Translations under genes and position numbers: made by a program
Source: Arthrobacter sp. EPSL27
Lineage (GTDB): Bacteria > Actinomycetota > Actinomycetes > Actinomycetales > Micrococcaceae
Direction of reading: 5' to 3'
DNA length: 64,000 nucleotides
NCBI RefSeq assembly: GCF_001512305.1
Contig: NZ_LNUT01000005.1
Location: forward strand, 189,090-253,089
Notes under the pieces: model-generated
What the model was told of the DNA's origin: nothing
Seen by the model: the letters and a program-made list of their open reading frames with translations, nothing else
Database searches by the model: none
Part shown: one piece after another, positions 1 to 64,000 of the stretch
Layout of the letters: each line of letters starts with the position of its first letter
Numbering within the stretch: position 1 is the first letter of the stretch

Positions 1-1025
1 ACTACCATGTGGACGGGCTGCGGCTCGACGCCGTGCACGCCTTCAAGGACGAACGGGCGGTTCACCTGCTGGAGGACTTCGGTGCGCTCGCGGACGAGGT
101 GGCCGCTGCGACCGGGCGCCCCGCCACGATGATTGCCGAGTCGGACCTGAACGATCCGCGCCTGCTCTACCCGCGGGACGTCAACGGCTACGGCCTGGCC
201 GGGCAGTGGAGCGACGACTTCCACCACGCGGTCCACGTCAACGTCAGCGGCGAGACCACCGGCTACTACGCCGACTTCGGGTCCCTGGAAGCCCTGGCCA
301 AGGTGCTGGTGGACGGGTTCTTCCACGACGGCAGCTACTCCAGCTTCCGCGGGCGGCACCACGGCCGGCCCATCAACACGGGCCTGGTCCACCCCGCCGC
401 GCTGGTGGTCTGCAGCCAGAACCACGACCAGATCGGCAACCGGGCCACCGGCGACCGGCTGTCCCAGACGCTGGGCTACGGGCAGCTGGCGCTCGCCGCC
501 GTCGCCACCCTCACCTCGCCGTTCACGCCGATGCTGTTCATGGGCGAGGAATACGGCGCCACCACGCCGTGGCAGTTCTTCACCTCGCACCCGGAACCGG
601 AGCTTGGCAAGGCCACGGCTGAGGGCCGGATCCGGGAGTTCGAGCGGATGGGGTGGGACCCCGCCGTCGTGCCCGACCCGCAGGACCCGGAAACCTTCAC
701 CCGCTCCCGGCTCAACTGGGACGAAGCCGCCGGCGGCCACCACGCCCGCCTGCTGGAGCTGTACCGCCGGCTGATCGCGCTGCGGCGCGCCACGCCGGAG
801 CTCTCCGGTCTCGGCTTCGAGGACACCGCCGTGGCGTTCGACGAGGCCGAGCGCTGGCTCCGCCTGCGCCGCGGCAGCGTCGAGGTGGCGATGAATTTCT
901 CCGCCGAACCGCGCAGCCTCGCCGTTGCCGGCGCTTCGGTGGCGCTGGCCACCGACGACGGCGTCCGTCTCGCCGCCGGCCAGCTGGCCCTGCCGGGCCA
1001 CAGCGCCGCCATCATCTCCGAATAG
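1..1025 (+). CDS. treZ: malto-oligosyltrehalose trehalohydrolase, 3' part
   Basis: This is the C-terminal part of a GH13 enzyme that releases trehalose from maltooligosyl-trehalose, the second step of the TreY/TreZ route from glycogen. The reading frame is open from base 3, so the start lies upstream of the window. The first codons encode [12 protein letters not shown], the GH13 nucleophile region. A likely acid/base Glu follows in MIAESDLN, and the transition-state Asp is in QNHDQIGN. The stretch [15 protein letters not shown] is typical of TreZ. A small beta-rich C-terminal domain ends just before an aldo/keto reductase gene 13 nt downstream. Family and frame are certain; only the N-terminal part is missing. 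Confidence 0.93.
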
Positions 1026-1038
1026 GACAGGACTTCCC

Positions 1039-2076
1039 ATGACTTACGTTGCAGCAGAGACCCGCTATGACTCCATGCCGTACCGCCGTGTGGGGCGCAG
1101 CGGCCTGAAGCTTCCCGCCGTTTCCCTCGGCCTGTGGCACAACTTCGGCGACGACCAGGCCTTCGAGACGCAGCGCGCCATCCTGCGCCGCGCCTTCGAC
1201 CTGGGCGTCAACCACTTCGACCTCGCCAACAACTACGGCCCGCCCGCCGGGTCCGCCGAGACCAACTTCGGCCGGCACCTGCGGGACGACTTCGCCCCGT
1301 ACCGTGACGAGCTCATCATCTCCACCAAGGCCGGCTACAACATGTGGCCAGGCCCGTTCGGCGAATGGGGCTCCCGCAAGTACCTGCTGGCCAGCCTGGA
1401 CCAGTCGCTGACCCGGATGGGCCTGGACTACGTGGACATCTTCTACAGCCACCGCCCGGACCCGGAGACGCCCCTGGAGGAGACCATGGGGGCGCTGGAC
1501 CACGCTGTCCGCTCCGGCAAGGCCCTCTACGCGGGCATCTCCTCCTACACCCCGGAGCAGACCCTCGAGGCGGCCCGGATCCTGAAGGAGCTGGGCACCC
1601 CGCTGCTCATCCACCAGCCCAGCTACTCCATGCTGAACCGGTGGACCGAAAACGGCAGCCCCAACCTGTACGAGGCGCTGGACCAGGTGGGCGCCGGGTC
1701 CATCGCGTTCTCGCCGCTGGCCCAGGGCATGCTCACCGACCGGTACCTGCACGGGATCCCTGCCGATTCCCGCGCCGCGCAGGACAAGTCCCTGGATGAG
1801 AACAGCATCACCGAGGACAAGCTGGCCCGCGTCCGGGGGCTCAACCGGATCGCCGAAGGCCGCGGACAGTCCCTCGCCCAGATGGCCATCGCCTGGATCC
1901 TGCGCGACCAGGGCAAGGGCTCCGCGGTGACGTCCGCCCTGGTGGGTGCGTCCAGCGTCCGGCAGCTCGAGGACAACCTGGCCGCCATCAACAACCTGGA
2001 CTTCACCGCGGCGGAGCTGACGGCGATCGACGAGTTCGCCGTCGAGTCCGATATCAACCTGTGGGCCCAGAAATAA
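1039..2076 (+). CDS. aldo/keto reductase, YghZ/AKR14-like
   Basis: A 345-residue NADPH-dependent aldo/keto reductase with a TIM-barrel fold. It most resembles the YghZ (L-glyceraldehyde-3-phosphate reductase) group, which reduces small aldehydes such as methylglyoxal. The N-terminus MPYRRVGRSGLKLP is typical. The catalytic Asp and Tyr are in FDLANNYGPP, the Lys is in STKAGYN, and YVDIFYSHRPD contributes the active-site His. I placed the start at the ATG 13 nt after the treZ stop; the open frame extends further upstream inside treZ without similarity. It is probably cotranscribed with treZ. The true substrate cannot be told from sequence. Confidence 0.88.
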   Translation: MTYVAAETRYDSMPYRRVGRSGLKLPAVSLGLWHNFGDDQAFETQRAILRRAFDLGVNHFDLANNYGPPAGSAETNFGRHLRDDFAPYRDELIISTKAGYNMWPGPFGEWGSRKYLLASLDQSLTRMGLDYVDIFYSHRPDPETPLEETMGALDHAVRSGKALYAGISSYTPEQTLEAARILKELGTPLLIHQPSYSMLNRWTENGSPNLYEALDQVGAGSIAFSPLAQGMLTDRYLHGIPADSRAAQDKSLDENSITEDKLARVRGLNRIAEGRGQSLAQMAIAWILRDQGKGSAVTSALVGASSVRQLEDNLAAINNLDFTAAELTAIDEFAVESDINLWAQK

Positions 2077-2118
2077 AGGCCCAGCCGGGCGGCTGTTAAG
2101 CCTTCCGGTAACACTGGC

Positions 2119-2154
2119 GGCGCGGGGGCCGGGAACAACCGGGGCCCCCGCGCC
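2119..2154 (+). terminator. hairpin after aldo/keto reductase gene
   Basis: A perfect 12-bp inverted repeat (GGCGCGGGGGCC and its complement) with a 12-nt loop lies about 40 nt after the reductase stop. There is no T-run, as is common for actinobacterial terminators. It isolates the treZ side from ino1. Confidence 0.55.
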
Positions 2155-2259
2155 GTTGACTAGAATGCTAAAGGCGCCGTTGTGCGCCGTGCCCGCTGCC
2201 GCCGTCGTGCATCAGAGTACTTCCGCCGGGCACATGACGTTGTCCCTCAAAGGAGTTCC

Positions 2260-3345
2260 GTGTCTTCACATCCCATTCGTGTTGCAATCGTCGGCGTAGG
2301 TAACTGTGCCGCTTCGCTGGTCCAGGGCGTTGAGTACTACCGGGACGCCGATCCCCAGGCCACGATCCCCGGGCTGATGCACGTGGAGTTCGGCCAGTAC
2401 CACGTGGGCGACGTCAAGTTCGTTGCCGCGTTCGACGTCGACGGCAAGAAGGTGGGCCAGGACCTGTCCGACGCCATCCTGGCCAGCGAGAACAACACCA
2501 TCAAGATCGCCGACGTCCCGCCGGCCGGTGTGACCGTGCAGCGCGGGCCCACCCTCGACGGGCTCGGCAAGTACTACCTCGAGACCATCGAGCAGTCCCC
2601 GGAGGAGCCGGTCGACGTCGTCCAGGCCCTCAAGGACGCCCAGGTTGACGTGATGGTCTGCTACCTGCCGGTCGGGTCGCAGGAAGCCGCAGAGTTTTAC
2701 GCCCAGTGCGCCATCGACGCCGGCGTGGCGTTCGTCAACGCCCTGCCGGTCTTCATCGCCGGCACCAAGGCGTGGGCGGACAAGTTCACCGCGGCCGGCG
2801 TCCCGATCGTGGGCGACGACATCAAGAGCCAGATCGGCGCCACCATCACGCACCGCGTCATGGCGAAGCTGTTCGAGGACCGCGGCGTGACCCTGGACCG
2901 CACGTACCAGCTGAACGTCGGCGGCAACATGGACTTCAAGAACATGCTGGAGCGCGACCGCCTCGAGTCGAAGAAGATCTCCAAGACCCAGGCCGTCACG
3001 TCCAACGTCGAAGCCGACCTGGCCGCCAAGGACGTCCACATCGGCCCGTCGGACTACGTCCAGTGGCTCGATGACCGCAAGTGGGCCTTCGTCCGCCTGG
3101 AAGGCCGCAACTTCGGTGACGCCCCGGTGTCCCTGGAGTACAAGCTGGAGGTCTGGGATTCCCCCAACTCCGCCGGCGTGATCATCGATGCCATCCGTGC
3201 CGCCAAGATCGGCCTGGACCGCGGCATCGGCGGCCCGCTGCTCTCGGCGTCGAGCTACTTCATGAAGTCCCCGCCGGAGCAGTTCAACGATGACCTCGCC
3301 CGCGAAAAGGTCGAGGCCTTCATCCGCGGCGACCTGGAGCGCTAA
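2260..3345 (+). CDS. ino1: inositol-3-phosphate synthase
   Basis: A 361-residue NAD-dependent enzyme that converts glucose 6-phosphate to 1D-myo-inositol 3-phosphate, the precursor of phosphatidylinositol lipids and mycothiol. The N-terminal Rossmann motif is [27 protein letters not shown] and [11 protein letters not shown] are signature blocks of the actinobacterial/archaeal short form. The start is a GTG preceded by AAAGGAG at ideal spacing; an in-frame extension upstream has no similarity. mshA, whose product consumes inositol phosphate, lies about 3.2 kb further on in the opposite direction. It ends before a strong hairpin in a repeat array. Confidence 0.95.
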
Positions 3346-3356
3346 CCCCTGTCGGG

Positions 3357-3454
3357 ACGCTCCCGCACTTCTGGTGCGTTCTGACGCAACGCTCCCGCAC
3401 TTCTGGCGCGTTCTGACGCAACGCTCCCGCACCTTTGGTGCGGGAGCGTTGCGT
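3357..3454 (+). repeat. 32-bp tandem repeat array, family A (left)
   Basis: Two near-identical 32-bp units (3357-3388 and 3389-3420) start ACGCTCCCGCACTTCTGG and end TTCTGACGCA. A third, from 3421, turns into a perfect palindrome. Degenerate copies of the core CGCTCC(C/T)(G/T)CAC continue to about 3560. The array lies just past the 3' end of the DUF559 gene, and a related array in opposite orientation lies just before that gene. Confidence 0.85.
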
Positions 3455-3457
3455 TTT
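3416..3457. terminator. 18-bp perfect stem with TTT loop
   Basis: ACGCAACGCTCCCGCACC at 3416-3433 is followed by TTT and its exact complement at 3437-3454, then further T residues. It sits between the converging ino1 (+) and DUF559 (-) genes and can act as a bidirectional terminator. It is formed from the third unit of the family A array. Confidence 0.75.
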
Positions 3458-3565
3458 CCGGCGCGAAAGGCCTTCCTCCCGGACGCTCCCTCACGTTTGG
3501 CGGGTTTGGCCCGGACGCTCCTGCACTTCTGGTGCCGGCTGTCGCGAAGCTCCCTCAGATCGGCT

Positions 3566-4513
3566 CTAAAAGCCGGCGGCGGTTGATGGACTGATGTATG
3601 CGCTGCGGAGGATTCGCTTGATCCTGCCGATGGCACCAGCGAATCCATCGGCAAGGTCCTCCTTGGTCAGAAGGAGCACAGTCCACCCCGCTGCTTCGAA
3701 AGCCTTGTCCCGGCGGCGATCGCTGAAGATCTGGGCAGGGAGTAGGTGGTGCCCGCCGTCGTACTGGACCGCAAGGCGCCGACGCCGATACCCAAGATCC
3801 GCCGTCGGCGTTCCCGCGCTGCCCGGATGCAGTTCGACTTGGAGCTCCGGTTCGGGAAGCCCGGCGTCGCACATCGCAAGACGGAGGAGGGTCTCGGGCC
3901 CCGAGTCGGCTCCCACCCGCATCAGCTCCAGGGCCGCCCGGGCCCGAATGATTCCCTGGAGATTCGGGTGCCTGCCCACCAATGTACGCAACCCGTCTAT
4001 GGTCGCGAAGGGTTCGCTCCGCCCCTCCAATCCGAAGCGGGGTATGCGAACGAGTTCGTCGCCCATGCAGACCAAGTCGTACAGGCTCAACCTCTGGGCG
4101 AGGTCGAGCCATGTCCGGGGCCGGGTGCTGATTCGGATGCCATCCTCTGTCTCGACCTCGTCGTCGAACGCCAAAACCGTATGCCCGATGATTCCTTTGC
4201 GTCGGACCTCCGGTAATGCCCGCGGCTTGCTCAAATGCAGTTCCTCAGAATCAGACAGCCACGGCGGCAGCAGCTGGTTCCTGAGTACGGCGGCCGTGAC
4301 GTGCGAGATCCAAGCATTCGGAGACGCCGCGGACAGCGCCCGCGCAGCAGCCTCCAGCTCAAAGCTCCATGCGACGGGCCGGTAGACACCCCGGCTCACA
4401 GGACGTACGTCGGGCTTTCTGAGCCTGGTTCTCGGCACACCCAAGGACGTAGCCGCCGCGATGGTGAAGGGCCCGCTGGCAAGGGAACCGGGAAGTTTTG
4501 GTGGCAGGGTCAT
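3566..4513 (-). CDS. DUF559 / Vsr-like endonuclease-fold protein with AbiEi-like N-terminus
   Basis: About 315 residues from the chosen ATG. The N-terminal ~70 residues (TIAAATSLGVPRTRLRKPDVRPVSRGVYRP) look like the winged-helix AbiEi-type antitoxin region often fused to DUF559. The C-terminal ~90 residues carry the Vsr-like nuclease pattern: LAVQYDGGHH, then RRRDKAFEAAGWTVLLLTKEDL. Here the Asp/His region and the RDK..GW..L block match the family core. DUF559 proteins are common in Micrococcales, and their biological role is unsettled. The frame is open for 25 more codons upstream, and neither start has a convincing ribosome site. The gene is bracketed by inverted arrays of 32-bp repeats. 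Confidence 0.75.
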   Translation of the reverse strand: MTLPPKLPGSLASGPFTIAAATSLGVPRTRLRKPDVRPVSRGVYRPVAWSFELEAAARALSAASPNAWISHVTAAVLRNQLLPPWLSDSEELHLSKPRALPEVRRKGIIGHTVLAFDDEVETEDGIRISTRPRTWLDLAQRLSLYDLVCMGDELVRIPRFGLEGRSEPFATIDGLRTLVGRHPNLQGIIRARAALELMRVGADSGPETLLRLAMCDAGLPEPELQVELHPGSAGTPTADLGYRRRRLAVQYDGGHHLLPAQIFSDRRRDKAFEAAGWTVLLLTKEDLADGFAGAIGRIKRILRSAYISPSTAAGF

Positions 4514-4599
4514 GCTGGCATTGTGAACCCAATCGCGTATCCGTGCAGAAGTTATCCACAGCCGGTTGTGCTGCTTGGATCCCCACAACGCGGCGACCC

Positions 4600-4748
4600 G
4601 ACGGGAGGTGAGGGAGCGCTGGGTGGTTGTCGACGGGAGGTGAGGGAGCGTTGGGTGGTTGTCGACGGGAGGTGAGGGAGCGCTGGGTGGTTGTCGACGG
4701 GAGGTGAGGGAGCGTTTGGGCGGTTCCCGGCCGGATGTGAGGGAGGGT
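4600..4748. repeat. 32-bp tandem repeat array, family A (right, inverted)
   Basis: Three full 32-bp units lie at 4600-4631, 4632-4663 and 4664-4695, beginning GACGGGAGGTGAGGGAGCG and ending GGTGGTTGTC. A fourth diverges after about 20 bases, and a remnant reaches the fhs stop. The complement has the core CGCTCCCTCACCTCCCG, matching the left array. The period is the same but the orientation is inverted. Confidence 0.88.
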
Positions 4749-6487
4749 CAGAAGAGGCCGACGGGGTTGCCCTCGGCGTCGACGTCCATGCGCATCGCGG
4801 CCGGGACCTTCGGCAGCCCCGGCATGGTCATGACCGCGCCGGTCAGAGCCACGATAAAGCCCGCGCCGGTCTTGGGGATGAGGTCGCGGACGTGCACGGT
4901 GAACCCCTTCGGGGCGCCCAGCTTGGTGGCGTCGTCGCTGAAGGAATACTGGGTCTTCGCCATGCACACGGGGAAGCCGGACCATCCGTTCCGCTCGATC
5001 TCCGCAAGCCGCTTGAGCGCCGGGACGGAGAAATCCACCCCGTCGGCGCCGTAGACCTCCTGCACGATGGTGCGGATCTTGTCCTCCACCGACATCTCCA
5101 GCGGGTACAGGTGCCGGAACGTGTGCGGCGCGTCGATCGCAGCCGCCACCTTCGCCGCGAGCTCGTCCCCGCCGTCGCCGCCGCCACCGCGGCCCCAGAC
5201 GTCGGCCACAGCCGCCTGGACGCCCTCCGCGGCGCACCACTCCAGCAGCCAGTCCAGCTCCTCCTGCGTGTCCGTGCCGAACCGGTTGATCGCCACCACC
5301 GGGGTGATCCCGAACTTCTCCACGTTCCGCACATGGCGCTGCAGGTTGACGACGCCGGCCGCCAAGGCCTCCACGTTGGGTTCCTTGAGCTGGTCCTTGG
5401 GGACGCCGCCGTGCATCTTCAGCGCCCGGACGGTCGCCACCACCACGACGGCGGACGGGGCGACGTCGGCGACGCGGGACTTGATGTCCATGTACTTCTC
5501 CGCGCCCAGGTCGGCGCCGAAGCCCGCCTCGGTGACCACGATGTCCGCCAGGCTGCGGGCGGTCTGGGTGGCGATCAGCGAGTTGCAGCCGTGGGCGATG
5601 TTGGCGAACGGTCCGCCGTGGACCAGCGCCGGGGTCCCTGCGATGGTCTGCACCAAGTTCGGTTTGATGGCGTCCTTGAGCAGCATGGCCAGGGCTCCCT
5701 GCACACCCAGCTGGGCCACGGTGACCGGCTGCCGGTCGTAGGTGTAGCCGAAAGTGATGCGGCCCAGCCGCTCCCGGAGGTCGGCGAGGTCCGTGGCGAG
5801 GCAGAACACGGCCATGATCTCCGAGGCCACGGTGATGTCGAAGCCGTCCTGCCGGGGGATGCCCTGGGTCGGGCCGCCGAGGCCGATCACCACTTCCCGC
5901 AGCGAGCGGTCGTTCATGTCCAGCACCCGCTTGAAGGTCATCCGGCGCGGATCGATGTTCAGCTCGTTGCCCTGGTAGATGTGGTTGTCCACGAGGGCCA
6001 TGAGCGCGTTGTTCGCTGACGTGACGGCGTGGAAATCGCCGGTGAAGTGCAGGTTGATCTCGTCCATCGGCAGCACCTGGGAGTAGCCGCCGCCCGTGGC
6101 GCCGCCCTTCATGCCCAGGATGGGGCCGAGCGAGGGTTCCCGCAGGGCGATCATCACCTTGTGCCCGGCCCGGGCGAGGGAGTCCGCCAGCCCCACGGTG
6201 GTGGTGGATTTGCCTTCGCCGGCGGGGGTGGGGGACATCGCCGAGACCAGCACCACCTTGCCGGGGGCGCGCCGGGTGCCGCCCGCCGTCGGGCCCGTGA
6301 GCTTTGCCGGATCGATTTTCGCCTTGTACCGGCCGTGGAAGTCCAGGGCTTCGGCGTTGATCCCGGCCGCCGCGGCGATCTCCTCGATCGGCCGCATCGT
6401 GGCGCGCTGGGCGATCTCGAGGTCGCTCAGGGCCGGCGCAGCGGGCGCAGCCTGGGCAGCGGATCCGGCATTCGTGGGTTCAGGCAT
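4748..6487 (-). CDS. fhs: formate--tetrahydrofolate ligase
   Basis: A 579-residue enzyme that makes 10-formyl-THF from formate, THF and ATP, feeding purine synthesis and fMet-tRNA formylation. The P-loop is [17 protein letters not shown] around residues 85-100. It is followed by the family blocks [20 protein letters not shown] and [15 protein letters not shown]. An Ala-rich N-terminal extension of about 20 residues precedes the conserved part. The start ATG has AAAGGA 7 nt upstream. The stop lies at the edge of the 32-bp repeat array. mshA is 59 nt upstream on the same strand, so mshA-fhs may be cotranscribed. Confidence 0.96.
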
Positions 6488-6546
6488 CGTTGTCCTTTGG
6501 CTCGTGGCGCCGGCGGGTGGTCCGGGCCAGTGGTTTCAGGCCGCTG

Positions 6547-7833
6547 TTACCGGCCCAAGGTTCCGGTGACGGGCGTGTGGCCCACCGGAATGGTCAGGTT
6601 TCCAAAATACTGGCTCAAGGCCGTGTGATAGCTCTCCAGGGTGATGGCGGCGGTCCGCTGCCAGCCGAACTCGTGCGCGTGCAGCGCGGCCGCGCGGCCC
6701 ATGTCCTCGCGGGTGGCGGGGTCGTCGTGCAGGGCCTCCAGGGCGTCGGCCCAGTCGGCGGCCTTGTGCCCCTCGATGAGCATCCCGGTGCGGCCGTCAA
6801 AGACGGCACGGGACAGCCCGCCCACCTTGGTGGCCACCACCGGCGTGCCGCAGGCCTGCGCCTCGAGTGCCACCAGGCCGAAGGACTCACTGTAGGAGGG
6901 CATCACCACGACGTCGGCGGACCGGTACCAGCCCGCCAGCTCCGGTGCGCTGACCGGCGGATGGTGTGTGACGACGTCGTCCATTCCGGCGGCGCTGATG
7001 AGCGCCTTCAGATCGAAGTCCTTCGACCCGCTGATGGCGCCGACAATGGTCAGCTGCAGGTCGATGTCCGGGCGCCGGGCGCGCAGCAGGGCGGCGGCCT
7101 TGACCAGGATCTGCGGGCCCTTAAGGCGCTGGATCCGCCCGGCGAAGAGCAGGTGGAACCGGCCCGGCGGGACCCCGTGGGCTGCCCGGGCACGGCCGCG
7201 GAACGACGGCGTGAACGTGGTCAGGTCCACGCCCGGCGGCGCCACGTCGATGCGGTCGTTGTCCGCGTTGTAGTGCGAGACCAGCTCCGCCGCCTCGGTG
7301 CCGGTGTTGGCGATGAGCCGGGTAGCGCCGTCGACAATGCGCTGCTCGCCGTCCTCGCGCCGGCGCGGTTCCGGCTGCTCGCCGGCGGCCAGCAGCAGGT
7401 TCTTCACCTTCGCCATGGTGTGCATGGTGTGCACCAGCGGCAGGCCCCACAGGCTTGCGAGCTCCAGCCCGGCCACGCCGGAAACCCAGTAGTGCGAATG
7501 GATCACGTCGTAGCGGCCGTGCGGCTGGCTCTGCCGGATCCGGTCGATTTCAGCCACCATGCTGTGCAGCAGCTCCGGCAGTTCCTCCTTGGGCAGCTTC
7601 CGCGGCGGGCCGGCCAGGACGTTGTGCACGCAGACGCCGGGGGAGGGATGCTCGACGGCGGCCTGGCCGGCGGACGTGGAGCGGGTGAAGATCTCCACCT
7701 CGACGCCGGTCTCGGCGAGGGCCGCGGCGAGCGCGCGGATGTAGACGTTCATGCCCCCGGCGTCGCCGGACCCGGGCTGCTCCATCGGCGAGGTGTGCAG
7801 GGAGAGGAACGCTACCCGGCGGATCAGCGACAT
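6547..7833 (-). CDS. mshA: D-inositol-3-phosphate glycosyltransferase
   Basis: A 428-residue GT-B glycosyltransferase (GT4) that joins GlcNAc from UDP-GlcNAc to 1D-myo-inositol 3-phosphate, the first committed step of mycothiol synthesis. The N-terminus RRVAFLSLHTSPMEQPGSGD AGGMNVY is characteristic. Later GT4 blocks are VIHSHYWVSG, FAGRIQRLKGP and the nucleotide-sugar motif SYSESFGLVALEAQACGTPVV. The start has GGGAG upstream. It links functionally with ino1 at 2.3 kb. Upstream, a perfect palindrome GGACATGTCC at 7865-7874 resembles part of repeat family B. Confidence 0.96.
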   Translation of the reverse strand: MSLIRRVAFLSLHTSPMEQPGSGDAGGMNVYIRALAAALAETGVEVEIFTRSTSAGQAAVEHPSPGVCVHNVLAGPPRKLPKEELPELLHSMVAEIDRIRQSQPHGRYDVIHSHYWVSGVAGLELASLWGLPLVHTMHTMAKVKNLLLAAGEQPEPRRREDGEQRIVDGATRLIANTGTEAAELVSHYNADNDRIDVAPPGVDLTTFTPSFRGRARAAHGVPPGRFHLLFAGRIQRLKGPQILVKAAALLRARRPDIDLQLTIVGAISGSKDFDLKALISAAGMDDVVTHHPPVSAPELAGWYRSADVVVMPSYSESFGLVALEAQACGTPVVATKVGGLSRAVFDGRTGMLIEGHKAADWADALEALHDDPATREDMGRAAALHAHEFGWQRTAAITLESYHTALSQYFGNLTIPVGHTPVTGTLGR

Positions 7834-8007
7834 GGTTCTCTCCCTTCCTCGGACAGGTCCCGGGGGACATGTCCGCTCTTACACTGCCGGAACTGCATTT
7901 CGATCAAACATTACTCCTGAAGTCCGCACCGGTTCAGAGGTGGGCGCGCGGTGCCGGTCACAGGCGCGCGCCGGTGCCTCAGCCCGGCGCTTCCGAAGCA
8001 GGCCCCG

Positions 8008-9474
8008 TCAGTCCCGGAAAAGCTCCTCCAGTTCCGGGAACGCCGCCTCGTACCCGGCCAGCAGCTGCTGCGCGAGGTCCCCGGGGCCGGCCAGGGGGTG
8101 CCCGGCGAACGCCGCCAGGGCCGCGGCCCGGCGGTCCGGTCCCCTGGTGCCGGGCCTGCGGCTTGTTGCTGTGACGACGAGGCGCTCGACGTCCTTGACC
8201 TGCCGGAGCAGGGCCAGCTGCGCCGGCGCCGGGCGTTCCTGCCGCAGGGGCTCGACGCCGGCGGGGGTCACCCGGCAGGGGACCTCGACGACGGCGTCCG
8301 CGGGCAGTCCCGGGATGGCCGCGGTGCCCGCACCGGGGGCACCGCCGTCGCCGCCGGTACCCTCGCCCCCGTCGGCTGCGGCGGCAGCACCCGCACCGCT
8401 GTCGGCCGCGGTATTGCGGGTGTTCAGGATCAGCTCAGCCGGACCGCCGCCGGAGAGCGCCCGCATGGCGGCCAGGGCCACCCGTTCGTAGCCGCCCCCG
8501 GCCAGGTCCGTCTCGTCCCGGCGCTCGCCGGCCCGCCGGGCCTCGGCGAGGTAGCCCTCCTCGCGGGAACGGCGCGCCGCGTCCCACAGAGGATAGGCCT
8601 GCCGCCCGGCCGCCGCGAGCCGCGGATAAAGCTCGGCCTGCTGCCGGTCAATCGATTCGCCGCGCGTGGTGGCGGACGACCGGATGCCGGCAAGTGCCCG
8701 CCCGGTCTCGTAGTAGTAATAGAGGTACTCGTTGGGCAGACACCCCAGCTCCGCGAGGAAGCGCTGCGGGAACAGCCGCCCCTCCTCGAAGCCCGCCAGC
8801 GCGCCGGCGTCGGCCAGCAGCCCGGGCAGCACGTCCCTGCCGCCGGACTCCAGGCGGTACAGCCAGCCCAGGTGGTTCAGGCCGTAGTACCCGACGCCGT
8901 CGAGCCGGTTGGCGGGCAGCGCGACGCCGGCCGCGGCCGCCGCCCGGTACACCAGGCCGCTGGCCGAATCGCAGATGCCGACGACCTTGTGCCCCAGCAC
9001 CGGAACGAGGGCTTCGGTGACCATGCCGGCCGGGTTGGTGAAGTTCAGCAGCCACGCGTCTGGGCAGCGGTGGCGCATCTGGGCGGCGAGGTCCAGCATG
9101 CGGGGGATGGACCGGAGCGCGTAGGAGATCCCGCCGGCCCCCGTGGTCTCCTGCCCCAGGAGCCCCAGGTCCAGGGCCACCCGCTCGTCGGCCGTTCGAC
9201 CGGCGGTCCCGCCCGGGCGGATCGCGGCGAACACCATGTCGGCGCCGTCCAGCGCCTCGGCCAGGGACGTGGTGGCACGGACCACGGGGGCGGTGCCGGG
9301 GGCCGCTTCCTGCCCTGCGAAGGAGTCCAGGACGGCGGTGATGGCGGCGAGGCGGCCGGGATCGACGTCGTACAGCACCAGTTCCCGGACCAGCCCGGCG
9401 AAGGGTCCTGAACAGAGTGCCCGGAAGACCAGCGGAACGCGGAACCCGCCGCCGCCGGCAATCATCAGCCGCAT
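8008..9474 (-). CDS. GH4 family 6-phospho-beta-glucosidase-like enzyme
   Basis: A 488-residue NAD+- and divalent-metal-dependent glycosidase of family 4, which hydrolyses (phospho)glycosides by oxidation and elimination at C3. Visible motifs are the Rossmann start MRLMIAGGGGFRVPL, the substrate loop NFTNPAGM, the metal Cys in GICDSASG, and the metal His in YYGLNHLGW. A Gly/Ala/Asp-rich insertion near residues 360-380 is unusual. It is divergent from a PfkB sugar kinase across 80 bp, and no PTS permease lies nearby. It may therefore act on a sugar phosphate made by that kinase or on an unphosphorylated glycoside; this is inference. It appears leaderless. Confidence 0.85.
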   Translation of the reverse strand: MRLMIAGGGGFRVPLVFRALCSGPFAGLVRELVLYDVDPGRLAAITAVLDSFAGQEAAPGTAPVVRATTSLAEALDGADMVFAAIRPGGTAGRTADERVALDLGLLGQETTGAGGISYALRSIPRMLDLAAQMRHRCPDAWLLNFTNPAGMVTEALVPVLGHKVVGICDSASGLVYRAAAAAGVALPANRLDGVGYYGLNHLGWLYRLESGGRDVLPGLLADAGALAGFEEGRLFPQRFLAELGCLPNEYLYYYYETGRALAGIRSSATTRGESIDRQQAELYPRLAAAGRQAYPLWDAARRSREEGYLAEARRAGERRDETDLAGGGYERVALAAMRALSGGGPAELILNTRNTAADSGAGAAAAADGGEGTGGDGGAPGAGTAAIPGLPADAVVEVPCRVTPAGVEPLRQERPAPAQLALLRQVKDVERLVVTATSRRPGTRGPDRRAAALAAFAGHPLAGPGDLAQQLLAGYEAAFPELEELFRD

Positions 9475-9480
9475 GCCGAC

Positions 9481-9486
9481 AGTCTA
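9481..9486 (-). promoter_or_regulatory. -10 box of GH4 gene (leaderless)
   Basis: TAGACT on the minus strand, separated from the ATG by exactly 6 nt. Confidence 0.5.
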
Positions 9487-9541
9487 TGCACTGCGCCCCG
9501 CCGGGCCCGCGGGATGCCTTTGCAGCGGTACCCGGACGGCG

Positions 9542-9547
9542 TAATGT
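9542..9547 (+). promoter_or_regulatory. -10 box of PfkB gene (leaderless)
   Basis: TAATGT, 7 nt before the ATG. It is back-to-back with the GH4 promoter within the same 80 bp. Confidence 0.45.
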
Positions 9548-9554
9548 GCGAGGT

Positions 9555-10646
9555 ATGGACGCGATTCCGACGCGGCGTTTTGACCCGCTTTCCGCCGTCC
9601 GGACTCCGGCGGCGGAGGGCTTCGACCTGCTGCTGACCGGCACTGTTTTTCAGGACATCATCTTCACCGGCCTGCCGCACGCGCCCGTCGCCGGGACCGA
9701 AATCTGGAGCGACGGGATGGGCAGCTGCCCGGGCGGCGTGGCCAACCAGGCGATCGCCGCGGCCCGGCTGGGACTGCGGACCGGGCTGGCGGCGGCGTTC
9801 GGCGATGACGGCTACGGCGACTACAACTGGAAGATCCTGGCCGCGCAGGAGCATGTGGACCTGTCTTTGTCCCGGCGGGTGGCAGGCTGGCATTCACCGG
9901 TGACGGTGTCCCTCAGCGTGGACCACGACCGGTCCATGGTGACGCACGGCCATGCGGCCCCGGTGACCTCCAGCGAACTGATCGGCTGCCCGCCGCCGGC
10001 CCTTGCCGCGGTAGCAGAGCTTGGCGAGGAACTGGAGCCGTGGGCGCTCGACGCGTTCAAATCCGGGGTGCGGCTGTTCGGGGACGTCGGCTGGGATCCC
10101 ACCGGTGCGTGGTCCTCCGCCCGGCTGGACAACCTGCGGTACTTCCACGCCTTTATGCCGAACCAGCACGAGGCGATGGCCTTCACCGGCCACGACAACC
10201 CCTGGGCTGCCCTCTACTCCCTGGCGGACCGGGTGCCGGTGGCCGTGGTGACCCTCGGGGCCCAGGGTGCCATGGCCGTGGACTCCGAGACCGGCGAGGA
10301 GGAATGGGTGCCGTCGCTGCCGGTGTCCGCGTACGATCCGACGGGCGCGGGGGACTGCTTCGGGGCCGCCTTTATTGTCGGGTGCCTGGCGGGGTGGCCG
10401 CTCGGCGACCGGCTGCGGTTCGCCAACCTGTGCGCGGCACTGGCAGTGCAGGAGGTGGGCGGCTCGCTGGCAGCCCCGGGCTGGGGTGACATCGCCGACT
10501 GGTGGCAGCGCGCCAACGCCCGGAAGGAACGGCAGGGCAGCCAGTGGCTCCGGCGCTACCGGTTCCTCGAGGACATCATCCGCGACGTGCCGCAGGAAGC
10601 GCAGCGCCGGGCGACGGCGACCATCGCGCACCTTTCCGACGCGTAG
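9555..10646 (+). CDS. PfkB-family carbohydrate kinase
   Basis: A 363-residue ribokinase-like sugar kinase. The first PfkB signature is GGVANQAIAAARLGL near residue 58, and the second, DPTGAGDCFGAAF, contains the catalytic Asp and anion hole. The substrate is not predictable. The gene is divergent from a GH4 glycosidase and shares its intergenic region, which suggests a joint catabolic role in which the kinase phosphorylates a released or imported sugar. The start ATG is favoured by a -10 hexamer 7 nt upstream; the open frame continues upstream without similarity. It is followed by two copies of repeat family B. Confidence 0.85.
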   Translation: MDAIPTRRFDPLSAVRTPAAEGFDLLLTGTVFQDIIFTGLPHAPVAGTEIWSDGMGSCPGGVANQAIAAARLGLRTGLAAAFGDDGYGDYNWKILAAQEHVDLSLSRRVAGWHSPVTVSLSVDHDRSMVTHGHAAPVTSSELIGCPPPALAAVAELGEELEPWALDAFKSGVRLFGDVGWDPTGAWSSARLDNLRYFHAFMPNQHEAMAFTGHDNPWAALYSLADRVPVAVVTLGAQGAMAVDSETGEEEWVPSLPVSAYDPTGAGDCFGAAFIVGCLAGWPLGDRLRFANLCAALAVQEVGGSLAAPGWGDIADWWQRANARKERQGSQWLRRYRFLEDIIRDVPQEAQRRATATIAHLSDA

Positions 10647-10655
10647 CCCCCCACT

Positions 10656-10853
10656 GGACATGCCCTCCGCCCGGGCCGGGGAGCGGACATGATGCCACTA
10701 TGCCCGGTGGTGGCCGCGAAAAATGGGCATGTCCCGCGGAGGGGTTGTGCCGTGGTGGGAGGGGCCAGGGGGCATGTCCTCTGCCGGGGCCGGCGAGCGG
10801 ACATGATGCCACTATGCCCGGCGGTGGCCGCGAAGATTGGGCATGTCCCGCGG
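10656..10853. repeat. interspersed repeat family B, two ~84-bp copies
   Basis: Copies at about 10656-10739 and 10770-10853 share GCGGACATGATGCCACTATG, a GTGGCCGCGAA block and TGGGCATGTCCCGCGG, with few differences. They lie between the kinase stop and the alr promoter. A third copy is at 30467-30549. I see no coding potential. The GGGCATGTCC ends are partly self-complementary, so hairpins can form. Confidence 0.85.
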
Positions 10854-10903
10854 GGCTGGCCGGCTGCGTCCGGGCGGAATTAAGCCCCTCGCGCTGCCAC
10901 CCC

Positions 10904-10909
10904 TAGAAT
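10904..10909 (+). promoter_or_regulatory. -10 box of alr operon (leaderless)
   Basis: TAGAAT, 6 nt before the GTG start of alr. No ribosome-binding site is present, so translation probably starts at the 5' end of the mRNA. Confidence 0.65.
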
Positions 10910-10915
10910 CGTTAA

Positions 10916-12132
<1,217 letters not shown>

Positions 12133-12136
<4 letters not shown>

Positions 12137-12783
12137 GCCAGGCAACCTGGGAACGGACCCTGCACGTCCGGACCGCGGACCAGACCCACGCCCTAGGGGC
12201 GGCACTCGGCGCCCAGCTCCAGGCGGGCGACCTGCTGGTCCTCACCGGTGAGCTGGGGGCAGGGAAGACCACCTTCACCCAGGGCCTGGGCGAGGGCCTG
12301 GGCGTCCGCGCCGGCATCATTTCGCCCACCTTTGTGCTGGTCCGCATCCACCCGAACCTGCCCGACGGGCCCCGGCCCGGCGGCCCGGACCTGGTACACG
12401 TGGACGCGTACCGGCTCGGCTCCGCCTCGGAAATCGACGACATCGACCTGGAAAACACCATGGACAGTGCCGTGACCGTGGTGGAGTGGGGCAGGGACCG
12501 TGTGGAACACCTCAGCGAGAGCCGGCTGGAAGTGGACATGCTCCGGAGCCTCGGCGGCAGCGGCCCTGAGGGCAGCAGCCCTGAAGCCAGCGGCGCCGGC
12601 GGCCCCAGCGTGCCCGCGCCCGCCGGGGGCGCGGCCGTGCTGGACTTTGACACCGAGGACGACGACGAGCCCCGCACCATTGTGATCCGCGGCTTCGGCC
12701 CCCGCTGGGTGCAGCCGCCGGCGCTGCCTCCCGAGCCGGCACCCGCAGCCGACGCCCGGCACCACCGTCTGGAAGGGAACTGA
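12133..12783 (+). CDS. tsaE: tRNA t6A biosynthesis ATPase TsaE
   Basis: A 216-residue P-loop ATPase that drives the TsaB-TsaD complex making N6-threonylcarbamoyladenosine at A37 of ANN-decoding tRNAs. Walker A is GELGAGKTTFTQG (K45), and the family blocks ISPTFVLV and HVDAYRLG follow. It is longer than the usual ~150 residues. After VEWGRD there is a Gly/Ser/Pro-rich stretch (about residues 137-170) before DDDEPRTIVIRGFG, plus a Pro/Ala tail. The GTG start overlaps alr by 4 nt, and the stop overlaps tsaB by 1 nt. Confidence 0.93.
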
Positions 12784-13454
12784 TGCTGATCCTCGCCATC
12801 GACACCTCGGCCGTGGCCAGCGCCGCGCTGGTCTCCGATGACACCCCGGAATCCCTGGTGGGCAGCTTCGCCACCGAGGACACCCGGAGCCACGCCGAGG
12901 TGCTGGCACCCGGCATCGAAGAGCTCCTCGCGGAGACCGGCCTCACCGGCGCCGACGTCGACGCCCTGGTCACCGGGGTGGGTCCCGGACCGTTCACCGG
13001 GCTGCGTTCGGGCATCGTGACCGCACGCACCCTGGCGTTCGTCTGGGGCAAGCCGCTGTACGGGGTGATGAGCCTGGACGCCATCGCCCTGGAAGTGGCG
13101 GAGTCCACCGACGCCGCCCCGGAGTTCATCGTGGCCACGGACGCCCGCCGGAAAGAGGTCTACTGGGCCCGGTACGCCCTGGCCGCCGGTCAGCTGCCGC
13201 AGCTGGTGGACGGCCCGCACGTGGGCTTCGCGGCGGACCTCCCGGAGCTTCCCGTCTACGGTGCCGGCGCCGGCCTCTACGCCGACGTCGTCAACGCCGT
13301 CCCGGAGTTCAGCACCAGCCAGCCGGAAGCCCTGTCGCTGGGCCAGTTCGCCCTTGCCCGGCTCGCGGCGGGGGAGCAGTTGCTCGAGTCCACGCCTCTC
13401 TACCTGCGTGAGTCCGACGCCCAGGTGCCCGGCCCGCGGAAGAGGGCCCTGTGA
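12783..13454 (+). CDS. tsaB: tRNA t6A biosynthesis protein TsaB
   Basis: A 223-residue inactive ASKHA-fold partner that scaffolds TsaD. The N-terminus LILAIDTSAVASAALV and the block VTGVGPGPFTGLRSGIVTARTLAF are diagnostic. TsaD's metal-binding histidines are absent, as expected. The ATG overlaps the tsaE stop (TGATG), and the stop overlaps the rimI start (GTGA), so translation is probably coupled. Confidence 0.94.
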   Translation: MLILAIDTSAVASAALVSDDTPESLVGSFATEDTRSHAEVLAPGIEELLAETGLTGADVDALVTGVGPGPFTGLRSGIVTARTLAFVWGKPLYGVMSLDAIALEVAESTDAAPEFIVATDARRKEVYWARYALAAGQLPQLVDGPHVGFAADLPELPVYGAGAGLYADVVNAVPEFSTSQPEALSLGQFALARLAAGEQLLESTPLYLRESDAQVPGPRKRAL

Positions 13455-13978
13455 CCGCCGGAACGGCACCGCTGCCCGGCGGGGTGGCCCTGCGCGCGAT
13501 GACCGCGGCGGACATCCCGGCCGTGCACGAACTGGAGTGCCGGCTGTTTCCGGTGGACGCGTGGCCGCTGCAGATGTTTGTGGCCGAGCTGGCCCAGGCC
13601 GAGACCCGGCACTACGTCGTGGCCGAACGGTCCGGGCAGATCGTCGGCTACGCGGGCCTGATGTGCATCCGCCCCATCGCGGACGTCCAGACCATCGCCG
13701 TCGTCCCCGAGGAGGAAGGCCGGGGCATCGGCTCGGCGATGCTCACCGAACTCATCCGGGAAAGCAGGCTGCGCCGGGCCGAGGACGTGCTCCTGGAAGT
13801 CCGGGCCGACAACCCCCGCGCCCAGCAGCTCTACCGCCGCTACGGCTTTGAACAGATCCATGTCCGGCGCCGCTACTACCGCGACGGCGTCGACGCGCTG
13901 ATCATGCGGCTGCGCCTCGAAACCGAACCCGCCGCCTCCGAACCCGACACGACGCCGAGGGAAGCAGACCGCCCATGA
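13451..13978 (+). CDS. rimI: ribosomal protein bS18-alanine N-acetyltransferase
   Basis: A 175-residue GNAT acetyltransferase. The CoA-binding motif is [19 protein letters not shown], followed by [29 protein letters not shown], the RimI signature. It acetylates the N-terminal Ala of ribosomal protein S18 in other bacteria. Its place between tsaB and tsaD is the standard actinobacterial order. It has 4-nt overlaps on both sides. Confidence 0.92.
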
Positions 13979-15075
13979 CCCACTCCCAGCCAGGAGGGCC
14001 GCTGGTCCTCGGCATCGAATCCTCCTGCGACGAGACCGGCGTCGGGATTGTCCGGGGGACGCAGCTGCTGACCAACACCGTCTCCTCCTCCATGGAGGAA
14101 CACGTCCGGTTCGGCGGCGTGATTCCGGAAATCGCCTCCCGCGCACACCTCGACGCCTTCGTCCCCACACTCCGCGAGGCGCTGGCGGAGGCCGGCGTGA
14201 CCCTGGCGGACATCGACGCGATCGCCGTCACCTCCGGGCCCGGCCTCGCGGGTGCCCTGATGGTGGGCGTCTGCGCCGCCAAGGCGCTCGCGGTCGCCAC
14301 GGGCAAGCCGCTCTACGCGATCAACCACCTCGTCGCGCACGTCGGCGTCGGGCTGCTTGAGACGGACGACGGCGGCCGGCCGGCCTCCGCGGCCCTGCCC
14401 GAGAACCTGGGCGCCCTGCTGGTCTCCGGCGGCCACACCGAAATCCTGCGCGTCCGGAACATCACCGGGGACGTTGAACTGCTGGGGTCCACCATCGACG
14501 ACGCCGCCGGCGAAGCGTACGACAAGGTGGCCCGGCTCCTGGGCCTGGGCTACCCGGGCGGGCCTGCAATCGACAAGCTGGCACGCACCGGCAACGCCAA
14601 GGCCATCCGCTTCCCGCGGGGCCTCAGCCAGCCCAAGTACATGGGGACCGCGGAGGAACCCGGCCCGCACCGCTACGACTGGTCGTTCAGCGGACTCAAG
14701 ACCGCCGTCGCGCGCTGCGTGGAGCAGTTCGAGGCACGTGGCGAGGAAGTGCCGGTGGCGGACATCGCCGCCGCGTTCCAGGAGGCCGTGGTGGACATCA
14801 TCACGTCCAAAGCGGTGCTGGCGTGCCGGGAGAACGGCATCACCGAGCTGCTGCTGGGCGGCGGTGTGGCCGCCAATTCACGGCTGCGCCAGCTCACCGA
14901 ACAGCGCTGCACCGCCGCCGGGATCCGGCTGACGGTCCCGCCGCTGGCCCTGTGTACCGACAACGGCGCCATGGTGGCGGCACTCGGCGCGCAGCTGGTG
15001 ATGGCGGGCGTTGCGCCGAGCGGCATCGGCTTCGCCCCGGATTCCTCGCTGCCGGTCACCACCGTCTCGGTCTAA
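13975..15075 (+). CDS. tsaD: tRNA N6-adenosine threonylcarbamoyltransferase
   Basis: A 366-residue Kae1/TsaD catalytic subunit that transfers threonylcarbamoyl to tRNA A37. [14 protein letters not shown] opens the ASKHA fold. The metal-binding HxxxH is in [40 protein letters not shown] and [14 protein letters not shown] are canonical. Its ATG overlaps rimI by 4 nt. It is the last gene of the alr-tsaEB-rimI-tsaD run and converges on a minus-strand ligase gene 42 bp away. Confidence 0.96.
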
Positions 15076-15117
15076 GGCCGGCGCCGGGCCAAGCGCCGGA
15101 CGCCGGAACAAACCGGC

Positions 15118-16269
15118 TTAGGCGCCGGGGCCCTTGCGCATCTGATCCACCAGGTCCAGGACGACGGCGCGCAGGTCGCCGCCGTGCTCCGCCGCGACGC
15201 GCCGCTGCCGCTGGTAGCCGGCGCCGCGCTCGATGATCTTCAGGACGTCGGCCAGCTCCGCGGTGCAGCCCAGCTTCGCCGCGACGGGTTCCAGCCGTGC
15301 CACTGTCTCGCGGATGTGGTCGGTGACCAGCTGCTCGTTGCCGGCGGCGTCGAGGATGATGATGGCGTCCAGCCCGTAGCGGGCCGCGCGCCACTTGTTC
15401 TCCTGCACATGCCACGGCGGCATGGTGGGGATGGTGCCGCCGTTGTCCAAGGTGGTGGAGAATTCGTCCACCAGGCACTGCGTCAGGGCGGCGATGGCGC
15501 CGACTTCCTCGAGCGTGGCCAGCCCATCGCAGATGCGCATCTCGATGGTGCCCAGGTTCGGGACCGGGCGGATGTCCCAGCGGATCTCGGAGAGCGCGTC
15601 GATCACACCGGTGGTGAACATGTCCTGCGCGTACGCCTCGAAGTCTTCCCAGCGGGCGAACTGGAACGGCAGCCCCGCGGTAGGCAGCTGCTGGAACATC
15701 AGCGCGCGCTGCGAGGCGTAGCCGGTGTCCTCCCCGCCCCAGAACGGGCTGGAGGCGGACAGCGCCTGGAACTGGGGGAAGTAGTTGACCAGGCCGTCCA
15801 GGACCGGAAGGACCTTGTCCCTGCTGTCCAGGCCCACGTGGACGTGGACGCCGTAGATCACCATCTGGCGGCCCCACCACTGCGTGCGGTCAATGAGCTT
15901 GGCGTACCGCTCCTTGTCCGTCACGGGCTGCAGCTGCGGCGGGCTGAAGGGGTGGCTGCCGGCGCAGAACACCTCCACGCCCATGGGGTCGGTGACGTCC
16001 CGCACCGCCTGGAGGGAACTGAGCAGGTCGGCTTTCGCTTCCGCCACTGTGGTGCAGATGCCGGTGACCAGTTCCACGGTGTTCAGCAGCAGTTCCTGCT
16101 TGATGTGGGGGTGCTCGTCGTCCTCATTGAGTTCGGGATGCGCGGCGGCCACGCCGCGGAGCACTTCCTGCGCCACGGAGGCCAGCTCGCCCGTTTCCGC
16201 GTCGACGAGGGCCAGTTCCCATTCCACACCAAGAGTTGATTGCCTGGATGAAGCGAAATCAATCTTCAT
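15118..16269 (-). CDS. YbdK-type carboxylate-amine ligase (glutamate-cysteine ligase family 2)
   Basis: A 383-residue ATP-grasp-like ligase of the GCS2 family. Markers are TLGVEWELALVD at the N-terminus, CAGSHPFSPPQLQPVTD, YGVHVHVGLDSRDKV and LGTIEMRICDGLATLEE. Family members have weak gamma-glutamylcysteine synthetase activity in vitro. In a mycothiol-producing actinobacterium the physiological product is uncertain, and a link to ergothioneine or another gamma-glutamyl product is possible. An AGGGA site precedes the ATG. Confidence 0.88.
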   Translation of the reverse strand: MKIDFASSRQSTLGVEWELALVDAETGELASVAQEVLRGVAAAHPELNEDDEHPHIKQELLLNTVELVTGICTTVAEAKADLLSSLQAVRDVTDPMGVEVFCAGSHPFSPPQLQPVTDKERYAKLIDRTQWWGRQMVIYGVHVHVGLDSRDKVLPVLDGLVNYFPQFQALSASSPFWGGEDTGYASQRALMFQQLPTAGLPFQFARWEDFEAYAQDMFTTGVIDALSEIRWDIRPVPNLGTIEMRICDGLATLEEVGAIAALTQCLVDEFSTTLDNGGTIPTMPPWHVQENKWRAARYGLDAIIILDAAGNEQLVTDHIRETVARLEPVAAKLGCTAELADVLKIIERGAGYQRQRRVAAEHGGDLRAVVLDLVDQMRKGPGA

Positions 16270-16487
16270 GTGGTCCCTTCATTGTTCAGCTGTCGATGTC
16301 CGAGCCTGCGCCGGCTGCGCCATGGGCGGATCCGCCGGACAAACGGCGGGGCAACGGTGGTCCAAGTCTAGTGCAGGGGCAGCATCGAACCGGTGGCCGG
16401 ATGGCAGCGAACCCGTGACAGTGTTCACAAAAGCCTCCGCCCCGGCAAAACCGCCCTTGACGTGCCGGCCTGGCGTTTAATGGGGTG

Positions 16488-17309
16488 GTGCCCATCCTGA
16501 ATAAAGACATGACCCTCTGCATCTCGCTCTCGGCCCGGCCGAGCAACAACGGGACGCGGTTCCACAACAACCTGTACGAACAGCTGGGCCTGAACTGGAT
16601 TTACAAGGCCTTCGCCCCCACGGACCTCGCCCAGGCGATCGCCGGGGTGCGCGGCCTCGGAATCCGCGGCTGCGCCGTGTCCATGCCGTACAAGGAAGAT
16701 GTCATCGCCCTCGTGGACGTGATGGACCCCTCCGCGAAGGCCATCGATTCCGTCAACACGATCGTCAACGACGGCGGCCGGCTCACCGCCTACAACACCG
16801 ATTACACCGCGATCGAGCAGCTGCTGCAGCGCAACGCCGTCCCGGCGTCATACTCCGTGCTGCTGCGGGGCGCCGGCGGCATGGCCAAGGCCACCGCGGC
16901 GGCGCTGCGCGATGCCGGTTTCCGCGACGTCACCATCGTCGCGCGAAACGAGGAAGCCGGCCGGGCGCTCGCGGGGCTCTATGGCTTCGCCTGGCGCGCC
17001 GACGTCGATCCCTCCGCCACGGCCGACATGATCATCAACGTCACCCCCATCGGCATGGCGGGCGGACCGGAGTCCGGCTCGCTGTCCTTCCCGCAGGCGG
17101 TGATCGACGCCGCGAAGGTGGTGTTCGACGTCGTCGCGCTGCCGGCCGAAACCCCGCTGGTCCAGGCGGGCCGGGCGGCCGGGAAGACCGTGATCACCGG
17201 TGCGGAAGTGGCCACCATCCAGGCGCTGGAGCAGTTTGTCCTGTACACGGGGGTCCGCCCCAGCGACGCCCAGGTCCGGGCGGCCGAGGAGTTCATGCGG
17301 GCCCAGTAG
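16488..17309 (+). CDS. shikimate dehydrogenase-like protein
   Basis: About 273 residues. The N-terminal substrate domain contains SLSARPSNNGTRFHNNLY and the catalytic Lys in VSMPYKEDVIALVD. The Asp partner is in AYNTDYTAIEQLL. The Rossmann domain has LRGAGGMAKATAAAL with the dinucleotide loop altered from GAGGA. The first block differs from the usual GSPISHSLSP form, so this may be an AroE-like (YdiB/quinate-type) rather than the housekeeping enzyme. The start is uncertain among GTG 16485, GTG 16488 and ATG 16509. GTG 16488 lies 6 nt after TTTAAT, matching the leaderless pattern seen elsewhere. Confidence 0.82.
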   Translation: MPILNKDMTLCISLSARPSNNGTRFHNNLYEQLGLNWIYKAFAPTDLAQAIAGVRGLGIRGCAVSMPYKEDVIALVDVMDPSAKAIDSVNTIVNDGGRLTAYNTDYTAIEQLLQRNAVPASYSVLLRGAGGMAKATAAALRDAGFRDVTIVARNEEAGRALAGLYGFAWRADVDPSATADMIINVTPIGMAGGPESGSLSFPQAVIDAAKVVFDVVALPAETPLVQAGRAAGKTVITGAEVATIQALEQFVLYTGVRPSDAQVRAAEEFMRAQ

Positions 17310-17348
17310 CCCGCCTGCTCCGGAAATTCGGACGCCGCGCGGCCGGTC

Positions 17349-18590
17349 CTAGACCGGCTCCACCGCAACGGCCACCCGCTCCTCGCCGATCCTGGTCAGG
17401 ACCAGGGTGGCCGTTTTCTTGCCGCTTTTCGCGGACGTCTTCCCTGCCGTGTTCTTCCCTGTGGGGAGCAGCTGTTTGCGCAGCTCCTCCGGCGTGACCG
17501 ACGTGCCGCGCTTCTTGATGTCCAGGACGCCGATGCCCTGGTCCTTCACCCAGGCCTTGAGGGCCTTGACGTTGTACGGCATCACCTCCAGCACCTTGTA
17601 GGCCCGGGCGAAGGGCGTGTCGTGGAGGTCCGGGGCGCAGATGTACGCGATGTGCTCGTCCACCAGGTGCCCGCCCAGCTGGAGGGCGACGTCGGCCACC
17701 AGCCCGGCGCGGATGACGGCGCCGTCAGGCTCGTAGAGGTACCCCTCCACCGGCCCCACCGGGGCAACCGGGCCGCCGTCGAAGTCCTCGGAGCTGGTGA
17801 GCTCCGCCGCGCCCGCGGGGCCCAGGACCAGGGCAGCCCGCCGGATGCCCGGCCGCCGGACCGCGTTGAACCACAACGCCACTTCGGTCACGTCCCCGCC
17901 CACCGAGACCCACTGGGCTTCACAGTCCCCGGGGACGGAATCGTGCGGCATGCCGGGGCCCATCTTCACGCCCACGGCCAGGCCCGCGGCGGCCAGGGAC
18001 TCGACGAAGGACAGCGGCGGGGAAAAATCCTCCGGGTCCCAGATCCGTTTCGTGCCCGAGGTGGATGTGGTCCGGCGGGCCGGGTCCAGCCACACGCCGT
18101 CCATCCCGTCCAGGTCCACCGCCGTCGCGTCCGCGTGGACCACGGTGGCGTTCCGGAACGGGATCAGGTTCATCGTGGCGCAGGCCGCCGTCGTCTCGTC
18201 CCTTTCCACGGCGGTGACCCGGAGGTCCAGGGACGCAAGGGCCATGGCATCGGCGCCGAGGCCGCAGCCAAGGTCGGCGACGTGCTGGACGCCGGCCTCC
18301 GCGAAACGCTGCGCATGCCGGGCCGCCACGGTGAGCCGGGTGGCCTGCTCGAGGCCTGCCTGGGTGAAGATCATCTGCCGGGCGAACTCGCCGAACTTGG
18401 CCTCGGCCTTGGTCCGCAGCCGCGACTGGGTGAGCACGGCGGAGACGAGTTCGGGGGAGTGGCCGGCTTTCCGGAGGGACGCGTTGAGGCGGAACGCCTC
18501 GTCCTCCCGGTACGGGCCCAGCGACGCCAGCAGCTCCCAGCCCTCGGGGTTGAGAAGGGGTGCGATCTGGTCCTGGGGTGCGTCAGCCAT
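17349..18590 (-). CDS. class I SAM-dependent methyltransferase, THUMP-like
   Basis: A 413-residue protein. After an N-terminal helical region (about 1-85) comes a Rossmann methyltransferase domain with motif I VADLGCGLGADAMALASL and post-I VTAVERDE. A motif IV-like VWLDPARR resembles the D/NPP(Y/R) of nucleic-acid methyltransferases. The C-terminal ~80 residues (YKVLEVMPYNVKALKAW, IGVLDIKKRGTSV) match the THUMP-like domain of actinobacterial paralogues, ending in a Lys-rich linker and a beta strand. The substrate is probably RNA, but this is not established. It is leaderless-like (TAGGCT 7 nt before ATG) and divergent from a small membrane protein. Confidence 0.82.
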   Translation of the reverse strand: MADAPQDQIAPLLNPEGWELLASLGPYREDEAFRLNASLRKAGHSPELVSAVLTQSRLRTKAEAKFGEFARQMIFTQAGLEQATRLTVAARHAQRFAEAGVQHVADLGCGLGADAMALASLDLRVTAVERDETTAACATMNLIPFRNATVVHADATAVDLDGMDGVWLDPARRTTSTSGTKRIWDPEDFSPPLSFVESLAAAGLAVGVKMGPGMPHDSVPGDCEAQWVSVGGDVTEVALWFNAVRRPGIRRAALVLGPAGAAELTSSEDFDGGPVAPVGPVEGYLYEPDGAVIRAGLVADVALQLGGHLVDEHIAYICAPDLHDTPFARAYKVLEVMPYNVKALKAWVKDQGIGVLDIKKRGTSVTPEELRKQLLPTGKNTAGKTSAKSGKKTATLVLTRIGEERVAVAVEPV

Positions 18591-18597
18591 GGGATCA

Positions 18598-18640
18598 AGC
18601 CTAGTTCAGGGCGCGGCCGGGCCGTTCCGACCGATAGGCT
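18598..18640. promoter_or_regulatory. mirrored pair of TAGGCT -10 boxes
   Basis: TAGGCT on the minus strand (18598-18603) lies 7 nt from the methyltransferase ATG. TAGGCT on the plus strand (18635-18640) lies 7 nt from the ATG of the next gene. Two divergent leaderless promoters share 31 bp. Confidence 0.55.
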
Positions 18641-18647
18641 TGACGGC

Positions 18648-19079
18648 ATGGATTACAGCGGCACGGCAAACGACGGCATGGACGAAAACTACCGGTCGGA
18701 CGCCGACGCCCCCCAGGACGGCGATGCCCGTCCCGCCCGCCAGGGCTTGGCCCGCTTCGCCCGGCCTGCGCTGATCGCCGGCGGCGTCATCGCCGTCGTG
18801 TGCGTGGCCCTGCTGGTCATCATCTTCATCCTGGACTCCTTCAACGCCACCGTCTATTCGGTCGGCGGGGTGGACGTCCAGGACGCCACCGATGAGGCGA
18901 AAGCCATCCGCGACAATTACGCCGGGGCGCGCGCCGGCGGCATCGTGTTCCTGGTCCTGGGTGTTGCCCTGGCCTCGGCGGGGGCCCTGGTGCTCTACCG
19001 GCACCGGAACGATCGGGCCGCCGACGACGCCGAGGACGGCGAGGACGTGGACTTCGAGGACCTCGGCGGGCGGGCGTAA
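18648..19079 (+). CDS. hypothetical two-TM membrane protein
   Basis: A 143-residue protein I do not recognise. An acidic, polar N-terminus of about 38 residues precedes a transmembrane helix (LIAGGVIAVVCVALLVIIFIL). An external loop of about 40 residues follows (FNATVYSVGGVDVQDATDEA), then a second helix (IVFLVLGVALASAGALVLY) and an acidic tail. The ATG is chosen because TAGGCT lies 7 nt upstream and similarity-free sequence precedes it. It sits between the methyltransferase and groESL, with no obvious functional tie. Confidence 0.75.
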   Translation: MDYSGTANDGMDENYRSDADAPQDGDARPARQGLARFARPALIAGGVIAVVCVALLVIIFILDSFNATVYSVGGVDVQDATDEAKAIRDNYAGARAGGIVFLVLGVALASAGALVLYRHRNDRAADDAEDGEDVDFEDLGGRA

Positions 19080-19112
19080 AGTCCCGTCCCGGCGTTCACC
19101 GGGAACGAACTT

Positions 19113-19139
19113 CTGGCACTCGCCTTGACCGAGTGCTAA
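19113..19139. promoter_or_regulatory. CIRCE operator 1 (HrcA site), groESL
   Basis: CTGGCACTC, 9 nt, GAGTGCTAA. The right half is perfect and the left has two mismatches to TTAGCACTC. The -35 hexamer of the groES promoter lies in the spacer. Confidence 0.8.
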
Positions 19140-19154
19140 CTCCTTACATAGAGT
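19125..19154 (+). promoter_or_regulatory. groESL promoter
   Basis: TTGACC (19125-19130), an 18-nt spacer and TAGAGT (19149-19154). The predicted transcription start, near 19161, falls at the beginning of the second CIRCE. Confidence 0.7.
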
Positions 19155-19159
19155 CGTCA

Positions 19160-19186
19160 TTAGCACTCTCCCTAGGAGGGTGCTAA
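19160..19186. promoter_or_regulatory. CIRCE operator 2 (HrcA site), groESL
   Basis: TTAGCACTC, 9 nt, GGGTGCTAA: one mismatch to the canonical CIRCE inverted repeat. It overlaps the predicted transcription start, as expected for HrcA repression. Confidence 0.92.
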
Positions 19187-19294
19187 CACCTGAAGCTTTG
19201 CAGCCAGGCTGCTGCCGGCACCGCGACGACGGTCTGCATGCCTTGGCGCCACCGCTTTAAAGTCCACGAATTTGCTGACGAAAAGGAGAGGTCC

Positions 19295-19591
19295 TTGTCG
19301 GTCTCTATTAAGCCTCTTGAGGATCGTATTGTTGTCCGCCCGCTCGAAGCCGAGCAGACCACGGCTTCCGGCCTGGTTATCCCGGACTCCGCACAGGAGA
19401 AGCCGCAGGAAGGCGAAGTTGTCGCAGTAGGCCCCGGCCGCTTCGACGACAACGGCAACCGCGTTCCGGTCGACGTCACTGTCGGCGACGTTGTCATCTA
19501 CTCCAAGTACGGCGGAACTGAAGTCAAGACCGGCGGCACCGAGTACCTCGTGCTGTCCGCCCGCGACGTCCTGGCGATCGTCGTAAAGTAA
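19295..19591 (+). CDS. groES: co-chaperonin GroES
   Basis: A 98-residue heptameric lid of the GroEL chaperonin. The sequence [20 protein letters not shown] begins at a TTG codon with AAAGGAGAGG upstream. The open frame extends 19 codons further, but that part is non-homologous and overlaps the leader. The mobile loop is [17 protein letters not shown], and the core block is [15 protein letters not shown]. It is transcribed from the CIRCE-controlled promoter, with a leader of about 135 nt. Confidence 0.97.
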
Positions 19592-19600
19592 CTCTCTTGG

Positions 19601-19645
19601 ACCCCGCGCCGCCGATCCTTCTTTGACGGGTCAGTTGCGCGGGGT
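19601..19645 (+). other. groES-groEL intergenic stem-loop
   Basis: ACCCCGCGC (19601-19609) and GCGCGGGGT (19637-19645) form a 9-bp perfect stem with a 27-nt loop, upstream of the groEL ribosome site. It could adjust the groES:groEL ratio through partial termination or mRNA processing; this is inference. Confidence 0.45.
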
Positions 19646-19655
19646 TCTGTCTTGA

Positions 19656-21278
<1,623 letters not shown>

Positions 21279-21308
21279 CCCTCGCGTCAACGGCTCACCG
21301 CCAACAAG

Positions 21309-21340
21309 AAACCGGTCCAGCAGTGCTGGGCCGGTTTTTT
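21309..21340 (+). terminator. intrinsic terminator after groEL
   Basis: AAACCGG(T)CCAGCA pairs with TGCTGG(G)CCGGTTT around a short loop and is followed by a run of six T residues. Confidence 0.88.
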
Positions 21341-21391
21341 GTGCGCCGTGGATGGTTCCGGGCCGGGCCGGGCCGGGGCCGGGCCTGGCCG

Positions 21392-21991
21392 TCAGGCCGT
21401 CATCTCCCGCGTTTCCACGCCGCCCCCAGGCTCGTACACCAGCGAGACGGCACCTGCGGGGAAGCTGCGCGCCGGCTCGGCGAGGCGGAACGTGGCGGGC
21501 ACCGTTCCGGCGTCGAAGAGGCGCTTGCCCTGCCCAAGGACCACCGGGTACAGCCACAGGTGGAGGCGGTCCAGGACCCCTGCCGCCAGCAGCGACCGGA
21601 TCAGGACCCCGCTGCCGAACATGAGCACCTGCCGGTACTGGTCCCGGAGCCCGCCCGCTGCCGCGGCATCCGGAAGGACCGTGGTGCCTGCCCACGCGGG
21701 GTCCTGCAGGGAAGATGACACCACGAACTTGGGCACCCGGTTGAGCGCCCCGGCGATCGCATCCGACTGGTGGGGCCAGTACGCCGCGAAGATGTCGTAG
21801 GTTCTCCGGCCGAGGAGGAGGGCATCCATCGTCGCGATGTCGGCCGCGACGGCCGCGCCGGATTCGTCATCGGACACCGGCGCCTGCCAGCCCCCGAAAG
21901 CGAAGCCGCCTTCGGGGTCTTCTTCACGGCCGCCCGGCGCCTGGTAGACGCCGTCGAGGGTGATGAACAGGTTCGCCACGATGATCCCCAC
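21392..21991 (-). CDS. dihydrofolate reductase-fold (RibD C-terminal-like) protein
   Basis: A 199-residue protein of the YyaP/RibD-C group. It starts at GTG with IIVANLFITLDGVYQAPG. LLLGRRTYDIFAAYWP and QVLMFGSGVLIRSLLAAGVLDRLHLWLYPVVLGQGKRLF are the usual blocks. This family has a DHFR-like fold and reductase annotation, but most members have no known substrate. It is convergent with groEL. CACAAT lies 6 nt before the GTG, consistent with a leaderless transcript. It is divergent from the DNA ligase gene. Confidence 0.85.
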   Translation of the reverse strand: MGIIVANLFITLDGVYQAPGGREEDPEGGFAFGGWQAPVSDDESGAAVAADIATMDALLLGRRTYDIFAAYWPHQSDAIAGALNRVPKFVVSSSLQDPAWAGTTVLPDAAAAGGLRDQYRQVLMFGSGVLIRSLLAAGVLDRLHLWLYPVVLGQGKRLFDAGTVPATFRLAEPARSFPAGAVSLVYEPGGGVETREMTA

Positions 21992-22048
21992 CCGCCCATT
22001 GTGGAAGCAGCACCCGGGCCATGTCCAGTGCCGTGGCAGGATGGTGCC

Positions 22049-23572
22049 ATGCTGCTCCTTGAGCTCGTGGAAACCACAACAGCCGTCGCATCAACCCGGT
22101 CCCGGCTGGCAAAGGTCGATGCCCTGGCCCAGCTTCTGGGCCGCCTCGAGCCGGCGGAGATCCCGACGGCGGTGGGTCTGCTCAGTGCCAAGCCCCGCCA
22201 GGGCCGTGTGGGCGTGGGCTGGAGCGGCATGGCGGCGGCCAAGGAAGAACCAGCCGCGGAGCCCAGCCTCACCGTGGCCGATCTGGATGACGCGCTGGAC
22301 CGGCTCCTGGCCGCCGCGGGCACAGGCTCGGGCGGGGAGCGGGCCGCCATCCTCCGGACGCTGCTGGCGGCGGCCACCGCGTCAGAGCAGTCCTTCATCG
22401 CCGGCGTGCTGCTCGGGGAGCTGCGCACCGGCGCCCTGGAGGGAGTGCTGACGGACGCCGTTGCCCGCGCCGCCGGCAGGCCCGTCGCGGCGGTGCGGCG
22501 TGCGGCCATGCTTTCCGGCGACCTCGGGGGCGCCGCCCTCCTGGCGCTCACCGGCACGGAGGCCGAGCTCGACGCCGTCGGTCTGGTGGTGGGCCGTCCG
22601 GTGCAACCCATGCTGGCCGCGACCGCGGCCAGTGCCGGTGCAGCCCTGGAAGCCACGGGGGAGGCCTCGGTGGAATACAAGCTCGACGGCGCCCGCATCC
22701 AGGTGCACCGCTCCGGCGACGACGTGCGCATCTACACCCGGAACCTCGCGGAGGTGACGCACCGGCTGCCCGAGGTGGCGGACCTGGTCCGCGGGCTGCC
22801 GGTGCAGGACGTGATCCTCGACGGCGAAACGCTCGCCCTGGACGAGGAGGGCGCCCCGCGGCCCTTCCAGGAAACCATGTCCCGCTTCGGCGCCGATGCG
22901 GTCCGGGAAACGCTGCTGCACCCCTGGTTTTTCGACGTGCTCCACATCGACGGGCGCGACCTGCTGGACGAACCGCTGGCTACCCGCATCGAGGTCCTGG
23001 AGCGTGTGGCACCCGCACACCGGATCCCGGGGGAAATCACCGCCGATCCTGACGTTGCCGAGCGGGTGTCCCGGGATGCACTCGCCGCCGGCCACGAGGG
23101 CGTGGTGGTCAAAGCGATCGGATCGGCCTACGCCGCCGGCCGGCGCGGCTCCAACTGGGTGAAGGTGAAACCGGTGCACACCTACGACCTGGTGGTGCTT
23201 GCGTGCGAATGGGGCTCGGGCCGCCGCACCGGCATGCTCTCCAACCTGCACCTCGGGGCACTGGATCCCGGCGGGGAGTTCGGTGAACCGGGCGGCTACG
23301 TCATGGTGGGCAAGACCTTCAAGGGCCTCACGGACGAGCTGCTGCGCTGGCAGACCGTAAGGTTCCAGGAGCTGGAGGTGCGGCGCACGGCAGGCACCGT
23401 CTGGGTGGAGCCGGTCACCGTCGTCGAAATAGCGATCGACGGCGTGCAGCAGTCGCCACGCTACCCGGGCGGGATCGCCCTGCGGTTTGCGCGCGTCAAG
23501 CGTTACCGGGAGGACAAGGCCCCTGCGGAAGCAGACACGATCCAGACCCTCCGCGCCCTGCTGCGGCCCTAG
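22049..23572 (+). CDS. ATP-dependent DNA ligase
   Basis: A 507-residue ligase of the archaeal/actinobacterial LigB type. The N-terminal DNA-binding domain occupies about residues 1-185. The adenylated lysine is K211 in EYKLDGARIQVHR (motif I). Further motifs are ILDGETLAL, FFDVLHIDG (III), EGVVVKAIGS (IV) and NWVKVKP (V). An OB-fold C-terminal domain ends in RYPGGIALRFARVKRYREDK. Such ligases supplement the NAD-dependent LigA in nick sealing. The ATG is the first plausible start; an in-frame extension upstream is antisense to the DHFR-like gene. Confidence 0.94.
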   Translation: MLLLELVETTTAVASTRSRLAKVDALAQLLGRLEPAEIPTAVGLLSAKPRQGRVGVGWSGMAAAKEEPAAEPSLTVADLDDALDRLLAAAGTGSGGERAAILRTLLAAATASEQSFIAGVLLGELRTGALEGVLTDAVARAAGRPVAAVRRAAMLSGDLGGAALLALTGTEAELDAVGLVVGRPVQPMLAATAASAGAALEATGEASVEYKLDGARIQVHRSGDDVRIYTRNLAEVTHRLPEVADLVRGLPVQDVILDGETLALDEEGAPRPFQETMSRFGADAVRETLLHPWFFDVLHIDGRDLLDEPLATRIEVLERVAPAHRIPGEITADPDVAERVSRDALAAGHEGVVVKAIGSAYAAGRRGSNWVKVKPVHTYDLVVLACEWGSGRRTGMLSNLHLGALDPGGEFGEPGGYVMVGKTFKGLTDELLRWQTVRFQELEVRRTAGTVWVEPVTVVEIAIDGVQQSPRYPGGIALRFARVKRYREDKAPAEADTIQTLRALLRP

Positions 23573-23607
23573 GGAAGAGGCCTAGCGAAGAGGCCTGGCG
23601 AAGAGGC
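23573..23607. repeat. short tandem repeat, GAAGAGGCCTGGC x3
   Basis: Three imperfect 13-bp units fill the gap between the converging ligase and DUF389 genes. Confidence 0.6.
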
Positions 23608-23611
23608 GGAA

Positions 23612-24586
23612 TCAGGCCTGGCGGCGGGTCCCGCTCCGCTGGCGTTTCAGGGTCCGGGCCACTCCGCCCGGAAGGCGCTTGGTCACCATCCGGTAGAAGA
23701 GCAGCACCGCGACGGCGGCCACCACAATGCCGACGAGGTTGAGCAGCAGTTGAAGCGCGGAGCCGGCCGCCTTCTGGTATTCGCCCAGCACCAAAGCCAC
23801 CGCCACGAACCCTGCGGCGGGCACGGTGGTCACGGAAATGAAGACGCCCACCAGGGCGGCAGAGCGGCGGCTGATGACGGACAGCATCCCTGCAGTGCCG
23901 GCCAGCACGGCAACTATCAGCGAATACGGGCCCGTGTGGTAGATGAAGTCGGTTGCTGAATTGCGGTCCAGGACATCGGAGGGGAAGAGGCCCAGCGGCA
24001 CGGAGAGCCACGCCGTGAAGGCCGCGGCCAGCATCGCCAGGGGGAAGCCGACGCCGAGGGCGATCGCCGCACGGCGTCCCAGCTTCCACTGCCGCCGCGC
24101 CAGGGCCACGGCCAGCGCCGCCAGCGGGCCGAATTCGGGTCCCACAGCCATCGCACCCACAATGGCGATGGTGGAGTCCGTCACAATGCCGATGGCCGCG
24201 AGCTGGGTCGCCAGGATGAGGAACGCCAGGTAGCTCCACGTCAGCCGGGAGTCCTCGCCGGTCTGCCGTGACACTTCGTCCCAGATGACGGCGTCCGCGC
24301 CTTCGCCTGGCGCCTCCGCGGTGGCTTTGTCCGCCCGGTCGGAGAGCACCAGTTCGGGCATGGTGACGGAGATCGAACCTTGTTCCTGGACGTCAAGGGC
24401 GTGGAGTTTCTCCACCAGGGCCTCCACCGACTCCCGGGCGACCAGGATGTGGATGACGTCCCCGGGCGGAACCACTGACGCGCCGCGCTGGCGGGAAATC
24501 TCGGCAACGCCGAGCTCGCCGGTGGAGCAGTCCACCACGGCGTCGGACAACGCTTCGGGGACAAAAATGCGCATTTGTGCGATCAC
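23612..24586 (-). CDS. DUF389 membrane protein
   Basis: A 324-residue protein. A soluble N-terminal domain of about 95 residues (MRIFVPEALSDAVVD, HILVARESVEALVEKLHAL) precedes about six transmembrane helices. The DUF389 signature IAIVGAMAVGPEFGPLAALAVAL is near residue 150. The C-terminus is strongly basic. Function is unknown; some relatives (TIGR00341) are suggested to be transport-related. The start is GTG with a perfect AGGAGG 7 nt upstream. It is divergent from the acyltransferase gene. Confidence 0.85.
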   Translation of the reverse strand: MIAQMRIFVPEALSDAVVDCSTGELGVAEISRQRGASVVPPGDVIHILVARESVEALVEKLHALDVQEQGSISVTMPELVLSDRADKATAEAPGEGADAVIWDEVSRQTGEDSRLTWSYLAFLILATQLAAIGIVTDSTIAIVGAMAVGPEFGPLAALAVALARRQWKLGRRAAIALGVGFPLAMLAAAFTAWLSVPLGLFPSDVLDRNSATDFIYHTGPYSLIVAVLAGTAGMLSVISRRSAALVGVFISVTTVPAAGFVAVALVLGEYQKAAGSALQLLLNLVGIVVAAVAVLLFYRMVTKRLPGGVARTLKRQRSGTRRQA

Positions 24587-24693
24587 GATCCGGCCTCCTC
24601 TGGCTCGTTACAGGGTAGCCGCCGGGCCCGTGGATGACCGGCCCGGCGGCGGTTTCCCGGCCGTCCGGATTCGCCAGAGAAATTACGGATCGG

Positions 24694-24699
24694 TAACAT
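24694..24699 (+). promoter_or_regulatory. -10 box of acyltransferase gene
   Basis: TAACAT, with the predicted start near 24706. This gives a short leader holding AAGGGG before the GTG at 24734. Confidence 0.35.
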
Positions 24700-24733
24700 T
24701 GATGCTTTGGAAACCGGCCTGAAGGGGCAACTT

Positions 24734-28502
<3,769 letters not shown>

Positions 28503-28518
28503 CCCGACCCACAGCCCG

Positions 28519-28576
28519 ACTGACACGCAGCAGGGGCCGTTCTGAACGCTCAGAACGGCCCCTGCTGCGTGTCAGT
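28519..28576. terminator. 27-bp perfect stem-loop after guaB
   Basis: A perfect 27-bp inverted repeat (28519-28545 and 28550-28576) with loop ACGC. It begins ACTGACACGCAGCAGGGG. It terminates guaB, and its right arm reaches the expected -35 position of the next promoter. Confidence 0.8.
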
Positions 28577-28594
28577 TGGGGCGGGCGCGTGACC

Positions 28595-28600
28595 TAGGCT
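28595..28600 (+). promoter_or_regulatory. -10 box of ABC transporter gene
   Basis: TAGGCT, 6 nt before the ATG. GGAG also lies in the gap, so either leaderless or very short-leader initiation is possible. Confidence 0.5.
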
Positions 28601-28606
28601 GGAGCC

Positions 28607-30448
28607 ATGTCCGAACTCCTGCCCGCGCGTGAGCCCAAGCGGAAACTCGCGCTGAGGCCCTACGCCCGGGCCGTGGCCCAAGTGCTGCGCGTCAGCTTCC
28701 GGGCCTCGCCCGCCGCGGTCGTGATGAAGGTGGTGGGGTCGCTGATCTCGGCGCTGCTGCCGCTGGTCACCACCTACTTCGCCGCCCTCACGACGACGGC
28801 CCTCGCGGCCGCCTATGCTGGCGACGCGGCGGCCGGGCAGCAGGCGATTGTCTACGTCATCATCACCGCGGCGCTGGGGCTCTTCTGGGGCGCCTTCAGC
28901 AGCGTGGACCGCTACATCCAGCAGCTCATGAGCTTCAAAGTGGGCGCGATCGTGGGCGACCTTATGTATGAGCGCTTCCTGGCCCTCGAATTCTGGCGCT
29001 ACGACGACAAGGAAACGGTGGACCTGTACGACCGGGCCAAACGTTTCTCGGACTCCTACGCCCGCGTCCTGGACCGGATCGCCGCCATCTTCACCCAGCT
29101 CGTCTCGGTCATCCTCGCCATCGGCGCGCTGCTGCTGGTCAGCTGGTGGATCGCGGTGATCGTCCTGATCGCGATCGTGCCCAGCGTGTACCTGCAGTTC
29201 AAGCTCTCCCGCGAACAGATCGCGCACTGGAACACCCAGGTCGACTCGCGCAGGCAGCGGAGGATGATCGAAACCAACCTCCTGCGGCCGCAGCACATCG
29301 CCGAGATGCGCCTCTACGGGATCGTCGGGTACCTGATGGGGCTGCGGTCGCGGCTGCGCGACGCGGATGAACGGCGGCGGCTGGATTTTCAGAAGCGATA
29401 CATACCCAAACAGCTCGCCGCGGACGCTCTGCAGTACGGCGCCGAGGTGGTGTCGCTGATCTGGGTGGTGGGGCAGATCATCGCCCGGGCACAGCCGGTG
29501 GGGCAGTTCCTCTACGTCCAGCAGATCGTCAGCCGGGCCCTGTCCACGGCCAACAGCCTGGTGTCCTCGCTCAGCTCGATCGACGAGGATCTCGCGAACC
29601 TCAAGGACTACGAGCTCTTTATGGCCATGCCCGTGCACTCCGACTCCGCCCCGCCGCTGCTGCAGGCGCCCAAGACCGTGGAGCTGCGGGACATCCGCTT
29701 CACCTACACCGGCAGCGAGCTGGAGGTCATCAAAGGCATTTCGCTGACCATCCGCGAGGGCCAGCACATCGCGATCGTGGGGGAGAACGGCGCCGGCAAG
29801 TCCACGCTCATCCGGATCCTCGCCGGACTCTACCGCCCGGACTCCGGGCAGGTGCTGCTCGACGGCGTCGACCTCGCCGCCGTCGACGTCAAGTCCTGGC
29901 ACCGCCATCTGGCGGTCCTCAGCCAGGAGTTCCTGAAATACGAGTTCGCGACCGCCGCGGAGAACATCCTGTTCGGCGACGTCGAGTCCCCGCGCGACGA
30001 CGACCGGATCCGCCGCGCCGCCGCCGACGCCGAGGCCCTGGAGTTCATCAACAAGCTGCCGAACGGCCTGGACAACCACGTCAGCAACTGGATGGAGGAC
30101 CCGCGCGGGCGGAAGGGAAGCGGGTTGTCCGGCGGGCAGTGGCAGCGGCTCGCGATGGCACGGAACCTCTACCGGAACGCCTCCTTCATGGTGATGGACG
30201 AGCCCACCTCGGCCATCGACGCCCTCGCCGAACACCGGATCTTCACCCGGCTCTTCGCCGACCGCAGCAGCACCATCATCGCCATTAGCCACCGCCTCGC
30301 CACGATCGAGAAGGCCGACGTCGTCTACATGCTCGAGGACGGCCGGATCGTGGAACAGGGCACCCACAAGGAGCTGGTTGCCCGGCGGGGCCGCTACTTC
30401 CGGATGTTCGAATCCCAGCTCTCCGTGGACGAGCCCGAGGGAGCCTGA
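28607..30448 (+). CDS. ABC transporter, exporter-type fused TMD-NBD
   Basis: 613 residues: six TM helices (residues ~45-340) followed by an ATPase domain. Walker A is GENGAGKSTLIRIL, the Q-loop lies near LAVLSQEF, the signature is LSGGQWQRLAMARN, and Walker B is FMVMDEPTSAID, with the H-loop in IAISHRLATIEKAD. The aromatic QW in the signature and FLKYEF after the Q-loop resemble lantibiotic/peptide exporter-like half-transporters. It would work as a homodimer; no partner gene is adjacent. The substrate is unknown. Confidence 0.9.
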   Translation: MSELLPAREPKRKLALRPYARAVAQVLRVSFRASPAAVVMKVVGSLISALLPLVTTYFAALTTTALAAAYAGDAAAGQQAIVYVIITAALGLFWGAFSSVDRYIQQLMSFKVGAIVGDLMYERFLALEFWRYDDKETVDLYDRAKRFSDSYARVLDRIAAIFTQLVSVILAIGALLLVSWWIAVIVLIAIVPSVYLQFKLSREQIAHWNTQVDSRRQRRMIETNLLRPQHIAEMRLYGIVGYLMGLRSRLRDADERRRLDFQKRYIPKQLAADALQYGAEVVSLIWVVGQIIARAQPVGQFLYVQQIVSRALSTANSLVSSLSSIDEDLANLKDYELFMAMPVHSDSAPPLLQAPKTVELRDIRFTYTGSELEVIKGISLTIREGQHIAIVGENGAGKSTLIRILAGLYRPDSGQVLLDGVDLAAVDVKSWHRHLAVLSQEFLKYEFATAAENILFGDVESPRDDDRIRRAAADAEALEFINKLPNGLDNHVSNWMEDPRGRKGSGLSGGQWQRLAMARNLYRNASFMVMDEPTSAIDALAEHRIFTRLFADRSSTIIAISHRLATIEKADVVYMLEDGRIVEQGTHKELVARRGRYFRMFESQLSVDEPEGA

Positions 30449-30466
30449 CCGCCGGGGCACAAAAAC

Positions 30467-30549
30467 GGGCATGCCCTCCGCCGGCGGCGTCCGGTGGACA
30501 TAGTGGCCATATGTCCACCCCGGGGCGCAAAGAATGGGCATGTCCTCCC
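30467..30549. repeat. interspersed repeat family B, third copy
   Basis: GGGCATGCCCTCCGCC at the start and AATGGGCATGTCC at the end match the copies at 10.7 kb. An internal 10-bp stem (GGTGGACATA at 30493 with its complement ending at 30519) replaces the less paired middle of the other copies. It lies between two converging genes. Confidence 0.8.
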
Positions 30550-30570
30550 TGGGGGGAGGACATGCCCATT
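30533..30570. terminator. bidirectional hairpin between ABC transporter and subtilase
   Basis: AATGGGCATGTCCTCC at 30533-30548 and its exact complement at 30555-30570 form a 16-bp stem with loop CTGGGG. It uses the end of the family B copy as its left arm. Confidence 0.7.
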
Positions 30571-30603
30571 GTTGGCGGTGCCCGGTGGTGCTTCGAGGTG
30601 GTA

Positions 30604-32508
30604 CTACGAGGTGGTCACCGAGGTGTCGTCCACGAAGAAGTAGGTCTTCAGCGAGGAGTCCTCCACGCCGAGGAATCGCAGGGTGACGCTCTTGCCCTTG
30701 AACGAGGACAGGTCCAGGGTCTTCAGCACGTAGCCGGTGGACTTGTTCAGGTTGGAGTAGGTGGCCAGGGTGCTGGTGACGCCGCCGCTGATGGCCTGGA
30801 CCTTCAGCGTGTCGTAGGCGGTTCCGGTGGTGGTCTCGTCCGTGAGGGTCTTGAGGTAGAAGGACAAGGTGGAGCCGGTGACGGAGGACGGGATGGTGAT
30901 GGTCTGGTCGAGCGTGTACGTCGTCGTCGCCGACCCCCAGCCGTTCAGGCCGGCGAAGCCGCTGCCGGTGCGGGCGCTGGTTCCGGTTTCAAAGGTGTCC
31001 GCGCGGTTGGAGGTCCAGGACGCCGCGCCGCTCTCGAAGCCCGGGTTCAGCAGCAGGTTTCCCGACGGCGGCGGGGTGGTGCCGCCGAGCAGCGCCATGG
31101 TAGCCGTGGCATCGGACAGGCCGGCGCCGCAGCCCTTGGTGCAGCCGCCCGGCATGGCCCGGGTGCCCTGCCGGAGCGTGGACTCCACCTGGGCCGGAGT
31201 GAGCCCGGGGGACTTGGACTTCATGAGGGCGACGAGGCCCGCGACGTGCGGGGTGGCCATCGAGGTGCCCTGGTAGCTGGCGTAGCCGGCGCCGCCCGGC
31301 GTCGTGGTTCCGGTGTTGATCGTGGAGAGGATGCCGCCGCCGCTGACGCCGGTGTCGCCGCCGGGGGCCGTGAGGTCCACGGTGGCGCCGTAGTTGGAGT
31401 AGTAGGACAGGGTGCCGCTCGGGTTGCTGGCCGCGACGGTGACCACCGAGTTGCAGTTGGACGGGCGGAAGCCGGACGCGTCTTGGTTGCTGTTGCCGGC
31501 CGCCACCACCACGGTGGTTCCCCTGGACACGGCGGCGTCGATGGCGGCCTGGTAGGTGGTGCCGCAGGCACCGGAGCCGCCCAGGCTCATGTTGATCACC
31601 TTCGCCGGATTGGCGTTGGCGGGGACGCCGGAGACGGTGCCGCCGGCAGCCCAGATGATGGCGTCGGCAATGTCCGAGAGTGAACCGCCGCACTTGGCCA
31701 GGACCCGGACCGGGACCACCTTGGCGTTGGGGGCCACGCCGGCCACACCGGCGGCGTTGCCCGTGACGGCGGCGACGGTGCCGGCCACGTGCGTGCCGTG
31801 CCAGGAGGAATTGGAGGCGGCGGACTGCCCGCATTCGCCGGCGGCGTACCAGTCGCCCTGGTCCTGGGCGTTGGCGTCCCGGCCGTTCCCGTCGCGAGCC
31901 GCCGTGGCGTCCGAGACGAAGTCGTAGCCGGCCAGCACGTTGCCGTCCAGGTCCGGGTGCGCGGTGATGCCGGTGTCGATCACGGCGACGGTGGACCCGG
32001 TGCCGGTGGAGACGTCCCACGCGCCGGGAATGCGCATGCCGTTCGCGGCGGTGAAGTCCCACTGCTCGGGGTAGCGCTGGTCGTTGGGCGTCAGCACCGC
32101 CGTCATGCGGGCATCGGGCTCGACGGCGTCCACCTGGCCGGAGGCGGCGATCTCGTTCATGAAGTCCCGGGCGGCCTGGTCGGAGAGGGCCTTGTCGGAG
32201 GCGATCAGGGTTCCTCCGGTGGTTAGGGCGCGCAGCTCCTTGACGCTGACGCCCTGTTGCCGGGCCGCCTGGCCCCAGGCGTTGGCGCGGCCGCTGGGGG
32301 TGGCGTTCCCCGGGGTCTTCTTGAAGCTCACAATGAACTGCGTGTACGCCTCGCCGGCGTTGACGTCCGGCGCCGGGATGTTCTCCGAGGCGACGGGTCC
32401 GGTGCCGGGGGCGGCAAACGCCGGGCTGACGGCGAGGGTCATGGAGCCGACGACGGCGGCCAGCGACAGGGCCAGGACGCGGGACTTCCTGAGTGATGCA
32501 CTTCCCAT
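30604..32508 (-). CDS. secreted subtilisin-like serine protease (S8)
   Basis: 634 residues. A signal peptide (SLRKSRVLALSLAAVVGSMT, then VSPAFA-A cleavage) is followed by an I9-type propeptide (about 55-135, YTQFIVSFKK). The S8 catalytic domain has Asp178 (VAVIDTGI), His237 (WHGTHVAGT) and Ser416 (GTSMATPHVAGL). A TPPPSG linker leads to a C-terminal beta-sandwich domain (about 490-634, NLLLNPGFESGAASW) of the carbohydrate-binding/P-domain kind. Several paired cysteines fit export. The promoter contains a perfect 9-bp dyad, so regulated secretion is likely. Confidence 0.93.
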   Translation of the reverse strand: MGSASLRKSRVLALSLAAVVGSMTLAVSPAFAAPGTGPVASENIPAPDVNAGEAYTQFIVSFKKTPGNATPSGRANAWGQAARQQGVSVKELRALTTGGTLIASDKALSDQAARDFMNEIAASGQVDAVEPDARMTAVLTPNDQRYPEQWDFTAANGMRIPGAWDVSTGTGSTVAVIDTGITAHPDLDGNVLAGYDFVSDATAARDGNGRDANAQDQGDWYAAGECGQSAASNSSWHGTHVAGTVAAVTGNAAGVAGVAPNAKVVPVRVLAKCGGSLSDIADAIIWAAGGTVSGVPANANPAKVINMSLGGSGACGTTYQAAIDAAVSRGTTVVVAAGNSNQDASGFRPSNCNSVVTVAASNPSGTLSYYSNYGATVDLTAPGGDTGVSGGGILSTINTGTTTPGGAGYASYQGTSMATPHVAGLVALMKSKSPGLTPAQVESTLRQGTRAMPGGCTKGCGAGLSDATATMALLGGTTPPPSGNLLLNPGFESGAASWTSNRADTFETGTSARTGSGFAGLNGWGSATTTYTLDQTITIPSSVTGSTLSFYLKTLTDETTTGTAYDTLKVQAISGGVTSTLATYSNLNKSTGYVLKTLDLSSFKGKSVTLRFLGVEDSSLKTYFFVDDTSVTTS

Positions 32509-32613
32509 GGGTTCTGCTTTCTACGGCCGGGCACAGCGGATCGCCCGGAACTGGGTGTGGAGGCCGGCGGGCGAGATCCCCGGCGGGCCGAAAGCAAACG
32601 TAAAGGGATTTTC

Positions 32614-32640
32614 AGGATTTGTAAATAGTTGACAAATCCT
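32614..32640. promoter_or_regulatory. palindromic operator at subtilase promoter
   Basis: AGGATTTGT, 9 nt, ACAAATCCT: a perfect 9-bp inverted repeat covering the -10 box and spacer of the subtilase promoter. The cognate regulator is not identifiable here. Confidence 0.7.
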
Positions 32641-32645
32641 GTCAA
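32617..32645 (-). promoter_or_regulatory. subtilase promoter
   Basis: On the minus strand: TTGACA (32640-32645), a 17-nt spacer and ACAAAT (32617-32622). This is a consensus -35 with a weaker -10. It predicts a leader of about 100 nt. Confidence 0.6.
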
Positions 32646-32663
32646 GTCGATGTGGACTATCGA

Positions 32664-33278
32664 TTATTTCCGGGGGATCTGAACCACCGTGGTGCGGACC
32701 CGCGCCAGGCTGGGATCCGGGGGAACGCTGCTGAAACCAAAGGTGACGGACGGCCGGATGGCGGCCAGCGGCCCGGCGTCCCCGCCGTCCCAGCGCACGC
32801 TCGCCGAGTCGATCCGGTGCAGGTCGGTCACGCCGTAATACTCCCGTCGCCCGCTTCGGGCCGCCCCCGCGGTGCGGACCCCGGGGCTGAGCCGGGCCGC
32901 GAGCGGACTGACGGCCCGCAGCCACCGGGGATGCACGGCCACGGGGCGGGGGACCAGCCTGGCGAGGGCGCCCAGGCTGGTCCTGGCCCCGACGGCGGCA
33001 CGGATCCGGAGCGGGCCGGCGTCCACCCTGAGCCGGTGCCCGCTGCGGGACGCGGCGACGTCGACCACCCGGACCTCGTCGAAGGTGTAGACGTCGGCGA
33101 TGAATTCACCCACCTCGCCGGACGGGGCGAGGAGGATCCGGTGTCCGGAGGGCAGTTGGACCATGGCATCGGCGAAGGCCCCAAAAGGGGACTGCTGCCA
33201 GAAACCCACCACCACGCGCAGGCCGGACTCCGTGCCGAGCCCGGCGATATGGCCGTCAAAGACCCAGCGATTCGTCAT
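32664..33278 (-). CDS. conserved hypothetical protein
   Basis: A 204-residue protein I cannot assign. It has no signal peptide or TM helix. The first half is rich in beta strands (RWVFDGHIAGLGTESGLRVVVGFW, then SGHRILLAPSGEVGEFIADVY). The middle is basic and Ala/Leu/Arg-rich (about 100-145). The ATG lies 6 nt from TACTCT on the minus strand, so a leaderless transcript is likely. It is upstream of the subtilase on the same strand but separated by a complete promoter, so the two are probably independent. It is divergent from guaB3. Confidence 0.7.
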   Translation of the reverse strand: MTNRWVFDGHIAGLGTESGLRVVVGFWQQSPFGAFADAMVQLPSGHRILLAPSGEVGEFIADVYTFDEVRVVDVAASRSGHRLRVDAGPLRIRAAVGARTSLGALARLVPRPVAVHPRWLRAVSPLAARLSPGVRTAGAARSGRREYYGVTDLHRIDSASVRWDGGDAGPLAAIRPSVTFGFSSVPPDPSLARVRTTVVQIPRK

Positions 33279-33284
33279 CCCGCC

Positions 33285-33290
33285 AGAGTA
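33285..33290 (-). promoter_or_regulatory. -10 box of hypothetical gene (leaderless)
   Basis: TACTCT on the minus strand, 6 nt before the ATG. Confidence 0.5.
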
Positions 33291-33373
33291 CTGGCCGCGG
33301 CTCCGGCCGCGCCGTGCGTCCCGGTCCGCCGGAGCGCCGCGGCGGGGACCACCGGCTCCGCCCGCCGCTGGGA

Positions 33374-33379
33374 TAACCT
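33374..33379 (+). promoter_or_regulatory. -10 box of guaB3 (leaderless)
   Basis: TAACCT, 6 nt before the GTGACTTAC start. No ribosome site is present. Confidence 0.6.
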
Positions 33380-33385
33380 AGACCA

Positions 33386-34522
33386 GTGACTTACGAGATT
33401 GAGATTGGCCGAGGCAAGCGTGGGCGTCGTGCCTACTCCCTGGACGACATTGCGATCGTCCCCAACCGACGGACGCGCGATCCCAAGGATGTGTCCGTCG
33501 CGTGGCAGATCGACGCCTACAAGTTCGACATGCCGGTCATCGCGGCACCGATGGATTCGGCTATGTCCCCGGAGACCGTCATCGCCCTGGGCCGCCTCGG
33601 CGGGCTCGGTGTCCTGGACCTTGAGGGCCTCTGGACCCGCTACGAGGACCCGCAGGCCGTCCTTGACCAGATCGCGGCGCTTGAGGACGAGACCAACTCC
33701 CCGGCCGTCACCCGCCGGATGCAGGAGCTCTACCAGGCGCCCATCCAGCCGGAGCTGATCACGTCACGGCTCGCGGAGATCCGCGCCGCCGGCGTCACCG
33801 TGGCAGGCTCCCTCACCCCGCAGCGCACCCAGGAACACTACAAGACCGTGGTGGCCGCCGGCGTCGACATCTTCGTGATCCGCGGCACCACCGTCTCGGC
33901 CGAGCACGTCTCGAAGGACCACGAGCCGCTCAACCTCAAGCAGTTCATCTACGAGCTTGACGTTCCGGTGATCGTCGGCGGGGCCGCCGGCTACACCCCG
34001 GCGCTGCACCTTATGCGGACCGGTGCCGCCGGTGTGCTGGTGGGCTTCGGTGGCGGCGCCACAAGCACCACCCGCCGCGCCCTCGGCATCCACTCGCCCA
34101 TGGCGTCCGCCATCTCCGACGTCGCCGCGGCCCGCCGCGACTACATGGATGAGTCCGGCGGCCGCTACGTCCACGTGATCGCCGACGGCGGCATGGGATC
34201 CTCCGGTGACATCGTCAAGGCCATCGCCGTGGGCGCCGACGCCGTCATGCTGGGCAGCGCCCTCGCCCGCGCCCAGGAAGCCCCGGGCAAGGGCTGGCAC
34301 TGGGGCCAGGAAGCGCACCACCTGGAGCTTCCGCGCGGAGACAGGGTCAACGTCGGCACCGTCGGACCCCTCGAGGAAGTCCTCTTCGGGCCGGGCCACC
34401 ACACCAGCGGTACGTCCAACCTGATCGGCGCGCTGCGCCGCTCCATGGCGACCACCGGCTACTCGGACCTGAAGGAATTCCAGCGCGTCGACGTCGTCGT
34501 CTCGCCCTACGCCGGCAACTGA
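33386..34522 (+). CDS. GuaB3 family IMP dehydrogenase-related protein
   Basis: 378 residues: an IMPDH/GMP reductase-type barrel without CBS domains. Matches include YSLDDIAIVPNRRTRDPKDV, PVIAAPMDSAMSP, HVIADGGMGSSGDIVKAIAVGADAVMLGS and the C-terminal LRRSMATTGYSDLKEFQRV. The loop that holds the nucleophilic Cys in IMPDH (SICTTR) reads ATSTTR with Ser227, and the whole protein has no cysteine. Classical covalent IMPDH or GMP reductase chemistry is therefore excluded. GuaB3 paralogues are widespread in actinobacteria with an unclear role. It is leaderless-like and independent of its neighbours. Confidence 0.88.
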   Translation: MTYEIEIGRGKRGRRAYSLDDIAIVPNRRTRDPKDVSVAWQIDAYKFDMPVIAAPMDSAMSPETVIALGRLGGLGVLDLEGLWTRYEDPQAVLDQIAALEDETNSPAVTRRMQELYQAPIQPELITSRLAEIRAAGVTVAGSLTPQRTQEHYKTVVAAGVDIFVIRGTTVSAEHVSKDHEPLNLKQFIYELDVPVIVGGAAGYTPALHLMRTGAAGVLVGFGGGATSTTRRALGIHSPMASAISDVAAARRDYMDESGGRYVHVIADGGMGSSGDIVKAIAVGADAVMLGSALARAQEAPGKGWHWGQEAHHLELPRGDRVNVGTVGPLEEVLFGPGHHTSGTSNLIGALRRSMATTGYSDLKEFQRVDVVVSPYAGN

Positions 34523-34551
34523 CGCCCCCTGCCCATCCGGGGAACTTGGAA

Positions 34552-34568
34552 GTAGTGTGGTGCACTAC
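34552..34568. promoter_or_regulatory. possible operator upstream of glpD
   Basis: GTAGTG, 5 nt, CACTAC: a perfect 6-bp dyad about 30 nt before the glpD ATG, close to its likely transcription start. Confidence 0.4.
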
Positions 34569-34595
34569 CAGCTTTGATCCGGATGGAGGCGTGAC

Positions 34596-36347
34596 ATGAA
34601 CAGTTTTCCCGGCGGTTCTCCCAAGGCCGGTGGTGCCCTTGGGCCTGCGGAACGCGAAGCATCGCTCGCGGTACTCAGGGGCACCACGGACCCGGGGAAG
34701 GAACTCGACATCCTGATTGTCGGCGGCGGGATCGTCGGGACCGGCGCTGCGCTTGATGCTGTCACCCGCGGCTTGAGCGTCGGGATCGTCGAGGCCAACG
34801 ACTGGGCCGCGGGCACCTCCTCGCGGTCCTCCAAGCTGATCCACGGCGGCCTGCGCTACCTGGAGATGCTCGACTTCGCCCTCGTCAAGGAAGCGCTGCA
34901 CGAGCGCGGGCTGATCCTCTCAGCGCTCGCGCCGCACCTGGCCCGCCCCGTCCCGTTCCTCTACCCGCTCACCAAGCCCTTCCTGGAACGGCCCTACGTG
35001 GGTGCCGGCATCGCCCTGTACGACGCCATGTCCATCTCCACCGGCCAGCGCCGTGGCGTGCCGTTCCACAAGCACCTGAGCCGCCGGGGGACACTCCGCG
35101 CAGCGCCGAGCCTGAAGGACGATGCGTTCGTCGGCTCCATCCGGTACTACGACGGCCAGGTGGACGACGCCAAGTACTGCGCCAACCTGATCCGCACCGC
35201 CGCCTACTACGGCGCCCATGCGGTGAACCAGATGTCCGTGGTCGACTTCCTCCGGGAAGGCGAACGCGTGGTCGGCGCGAAGGTGGTGAACCATGAGGAC
35301 GGCACCTCCTTCAACATCAAGGCCAAGCAGGTCATCAACGCCACCGGCGTTTGGACGGACGAAACCCAGGCCATGGTCACCGACCGCGGTCAGCTCAAGG
35401 TGCGGGCGTCCAAGGGCATCCACCTCGTGGTGCCGCGGGACCGTTTCCAGTCGACCGTGGGCCTGATCCTGCGGACCGAGAAATCCGTGCTGTTCGTCAT
35501 CCCCTGGGGCCGGCACTGGATCATCGGCACCACCGACACCGACTGGCACCTGGACAAAGCGCATCCCGCCGCGTCCAGCAAGGACATCGACTACATCCTG
35601 GAGCACGTGAACCAGGTGCTGAAACGCCCGCTCACCCGTGAGGACGTGGAGGGGGTCTACGCCGGGCTCCGCCCGCTGCTGGCCGGCGAGAACGACTCCA
35701 CCGCGAAACTGTCCCGCGAGCACGTGGTGGCGCACCCGGTTCCGGGGCTGGTTGTGGTGGCCGGCGGCAAGTGGACCACCTACCGGGTCATGGCCAAGGA
35801 CGCCGTCGACGAGGCCACCCGCAGCATGGACGAACGCGTTCCGCCGAGCTGCACGGAATCCATTCCGCTGCTGGGCGCGAGCGGGTTCAAGGCCGCGTGG
35901 AACAAGCGGAACCGGATGGCGGAGGAGACCGGCGTCCATGTGGCGCGGATCGAGCACCTGCTGAACCGGTACGGTTCGATGGCGCCCGAAGTGCTGGCCC
36001 TCATCGAGGAAAAGCCGGAACTCGCCGAGCCCCTGCCGGGTGCCGACGATTACCTCGCCGCCGAAGCCGTCTACGCGGTGACGCACGAGGGTGCGCGCCA
36101 TGTGCAGGACGTGCTGACCCGGCGGACCCGGATTTCCATTGAGGCGTGGGACCGCGGTGTGTCCGCCGCGCCGGTAGTCGCTAAACTGATGGGAGATGTC
36201 CTCGGCTGGAGCGATGCCCAGCGCGAGGGTGAGATCAAGCATTACCTGGCCAGGGTCGACGCCGAACGGCTCAGCCAGGAGCAGCCGGACGACGAATCCG
36301 CTGACGCCGCACGGATGGGCGTCGAGGACATCGTTCCGCTGCGCTGA
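34596..36347 (+). CDS. glpD: glycerol-3-phosphate dehydrogenase (FAD, membrane-associated)
   Basis: A 583-residue flavoenzyme that oxidises sn-glycerol 3-phosphate to dihydroxyacetone phosphate and passes electrons to quinone. The FAD motif is DILIVGGGIVGTGAALDAVTRG (about 36-57). Active-site stretches are SSRSSKLIHGGLRYLE and RASKGIHLVVPRDRF, then IIGTTDTDWH. A C-terminal helical domain contains DVLTRRTRISIEAWDRG. GGAGG precedes the ATG. No glycerol kinase or facilitator gene is adjacent. A 12-bp terminator hairpin follows. Confidence 0.95.
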   Translation: MNSFPGGSPKAGGALGPAEREASLAVLRGTTDPGKELDILIVGGGIVGTGAALDAVTRGLSVGIVEANDWAAGTSSRSSKLIHGGLRYLEMLDFALVKEALHERGLILSALAPHLARPVPFLYPLTKPFLERPYVGAGIALYDAMSISTGQRRGVPFHKHLSRRGTLRAAPSLKDDAFVGSIRYYDGQVDDAKYCANLIRTAAYYGAHAVNQMSVVDFLREGERVVGAKVVNHEDGTSFNIKAKQVINATGVWTDETQAMVTDRGQLKVRASKGIHLVVPRDRFQSTVGLILRTEKSVLFVIPWGRHWIIGTTDTDWHLDKAHPAASSKDIDYILEHVNQVLKRPLTREDVEGVYAGLRPLLAGENDSTAKLSREHVVAHPVPGLVVVAGGKWTTYRVMAKDAVDEATRSMDERVPPSCTESIPLLGASGFKAAWNKRNRMAEETGVHVARIEHLLNRYGSMAPEVLALIEEKPELAEPLPGADDYLAAEAVYAVTHEGARHVQDVLTRRTRISIEAWDRGVSAAPVVAKLMGDVLGWSDAQREGEIKHYLARVDAERLSQEQPDDESADAARMGVEDIVPLR

Positions 36348-36359
36348 CCGGCAGCGTCC

Positions 36360-36388
36360 GCCGGCAGCCCCGACCCGGGGCTGCCGGC
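36360..36388 (+). terminator. hairpin after glpD
   Basis: GCCGGCAGCCCC and its exact complement form a 12-bp stem with a 5-nt loop, between the glpD stop and the PTS IIA start. Confidence 0.65.
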
Positions 36389-36417
36389 GCATTGACGCCA
36401 TTTCGAAGGGATACCTC

Positions 36418-36906
36418 TTGGCGGAACCATTGGACCGGTACGACGCCGAGCTCACCACCCCGGACATGGTGATCCTCGAGATGGACGCCACTGACAAGTT
36501 CGACGCCGCCAGCCAATTGGCCAAACGCATGCACGCCGCCGGCCGCATCTCGGACCTTGAAGGTTTCCTCAAGCACGTCAACGCCCGGGAACACCAGATG
36601 GCCACCGGGCTGCCCGGAGGCGTCGGCCTGCCGCACGCGCGCAGCGAGTTCGTCTCCCGGACCTCCATCGCCGTGGGCGTCACCAAGTACGGCAAAGCAC
36701 TGGACTTCGGCGCGGCCGACGGGCCCGCCACCGTGGTCCTCCTGATCGCGACCCCGGCCAGTTCCTTCTCCGAGCACCTCGATGTACTGGCAACTATTGC
36801 CCGGTCATTGTCGAAGGAATCATTCCGCGAATCCCTTCGCCGCGCCTACGACCCCGAAGTCATCTCCGAGCTCATCAACTCCAGCCTGGTCTTCTTCGAC
36901 CACTGA
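36418..36906 (+). CDS. PTS fructose/mannitol-type EIIA protein
   Basis: 162 residues forming a single EIIA(Fru/Mtl/Ntr) domain. The phospho-acceptor is His73 in GGVGLPHARSEFVS, and the late block is HLDVLATIARSLSKESFRESLRRA. The start is a TTG with GAAGGGA upstream, giving MAEPLDRYDAELTTP. No EIIB, EIIC, HPr or EI gene is in the window, so this may be a shared or regulatory EIIA. The position after glpD, behind a hairpin, suggests independent or read-through expression. The frame upstream of the TTG is open but non-homologous. Confidence 0.88.
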   Translation: MAEPLDRYDAELTTPDMVILEMDATDKFDAASQLAKRMHAAGRISDLEGFLKHVNAREHQMATGLPGGVGLPHARSEFVSRTSIAVGVTKYGKALDFGAADGPATVVLLIATPASSFSEHLDVLATIARSLSKESFRESLRRAYDPEVISELINSSLVFFDH

Positions 36907-37014
36907 GATTGGGGCAGGCCCTCTCGTGTCGACTTCGTCGCCACGCAGGGACCCTGCTGCCCCACTCTAGGGACGGCAGCCACGCACGTTTCGTTGTTCT
37001 ACACGCGGACGAAG

Positions 37015-37020
37015 TACGGT
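37015..37020 (+). promoter_or_regulatory. -10 box of SURF1 gene (leaderless)
   Basis: TACGGT, 6 nt before the GTG start. Confidence 0.45.
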
Positions 37021-37026
37021 TAAGGG

Positions 37027-37944
37027 GTGCTGAAAACTGCCCTCAAACCCCGCTGGATCGCCGGACTGGTGTTCGCGATTGTCGTTTCAGGGGTGTTTGT
37101 GCTGCTCAGCCAGTGGCAGTTCGGCCGGTCGACCACGCCGGAGGTGCCGGTGGCGACCACCACCGAGGACCCGAAGCCGCTCACCGCGGTACTCCGGCCC
37201 GGGGAGTTCTTCCCGGGATCCGTTGCCGACCAGATGGTCACCATCACCGGCAGCTACGATCCGCAGAAGCAGGTCCTGGTCCCGGGCCGCCTGAACGGCG
37301 GCGCCACCGGGTACTGGATTGTCTCCGCCCTGGCCGTGACGGACGCCCCGGTGCTGTCCGGAGCGGGTGCCTCGCCGCAGACGTGGATCCCCGTGGCCCG
37401 CGGCTGGGTTGCTGACCCCGCAAAGGCGCCGGCACCGCCGTCGGGCACCATTGAACTGACCGGACGGCTGCTGCCGTCCGAGGCGCCGCTGCCCGCGACC
37501 GACGCCGGGCCCGGGCAGGCCAGCGCCGTGTCCGTCGCGGAACTCATCAACATCTGGGACGTCAGCAGCTACCCCGGGTTCGTCACCGCGAACTCCGAGC
37601 TTGCCGCCGGCACCGACGTCAGCGCCGCCGCGTCAGGCGGCGACGTCAGGCCGCTGAACATCGGGCCGCAGCCGCCCGCCGGGAAGATCAACTGGCTGAA
37701 CCTCTTCTACGCCGCAGAATGGGTGGTGTTCGCAGGCTTCGCGCTGTTCATCTGGTGGCGGCTGGTGAAGGACGACTACCGCCGTGACCTCGAAGAAGCC
37801 CATGACGCGGAGCAGGAAGCCGCCGCGCAGGAAGCCGCCCTGCAGGAAGCCGCCCTGCAGGAAGCCGCCCTGGACCCCGGGCCGCATTCTCCTGAACCCC
37901 ATCCCACTGAACCGCATCCCACCGAACCGAAAGTGCAATCATGA
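37027..37944 (+). CDS. SURF1 family cytochrome oxidase biogenesis protein
   Basis: A 305-residue SURF1/Shy1-like protein that helps assemble aa3-type cytochrome c oxidase. It has an N-terminal TM (WIAGLVFAIVVSGVFVLL), then SQWQFGR, the family start block. An extracytoplasmic domain has QVLVPGRLNGGATGYWIVSAL and WIPVARGWV, and a second TM follows (LNLFYAAEWVVFAGFALFIWW). The cytoplasmic tail contains four AQEAAL-type repeats and PHPTEPHPTEP, apparently grown by 15-nt and 18-nt duplications. The start is GTG. The stop overlaps the next gene by 4 nt. Confidence 0.9.
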   Translation: MLKTALKPRWIAGLVFAIVVSGVFVLLSQWQFGRSTTPEVPVATTTEDPKPLTAVLRPGEFFPGSVADQMVTITGSYDPQKQVLVPGRLNGGATGYWIVSALAVTDAPVLSGAGASPQTWIPVARGWVADPAKAPAPPSGTIELTGRLLPSEAPLPATDAGPGQASAVSVAELINIWDVSSYPGFVTANSELAAGTDVSAAASGGDVRPLNIGPQPPAGKINWLNLFYAAEWVVFAGFALFIWWRLVKDDYRRDLEEAHDAEQEAAAQEAALQEAALQEAALDPGPHSPEPHPTEPHPTEPKVQS

Positions 37945-38453
37945 TCGAGCCCCAGCCGGCCGTCCAGCCGCAGCAGTCCAACGCACCGGGAAGCGCGCGC
38001 GGCAAGAAACGCCGCTTCGGCGGAACTGAGGCCCAGATCCGCTCCGCGCTGAAGTTCTACAAGGTGCTCGCCTACATGACCGGCACCATGCTGCTGCTCC
38101 TCTGCGCCGAGCTGATCGCCCGGTATGCGTTCGGCCAGTACCTCTTCCTCGGCGGAACCAACGCCGTTACCGGCGAGCCGTTCGGCTTCGGATTCGCCGA
38201 CGCCGAGCCGCCGGGCGTCATCGGCGGGGTGAACCTCTCCATCGCTGTGCTGATCGTGCACGGCTGGATGTACGTGGTGTACCTCATGTCCAACTTCCGG
38301 CTGTGGTCGCTGATGCGCTGGCCGTTCCTGAAGATGATCGTGCTGGCCCTCGGCGGCGTTGTGCCGTTCCTGTCCTTCTACGTGGAGAAGAAGTTCCACG
38401 CCGAAGTGGAGGCCGAACTGGCCGCCAACCCGCAGGCCCCGCAGCGCTACTGA
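37941..38453 (+). CDS. DUF3817 membrane protein
   Basis: 170 residues. A polar N-terminus of about 35 residues precedes the DUF3817 core. TM1 is KVLAYMTGTMLLLLCAELIARY; then a loop leads to SIAVLIVHGWMYVVYLMSNF (TM2, with the conserved HGW) and MIVLALGGVVPFLSFYVEKKF (TM3). It overlaps SURF1 as ATGA, so the two are cotranslated. DUF3817 proteins are common beside SURF1 in actinobacteria. A link to respiratory complex assembly is inferred, not shown. Confidence 0.88.
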   Translation: MIEPQPAVQPQQSNAPGSARGKKRRFGGTEAQIRSALKFYKVLAYMTGTMLLLLCAELIARYAFGQYLFLGGTNAVTGEPFGFGFADAEPPGVIGGVNLSIAVLIVHGWMYVVYLMSNFRLWSLMRWPFLKMIVLALGGVVPFLSFYVEKKFHAEVEAELAANPQAPQRY

Positions 38454-38558
38454 CCCCGCGGCAGGCCGCCGTCGGGCCCTGTGTGAGTTCGCTTACCCGG
38501 GCCGGTGTTTCCGGGCCGGGACGGGCTTCTCAATGTGCGGGCGGGCGGCGCCGCAAAG

Positions 38559-38564
38559 TAGGCT
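38559..38564 (+). promoter_or_regulatory. -10 box of guaA (leaderless)
   Basis: TAGGCT, 6 nt before the GTGACTACT start. Confidence 0.6.
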
Positions 38565-38570
38565 AGTACG

Positions 38571-40160
38571 GTGACTACTCCCACTGCATCCCAGACGTCC
38601 CACAAGCCCGTGCTGGTTGTTGACTACGGTGCCCAGTACGCGCAGCTGATCGCCCGCCGCGTCCGGGAAGCCAACGTGTATTCGGAAGTGGTTCCGCATA
38701 CCTACAGCACCGAGCAGCTCCTGGCCAAGAACCCCGCCGCGATCATCCTCTCCGGCGGCCCCTCCAGCGTCTACGCCGAAGGCGCTCCCAGCGTCGGCGC
38801 GGACCTCTTTGAAGCCGGGATCCCCGTCTTCGGCATCTGCTACGGCTTCCAGGCCATGGCGAACGCCCTCGGCGGCAAGGTCGCCCGGACCGGGCTCCGC
38901 GAGTACGGCGCCACCGAGACCACCACGGTCGGCGAAGGCCGCTCCATCCTGGCCGGCATGCCCCAGCACCAGAGCACCTGGATGAGCCACGGCGACTCCG
39001 TGCACGAGGCTCCCGAGGGCTTCGAGGTCCTCGCGACCACGGCAGGCGCCGACGTCGCCGCCTTCGCCAACGAGGAGAAGTGCCTCTACGGCGTGCAGTG
39101 GCACCCCGAGGTGAAGCACTCGGCCTACGGCCAGCAGGTGCTGGAAAACTTCCTCTTCAAGGGCGCCAAGCTGGAACCGAACTGGACCACGGGCAACATC
39201 CTGGAGGAGCAGGTCGACCGGATCCGCAAGCAGATCGGCGACGCCCGGGTCATTTGCGGCCTGTCCGGCGGCGTCGACTCCGCCGTCGCCGCCGCCCTGG
39301 TGCAGCGCGCCGTCGGCGACCAGCTGACCTGTGTGTTCGTGGACCACGGGCTGCTGCGCGAGGGCGAAGCCGAGCAGGTGGAACGCGACTTCGTGGCGGC
39401 CACCGGCGTCAAGCTCTACGTTGCCAACGAGCAGGAGCGGTTCCAGTCGGCCCTGGCCGGCGTCAGCGACCCGGAAACCAAGCGCAAGATCATCGGCCGC
39501 GAGTTCATCCGCGCCTTCGAGGAAGCCGAACTGGCCATCATCGCCGAGGCGGCCGCGCACGGCGAGAAGATCAAGTTCCTCGTCCAGGGCACCCTGTACC
39601 CCGACGTCGTCGAATCCGGCGGCGGCGAGGGTGCCGCGAACATCAAGAGCCACCACAACGTGGGCGGCCTCCCGGAGGACCTGCAGTTCGAACTGGTGGA
39701 ACCGCTGCGCGCCCTGTTCAAGGACGAGGTCCGCGCCGTCGGTGCCCAGCTGGGCCTGCCGCAGGAAATCGTGGGACGCCAGCCGTTCCCCGGACCCGGC
39801 CTCGGCATCCGGATCGTCGGCGAAGTCACCAAGGAGCGGCTGGACCTGCTGCGCAAGGCGGACGCGATCGCGCGCGCCGAACTCACCGCAGCCGGCCTGG
39901 ACAACGAGGTCTGGCAGATGCCGGTGGTACTGCTAGCGGACGTCCGCAGCGTGGGCGTCCAGGGCGACGGCCGCACCTACGGCCACCCGATCGTGCTGCG
40001 CCCCGTGTCCTCCGAGGACGCCATGACGGCGGACTGGTCACGGCTGCCCTACGACCTGCTGGCCAGGATCTCCAACCGCATCACCAACGAGGTGGACGGC
40101 GTCAACCGCGTCGTGCTCGACGTGACCAGCAAGCCGCCGGGAACCATCGAGTGGGAATAG
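38571..40160 (+). CDS. guaA: GMP synthase (glutamine-hydrolysing)
   Basis: A 529-residue enzyme that converts XMP to GMP. The N-terminal class I amidotransferase has Cys90 ([10 protein letters not shown]), His178 and Glu180 (VQWHPEVKH). The ATP-pyrophosphatase domain has the P-loop [15 protein letters not shown]. The C-terminal dimerisation domain ends [14 protein letters not shown]. It starts at GTG without a ribosome site and ends at a hairpin. With guaB it completes the IMP-to-GMP branch. Confidence 0.97.
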
Positions 40161-40178
40161 CCCCCGCAGCGGGCTGAA

Positions 40179-40214
40179 GAAATGGCCGGGACCCTTCGGG
40201 GGACCGGCCATTTC
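40179..40214 (+). terminator. hairpin after guaA
   Basis: GAAATGGCCGG and its complement form an 11-bp stem whose loop contains a smaller CCC-TTCG-GGG stem. Confidence 0.65.
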
Positions 40215-40400
40215 CGTTGGGGCGTGGCCGGACGGCCATCCTGCATATTCGAGCCGAATTTGGGTCACGCCAGTGTTGCGGACCCTCATCGGCACCGGAT
40301 TCGGGCTACCCTCGAAGGCATGCCGGTATGGTCCAGGACGTCCCGCGCGAGCATGGATCACGTGGGCAAAGTAAACGCGAGCACAGAAAAGAAGGCAGCA

Positions 40401-43400
40401 GTGTCAGTTGGTCAAGGCCACCCCGAGGGCTCCGAGGAGCTCAGGAAATGGCTGTCGGGGCTCAAACCCGTCACCGGAGCGGACACCATGCTGCGCTTCA
40501 CCAAAACGCCTGAGGGCTCCATCGATCTGACCCATGCGCACCCCTCCGGCCTGGCGCAGCTGATGGCGGGCCGGCGTACCCGGCTCTCCACCCTGATCCG
40601 GGACCACCAGCAGTACGTGGTGGCGGCCAGGGCGTCCCGCAACCTGCGCTCGAAGATCTTCGAACTGGCCAACGACCGCGGAATCGACGCTGGGTATTTC
40701 TCCGCAGGCACGGTGGTGTGGACTTCCGCCGTGGGCGGCAAGCCGCAGCGCATCTCGGCCCCCGTGATGCTGGCCGCCATCTCCCTCACGGTCCGGCAGG
40801 GCGATGACGACTACGAACTGCAGCTCACCGAACAGGCCAAGATCAACCCTGCGCTGATCCGGCACCTGAAGGCCATCCACGGGATCGTCTTCGACGTCAA
40901 CGCCGTCACCCGCATGGCCTACAGCACCGCCCGGTTCGACCCGCTGCCGGTCCTGGACCGCCTCGGCACACTCATCCAGCCCATCCACGGCGCCGAGGTC
41001 GAACACAACCTCCTGGTCTCCACCTTCGCCGACCTCTCCGGCAGCCTCGATGACCCGTGGATCAACGGGAACCACCCGCTCGTGACGGCGCTCGGACGCG
41101 CCGCCGCCGGCGAGTCGGTCGACATTCCCCGGCTCGAGCCCGGGCGCTTCCCCAGCACCGACGAGCGGGATCCCGCCGACGAACTGCTGCTGCTCGACGC
41201 CGACACCGACCAGCAGTACGTCGTCGACGCCGTCCGCGCCGGGGACTCGCTGGTGGTCAGCAGCCCGCCCGGAACCGGGCAGACCCAGACCGCCATCAAC
41301 ACCGTCGGCGCCCTGGTGGACCAGGGCAAGACGGTCCTGGTGGTGGGGGACCGGCGCGCCAGCCTCGGTGAGATCTCCGCCGAACTGGAAACCCTCGGAC
41401 TGGACTCCACACTGTTCCAGCTCGCTGGCAACACCACCCCGCTGCAGCTCAAAGGCCAGCTGGTCAGGGCCATCGTGCGCAACGAGAAGTCCCTCGAGCC
41501 GCAGCTCAGCAACCTGCACACCACCCTGACCGAGCACCGCCACGCCCTGCGCGACCACGTCGCCTCGCTGCACAACGTCCGCCAGCGCTGGGGCTGCTCA
41601 CCGTACGAGGCCATGCAGTCGCTGGCCGAACTGACGTCCATCCAGCCGGCGCCCGCCACCACTGTCCGGCTCAAGCGCAGCGTGCTGGACAACATCCGGG
41701 ACCGCGAGGAACTGGCCGGGCGCCTGCGCCGGGCCGCTGAACTGGGAAGTTTCAGCCGCGCGTCGACCGCCAGCCCGTGGCACGGCGCCCGCCTGCTGAC
41801 CCGCAAGGAAACCCAGGAGGCCCAGGAGGTGGCCCGGTCCGTGGCCGGGAAACTTCCGCAGCTGCGGGACCTGATGAACGGCGTTGCCGAACACGCCGAG
41901 ATCCGCCTGGGCCGCACGTTCGCCGAGTGGGGCGACCAGGTGGGGCTCCTCGTGGCGGTGCGCGAAAGCCTCGACAAATTCACCCCGGACATCTTCGACC
42001 GCCCGGTCCATGACCTCATTTCCGCCACCGCGGCCTCCTCCTGGCGGCGCGAACGGAACATCGAGATGCCGTCCATGCAGCGTTCACGGCTGCGGCGGGT
42101 GGCCAAGGAGTACGTCCGCCCCGGCGTCCACATTGCCGACCTGCACAGCTCACTGGTCCTGGTCCAGGAACAGCGCGCCGCGTGGGCCGACTACGCCACC
42201 ACGCAGCGCCACCCGGCGGTCCCGTCCGGCCTGGGCGAGATCATTGCCCTGTACCGGGAGCTTGAAGCGGAGCTCGCCGAGCTGGGCCAGGCCGTCCGGC
42301 ACACCCCGGCCGGCGGGGAACTGCGCAGCACACCCTACGAAGAGCTCATGGAGCGCCTCGAACGGCTGGTGGCCGACACCGGGACGCTCGAAACCCTGCC
42401 GGAGCGGACGCTCCTGGTGGAGAACATGCGCGAGCACGGGCTCGGTGAACTCCTCGCCGACCTGGCGGAGCGCGAGGTGCCGGCCGAGTCGGTCGCCGCG
42501 GAGCTGGAACTCGCCTGGTGGCAGTCGGCGCTGGAAGCCATGATCAGCGGGGACGATTACCTGGCCATGTCCGACGGCGACGCCCTCCGCCAGCTCGAAG
42601 CGGAGTACCGTCTCGCGGACAACGCCCACATCGCCAGCGGTGCGGCCCGCCTGCGCTGGACGCTCGCCGAACGGTGGCGGGCCGCCATCGCGGAGCACCC
42701 GCGCCAGGCCGAGCTGCTCCGCAGCCTCCTCAAGGACGGCCGGGTCACCCTGTCCGCGTTGACCGGCCAGGCCCCGGACCTGCTGCCCATGCTGGTGCCC
42801 GTGTGGTCGGTCAGCCCCTACCTCCTGACGGCGGTCCTGCCGGTGGAGCAGCGGTTCGACGCGGTGGTCATCCTCGACGCCGAGGCCACGTCCCTGCAGG
42901 CGGTCCTCCCGGCCGTCGCCCGGGCCAAGCAGGTCATCGCGTTTGGCGACGACCGGATTGCCAGCCCGCGGACGTTCACCGTCAGCGTGGAGCGGCTCGC
43001 CGCCGGCGAGAGCTCCCACCAGGGGGTGGAAAGCGCCTACAAGGCCCTGTCCTCCGTGCTGCCCGTCTGGAACCTGCGGACCCTTTACCGGGCCGTCGAC
43101 GAGGACCTGGTGCGGCAGCTGAGCAAGGCCTTCTACGACGGCGGGCTGCGCCGGCTGCCGGAGGGCCAGTCCGCGACCGGGCTGGACCGGGCCCTTACGG
43201 TCGAATACCTGCCTGACGGCACCGGGCTGCCCAGCGCCGACCAGGACGGCGTCGAGTCGGTGGTGGCCGAGGTCAACCGCGCGGTGGAGCTGGTGTTCGA
43301 GCACGCGCGGCTGCGGCCGCGGACGTCGCTGGCCGTGGTCACCGGCAGCCTCCGGCACGCGGCACGGATCGGTGAATCGATCCGCCTGCAGCTGCCCAAC

Positions 43401-44534
43401 TATCCGCTGCTGGCCAGCTTTTTCACGGCCGGCGAGGAATCTTTCCGGGTGGTGGACCTGGAACGCGCCCAGGGCCTGGTCCGCGACCACGTGATCTTCT
43501 CCCCGGGCTACGGCCGCACCCCGCACGGGCGGGCGCTGCACAGCCTGGGCCCGCTGTCGGCGGACGGCGGCCGGGCCAAGTTCGCCCTGGCCATGACCAG
43601 GGCACGCCGGTCCCTGCATGTGCTGAGCTGCTTCCGTCCCGAGGACCTCGACGTCACCAGGCTGAACCACGGCGCGGTGGACTTCTACGAGCTGCTGGAC
43701 CGGGAAATCGCGGGCAACTCCGATCTGGGCAGCCCGGCGTCGCGTGCGGCCGCCAGCGAACAGGCCCTGGGAGCCGACCCCCTGGTGGCGGATCTGGGCG
43801 ACCGGCTCCGGGCCCGCGGCGCCCGGGTCTGGCACCAGTACGACGGCGCGCTGAACATGGTGGCCGCAGCCGATCCGCTGTCCACCCTCGGTCAGGACGA
43901 CGCCGAAATACCCCGGCCTGTGGCCATTGAATCCGACGGCACGGAACAGTACCGCCGGCTGACGGTGCGGGAACGCAGCAGGCTCCGTCCGCAGCTTTTG
44001 GAGCGACTCGGCTGGCGTTACATGCCACTATGGACCATAGAGGTTTTCACCGATCCGTCGGCCTGCGCTGACCGCATCGGCGGCTACCTGGGCCTTGAAA
44101 AGCCATCCGCCACCCACCGGAAGCAGGCCTCGCCGGGCTTCTTTGACGACGACGTGGAAAACCTCGCCGTTAACGAAGCGCAGGCGTCACAGCACAGAAC
44201 AGAACAGGGCAGTACAGCTCAGGGCAGTAAGGAGGCCGACGGCATGAGTGCAGACGTCGCCAACCAGAACAGCGGCGACACCGCCGACCACCGTTCCACC
44301 GCTGCGGACGATCGCACCGGCGGTACGGCGGACAGCGCTGGCTCCCAAGACCGCGACGAAGCCCGCAGCGGAGACCGCGACAACATGCCGCAGCCGGCCG
44401 TTCCCGTGGAGGTCCCGGCCGGGGTCCTCCCGAACAAGGCCGCCGAGGACGATCCGCGCCGCTGGGGCGATGAGCCCGGAGGTTACGACCACGACTCCTG
44501 GCTCCGCGAGCAGAAGCCGCCGCACTGGGGCTAA
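40401..44534 (+). CDS. large SF1-helicase-like / Vsr-type endonuclease-like protein with degenerate ATPase motifs
   Basis: About 1,377 residues. The N-terminal ~240 residues are unassigned. A helicase core follows: motif I SSPPGTGQTQTAINTVG (Gln294 where Lys is expected), a long helical insertion (about 330-780), motif II-like VVILDAEATS (Asp826-Ala827 rather than Asp-Glu), and VIAFGDDRIASP at motif III. Motif VI KFALAMTRARRSLHV is well kept. A domain near 1125-1230 resembles DUF559/Vsr endonucleases (PVAIESDGTEQY, RSRLRPQLLERLGW). A polar Gln/Ser/Asp-rich tail ends the protein. The start is uncertain: GTG 40401 has GAAGG upstream, whereas ATG 40320 lies 7 nt after TACCCT. Function is unknown. 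Confidence 0.75.
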   Translation: MSVGQGHPEGSEELRKWLSGLKPVTGADTMLRFTKTPEGSIDLTHAHPSGLAQLMAGRRTRLSTLIRDHQQYVVAARASRNLRSKIFELANDRGIDAGYFSAGTVVWTSAVGGKPQRISAPVMLAAISLTVRQGDDDYELQLTEQAKINPALIRHLKAIHGIVFDVNAVTRMAYSTARFDPLPVLDRLGTLIQPIHGAEVEHNLLVSTFADLSGSLDDPWINGNHPLVTALGRAAAGESVDIPRLEPGRFPSTDERDPADELLLLDADTDQQYVVDAVRAGDSLVVSSPPGTGQTQTAINTVGALVDQGKTVLVVGDRRASLGEISAELETLGLDSTLFQLAGNTTPLQLKGQLVRAIVRNEKSLEPQLSNLHTTLTEHRHALRDHVASLHNVRQRWGCSPYEAMQSLAELTSIQPAPATTVRLKRSVLDNIRDREELAGRLRRAAELGSFSRASTASPWHGARLLTRKETQEAQEVARSVAGKLPQLRDLMNGVAEHAEIRLGRTFAEWGDQVGLLVAVRESLDKFTPDIFDRPVHDLISATAASSWRRERNIEMPSMQRSRLRRVAKEYVRPGVHIADLHSSLVLVQEQRAAWADYATTQRHPAVPSGLGEIIALYRELEAELAELGQAVRHTPAGGELRSTPYEELMERLERLVADTGTLETLPERTLLVENMREHGLGELLADLAEREVPAESVAAELELAWWQSALEAMISGDDYLAMSDGDALRQLEAEYRLADNAHIASGAARLRWTLAERWRAAIAEHPRQAELLRSLLKDGRVTLSALTGQAPDLLPMLVPVWSVSPYLLTAVLPVEQRFDAVVILDAEATSLQAVLPAVARAKQVIAFGDDRIASPRTFTVSVERLAAGESSHQGVESAYKALSSVLPVWNLRTLYRAVDEDLVRQLSKAFYDGGLRRLPEGQSATGLDRALTVEYLPDGTGLPSADQDGVESVVAEVNRAVELVFEHARLRPRTSLAVVTGSLRHAARIGESIRLQLPNYPLLASFFTAGEESFRVVDLERAQGLVRDHVIFSPGYGRTPHGRALHSLGPLSADGGRAKFALAMTRARRSLHVLSCFRPEDLDVTRLNHGAVDFYELLDREIAGNSDLGSPASRAAASEQALGADPLVADLGDRLRARGARVWHQYDGALNMVAAADPLSTLGQDDAEIPRPVAIESDGTEQYRRLTVRERSRLRPQLLERLGWRYMPLWTIEVFTDPSACADRIGGYLGLEKPSATHRKQASPGFFDDDVENLAVNEAQASQHRTEQGSTAQGSKEADGMSADVANQNSGDTADHRSTAADDRTGGTADSAGSQDRDEARSGDRDNMPQPAVPVEVPAGVLPNKAAEDDPRRWGDEPGGYDHDSWLREQKPPHWG

Positions 44535-44579
44535 GAGCGGCCCGGGGCCCTCGGCCCGGCGCACCAGCCGCGCTGGACG

Positions 44580-45305
44580 CTAGCCTGGGGCGGCTCTCAC
44601 CAGGACGAAGAACAGCTTGCCCTGGGTGGAAGCGCCGGCGAGCTTGCGGGCCTGGTCGGCATCGGCCGCGACCACCATCAGGCCGTCTGTCTCCCCGGCC
44701 GCCAGCCAAGGGCCGGCCTGGCTGCCGTGCTGTGACGTCCAGAGGACCGGCACGGCGGCCGCCAGAAGTTGCGACGCTGCCGGCTGGTCTAAGCCGTCGC
44801 CGCTGGTCATCACCACGTTGACGAGCTGGCCGGGGGAGAGCAGCTGGATGGAGGCGGGATCGGCCATCCGCAGCGGCACTGCGGCGGAACCGGGCGGGCT
44901 GCCGGCGAGCATGCCGGGCCCCAGGATCTGGGAGTCGGACAGCAGCTGGCCCTTGCGCAGTGCCACGGCAAGCTGCTTGCCGGCGGGCGGGTCCGTGCCG
45001 CCGTAGCTGCCGTCCGGCAGAAGGGTGGGCGGGACATGAAGGACGGCGACGTCGTCCGCGCCGAGGACCGCACCCGCGGGCAGGTCCTTTGCCGCCGCGA
45101 ACGCGGCCACGGTGGAGGCCGGGGCGGGCGTCAGCTGGTGGACCGCGAGTCCCGCCGCGAGGCACAGCAGCAGTGCAACAACCAGCCGCCGGTTACGGTC
45201 CAGCCAGCGCACCAGCCGTCTTGTCGGCGGTCCGGCAGCGGAGCGCCGCCGGGGCGGTCTTCCGCGTTTTGGGGACGCAAGAGCGGGTCGCGGGAGGGGA
45301 GCCAT
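44580..45305 (-). CDS. SAF-domain membrane protein (CpaB/RcpC-like)
   Basis: 241 residues. A basic, Pro/Arg-rich cytoplasmic N-terminus (about 1-40) precedes one TM (LVVALLLCLAAGLAVHQL). The SAF domain is AAAKDLPAGAVLGADDVAVLHVPP, with a C-terminal region similar to Flp-pilus CpaB (LLSPGQLVNVVMTSGDGL). No other pilus genes are nearby. In this family of actinobacteria it sits next to the FmdB/Ruc gene. TAGGCT lies 6 nt from the ATG, suggesting its own leaderless promoter. Confidence 0.82.
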   Translation of the reverse strand: MAPLPRPALASPKRGRPPRRRSAAGPPTRRLVRWLDRNRRLVVALLLCLAAGLAVHQLTPAPASTVAAFAAAKDLPAGAVLGADDVAVLHVPPTLLPDGSYGGTDPPAGKQLAVALRKGQLLSDSQILGPGMLAGSPPGSAAVPLRMADPASIQLLSPGQLVNVVMTSGDGLDQPAASQLLAAAVPVLWTSQHGSQAGPWLAAGETDGLMVVAADADQARKLAGASTQGKLFFVLVRAAPG

Positions 45306-45311
45306 ATCCCG

Positions 45312-45317
45312 AGCCTA
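45312..45317 (-). promoter_or_regulatory. -10 box of SAF gene (leaderless)
   Basis: TAGGCT on the minus strand, 6 nt before the ATG. Confidence 0.5.
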
Positions 45318-45412
45318 GGAGCCGCGAACCATTCCGGGCGGGCGCTGGTGGGGCTATGTGGATAATGGCAGCGGACGCGTGGCCGCAGTCCCTGGGAACG
45401 TGCCTACCGTGC

Positions 45413-45667
45413 CTAGCTTGCCGAGGACGCGGCCGCGGGAGCCGGGGTCGTGGCGGGGGCCGGAGCCGGGGAAACTGTGCTGCCCTTGGAATCGCGGGAG
45501 TCGGTCCGGTAGAAACCGGAGCCCTTGAAGACGACGCCGACGCTGTTGAACTTCTTGCGCAGGGTCCCCTGGCATTCGGGGCAGGTCGTGAGGGAGCTGT
45601 CGCTGAACGACTGCACGATCTCGAAGGCGTGGCTGCAGTCCTTGCAGGCATATGCATACGTGGGCAC
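45413..45667 (-). CDS. ruc: FmdB-family zinc ribbon protein, Ruc-like redox-regulated chaperone
   Basis: 84 residues. The zinc ribbon PTYAYACKDCSHAFEIVQSF...TCPECQGTLRKKF has two CxxC pairs. Then comes the conserved NSVGVVFKGSGFYRTDSR and a disordered Ser/Pro/Ala tail. The start is GTG with AGGAGG upstream. The match in domain layout, CIRCE control and position beside 5-FCL and galU points to the orthologue of mycobacterial Rv0991c (Ruc). Ruc is a heat-shock protein that prevents aggregation when its cysteines are oxidised. The functional transfer is inference from orthology. Confidence 0.88.
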   Translation of the reverse strand: MPTYAYACKDCSHAFEIVQSFSDSSLTTCPECQGTLRKKFNSVGVVFKGSGFYRTDSRDSKGSTVSPAPAPATTPAPAAASSAS

Positions 45668-45753
45668 TGGAAATCCTCCTTGGGGCAAACGAGCAGGTCC
45701 CGGGCTGTCCGGTCCGGGTCAGCGCCGGGATGTCTCCCGAACCAATCCGTCCC

Positions 45754-45780
45754 TTAGCAGTCGCAGGGCCTGAGTGCTAA
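45754..45780. promoter_or_regulatory. CIRCE operator (HrcA site) upstream of ruc
   Basis: TTAGCAGTC, 9 nt, GAGTGCTAA: one mismatch to the CIRCE consensus. It directly abuts the -10 box of the ruc promoter, so HrcA would block transcription start. Confidence 0.88.
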
Positions 45781-45785
45781 TTCTA
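45780..45785 (-). promoter_or_regulatory. -10 box of ruc
   Basis: TAGAAT on the minus strand. It overlaps the outer base of the CIRCE by one nucleotide, and the predicted start lies inside the operator. Confidence 0.6.
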
Positions 45786-45812
45786 TCACCCCGGCAGTGC
45801 GGCCCTTGATGG

Positions 45813-46445
45813 CTACCCGACCTGCAGCCGCACCAGACCGCCCGGGGTCAGGGCGGCCGCCACCTTCTTGTCGAAGGACTCTGCTGGGATGCTCCCGCCG
45901 GGCAGCACCTCGCCGTCGTACACGACGGCGGCGGTGGGCAGCGGAGGCAACGTCCCGCCGTCGGGCGCAGGGGAGGGCAGGAGGGCGGACAGCGCCGCCA
46001 GGAACTTGTCGTAGTACCCGCCGCCCTGGCCGATGCGGTTTCCGGTCAGGTCTATGGCGGTGGCGGGGAGGATGATGCCGTTGGCGTCCCGCATGACGGC
46101 TGTCCCGTGGCGCGGCCCCTCCGGCTCCTGGATGGGGGCGTAGCGGCTCCGGGCAAAGCCGGACGCGGGTGTCCAGTACACCCAGCTCAGCGCCAGCTCC
46201 GGCTCGCAGACCGGCAGCAGAATCCGGTGGCCGGCGTCATGCAGCGCCGCCAGCAGGGGAAGGGTGGGCGGCTCGGAGCCCACGCCGAGGTAGGCGGCGA
46301 AGGTGCCGGGCTTCCCGCCCGTCAGGCCGGAGGCCCACGCCAGGCCGTGCCGTGCGATACCCGCCCCGGCGCTGTCCAGCGCGGCGCGGGTCAACGCCGC
46401 GCGCCCCGCCCGGTGCCCGGCGCGGATCTCTTCCTTGGACGCCAT
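45813..46445 (-). CDS. 5-formyltetrahydrofolate cyclo-ligase
   Basis: A 210-residue ATP-dependent enzyme that recycles 5-formyl-THF to 5,10-methenyl-THF. The signature GNRIGQGGGYYDKFLA lies near residue 133. The N-terminal basic helix MASKEEIRAGHRAGRAAL and LLPVCEPELALSWVYW are typical. AAGGA precedes the ATG. It is transcribed toward ruc and divergent from galU, the same order as in mycobacteria (5-FCL between ruc and galU). Together with fhs it belongs to one-carbon metabolism. Confidence 0.92.
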   Translation of the reverse strand: MASKEEIRAGHRAGRAALTRAALDSAGAGIARHGLAWASGLTGGKPGTFAAYLGVGSEPPTLPLLAALHDAGHRILLPVCEPELALSWVYWTPASGFARSRYAPIQEPEGPRHGTAVMRDANGIILPATAIDLTGNRIGQGGGYYDKFLAALSALLPSPAPDGGTLPPLPTAAVVYDGEVLPGGSIPAESFDKKVAAALTPGGLVRLQVG

Positions 46446-46536
46446 AATGCCTGGTCCTTCCCCGTAACGCGGCCCGAACGCGGGCCGTTCCCGCGGCTCG
46501 AATACTCCCCAAGTACATAATGTCTTGTCCCTCCGT

Positions 46537-46542
46537 TAGATT
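46537..46542 (+). promoter_or_regulatory. -10 box of galU (leaderless)
   Basis: TAGATT, 6 nt before the GTGACTACA start. Confidence 0.6.
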
Positions 46543-46548
46543 AGTCGA

Positions 46549-47466
46549 GTGACTACACCCAACGCTCCCGTCCGCAAGGCCGTCATTCCCGCAGCCGGCC
46601 TCGGCACCAGGTTCCTGCCGGCCACCAAGGCCATGCCCAAGGAAATGCTTCCCGTCGTCGACAAGCCCGCCATCCAGTACGTGGTGGAGGAAGCCGTTAA
46701 CGTCGGCCTGAATGACATCCTGATGATCACCGGGCGCAACAAGCGCGCCCTGGAGGACCACTTCGACCGCGTTCCCACGCTGGAAGCCACCCTTGAGGCC
46801 AAGGGCGATACGGCCAAGCTCGAGTCCATCCAGGCCGCCAGCAACCTGGGCGACATCCACTACGTGCGCCAGGGCGACCCCATGGGACTGGGCCACGCCG
46901 TCCTCCGCGCCAAACAGCACGTGGGCTACGAGCCGTTTGCCGTCCTCCTCGGCGATGACCTCATTGACGCCCGCGACGAGCTGCTGAGCACCATGATCGA
47001 GGTCCAGGCGAAGACCGGCGGATCCGTCGTCGCCCTCATCGAGGTCGACCCCTCCCAGATCAGCGCCTACGGCTGCGCCGCCGTCAAGGACGTCGAGGGT
47101 GAGGACTACGTCCGCATCGACCACCTGGTGGAGAAGCCCGACGCCAAGGACGCCCCGTCCAACCTGGCCGTGATCGGCCGCTACGTCCTCCACCCGGCCG
47201 TCTTCGACGTCCTGGAACGCACCGCCCCCGGCCGTGGCGGCGAAATCCAGCTGACGGACGCCCTGCAGGAGCTCGCGGCAGGCGACGGCGAAGGCCACGG
47301 CGTGTACGGCGTGGTCTTCCGCGGCCGCCGCTATGACACCGGCGACAAGCTCAGCTACCTCAAGGCCTGCGTGCAGCTCGCCTGCGACAGCGAAGACCTC
47401 GGCCCCGGCCTCCGGGAATGGCTGCCCGAGTTCGCCTCCAGCCTCGCGCCCAGCCTGACCAAGTAA
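46549..47466 (+). CDS. galU: UTP--glucose-1-phosphate uridylyltransferase
   Basis: A 305-residue enzyme that makes UDP-glucose from UTP and glucose 1-phosphate for cell-wall polymers and glycosylation. The nucleotidyltransferase motif KAVIPAAGLGTRFLPATKAMPKEMLPVVDKP is complete. Later blocks are QGDPMGLGHAVL, VLLGDDLID and the Lys-containing IDHLVEKPD. It starts at GTG with no ribosome site. The rimJ-like gene follows after 5 nt, so the two are cotranscribed. Confidence 0.96.
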   Translation: MTTPNAPVRKAVIPAAGLGTRFLPATKAMPKEMLPVVDKPAIQYVVEEAVNVGLNDILMITGRNKRALEDHFDRVPTLEATLEAKGDTAKLESIQAASNLGDIHYVRQGDPMGLGHAVLRAKQHVGYEPFAVLLGDDLIDARDELLSTMIEVQAKTGGSVVALIEVDPSQISAYGCAAVKDVEGEDYVRIDHLVEKPDAKDAPSNLAVIGRYVLHPAVFDVLERTAPGRGGEIQLTDALQELAAGDGEGHGVYGVVFRGRRYDTGDKLSYLKACVQLACDSEDLGPGLREWLPEFASSLAPSLTK

Positions 47467-47471
47467 CTCCC

Positions 47472-48092
47472 GTGGGGGGCAGCTTCAACTGGCCGGTGAC
47501 GCTGGAGTGCGGTGACATTGTGCTGCGCCCCATCCGGTACCGGGACCGCAAGGAGTGGACCGCCGTCCGCTCCCGTAACAGCGAGTGGCTGGCCCCCTGG
47601 GAAGCGTCCAACCCCGTGCCCGGGGGCGGGCTGCCCGACTACCGCCAGATGGTGCGCTCCCTCAAAGCCCAGGCTGCCCAGGCGACGGCCCTGCCGTTTC
47701 TGATCACCGCCTGGACGCCGGGGCACCGTGACCCGGTAATCGTGGGCCAGCTGACAGTGTCGTCCATAGTGTGGGGCTCCGCGATGACGGCGACGCTCGG
47801 GTACTGGGTGGACAAGGACCGGGCGGGCCAGGGCATCGCCCCGACCGCTGTCGCGCTGGCAACCGACTACTGCTTCCAGAGCCTGGGGCTGCACCGGATG
47901 GAGATCAACATCCGCCCGGAGAACGGTCCCAGCCTCCGGGTGGTGGAGAAACTGGGGTTCCGGGACGAGGGATACCGGCCCCGGTACCTGCACATCAACG
48001 GCCAGTGGGCCGATCACAGGAGCTTCGCCCTGACCTCCGAGGAGGTCCCCGGAGGGCTGCTGGCACGCTGGCTCAAGGACCGCCCCGCGTAG
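47472..48092 (+). CDS. RimJ/RimL-type GNAT N-acetyltransferase
   Basis: 206 residues. VTLECGDIVLRPIRYRDRKEW opens the GNAT fold. The CoA site is DRAGQGIAPTAVALATDYCF, followed by LHRMEINIRPENGPSLRVVEKLGFRDEGYRPRYL, typical of RimJ-like enzymes that acetylate protein N-termini. GTG 47472, 5 nt after galU, starts the conserved part. In mycobacteria a moeA/glp gene sits between galU and this gene; here it does not. Confidence 0.9.
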   Translation: MGGSFNWPVTLECGDIVLRPIRYRDRKEWTAVRSRNSEWLAPWEASNPVPGGGLPDYRQMVRSLKAQAAQATALPFLITAWTPGHRDPVIVGQLTVSSIVWGSAMTATLGYWVDKDRAGQGIAPTAVALATDYCFQSLGLHRMEINIRPENGPSLRVVEKLGFRDEGYRPRYLHINGQWADHRSFALTSEEVPGGLLARWLKDRPA

Positions 48093-48197
48093 CCGGTCAT
48101 ATCCCGCCTGACCTGCCGTTTCACCCCCAATCCAGTCAAATGGCAGATCTCCCGCGACACACCGGGGACAATGCGGCCCCGGGCCCCGCATTGCTCA

Positions 48198-48203
48198 TAC
48201 GGT
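48198..48203 (+). promoter_or_regulatory. -10 box of sepX/glpR-like gene (leaderless)
   Basis: TACGGT, 6 nt before the GTG start. Confidence 0.45.
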
Positions 48204-48209
48204 TTTGGT

Positions 48210-49178
48210 GTGGACATCCCTCTTAGCAGCTCTGTGATCCTTGTCATTGCTGTTGCGCTCTGGATTGTGTGGGTTGCCCCCTACATGCTCCGGAACGGGC
48301 GTCACCAGCTGCAGCCTGCGGGCGACTTTGCGGCGGACGTCATCGACCGTGAAACAGCCCCGCAAGCCGGGAACGTCATGCACATGGCGGCCCAGCAGGA
48401 GAAACCCATGACCAGAACCCAGCACACAGTGTCCTCCCCGGCGACCGCAGGGCACGACGGCGGCCCCAGGGCTGCCGCGCCCGGCCCGGCGTTCAAGATC
48501 CGCTACGGCCGTCTGGCGCTGGCCCTGGCCGGTCTGGTCTCGCTGCTCACCGCCATCGTGTCGGCGGTCCTGCTCATCTTCGGCATCGGCACAGGGTGGC
48601 TGCCCGCTGTCGCTCTACTGGGGGCCGGCGCCGCCGTCTTCACGCTCCGCTGGCTCGCAGTCCGCGACCGCCGCCGGAAAATGAACGCCGCATTCCGTGC
48701 CGCCATGGGCGCACCGTCCCGTCAGGACCGGTCCGCGCCGGAGCGGCCGCTCCGGGAACCGGCCGCGGAACCCCGCGAGCCGGCAGACGTTCCGCTCTTT
48801 GACGCCCAGGCCGCCACCGCCGAACGGGAGCCGGCGCCCAAGCCGCTCACCGTCCAGGAACTCCGCCAGGCGGCCCTGGCCGAAGCCGCAGCCTCGGGCG
48901 ACACGTCCGTCTCCCGCGCCGCCGATTCCCCCGCCTCCGAGGGTGCCAGCTGGGACCCCGTGGAGGTCCCCAAGCCCACCTACGTGGAGGCCCCAAAGGC
49001 CGAGCGCGCGGCTCCCGAGCCACTCGACCTGCCTGAAGCGCCCAAGGCCGTCGGAAAGCCGTCTCTCAAGCAGGGCCTGCCGCAGGCCGGCCCCGGTGCC
49101 GAGGAAGCCAAACCCCTGGGCAAGGCGCAGAGCGCGCTGAGCAACCTGGACGACGTCCTGCAGCGACGCCGGGCCTAA
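48210..49178 (+). CDS. SepX/GlpR-like cell-division membrane protein
   Basis: 322 residues. TM1 is residues 6-24 (SVILVIAVALWIVWVAPY), followed by MLRNGR, a conserved start in this actinobacterial family. A loop leads to two further TM helices (about 98-145, LALALAGLVSLLTAIVSAVL and WLPAVALLGAGAAVFTL). The C-terminal ~170 residues are disordered and Pro/Ala/Glu-rich, ending SNLDDVLQRRRA. Relatives are Rv0996, Streptomyces SepX and corynebacterial GlpR, which act at the division site; GlpR binds the gephyrin-like Glp. The placement after galU-rimJ matches. Assignment is by synteny and topology rather than strong motifs. Confidence 0.75.
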   Translation: MDIPLSSSVILVIAVALWIVWVAPYMLRNGRHQLQPAGDFAADVIDRETAPQAGNVMHMAAQQEKPMTRTQHTVSSPATAGHDGGPRAAAPGPAFKIRYGRLALALAGLVSLLTAIVSAVLLIFGIGTGWLPAVALLGAGAAVFTLRWLAVRDRRRKMNAAFRAAMGAPSRQDRSAPERPLREPAAEPREPADVPLFDAQAATAEREPAPKPLTVQELRQAALAEAAASGDTSVSRAADSPASEGASWDPVEVPKPTYVEAPKAERAAPEPLDLPEAPKAVGKPSLKQGLPQAGPGAEEAKPLGKAQSALSNLDDVLQRRRA

Positions 49179-49187
49179 CCTTCTTCC

Positions 49188-49229
49188 GCAAAGCCCCGGA
49201 CAGCCAGAAACGGCTGTCCGGGGCTTTGC
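49188..49229 (+). terminator. 18-bp hairpin terminator
   Basis: GCAAAGCCCCGGACAGCC and its exact complement form an 18-bp stem around AGAAAC, directly after the SepX-like gene. Confidence 0.8.
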
Positions 49230-49277
49230 TGCTTCTGTGGGGCCGGTGCGCCGGCGCCGGAACCGGGCACGGCCCGG

Positions 49278-49283
49278 TAGCCT
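49278..49283 (+). promoter_or_regulatory. -10 box of SDR gene (leaderless)
   Basis: TAGCCT, 6 nt before the ATG. Confidence 0.5.
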
Positions 49284-49289
49284 CGGGGC

Positions 49290-50093
49290 ATGACACGAAT
49301 TTGCGTTGCGGGCGGCACCGGCCAGGTGGGACGTGAAGTGGTCCGCCAGGCCCTCGCGGCCGGGCACAGCGTGGCGGCCTTCAGCCGGAATCCGCCCGGC
49401 CCCGGCTCCACGGCCCGGGTTGATGGGGCGGAGTACTTCGCGGCGGACGTCACCACCGGCGAGGGGCTGGCCGCCGCCCTGGCCGGGGCCGACGTCGTGA
49501 TCGACTGCCTGGAAGGGCGCTCCGGGCGGGCGCTGAAGAATTACGCCGACGGCGGCGCCCGGCTGCTCGCCGCGGCCCGGGACGCGGGGGTGGCCAGGGC
49601 CGTGATGCTCTCCATCGTCAATTGCGACCGGAGCACCCTGGGCTACTACGCCTCCAAGGCGGCCAAGGAGCGGGTCTACGACCGGTCCGGGCTTAAAACG
49701 GTGACGCTTCGGGCGACGCAGTTCCATTCGCTGCTGGCGGCGGTGTTCGCCGCCGGGTCCCGGCTGCGGGTTGTCCCGGTGGTCAAAGGGGCCCGGTTCC
49801 AGCCCATCGCACCCGCCGACGCCGCCACGGCCCTGTTGGAGGAAGCGCTGGCCCCCGCCGGCACCGGCCACGTGCACAGGACCAGGACGATCGGCGGCCC
49901 GGAGGTCCGGGACATGGAGGACTTCGCCCGGCAATGGAAGGCGGTGACAGGCTCCCGCGGATCCATCGTGCGCCTGCCGCTTCCCGGTGCGATGGGCCGG
50001 TACCTGCGCGCGGGGCTGAACCTGGTACCGGAGGACCGCCACGCCGGTGAGACATTCAGCGGCTGGCTGGCAAAGAGCGCTGATAGTTTGTAG
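49290..50093 (+). CDS. NAD(P)-binding NmrA/SDR-like oxidoreductase
   Basis: A 267-residue atypical short-chain dehydrogenase. The nucleotide motif ICVAGGTGQVGREVVRQAL is at the N-terminus, and ADVVIDCLEG follows beta-4. LGYYASKAAKERVYDRSGLK replaces the classical YxxxK with YYASK, and VTLRATQFHS is typical of NmrA-like proteins. The C-terminal part (VRDMEDFARQWKAVTG) determines the substrate, which I cannot predict. The gene stands alone between two hairpins. Confidence 0.82.
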   Translation: MTRICVAGGTGQVGREVVRQALAAGHSVAAFSRNPPGPGSTARVDGAEYFAADVTTGEGLAAALAGADVVIDCLEGRSGRALKNYADGGARLLAAARDAGVARAVMLSIVNCDRSTLGYYASKAAKERVYDRSGLKTVTLRATQFHSLLAAVFAAGSRLRVVPVVKGARFQPIAPADAATALLEEALAPAGTGHVHRTRTIGGPEVRDMEDFARQWKAVTGSRGSIVRLPLPGAMGRYLRAGLNLVPEDRHAGETFSGWLAKSADSL

Positions 50094-50107
50094 CCTAGGG
50101 AAACCGG

Positions 50108-50139
50108 CAACGCCGTTACCTTCGGGAGCGGCGTTGTTT
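50108..50139 (+). terminator. hairpin after SDR gene
   Basis: CAACGCCG and CGGCGTTG form an 8-bp stem followed by TTT, immediately before the tRNA gene. Confidence 0.65.
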
Positions 50140-50140
50140 C

Positions 50141-50213
50141 GGGGCTATAGCTCAGTTGGTAGAGCGCTTCGTTCGCATCGAAGAGGTCAGGAGTTCGAAT
50201 CTCCTTAGCTCCA
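50141..50213 (+). tRNA. tRNA-Ala (anticodon CGC)
   Basis: A full cloverleaf. The 7-bp acceptor stem (GGGGCTA with TAGCTCC) includes the G3-U70 wobble that identifies alanine tRNAs. The D-arm is AGCTCAGTTGGTAGAGC. The anticodon stem CTTCG/CGAAG holds loop TTCGCAT, with CGC at 50174-50176. The T-arm is AGGAG-TTCGAAT-CTCCT and the discriminator is A. CCA is not fully encoded. It reads GCG codons. Confidence 0.96.
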
Positions 50214-50218
50214 CAGTT

Positions 50219-50242
50219 TGCGGGGGTTTTTGAGCCTCCGCA
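50219..50242 (+). terminator. hairpin after tRNA-Ala
   Basis: TGCGGGGG and CCTCCGCA form an 8-bp stem (one G-T pair) with a T-rich loop. Confidence 0.4.
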
Positions 50243-50337
50243 CCCTTGGAAAAAACACTCTGGTAGAGACTCTGGGTCCGGTTTCCTGGTCCAGGGCCCC
50301 CCGCTTGTAGGGCGCTGCGGTGGGTCGGGACGGGGGC

Positions 50338-50790
50338 TCAGGAGTGGGGTTCAACCAGGAAAACCACGAAGTTTGTCTGGTCGCTTTTGTCCGGGCTGGT
50401 CACATTGAACTTGTTGTTGTACTCCCCGTCGGTGCCCGAGGTGCTGCAGATTGTTGGTTCCCCGCCGGCAGTCGGCCGCCGGGTGCACGTGCCCTCGACG
50501 GTCATGGGGAAGCCGGCCGTGGAGCCCAGGGCCTTCAGATCGTCGACGGTGAGCGTCCTGCCAGTGTGCCAGCGCTTTGCGATGCTGGGGCAGGGATTGG
50601 TGGAGATGCAGAGGAACATCTCCCGGCGCACAAAATTGCCCTGCAGCTTCCAGTCCGCGGGAATAGTGAATCTCTCGGCCCGGGAGACCATATCCGAGGT
50701 CACCTTTTCTTCGGCGGACCGGACAAGAAAGAACGCCACGGCGCCACCAACCAGCACTGCAGCAAGTATCAGCCATGCCCAACGCTTCAC
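50338..50790 (-). CDS. hypothetical membrane-anchored protein
   Basis: About 150 residues that I do not recognise. An N-terminal helix (WAWLILAAVLVGGAVAFFLV) serves as anchor or uncleaved signal. The exported domain of ~120 residues has four cysteines (CISTNPC, GTC, TIC), suggesting two disulfides. GTG 50790 has GGGGGA upstream; a TTG five codons earlier is less likely. There is no operon partner. Confidence 0.7.
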   Translation of the reverse strand: MKRWAWLILAAVLVGGAVAFFLVRSAEEKVTSDMVSRAERFTIPADWKLQGNFVRREMFLCISTNPCPSIAKRWHTGRTLTVDDLKALGSTAGFPMTVEGTCTRRPTAGGEPTICSTSGTDGEYNNKFNVTSPDKSDQTNFVVFLVEPHS

Positions 50791-50920
50791 CGTGTTCCCC
50801 CACAACAGTTAGTGCCAGCACCCTGGACCCGGGGTCGCCGGTGTTTGACTGCATAGTATCCTCAACCGGGTCCTTCGCCCGCGGCGGCCGCAGCCGGGAG
50901 CTCCGCCCGCCTGCCCGGAT

Positions 50921-51787
50921 CTACTGCCAGGCCCTGACGTAGTCCACCTTGACGGTGGACGCCTTTCCGAGAACTGTGCTGGGGCCGCCCTTGCCGATGT
51001 TCAGCACGAGGTACTGCGGTGCGTTCCCGTCGTCGGTCCGGAACGACTTGACCATCACGCCGTCTACGTAGACCTCGGAGCGGTCAATTTTGCGCCACAG
51101 GCCGTAGGTGTGGAACTTATCGCCCCAGTAGCCCGGAATAGGTCCGTGGCGCCGGGATCCGGAGCTCGAATGGTAGTTGGACGTCAGCTGTCCCCCGAGA
51201 ACTTCGGCAATGTCGTTCTCGCCCGTTGCTGGCCAGGTTTGCCCGGTGGTCCACCAGGCAGGAAAGTTGTGGAGCACCTTCCCGTTGCCGGGGAAGGAGA
51301 TGCGCGCCTCGACGTAGCCGGTGCGGAATTCGTAGCCCGTCTTGGCGGTGTCCTTGGGGTTGGACGACACCAGGGCGCCGGTGCCGGCCTTTGCGAGCTT
51401 CAGCGAGAGGTGCCCGGAGCCGACGGTGACGTTCGCGGGGTCGGTCTTGACGTTGTTCACCCGGCCGCCGCGGAACCAGGAACGGGCCCATTTGTTCGTG
51501 TCGAGCGTGGTTCCGTCGAACTCATCGCCGAAGGTCAGGGTCCATGCGCCGGGGACCCCCACAGGCATCGGTGCGGACTGGGTCGCGGCAAGTGAGGCAA
51601 CTGCCGGGACTGCTGCCACGGACGACGGGCAGTTGCCGCTGAGGGTGAGGGTGCAGCCCGGGGCGCCGGACCCGGAGGTCGGCGTGTCCGGCGGCGCCGC
51701 CTGCGCAGCGCCGGCGCCGAGGGACGCGGCGAACGACAGTACGGCCCCCACCGCCGTACCGGAAAACAACGTGGTGAGTTTCTTCAT
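50921..51787 (-). CDS. secreted GH16 family glycoside hydrolase
   Basis: 288 residues. The signal peptide KKLTTLFSGTAVGAVLSF ends near GAAQA-APP. A Thr/Ser/Pro region with one Cys pair precedes the GH16 jelly-roll (FGDEFDGTTLDTNKW). The catalytic motif is ENDIAE with Glu190, Asp192 and Glu195, matching the ExDxxE of GH16 without the extra Met. The block HTYGLWRKIDRSEVYVDGVMV is standard. Likely substrates are beta-1,3/1,4-glucans or related polysaccharides. GGGAG precedes the ATG. Confidence 0.9.
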   Translation of the reverse strand: MKKLTTLFSGTAVGAVLSFAASLGAGAAQAAPPDTPTSGSGAPGCTLTLSGNCPSSVAAVPAVASLAATQSAPMPVGVPGAWTLTFGDEFDGTTLDTNKWARSWFRGGRVNNVKTDPANVTVGSGHLSLKLAKAGTGALVSSNPKDTAKTGYEFRTGYVEARISFPGNGKVLHNFPAWWTTGQTWPATGENDIAEVLGGQLTSNYHSSSGSRRHGPIPGYWGDKFHTYGLWRKIDRSEVYVDGVMVKSFRTDDGNAPQYLVLNIGKGGPSTVLGKASTVKVDYVRAWQ

Positions 51788-51954
51788 GACTACTCCCGGA
51801 GCTCACGTTCGGTCGGTGGCGTCACCCGCGGAGCTGGACGAACGGGGCGGCGGGAAAACACCGTGATTCCATAGTGGCACCGAACCCGTGAGTACGCCGG
51901 AAAAATCTGGCCGAAGGGCTGAATCAACGCTCTTGGCTTTCAGGATTTCGGAAG

Positions 51955-51980
51955 TATCGTTAACTATCGCTGTATATCGT
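51955..51980. promoter_or_regulatory. TATCG repeats upstream of padR
   Basis: TATCG occurs at 51955, 51965 and 51975, spaced 10 bp apart, about 30-50 nt before the padR start. PadR-family repressors usually bind their own promoter, so this may be the autoregulatory site. Confidence 0.4.
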
Positions 51981-52005
51981 TCGCGACTAGCCCGAGGAGA
52001 GCATC

Positions 52006-52554
52006 ATGCGCAATTCATACCCGGCCGGCGGATTTCGGGGTAACAATGTCGACAGCATGTGGCAGGCCGTCGAGGAGCTGCGCTCCAGGTTCGAAAAGCG
52101 CGCGGGCTCCCGTGCAGGCCGCGGCGAAGTACGCTCGGCCGTCCTGGCGCTGCTCGCCGAGCGGCCCATGCACGGCTACCAGATCATTCGTGAAATCGAG
52201 GAACGCAGCGGTGGCAGCTGGAAGCCCAGTGCGGGCTCCGTCTACCCCACGCTCCAGCTCCTGGCCGACGAGGGCCTGATCCGCGCCGAGGAATCCAACG
52301 GCCGCAAGATCTACTCCCTGACGGAAGCGGGCCGGGAGGAAACAGCGCATGCGGGCGCCGATGCGTCAGCCCCTTGGGACCCCACGGCACCGGCGTCGGG
52401 CACTGGGTTCGCGGCGCTGCCCAAGGCAGGCCTTGAGCTCGCCCAGGCCGCATCCCAGGTCGGCCGCACCGGCACGCCGGAACAGGTCCAGGAGGCCGTG
52501 GCAGTGCTCGACGACGCACGGCGCCGGCTGTACGCGATCCTCGCCCAGGGCTGA
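52006..52554 (+). CDS. PadR family transcriptional regulator
   Basis: 182 residues. A ~40-residue basic lead precedes the winged helix: EVRSAVLALLAERPMHGYQIIREIEER, then WKPSAGSVYPTLQLLADEGLIRAEESNGRKIYSLTEAGREE, the PadR signature. The C-terminal ~70 residues (QVGRTGTPEQVQEAVAVLDDARRRLYAIL) form the dimerisation helix. GGAGAG precedes the ATG. Only 5 nt separate it from the aarF-like gene, so it probably controls that operon and itself. Confidence 0.92.
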   Translation: MRNSYPAGGFRGNNVDSMWQAVEELRSRFEKRAGSRAGRGEVRSAVLALLAERPMHGYQIIREIEERSGGSWKPSAGSVYPTLQLLADEGLIRAEESNGRKIYSLTEAGREETAHAGADASAPWDPTAPASGTGFAALPKAGLELAQAASQVGRTGTPEQVQEAVAVLDDARRRLYAILAQG

Positions 52555-52559
52555 CGGGG

Positions 52560-54272
52560 GTGCCCTCGGTTCGCCGGGACCTCGCAGACCCGATGCCCGG
52601 CGGCGGGGGCCACCGCGCCCGCTACCGGCGCATCCTGCGCTTCGCCGCATGGCACCTCGCGGAGACCTGGTGGTTTGAGCTGTTCCTCCCTCGGCTCGGC
52701 CTCGCCCGGGTTGCCGAGCGCACCCGGGTGGGACGGATGCGGCGCTTTGCCCAGCGCTTCCGCGTGCTGGCCCTGGACCTTGGCGGCCTCATGATCAAAG
52801 TGGGCCAGTTCCTGTCCACCAGGCTCGACGTGCTGCCGCCCGAGCTCACCAAGGAACTCGAGGGGCTACAGGACGAGGTGCCCCCGGTGCCGTTCGCTGC
52901 GGTCCGTGCCCTCGCCGAAGCTGAGCTGGGCGCGCCGCTGGCGGAGGTGTTCGCCTCGGTGGAGGAGACACCGATCGCGGCGGCCTCCCTCGGGCAGGCG
53001 CACCGGGCAACGCTCCGCCCGGGCGACGCCGCCGCTACCGGGCTTGCGAGGGTGGTGCTGAAGGTACAGCGGCCGGGCATCGACGCAATCGTCGACGTCG
53101 ACCTGGCAGCACTGCGCAAAGTGGGCGGCTGGCTCAGCCGGTTCCGGCTGGTGTCCGACCGTGCCGACATGCCCGCCCTCGTCGAGGAGTTCGCGCAGAC
53201 CAGCCTGGAGGAAATCGACTACCTGAACGAGGGCGCAAATGCGGACCGGTTCGCCGGTGACTTCGCCGCTGACGACCGGGTGGACGTGCCCGCCGTCGTC
53301 TGGGAGCGGAGCACCCGCCGGGTCCTCACCCTTGAGGACGTCACCGCGATCAAGATCACCGACACGGCGGCGCTGCGGGCGGCGGGCATCGACCCGGCCC
53401 AGGTGGCCCCGGTGTTCGCCTCAGTCATGTTCGAGCAGCTGTTCACCACCGGGTTCTTCCACGCCGACCCCCACCCGGGCAACATCTTCGTGACCCCGGT
53501 CGCGGGACCGGCCGCAGCGCGCCCCTGGAAGCTGACGTTCATCGACTTCGGCATGATGGGCGAGGTTCCGGACCGTACCCGCAGCGGGCTGAGGAAACTG
53601 CTCATCGCGGCCGCAGCGCGCGACGGCGAGGGACTGGTGGCCGCCATCAGGAACGTGGGGGTGCTGATGCCCTCTGCCGATACGGTGGAGCTTGAGCGGG
53701 CGATGACGCACCTCTTCGCCCGGTTTGGCGGCATGGGCTTCGCCGAGCTCCGCGAGGTTGACCCGCGGGAGTTCCGGGATTTCGCCGTGGAGTTCGGGGA
53801 TGTGGTCCGCTCCCTGCCGTTCCAGCTGCCGGAGAACTTCCTCCTCATCATCCGGGCCATGTCGCTGACGTCCGGGGTGTGCAGCTCGCTGGATGAGCGG
53901 TTCAATCTCTGGGATTCGGTCGAACCCTACGCGGCGCAGTTGCTGCGCGACGAGCGCGGCAACATCGTCCAGGATGCTGCCCAGCAGGCGCTCGACGCCG
54001 CCGGGCTGGCCCTGGGCCTGCCGAAACGCCTGAACGGGGTCCTGACCCGGATTGAGGAGGGTTCGCTGGCGGTTGGCAGTCCGCGGCTGGAGCAGCAGGT
54101 GAAGCGGCTCGACCGCTCGGTGCGGCGCTCGGCGTCGGCCCTGGTCTTCGGTGCCCTGCTGATTGCGGGGTCTGTGGTCCGCGCGGATGACACGGTGCTC
54201 GGCAACGTCCTCATGATCGCATCGGTGGTTCCGCTGCTGCACGGACTGTGGGCGGGGCGCAGCGGTCTCTGA
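52560..54272 (+). CDS. AarF/UbiB (ABC1) family protein kinase-like protein, copy 1
   Basis: 570 residues. The family KxGQ motif is GLMIKVGQFLSTRLDVLPPE. The Ala-rich nucleotide loop is PIAAASLGQAHRA, the ion-pair Lys is in VVLKVQRPG, the catalytic loop is FFHADPHPGNIFV, and the metal loop is FIDFGMMGE. Two C-terminal TM helices follow. UbiB-like proteins support isoprenoid quinone synthesis; in menaquinone-only actinobacteria the role is unclear. It is probably cotranscribed with padR. The GTG start lacks a good ribosome site, and the first residues are not conserved. Confidence 0.88.
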   Translation: MPSVRRDLADPMPGGGGHRARYRRILRFAAWHLAETWWFELFLPRLGLARVAERTRVGRMRRFAQRFRVLALDLGGLMIKVGQFLSTRLDVLPPELTKELEGLQDEVPPVPFAAVRALAEAELGAPLAEVFASVEETPIAAASLGQAHRATLRPGDAAATGLARVVLKVQRPGIDAIVDVDLAALRKVGGWLSRFRLVSDRADMPALVEEFAQTSLEEIDYLNEGANADRFAGDFAADDRVDVPAVVWERSTRRVLTLEDVTAIKITDTAALRAAGIDPAQVAPVFASVMFEQLFTTGFFHADPHPGNIFVTPVAGPAAARPWKLTFIDFGMMGEVPDRTRSGLRKLLIAAAARDGEGLVAAIRNVGVLMPSADTVELERAMTHLFARFGGMGFAELREVDPREFRDFAVEFGDVVRSLPFQLPENFLLIIRAMSLTSGVCSSLDERFNLWDSVEPYAAQLLRDERGNIVQDAAQQALDAAGLALGLPKRLNGVLTRIEEGSLAVGSPRLEQQVKRLDRSVRRSASALVFGALLIAGSVVRADDTVLGNVLMIASVVPLLHGLWAGRSGL

Positions 54273-54280
54273 CAGCCCGA

Positions 54281-54286
54281 TATCCT
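54281..54286 (+). promoter_or_regulatory. -10 box of yqeY operon
   Basis: TATCCT, with a leader of about 16 nt that contains GAGGAG before the ATG. Confidence 0.45.
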
Positions 54287-54308
54287 GTCCAGTGAGACGA
54301 GGAGAACT

Positions 54309-54785
54309 ATGACCACCCTGAAAGAACGCCTGCACGCCGACGTCGTCAGCCACATGAAGGACCGGAACAAGGTTGCACTCACCACGGTCCGCAACGTCCT
54401 GGGCGAGATCGAGACGCGGGAAAAGTCCGGCAAGACGCCGGTGGTGCTGGACGACGCCCAGGTGACGTCCCTGCTGCAGAAGGAAGCGGCCAAGCGCCGC
54501 GACACCGCCCGCATCTACGCCGAGGCCGGGGAACCGGAGCGGGCTGCGGCGGAGATCGCCGAGGCCGAGATCATCGAGACGTACCTCCCGAAGGCCCTGA
54601 CCGCTGCCGAGGTGGAGGCGATCGTCGACGCGGTGATCGGTGAGCTCACGGCCGGCGGCACCGAACTGACCATGCGCCAGTTGGGCGCCGTCATGAAGCC
54701 GGTGACCGCCAAGGTGGCCGGCCGGTTCGACGGCAAAGCCGTCAGTGAGATCGTCCGCAGCCGCATCGCGCAGACTTCCGCATGA
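54309..54785 (+). CDS. GatB/YqeY domain protein
   Basis: A 158-residue YqeY-like protein. TTLKERLHADVVSHMKDRNKV begins the N-terminal helical part. The C-terminal domain, similar to the tail of GatB, is YLPKALTAAEVEAIVDAVI...MRQLGAVMKPVTAKVAGRFDGKAVSEIVRSRI. It may bind tRNA in an amidotransferase-like way, but its function is unproven. GAGGAG precedes the ATG. It overlaps the ABC-F gene by 4 nt. Confidence 0.93.
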   Translation: MTTLKERLHADVVSHMKDRNKVALTTVRNVLGEIETREKSGKTPVVLDDAQVTSLLQKEAAKRRDTARIYAEAGEPERAAAEIAEAEIIETYLPKALTAAEVEAIVDAVIGELTAGGTELTMRQLGAVMKPVTAKVAGRFDGKAVSEIVRSRIAQTSA

Positions 54786-56374
54786 GCCTGATCCGGCTGC
54801 ATGACGTCAGCGTCCGCTTCGACAACACCCAGATCCTCCGGGAAGCGTTCTTCCGCCTTGAGGCGGGGGACAGGGTGGGCCTGATCGGCAAGAACGGCTC
54901 CGGCAAGACCACCATCCTCAAGCTGGTCCTCGACCAGGTGGCCCCCGACGCCGGCACTGTCACCGTGGAACCCGGAACCAGGATCGGCTACTTCTCCCAG
55001 TTCTCCGAACTCAATGGGGAAGCCACTATTTCCGAGGTGCTCAACGGGCTGTTCTCCGGTATCCAGGCGGTTGAAGCCGAGCTGGCTGCGATCGACGCGG
55101 CCATCGCGGCGGGGCCGGGCGACGCCGAACTCGACCGGCTCATCAGCCGCCAGGCCGAACTGTTCGAGGACATGGACCGGCTCGATGGCTGGGACTACCC
55201 CCGCCGCATCGACACCGTCCTCACAACCCTGGGCTTCGACGACGCGCACCGCACCTGCCCGATCGACGACTTGTCCGGCGGCTGGCGCAACCGCGCGGCA
55301 CTGGCCAAGATCCTCCTCGAAGGCCCCGACGTCCTGTTGCTCGACGAGCCCACCAACTTCCTGGACGTCGCAGGCGTGGAATGGCTCGAGAACTGGTTCA
55401 GGGACTTCAAGGGCGCCGCGGTCATCGTGTCCCACGACCGGAAGTTCCTCGACGCCGTCGTCACCCGGATCATCGAGGTGGAGAACTTCCACCTGCACGA
55501 ATACCCCGGCAACTTCGGCGAATACGTCGTGCAAAAGCAGTTCCGGCTCAAAACCCTCGAGCAGCAGTTTGTGCACGAATCCGAGCTGCTGGCCTTCGAA
55601 GCCGAAGGAATCGCCGACCGGCGCGAGGCAGCCAAGGCAGCCAGCCGCGGGCTGGGGAACCAGCTCGCCAAGATCAAGAAGTCCCGCACACCGCGTCCCG
55701 TCGACCAGATCGTCACCGAGATCTACGGCGGCCTGCACGTCAAGGATGTCCTCTGCCGGGTGGAGGGACTGGGCAAGTCCTACGGCGACAAGCGGCTGTT
55801 TGAGGACCTGAGTTTCGAGATCCGCAAGGGCAACCGGATTGTGGTGCTCGGCGCCAACGGCAGCGGCAAGTCCACGCTCCTGCGGGTGCTGACCGGCGAG
55901 GAGCAGGCCGATTCCGGCGAGGTAGCTTGGGCCAAGGGCCCCGGGTTCGTCTCCTACAACCAGATGCTCGCTGACCTCGACGACGCCGACACCGTGTCCC
56001 ACGCGGTCAACGCCCTGCCGGACAGCCTGGCGTTCAGCGCCACGCGGAAGTCCGTCAACCGGTTCCTCGCGATGTTCCAGTTCTCGGAGGCTGACCTCAA
56101 GCAGAAGATCGGGAACCTTTCCGGCGGGCAAAAGGCGCGGGTCGCCATGGCGCAGTGCCTCCTGTCCGGCGCTTCCGTCCTGCTGCTGGACGAGCCCACC
56201 AACCACCTCGACATGTCCAGCACCCAGGTCATGGAACGGGCACTGGTGCACTTCCCCGGAGCCGTGGTTGCCGTCAGCCACGACCGGTTCTTCAGCGACA
56301 AGATCGCCAACCACCACCTGGTGTTCGGGGCCGACGGCGCGGCGCCGGGCGAGATCGAGGTCCGGGCCGCCTAG
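54782..56374 (+). CDS. ABC-F family ATPase
   Basis: 530 residues with two ATPase domains and no TM segments. The first has GKNGSGKTTILKL, LSGGWRNRAALA and LLLDEPTNFLD. The second has GANGSGKSTLLRV, LSGGQKARVAMA and LLLDEPTNHLD. A charged linker of about 80 residues between them (about 240-320) is the P-site tRNA interaction motif of ABC-F proteins. These act on ribosomes, in translation rescue or antibiotic protection. It is translationally coupled to yqeY (ATGA). Confidence 0.94.
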   Translation: MSLIRLHDVSVRFDNTQILREAFFRLEAGDRVGLIGKNGSGKTTILKLVLDQVAPDAGTVTVEPGTRIGYFSQFSELNGEATISEVLNGLFSGIQAVEAELAAIDAAIAAGPGDAELDRLISRQAELFEDMDRLDGWDYPRRIDTVLTTLGFDDAHRTCPIDDLSGGWRNRAALAKILLEGPDVLLLDEPTNFLDVAGVEWLENWFRDFKGAAVIVSHDRKFLDAVVTRIIEVENFHLHEYPGNFGEYVVQKQFRLKTLEQQFVHESELLAFEAEGIADRREAAKAASRGLGNQLAKIKKSRTPRPVDQIVTEIYGGLHVKDVLCRVEGLGKSYGDKRLFEDLSFEIRKGNRIVVLGANGSGKSTLLRVLTGEEQADSGEVAWAKGPGFVSYNQMLADLDDADTVSHAVNALPDSLAFSATRKSVNRFLAMFQFSEADLKQKIGNLSGGQKARVAMAQCLLSGASVLLLDEPTNHLDMSSTQVMERALVHFPGAVVAVSHDRFFSDKIANHHLVFGADGAAPGEIEVRAA

Positions 56375-56418
56375 GGGCGGTCCGCCCCGGACCCCGGTCG
56401 CAGCGCAGTAAACAGCGG

Positions 56419-56424
56419 GATAAT
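56419..56424 (+). promoter_or_regulatory. -10 box of small membrane protein gene
   Basis: GATAAT, 6 nt before the ATG. Confidence 0.5.
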
Positions 56425-56430
56425 GGGAGC

Positions 56431-56745
56431 ATGACGGAACAGGACCAGGGCCTCGACCCGTGGGAGGAGTTCGACAGGCACCAGCCGGCGGCGCCGGACC
56501 GCGTCGGGGGCTACCCCGGAGGTGAACCCGTGGGCTTCGGCTTCCGCACGGGAGTGCGCAGCGCGAAGGTGGCCATCGGCTTCGCCGTCTACGCCCTGGT
56601 CCTCGGAACCACGCTCGTGGTGGTCGGCGCCGTGTGGTTCATCGGCGCGGGCCAGTGGCTGCTGCTGGGGCTCATGGTCCTGGTGGAGACCGTCTTTGTC
56701 CTGGCCTTCAGCCGGCTGGTGTCGCAGGCCCGGCAACGCCGCTGA
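56431..56745 (+). CDS. hypothetical two-TM protein
   Basis: 104 residues, not recognised. A polar N-terminus (TEQDQGLDPWEEFDRHQP) of about 45 residues precedes two closely spaced helices, FAVYALVLGTTLVVVGAVWF and WLLLGLMVLVETVFVLAFSRL, and a short basic tail. GATAAT 6 nt upstream supports this ATG; the longer open frame upstream is inside the ABC-F gene. It converges on the second aarF gene. Confidence 0.7.
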   Translation: MTEQDQGLDPWEEFDRHQPAAPDRVGGYPGGEPVGFGFRTGVRSAKVAIGFAVYALVLGTTLVVVGAVWFIGAGQWLLLGLMVLVETVFVLAFSRLVSQARQRR

Positions 56746-56781
56746 GCTGTACGGCGGACCCCCAAGGCGGCGGGAGGGCTG

Positions 56782-58434
56782 CTACCGCCGGTGCCGGGAG
56801 GTCACGGCCAGGTAGGCGCCCAGGGCACCCACCCCGCCCAGGCCCGCCGCGAAAAGAGTCTTGGGCCAGTTCCGCCAGCGGTCGGGCTGCACGGAGACCA
56901 GGTCCCCGACGGCGTTGATCAGGGCGGCCGTGATGAGCCCCGCGACGATCCGGTTTCCGGTCTTTTCCGCCTTGTCCATCAGCCGGTCCAGCTCGTCGGC
57001 CCGGAAGTGGATGTCGATGCCGCCGCGTTCCAGGACGTCCACCATCCGGCGGATGATGTCCGGCGCGTCCGTTCCCAGCCGCAGGGCTTCCCGGCCGATC
57101 TTCTTCAGCCGCTCCGCCAGGGCCTCTGGGGACAAGGACGACAGGATAACCCGCTCCGTGAAGGGCCCCAGCTGGGTGGTCAGCTCGAATCCCGGATCCA
57201 GCTGTTTGCCCAGCCCGTCCGCCATCACCAGCATCTTGAGCATGAGGGCTGTCTCCCGCGGCAGCCGCAGCCGGTACTCGCGCAGCAGCGCCGCCAGTTC
57301 CGCCAGGACCGCCACGATCGGAACGTCCGCGAGCGGCCGGCCGGCATAGCGGTCCACAAGCCGTCCCAGCTCCGTCTGGAGCCCGCCGAATCCGCCGTCA
57401 GCCTTCGCCCCGCACATGCGGACCAGGGCCGTGGTCAACCGGGCCGCGTCCTGCTCCACGATGGCCAGAAGCATCCTTACCAGCTGGTCGCGTGTCGCGT
57501 CGCTGATGGTGCCCACCATGCCGAAGTCGATGATGCCGAGGCGCCCGTCCGCTTCGACAAAGAAGTTCCCGGGGTGCGGATCGGCGTGGAAGAAGCCGTC
57601 CTCGAACACCATCTTCAGCAGGACATTGCACGCTTCCCGGGCCAGGGCGCCGGCGTCGATCCCCGCCTCCCGCAGCGCTGCGGCGTCGTTGACCTTGATC
57701 CCGCGGATGCGTTCCAGCGTCAGGACCCGGGAGGTGGTGGTGTCCCAGAAGACCCGGGGGATGTGGACGCGGGCGTCGCCTGCGAAGTTCGCGGCGAAGC
57801 GCTCCGCGTTCCGGGCCTCCTGCAGGTAGTCCAGCTCGGCCCGCAGCGTCTGGGAGAACTCGTCCACCAGCGCCGCCAGGTGGATGCCGGCGGCCCTTGT
57901 GGACGCCCGCTCCGCCCGCCTGGCCAGCTCCGCCATGATCTCCAGGTCCTCATTGATCTGCGCCACTACACCGGGACGGCGGACTTTAACCACGACGTCG
58001 ACGGGGTGGCCGCCGTCCGGAACGATCCGGCCGCAGTGGACCTGCCCGATCGAGCCGGTGGCGAGCGGGGCGTCGTCAAGCGCATCGAGCAGCACGTCCG
58101 CCGACGTGCCGAGCTCGTCGGCGATGACGGCGCGCACCTCGGCCGCGGGGATGGGCGGGGTCGCGTCCTGGAGCTTCGCGAGCTCGGTGGCGAACTCGGG
58201 CGGGAGGACGTCGGTGCGCGTTGAGACGATCTGGCCGAACTTGACGTACACGGCGCCCAGATCCTCCAGGGCGAGCCGGACGCGCACCGGCAGGCTGCCG
58301 CGGGGCGGCAGCCCCTGTCCTGGAATTCCGCCGGGCCGGAGCCGCTCCAGCCCGAGGCTCCCCAGCGCGAAGCCCAGTCCATGCCTTGTCAGTGTCTCAA
58401 CGATGTCCCGGAACCGGTCCCGCCGCGCGCTCAT
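56782..58434 (-). CDS. AarF/UbiB (ABC1) family protein kinase-like protein, copy 2
   Basis: 550 residues. KxGQ motif: AVYVKFGQIVSTRTDVLPPE. The Ala-rich loop is changed to PLATGSIGQVHCG. The Lys is in VVVKVRRPG, the catalytic loop is FFHADPHPGNFFV, and the metal loop is IIDFGMVGT. Two TM helices lie at the C-terminus (IVAGLITAALINAVGDL and FAAGLGGVGALGAYLAV). It is a diverged paralogue of the copy at 52.6 kb. It follows corA by 9 nt on the same strand, so it may be cotranscribed, although TAGTCT 6 nt before its ATG gives it its own promoter. Confidence 0.9.
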   Translation of the reverse strand: MSARRDRFRDIVETLTRHGLGFALGSLGLERLRPGGIPGQGLPPRGSLPVRVRLALEDLGAVYVKFGQIVSTRTDVLPPEFATELAKLQDATPPIPAAEVRAVIADELGTSADVLLDALDDAPLATGSIGQVHCGRIVPDGGHPVDVVVKVRRPGVVAQINEDLEIMAELARRAERASTRAAGIHLAALVDEFSQTLRAELDYLQEARNAERFAANFAGDARVHIPRVFWDTTTSRVLTLERIRGIKVNDAAALREAGIDAGALAREACNVLLKMVFEDGFFHADPHPGNFFVEADGRLGIIDFGMVGTISDATRDQLVRMLLAIVEQDAARLTTALVRMCGAKADGGFGGLQTELGRLVDRYAGRPLADVPIVAVLAELAALLREYRLRLPRETALMLKMLVMADGLGKQLDPGFELTTQLGPFTERVILSSLSPEALAERLKKIGREALRLGTDAPDIIRRMVDVLERGGIDIHFRADELDRLMDKAEKTGNRIVAGLITAALINAVGDLVSVQPDRWRNWPKTLFAAGLGGVGALGAYLAVTSRHRR

Positions 58435-58440
58435 GACGCC

Positions 58441-58446
58441 AGACTA
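58441..58446 (-). promoter_or_regulatory. -10 box of aarF copy 2, overlapping corA stop
   Basis: TAGTCT on the minus strand, 6 nt before the ATG. Its first three bases are the corA TAG stop codon. Confidence 0.5.
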
Positions 58447-59439
58447 CAGCCAGCCCTTCCGTTTGAAGATGCCGTACATCAGCGCCGCGGTGGCGGCCAT
58501 CATGCCGATGGCCATCGGGTAGCCGTAGCTCCACTGCAGTTCGGGCATCCGCTCAAAGTTCATGCCGTACACCCCGGCCACAAAGGACGGGGCGAAGAAG
58601 ATGGCGGCCCAGGACGAGATTTTCTTGACCTGCTCGTTCTGTTCGGCGCTCGCCTCGTTCTGCCGGTTGGCCGTCAGTGTCCCGTCGAGGGTGAGGGCGT
58701 TCTGCAGGAGGTCCCGGAAGGAATCGGCGCGGGAGATCAGCCGCTCCACGTGGTCCTCGACGTCCCGGAGGTTGTGCTGGAGTTCGGAGTTGACCTGGTA
58801 CTTCTCGAAGCCGCGCCGGAGCAGCTGGATCATGGCCGGGAGCGGATGGATGGCGCGCTGGAACTGGATGACCTCACGGGCCAGTTCGTAGATCCGCCGG
58901 GAGACCGTGGCGTCGCCGCTGAACAGCTGGTCCTCGATCTCGTCGATGTCGTTTTCCAGCCCCGCAACCACGGGCACGTAATCGTCCACCACCTGGTCCA
59001 TCAGGGCGTAGAGCACAGCCTCCGGGCCGTGGCACAGGAGATCGGGGCGCCGCTCCAGCTTCCGGCGGACCTGGGCCACGCCGCCGGTCTCGGCATGCCG
59101 GACGGTGACCACAAAATTCTCGCCGGTGAACACGTGGAGCTCGCCGAATTCCACGGTCTCGGTCGCATCCAGGTACCGGGCGGGCCGCAGCACGGTGAAG
59201 AGGTTGTCGTCGTAGCGCTCCAGCTTGGGGCGCTGGTGGGCCGAGATCGCGTCCTCGACGGCGAGGCGGTGGAGCCCGAACTCCGCCGCGACGGCGGCCA
59301 TCTCGGCCTCGGTCGGCCGGTAGAGGCCGATCCAGGCCATCCCGCCGTGCCGCTCCAGGGTCTCAAAGGTCTGCTCGAGGCTCTGCGGCTCGGCGCTGCG
59401 GACACCGTCGACGTAGACGGCGTTATCGATGATAGTCAC
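58444..59439 (-). CDS. corA: CorA family magnesium/cobalt transporter
   Basis: A 331-residue pentameric divalent cation channel. A large cytoplasmic N-terminal domain (about 1-265) contains the long stalk helix. Two C-terminal TM helices follow: IFFAPSFVAGVYGMNF with the essential YGMNF filter, and YPMAIGMMAATAALMYGIF. A short basic tail ends KRKGWL. It starts at GTG (GTGACTATC) 6 nt after GATAAT, so it looks leaderless. Confidence 0.95.
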   Translation of the reverse strand: MTIIDNAVYVDGVRSAEPQSLEQTFETLERHGGMAWIGLYRPTEAEMAAVAAEFGLHRLAVEDAISAHQRPKLERYDDNLFTVLRPARYLDATETVEFGELHVFTGENFVVTVRHAETGGVAQVRRKLERRPDLLCHGPEAVLYALMDQVVDDYVPVVAGLENDIDEIEDQLFSGDATVSRRIYELAREVIQFQRAIHPLPAMIQLLRRGFEKYQVNSELQHNLRDVEDHVERLISRADSFRDLLQNALTLDGTLTANRQNEASAEQNEQVKKISSWAAIFFAPSFVAGVYGMNFERMPELQWSYGYPMAIGMMAATAALMYGIFKRKGWL

Positions 59440-59445
59440 CGGCCC

Positions 59446-59451
59446 ATTATC
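59446..59451 (-). promoter_or_regulatory. -10 box of corA (leaderless)
   Basis: GATAAT on the minus strand, 6 nt before the GTG. Confidence 0.55.
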
Positions 59452-59514
59452 CCGTCTGCCGGCCCCGCGGCCGCCCGGGCCGGGCCCGTGGCGGCAGGCA
59501 CCGGCCAGGGGACC

Positions 59515-60030
59515 TCACTTCGCCCGGGCGGGGGACTGGGCGCTGGTCTGGGCCAGCCGGCTGATCAGCGGTTCGGTGCGGTACTGGATGTGGGTGTGCA
59601 GGGCCAGGACGGTCTCGGTCCGGATGACGCCCTTGATCCGGAGGATGGACCGCAGGGACGCCTGCAGGTTGTGCGTATCGGTGGCCACCACGCGGCACCA
59701 CACGTCACCGCGGCCGGAGATCTCGTGCACTTCCAGCACCTGCGGGATCAGGCGGAGTGCGCCCACCACGCCGTCGAGTTCCCGGTGGTTGACCTCGATC
59801 GTGACGAAGGCGACCACGTCGTACCCCACGGCCTCGAGATCGATCTCGCGGCCGCCGTCGTGCAGCAGGCCGGAGCGCTGCATGCGCCGGACCCGGGTCT
59901 GCGCGGTGTTGCGGGCAATGCCCAGGGTGTCGCTGAGTTCGCCGATCTGGATGCGCGGATCCCGGATCAGCTCCAGCAGGATCTTCAGGTCGGTGGGGTC
60001 CAGACTGTTCAAATCATCACTCCGGTTCAT
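59515..60030 (-). CDS. Lrp/AsnC family regulator 1
   Basis: 171 residues. The N-terminal winged helix is LDPTDLKILLELIRDPRIQIGELSDTLGIARNTAQTRVRRMQRSGLL, and the C-terminal RAM ligand-binding domain includes VVAFVTIEV and SGRGDVWCRVVATD. ATG 60030 begins the conserved part, 32 codons inside the open frame. It is divergent from an MFS transporter gene, with a palindrome between them, so it probably regulates that transporter and itself. The ligand is unknown; an amino acid is usual. Confidence 0.92.
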   Translation of the reverse strand: MNRSDDLNSLDPTDLKILLELIRDPRIQIGELSDTLGIARNTAQTRVRRMQRSGLLHDGGREIDLEAVGYDVVAFVTIEVNHRELDGVVGALRLIPQVLEVHEISGRGDVWCRVVATDTHNLQASLRSILRIKGVIRTETVLALHTHIQYRTEPLISRLAQTSAQSPARAK

Positions 60031-60046
60031 TCTCACTGTGTGTGAT

Positions 60047-60070
60047 TGACGGTTTTGATCAATTTTGTCA
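60047..60070. promoter_or_regulatory. Lrp-type operator
   Basis: TGAC, 4 nt, TTGATCAA, 4 nt, GTCA: a 24-bp interrupted palindrome in an AT-rich stretch of the region shared by the regulator and MFS genes. Confidence 0.55.
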
Positions 60071-60188
60071 TGTATTTCAGCTCCAAAGGTCAGTGGTGCC
60101 GCATTCTGGAGGTACCGAATTTCCACGGGCCGGCGTTTCCCTCCACAAACAGGGAGCGCGCGGCCCGCTTTTACGCAAGGGCACAGAC

Positions 60189-61442
60189 ATGACCGTCTTC
60201 AGCGAACTCCGCATGCGCCCGGCCACGGCAGACCGCTGGGGCTGGGACGCCTCCACCTCGGCACGGCTGGTGATGGCCGGCGTCGTGATTTTCACGCTGC
60301 TGGTCGGCGCGAATCTGGCCACCCCGCTGTACCCGCTGCTGCAGGCCAAACTCGGCATCACCGCCCTGGATGTCACGGTGGCTTTCTCCGCCTACGTCCT
60401 GGCCCTCGTGGCCACGCTGATCCTGGCCGGCCACTGGTCCGACCACATCGGGCGCCGGGCCGCCCTGGTGCTCGCGGTGCTCGTCGGCCTGGCCGGCGGG
60501 TCCGTCTTCGCCATGGCGGACAGTCTGCCGGCGCTGTGCGCCGGCAGGGCCCTGCAGGGCATCGCGGTGGCGCTCGCCACCGGTGCCAGTTCCGCGGCCC
60601 TGCGCGAGCTGCTGCCCAGCCGGCCGGAGTGGGCCTCGCGGTTCACCCTGCTGGCGTCCGCCGGCGGCGTGGCGGCCGGGCCCGCCATCGGGGGAGCGCT
60701 GTCGCTGCTGCCCGGCCCCACCTCCACGCCGTACTTCCTGCATTCCGTGGTGCTGGCCGCGCTGCTGGTTCCGCTGTACCTGCTGAAGGCCCGCCCCGCC
60801 ATCACGCTGGGCGCGGGGCCGCAGCCGCTGCGCGTTCTGGCGCCCCGCCGGCCCTCGGTCTCCCGGGCGGCCCGCGGCGCCTTCTGGCTGGCGTCCTCGG
60901 TGGGATTCCTCAGCTTCACGGTCTTCGGCTTCTGCCTGTCGCTGGCGCCGGGCTACTTTGCCCAGATCGTCCACGCCGACTCGCGGCCCCTGATCGGCCT
61001 GCTGGCCGGGCTGACCCTTGGCTCCTCGGCGCTGAGCCAGCTGATCGCCGTGCGGGGGAAGTTTGTGGTGCCGGCCGGCCTCGCCGTGCTGGCCGCGTCG
61101 GTCCTGCTGATCGCGGCGGCCGCGGCCTGGAGCAGCCCCTGGCTGCTGATCCTCGCCAGCATCACCGCCGGCATCGGGCAGGGCGTGTCATTCCGGACGG
61201 TCTTCAACGATGTGGCCGGCAAGGTCGAGGCGTCCCGCCACGCGCAGATCATCAGCACCGTCTATGTCATCACCTACCTCGGCAGCGCCCTCCCGGTGAT
61301 CGGGCTAGGGCTTGCCGCCGGCGTCGTGGGCCTGCAGGCGGCGGTGGCAGGTTTTGTGGTGCTGTGCGCCGCCGCGGCAATCATCCTCGCAGCGGTTGCC
61401 CTGCGGGCATCCCTGCGGGCATCCCTGCGGGGGGACGCCTAG
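60189..61442 (+). CDS. MFS transporter
   Basis: 417 residues with about 12 TM helices. The MFS loop 2-3 signature appears as GHWSDHIGRRAALVLAV. It starts LVMAGVVIFTLLVGANLATPLYPLLQ, a form found in drug/metabolite exporters. AAGGG precedes the ATG; the longer frame upstream covers the operator and is not coding. The C-terminus LRASLRASLRG is a 12-nt duplication. It shares its promoter region with Lrp regulator 1 and shares the tetramer CTAG as stop with the converging regulator 2. Confidence 0.88.
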   Translation: MTVFSELRMRPATADRWGWDASTSARLVMAGVVIFTLLVGANLATPLYPLLQAKLGITALDVTVAFSAYVLALVATLILAGHWSDHIGRRAALVLAVLVGLAGGSVFAMADSLPALCAGRALQGIAVALATGASSAALRELLPSRPEWASRFTLLASAGGVAAGPAIGGALSLLPGPTSTPYFLHSVVLAALLVPLYLLKARPAITLGAGPQPLRVLAPRRPSVSRAARGAFWLASSVGFLSFTVFGFCLSLAPGYFAQIVHADSRPLIGLLAGLTLGSSALSQLIAVRGKFVVPAGLAVLAASVLLIAAAAAWSSPWLLILASITAGIGQGVSFRTVFNDVAGKVEASRHAQIISTVYVITYLGSALPVIGLGLAAGVVGLQAAVAGFVVLCAAAAIILAAVALRASLRASLRGDA

Positions 61443-61945
61443 TCCGGGAGCGGGCCGTGGTTGCCCTGGATGTGGTCGAACACCAGGGTGGTTTCCGTGT
61501 GGCCCACCACCGGATCCGTGGCCAGGTTGTCCAGCACCCAGTCGCGGAGGTCCTCGGTGGTGGCGACGGCGATGTGCAGCAGGTAGTCCACCGACCCTGA
61601 GGTGTGGAAGGTGGAGAGCACTGCGGGGAGCCGGGGCACCCGGGACGTGAACCGGTCGATCTGCTCGCGGTCGTGGGCGCGGAGCCGGACGGCGATGAGG
61701 GCCTGGACGGAGCGTCCGATCGCGGAGAGGTTCAGCTTCGCCTCGAAGCCCTCGATGATGCCGCGCTCCGACAGGGCGCGGGTGCGCATCAGGGCCGTGG
61801 ACGGCGCAATGCCCACCAGTTCGGCCAGCTGCTTGTTGGAGATCCGGGCATCGGCCACGAGGGCTGCTAGCAGGCGCTCATCAATGGCGTCCAGCGGCTC
61901 TCCGGCGCCGGCTCCCGGCCGAAGATTCTTCGCACTGCTACTCAC
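61439..61945 (-). CDS. Lrp/AsnC family regulator 2
   Basis: 168 residues. The winged helix is LDAIDERLLAALVADARISNKQLAELVGIAPSTALMRTRALSERGII; the RAM domain has VQALIAVRL and TSGSVDYLLHIAVA. GTG 61945 has a perfect AAGGAGG upstream and is preferred over an upstream in-frame ATG. It is divergent from the trans-sulfuration enzyme gene, whose 132-bp upstream region holds a dyad, so it probably controls that gene. Confidence 0.92.
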   Translation of the reverse strand: MSSSAKNLRPGAGAGEPLDAIDERLLAALVADARISNKQLAELVGIAPSTALMRTRALSERGIIEGFEAKLNLSAIGRSVQALIAVRLRAHDREQIDRFTSRVPRLPAVLSTFHTSGSVDYLLHIAVATTEDLRDWVLDNLATDPVVGHTETTLVFDHIQGNHGPLPD

Positions 61946-62025
61946 GGATCCTCCTTGAAGTGTTGTCAGTTCATCATAAAGGGCTATATCCGCCGGTTCC
62001 ATTCACGTCCTCTGTAAAACTCCGA

Positions 62026-62063
62026 ATTATTGCCAGATACTTGCCGGATTCAATGGCGAATAT
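62026..62063. promoter_or_regulatory. possible Lrp-type dyad upstream of PLP enzyme gene
   Basis: ATTATTGCCA and TGGCGAATAT, matching 7 of 10 as an inverted repeat with an 18-nt spacer. The right arm is 14 nt before the start codon. Confidence 0.4.
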
Positions 62064-62077
62064 TCATAAGGAGCAAG

Positions 62078-63241
62078 GTGCTTTCTCAAGACTCGCTGGC
62101 AGTCCACGCCGGCCGGAACGGGCTCACGGAACTCGGCCTCCACGCAGTGCCCATCGACCTGTCCACCACAGCGCCGCTTCCCTCAGTGCACGACGGCGGC
62201 CTGGCCTACGAGCACATGGCGACGGGCGGCGCCCACATCGAGGGGCAGAGCGCCGTCTACCAGCGGCTCTGGAACCCCACCGTGGCACGCTTCGAGGAGG
62301 GCGTGGCCGTCCTGGAGGGAACCCCGGAGGCCGTCGCGTTTGCCACCGGCATGGCGGCACTGAGCGCGGTGCTGCTGGCCGTCGTCGCCACCGGAAAGAA
62401 GCATGTGGTCGCGGTGCGGCCGCTCTATGGCGGAAGCGACCACCTGCTGGCGTCCGGGATGCTCGGCACCGACGTCACCTTCACCACCCCCGACGGCGTC
62501 CACGCCGCGCTCCGGGCCGACACCGGCCTGGTGATCGTGGAAACGCCCGCCAACCCGAGCCTGGAACTGGTCGACATCGCCGCACTGGCCGCGGCCGCCG
62601 ACGGTGTGCCCCTCCTGGTCGACAACACCTTCGCCAGCCCTATCCTTCAGCAGCCCTTCGCGCACGGCGCCGCCATGGTGCTGCACAGCGCCACCAAGTT
62701 CCTGGGCGGACACGGCGACGCCATGGGCGGGGTGGTGGCCGCGGCCCCCGAGTGGACCGCCCGGCTCCGGCAGATCCGGGCCCTCACGGGCGGCATTCTC
62801 ACGCCGTGGCCCGCGTACCTGCTCCACCGCGGGCTGGCCACCCTGCCGGTCCGGGTGCGCGCCCAGCAGTCCGGCGCGCAGAAAGTCGCCGTCGCCCTGG
62901 CCGGCCACGGCCTGGTCCGGCGCGTCTTCTATCCCGGGCTGCCGGAATGCGATCCGCAGGGGCTCATTGGAACCCAAATGTCCGGGCCCGGCTCGCTGCT
63001 GGCCTTCGAGGTGGGCAGCGCGGAGCACGCCGAACGGATCCCCTCCGCCGTCGGCATGATCACGCACGCGGTCTCACTGGGCGGGATCGACACCCTGATC
63101 CAGCATCCTGCCGGGCTCACCCACCGGCCGGTCGCCGCCGATGCCAAGCCGCATGCCACCCTGCTGCGGGTGTCCGTGGGCCTGGAGGACCCCGCCGACG
63201 TGGTGGCCGACCTGGTGCAGGCCATCGAAGCGACGCGCTAG
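62078..63241 (+). CDS. Cys/Met metabolism PLP enzyme (methionine gamma-lyase / cystathionine lyase-like)
   Basis: 387 residues of the trans-sulfuration family, forming a PLP tetramer. The PLP lysine is K207 in LHSATKFLGGHGDAMGGV. Other blocks are GMAALSAVLLAV, the phosphate-binding region RPLYGGSDHLL, VIVETPANPSLELVDI and the C-terminal VSLGGIDTLIQHPAGLTH, followed by RVSVGLEDPADVVADL. Sequence alone does not separate gamma-synthase from gamma- or beta-lyase. The neighbouring Lrp regulators and two transporters favour amino-acid degradation. AAGGAG precedes the GTG. Confidence 0.9.
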   Translation: MLSQDSLAVHAGRNGLTELGLHAVPIDLSTTAPLPSVHDGGLAYEHMATGGAHIEGQSAVYQRLWNPTVARFEEGVAVLEGTPEAVAFATGMAALSAVLLAVVATGKKHVVAVRPLYGGSDHLLASGMLGTDVTFTTPDGVHAALRADTGLVIVETPANPSLELVDIAALAAAADGVPLLVDNTFASPILQQPFAHGAAMVLHSATKFLGGHGDAMGGVVAAAPEWTARLRQIRALTGGILTPWPAYLLHRGLATLPVRVRAQQSGAQKVAVALAGHGLVRRVFYPGLPECDPQGLIGTQMSGPGSLLAFEVGSAEHAERIPSAVGMITHAVSLGGIDTLIQHPAGLTHRPVAADAKPHATLLRVSVGLEDPADVVADLVQAIEATR

Positions 63242-64000
63242 CGCGCTCCGGCGGGGGCAGCGGGCGAACCGGCCGCCGCTCCGGCGGGATGCACGACGGC
63301 GGTGATCACCGCCGTCGTGCACGCCAGACCGATGACGGCCAGGGCCAGGGCCGGCCACCCAAGGAACTGGAAGACCAGCCCGCCGGCCCAGCCGATGACG
63401 CTGGAGCCGAGGTAGTACGCGAGGTTGTAGAGCGAGGCGGCCTGGGCCCGCCCGGTCGCGGCGATGGCGCCGGTCCAGCCCGCGCCGATGCTGTGCGCCG
63501 CGAAGAAGCCGCCGGTGAACAGCAGCAGGCCCGCCAGGATCAGCGGCAGCATGGCGGTCAGCGTCAGGGCCAGGCCGGCCGCCATCAGCACCGTTCCCGA
63601 GATCAGCACCGTTCGCCGCCCGAACCGGGCTGCCAGCCCGCCGGCCCAGCGGGAGGACACCGTCCCGGAGAGGTAGGCCAGGAAGATCAGGCTGATGATG
63701 CCGGCCGGGAGGCTGAACGGCTCGCCGGAGAGCCGGAAGCCCAGATAGTTGTAGACCGCCACAAAACCGCCCATCAGCAGGAACGCCTGGACGTAGAGCG
63801 CCAGCAGCCGCGGGTTCCGGCTGTGGCCCGCGAGCGTCCTGAGGGCGCCGCGGAACCCGCCCGCTGCGGCCGCGGTGAATCCCTGCGCCCGCGGCACGAG
63901 GGCCAGGAACAGGACGGCCGCGACGGCCGCCAGGGCCGAGACTGCAAGAGCCGCGGCCCGCCAGCCCCACAGCTCGCCGGTGACGCCGGCCAGCAGCCGC
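63238..64000 (-). CDS. MFS transporter, partial (5' end beyond window)
   Basis: At least 253 residues, open to the window edge. Upstream codons at 63898-64000 continue the frame (GELWGWRAAALAVSALA), so the apparent ATG at 63897 is internal. The visible half holds a central charged loop (RTLAGHSRNPRLLALYVQ) and about six TM helices, with the MFS block RWAGGLAARFGRRTVLISGTVL. It resembles YnfM/AraJ-like exporters. It converges on the PLP enzyme gene and shares CTAG as the overlapping stop. Confidence 0.85.
   Translation of the reverse strand, partial: RLLAGVTGELWGWRAAALAVSALAAVAAVLFLALVPRAQGFTAAAAGGFRGALRTLAGHSRNPRLLALYVQAFLLMGGFVAVYNYLGFRLSGEPFSLPAGIISLIFLAYLSGTVSSRWAGGLAARFGRRTVLISGTVLMAAGLALTLTAMLPLILAGLLLFTGGFFAAHSIGAGWTGAIAATGRAQAASLYNLAYYLGSSVIGWAGGLVFQFLGWPALALAVIGLACTTAVITAVVHPAGAAAGSPAAPAGAR

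Follow-up and report, generated by a model that had tools for sequence, protein, structure and literature searches.

The ruc locus

The window (the whole stretch of 64,000 nucleotides of Arthrobacter sp. EPSL27 DNA that was analysed) carries on its minus strand ruc, a gene for a protein of the FmdB family, with a 5-formyltetrahydrofolate cyclo-ligase (5-FCL) gene upstream of it and galU, in divergent orientation, beyond (Table 1). The ruc product scored 58.9 bits against PF09723 (Zn_ribbon_8, cut-off 34.4) and 68.5 bits against TIGR02605 (FmdB zinc ribbon, cut-off 31.3), in agreement with the small zinc-ribbon gene proposed by the sequence-only reading that was followed up here. The 5-FCL product remained just below the cut-off of TIGR02727 (83.1 bits, cut-off 84.9), and the gene downstream of ruc codes for RcpC/CpaB and SAF Pfam domains, below the CpaB equivalog cut-off.

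Upstream of ruc we identified a CIRCE element, an inverted repeat of the form TTAGCACTC-N9-GAGTGCTAA, which is present as TTAGCAGTC-GCAGGGCCT-GAGTGCTAA, with a central N9 and 17 of the 18 arm bases; the deviating base changes GAG to GAC on the gene strand. The −10 hexamer of ruc, read on the minus strand from 45785 to 45780, ends on the first CIRCE base of the gene strand, and by this overlap the CIRCE sits on the promoter of a putative stress gene. The sequence-only reading had placed a CIRCE on the promoter of an FmdB zinc-ribbon gene, abutting a TAGAAT −10 box; the element (one mismatch, none in shuffles) and the box were both found, but the two overlap by one base rather than abut. By eye, the −35 region is weak. 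The promoter is sigma-70-like, with no SigH-type GGAAY-N17–19-GTT motif at the CIRCE. At 86 nt, the leader that follows the CIRCE is a long one (9–95 nt, median 28, across the 117 CIRCE-bearing ruc promoters described below).

Table 1. Features of the window discussed in the text
Feature	Position	Strand	Basis or remark
CIRCE copy 1 upstream of groES-groEL	19113..19139	.	2 mismatches
CIRCE copy 2 upstream of groES-groEL	19160..19186	.	1 mismatch
groES, TTG start picked by eye	19295..19591	+	listed ORF starts at 19238
groEL of the groES operon	19668..21278	+	ORF; 71% in an alignment to the second groEL (L001)
ruc, FmdB-family zinc-ribbon protein, 84 aa, GTG start	45413..45667 (stop included)	-	PF09723, TIGR02605
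ruc ribosome-binding site AGGAGG	45675..45680	-	sequence
CIRCE, proposed HrcA operator of ruc	45754..45780	.	1 arm mismatch; shuffle and reversed controls; conservation
Extended −10 box TGATAGAAT of ruc	45780..45788	-	sequence; TAnnnT edge in relatives
5-FCL gene, syntenic neighbour	45813..46445	-	PF01812 above cut-off
galU, divergent syntenic neighbour	46549..47466	+	TIGR01099 above cut-off

CIRCE sites across the genome

At up to three mismatches, CIRCE was matched three times in the 64-kb window and not once in 100 shuffles. A scan of the genome (4.18 Mb, same threshold), which had been suggested as a check, recovered six CIRCEs at four loci, namely groES-groEL (two copies), a second groEL (two copies; L001, named GroEL by NCBIfam), hrcA (L004) and ruc, with no match for the reversed pattern. 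HrcA is encoded in the same genome (G000:C5:555043-556035, above the TIGR00331 cut-off), behind a CIRCE of its own. With sites at 19113, 19160 and 45754, ruc is a predicted second target of HrcA in the window, as had been claimed, next to groESL. The operators at groESL and ruc share the palindrome, the genome and the presumed repressor; however, the two groESL copies flank their promoter (by eye), whereas the single copy at ruc overlaps the −10 box. When the groES of the window was used as query, matches beside CIRCEs were also found in other genomes.

In the available text of PMC8557902, the HrcA targets of M. tuberculosis are groEL2, groES-groEL1, rv0991c-rv0990c and hrcA-dnaJ2. Judged by sequence, the four CIRCE loci of the Arthrobacter genome are these same four HrcA operons.

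Conservation of the proposed operator at ruc

Loci containing ruc were fetched from draws of genomes at the levels of order, class and phylum, and the 200 nt ahead of each gene were scored for their best CIRCE match, a site being called at up to four mismatches. This threshold was chosen after a two-peaked distribution had been seen, and places G143 (five mismatches) and G204 (six) among the negatives. One match per genome was retained for the counts. Loci without a start recognised by the regular expression were left out (L338, L351, L355, L357, L363, L365 and L367), and five phylum-draw genomes with no other locus were so excluded (G078, G016, G091, G039 and G055); G262 of the order draw, with a weak match only, also stands outside the counts.

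A CIRCE precedes 110 of the 156 ruc genes from Actinomycetes (two genome draws) and occurs in at least one member of 42 of 50 families: 40/71 ruc genes have it in the order draw (72 of 79 genomes gave a match), and 70/85 among class-draw genomes from other orders. In the other classes of the phylum, seven of the 64 ruc genes scored carried it, these 64 being the best-scoring, plus a hand-picked spread of families, of 131 out-of-class genomes with a match. The regulation had been proposed to be conserved across distant actinobacteria; it extends more widely than was guessed, but is not universal, as 46/156 genes are without the site.

Other FmdB paralogues served as controls, and CIRCE was found at 0/20 of them (7–10 mismatches); 19 came from genomes with the site at ruc and one from G218, which is without it. 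On the evidence of these paralogues, CIRCE as a general property of FmdB genes was rejected. Among 2,920 background windows, three contained a CIRCE at up to four mismatches, all of them exact. In three loci of family f82, CIRCE lies beside groES, 2.0–3.4 kb upstream of ruc, and we take the three exact background sites to be these.

A pattern linking CIRCE to an FmdB start, which picks up 55 of the 117 known positives and none of the 103 negatives, matched at least 119 stretches across the collection. Among the matches listed, by NCBI rank, 94 belong to Actinomycetes, eight to Acidimicrobiia, five to other Actinomycetota and seven to Chloroflexota, with one each from Armatimonadota, Rifleibacteriota, Bacillota, Myxococcota and an unranked source. 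Five of the seven listed Chloroflexota sites are exact; in a Chloroflexota draw the linked pattern occurred in 2/301 genomes, both already known, so the sites seem to be sporadic there. The Myxococcales site (L181, five mismatches) was rejected as probably due to chance. We also noticed that the Bacillota locus (L109, in a record titled Sporosarcina beigongshangi) encodes an Arthrobacter-like Ruc between flanks rich in G+C; from the protein and the base composition, it is probably a contamination of that assembly. HrcA was above the cut-off in 11 of the 13 genomes behind chosen out-of-class loci, the 13 including the suspect L109.

In the congeners G008 and G254 the site and its TAGAA edge are kept while the flanking sequences diverge, and in a family-weighted profile CIRCE arm positions 4–6 and 22–24 are invariant. 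On a tree made from Ruc only (about 60 residues, 156 rows), CIRCE changes state 16 times, where none of 200 shuffles needed fewer than 33 changes; because the alignment is so short, this tree is not to be read as a history.

These data bear on whether the palindrome might be a chance or decayed site, functionless in the Arthrobacter genome. The deviating arm base, and the loss of the site in several families, would fit such a relic; nevertheless, the absence of comparable matches in the shuffles, the persistence of site and edge in the two congeners despite the divergence around them, and the TAnnnT edge in 4/4 Pseudarthrobacter and 13/14 Arthrobacter loci (matches listed for the linked pattern) make it extremely improbable. 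A palindrome arisen by chance was itself rejected on the shuffles, the reversed control and the conservation.

Loss of the site

We found hrcA in 77/79 genomes of the order draw and 93/98 of the class draw, and it was detected in 108 of the 110 site-bearing genomes of these two draws. Of the 46 CIRCE-less Actinomycetes ruc genes, 45 lie in genomes that keep hrcA, so the site at ruc is dispensable. The exception is G286, of the window's own family: hrcA is absent, no CIRCE was found anywhere in its genome at up to three mismatches, and its ruc is likewise without one. In this single observed instance, site and repressor are lost together. As a cause of the loss of the ruc site, loss of hrcA holds for this genome only. 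Replacement of CIRCE by a SigH-type box or an HspR site was likewise rejected for the 46 genes, none of which has a SigH-type box in its 200 nt, the best match to the HspR site (HAIR) having at least four mismatches of 14.

The behaviour of G286 also speaks to the idea that CIRCE works chiefly at the RNA level, as a hairpin in the leader of ruc that affects message stability or translation, with HrcA in a minor role. Transcription starting about 7 nt past the −10 box would indeed place part of CIRCE in the transcript; yet the 9-nt loop and the arms are kept as the HrcA consensus (with the invariant positions given above) and not as just any hairpin, and in G286 hrcA, all CIRCEs and the ruc site have disappeared together. 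We regard this alternative as very improbable.

Two families stood out in the draws. In f81 (order draw; G235, G250, G265, G281 and G296), none of the five genomes has a TIGR02605 match, yet all five keep hrcA and three to six CIRCEs at up to three mismatches, a picture of ruc lost and the HrcA regulon kept. In f71 (class draw; G170, G186, G201, G215 and G228), with genomes of 1.3–1.4 Mb, CIRCE was found at ruc in 0/5, and hrcA matched its model in two blocks (about 1–130 and 225–336) in a frame of about 250 residues, as if some 100 residues of the middle were missing.

Promoter geometry and sigma factor type

A TAnnnT hexamer ends on CIRCE base 1, as in the window, in 57 of the 117 CIRCE-bearing ruc promoters. 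Other offsets up to base 2 account for at most three promoters each, and eight hexamers end at +22, within CIRCE; between −4 and +3 the total is 64/117, where shuffled upstream letters would give 7.5. The family-weighted profile of this edge box has T (0.45) or C (0.44) at position 1 and A (0.82) at position 2, so many of the remaining promoters look like CAnnnT.

A second promoter type, with a SigH/SigR-type GGAA[TCA]-N17–19-GTT box at the CIRCE edge, was observed in 15 of the 117 promoters (0.28 expected). It is found in families f5 (Mycobacterium, 5/5), f4 (5/5; genomes of 7–9.7 Mb) and f96 (3/4), and once each in f86 and f94. Among the matches listed for named genera, the box is present in 11/13 Mycobacterium and 3/3 Sinomonas loci, and in 0/14 Arthrobacter and 0/4 Pseudarthrobacter loci. 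Read from these motifs, the operator at ruc stays while the sigma factor changes between lineages.

For M. tuberculosis, the consulted part of PMC4803200 gives GGAAYR-N17–18-GTT as the SigH consensus and has Rv0991c in a table of SigH-dependent genes, and that of PMC7448276 describes induction of ruc by SigH from a site that overlaps the HrcA site. As far as these sources and PMC8557902 describe it, the M. tuberculosis promoter resembles that of the window in being an HrcA target, in belonging to a four-locus set and in serving an orthologous gene, but differs in that SigH drives ruc there, while the window has the sigma-70-like TGATAGAAT and no SigH box. The genome of the window encodes SigH (above the family cut-off), with a GGAAT-N18-GTT box 263 nt upstream of the match; lack of the sigma factor therefore does not explain why ruc has no such box.

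Gene neighbourhood

The window shares its arrangement of ruc, 5-FCL and divergent galU with loci of Mycobacterium (L082, L162), Mycolicibacter (L112), Rhodococcus (L184) and Dietzia (L094), and the proposed position of mycobacterial Ruc beside 5-FCL and galU is borne out by the two Mycobacterium loci. Among the matches listed of the at least 119 scan loci, many of which are incomplete, 75 contain 5-FCL, 69 galU and 60 both. The sequence-only reading had taken both synteny and regulation to be conserved. The gene order is indeed kept in distant loci, but the two are separable: in the draws, 5-FCL accompanies 52/110 loci with CIRCE and 33/46 without, so neighbourhood and operator are kept independently, and synteny as the reason for the common regulation was rejected.

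The Ruc protein and a model of its regulation

Cysteines 8, 11, 29 and 32 of the window Ruc form a CxxC-N17-CxxC zinc ribbon and correspond in position to those that were mutated in the M. tuberculosis protein, with which the window Ruc also has the FKGSGFYRTDSR motif in common; over the first 58 residues, 41 are identical with four mycobacterial Ruc proteins. The tail of 29 residues, one of them hydrophobic, is short and rich in alanine and proline, not in serine. In an AlphaFold2 model, of which only the outline counts (mean pLDDT 66), strands span residues 3–8, 14–18 and 35–39, with no element and low confidence past residue 40; model and composition together point to a disordered, hydrophilic C-terminal tail. 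No relatives were found in the PDB at E ≤ 1.

Control of Rv0991c (Ruc) by HrcA, claimed at the outset, is documented in the available parts of PMC7448276 and PMC8557902. According to the former, an hrcA mutant of M. tuberculosis has high Ruc at 37 °C, and the protein binds a single zinc, is active in the oxidised state, depends on its tail and works with DnaK; variants with cysteine replaced by serine are active when reduced, without oxidation. The same text likens Ruc to Hsp33, which has four zinc-binding cysteines and is activated by oxidation; past the cysteines, however, it reports no sequence similarity between them, and Ruc is not a member of that family.

By analogy with this protein, we propose that ruc has two gates, heat at transcription and oxidation at the protein. 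At normal temperature, an HrcA dimer on CIRCE would cover the −10 box and the start region of the sigma-70-type promoter and keep RNA polymerase off ruc. Heat or misfolded protein would inactivate HrcA, and ruc would be derepressed along with hrcA and both groEL loci. Its protein, with a four-cysteine zinc ribbon and disordered tail, would be a holdase, which may become active when oxidation removes the zinc. The observations comprise the sequence elements and how they are arranged, CIRCEs at four loci, an hrcA gene in the genome and a conserved operator; that in the window species HrcA binds, heat induces ruc and the protein acts as a chaperone is what we infer. We consider it highly probable that 45754-45780 is a working operator of a heat-derepressed ruc coding for an oxidation-activated holdase. 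Weighing against this are the deviating arm base, the weak −35 region, the long leader and the 45 Actinomycetes genomes that keep hrcA but have no site at ruc.

It is possible, though unlikely, that HrcA controls the gene while the FmdB protein meets another need in heat, e.g. zinc handling, rather than acting as a redox chaperone. The M. tuberculosis protein is the only one assayed in the literature found, and the tail of the window protein, being short and Ala/Pro-rich instead of Ser-rich, could be taken to favour this; against it stand the common cysteine positions, motif and disordered tail, the identity with mycobacterial Ruc over the first 58 residues and an operator common to ruc and the chaperonins. 

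HrcA control of Ruc was already known in M. tuberculosis. Our literature search, with subscription papers and regulon databases such as RegPrecise outside its scope and an earlier listing in these possible, found no paper joining HrcA and CIRCE with FmdB or a zinc ribbon, and none joining the FmdB family with heat shock and HrcA. COG2331 was absent among the literature matches listed (best 15 of 27), and for HrcA with ruc only PMC7448276 was recognised as on topic among those listed. For Bifidobacterium, the part of PMC9004370 available lists CIRCE only at groEL, groES and hrcA.

A cysteine-free branch and other CIRCE-linked genes

In family f26, which belongs outside Actinomycetes and is taken as Ilumatobacteraceae, a CIRCE lies 13 nt upstream of a gene for a cysteine-free Ruc-like protein (L018:1501-1870, genome G091), which is 30/62 identical with the window Ruc (E 2e-17 in a single comparison) and below the cut-offs of the FmdB and zinc-ribbon families. 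Homologues are present in 136 of 150 f26 genomes, from 25 of 27 genera. We inspected 30 loci (L403–L432), the best-scoring of the 136 and thus biased towards the L018 query: all are free of cysteine throughout, 19 have a CIRCE at up to four mismatches and 11 have none. One f26 genome, G113, has a single CIRCE at up to two mismatches, away from its Ruc homologue. A TIGR02605 search of six f26 genomes found nothing in G113 and G123, a weak match in G069 and a single match in each of G031, G091 and G145, which means that some members of the family keep another FmdB-type gene.

Because the Cys-to-Ser M. tuberculosis variants described in the accessible text of PMC7448276 act unoxidised, the cysteine-free proteins, if they are chaperones, would need no oxidation. 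By this analogy we lean slightly towards the view that HrcA control of Ruc has outlived the redox switch in f26, where the cysteine-free Ruc may be constitutive holdases gated by HrcA alone.

Two further CIRCE-linked loci of family f5 adjoin, by eye, an Hsp20-like small heat-shock gene (L028:980-1426 and L029:1595-2023, with CIRCE at 1501 in each), possibly a further HrcA target in mycobacterial relatives. In the same family, an exact CIRCE (L026:1501-1527, G038) has no GroES, GroEL or HrcA within the locus.

Implications

In the literature found, Ruc has been studied in one pathogen. Its operator in 42 of the 50 sampled Actinomycetes families, and in some Acidimicrobiia, places Ruc in the core HrcA chaperone regulon and opens it to study in strains that are harmless. 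A fixed operator combined with either a sigma-70-like or a SigH/SigR-like promoter offers a clean case of how the responses of a gene to heat and to thiol stress can be coupled or kept apart. If the reading of f26 is true, transcriptional and redox control would have come apart naturally in that family. With the cysteine-free branch, the purpose of the zinc switch can be tested directly.
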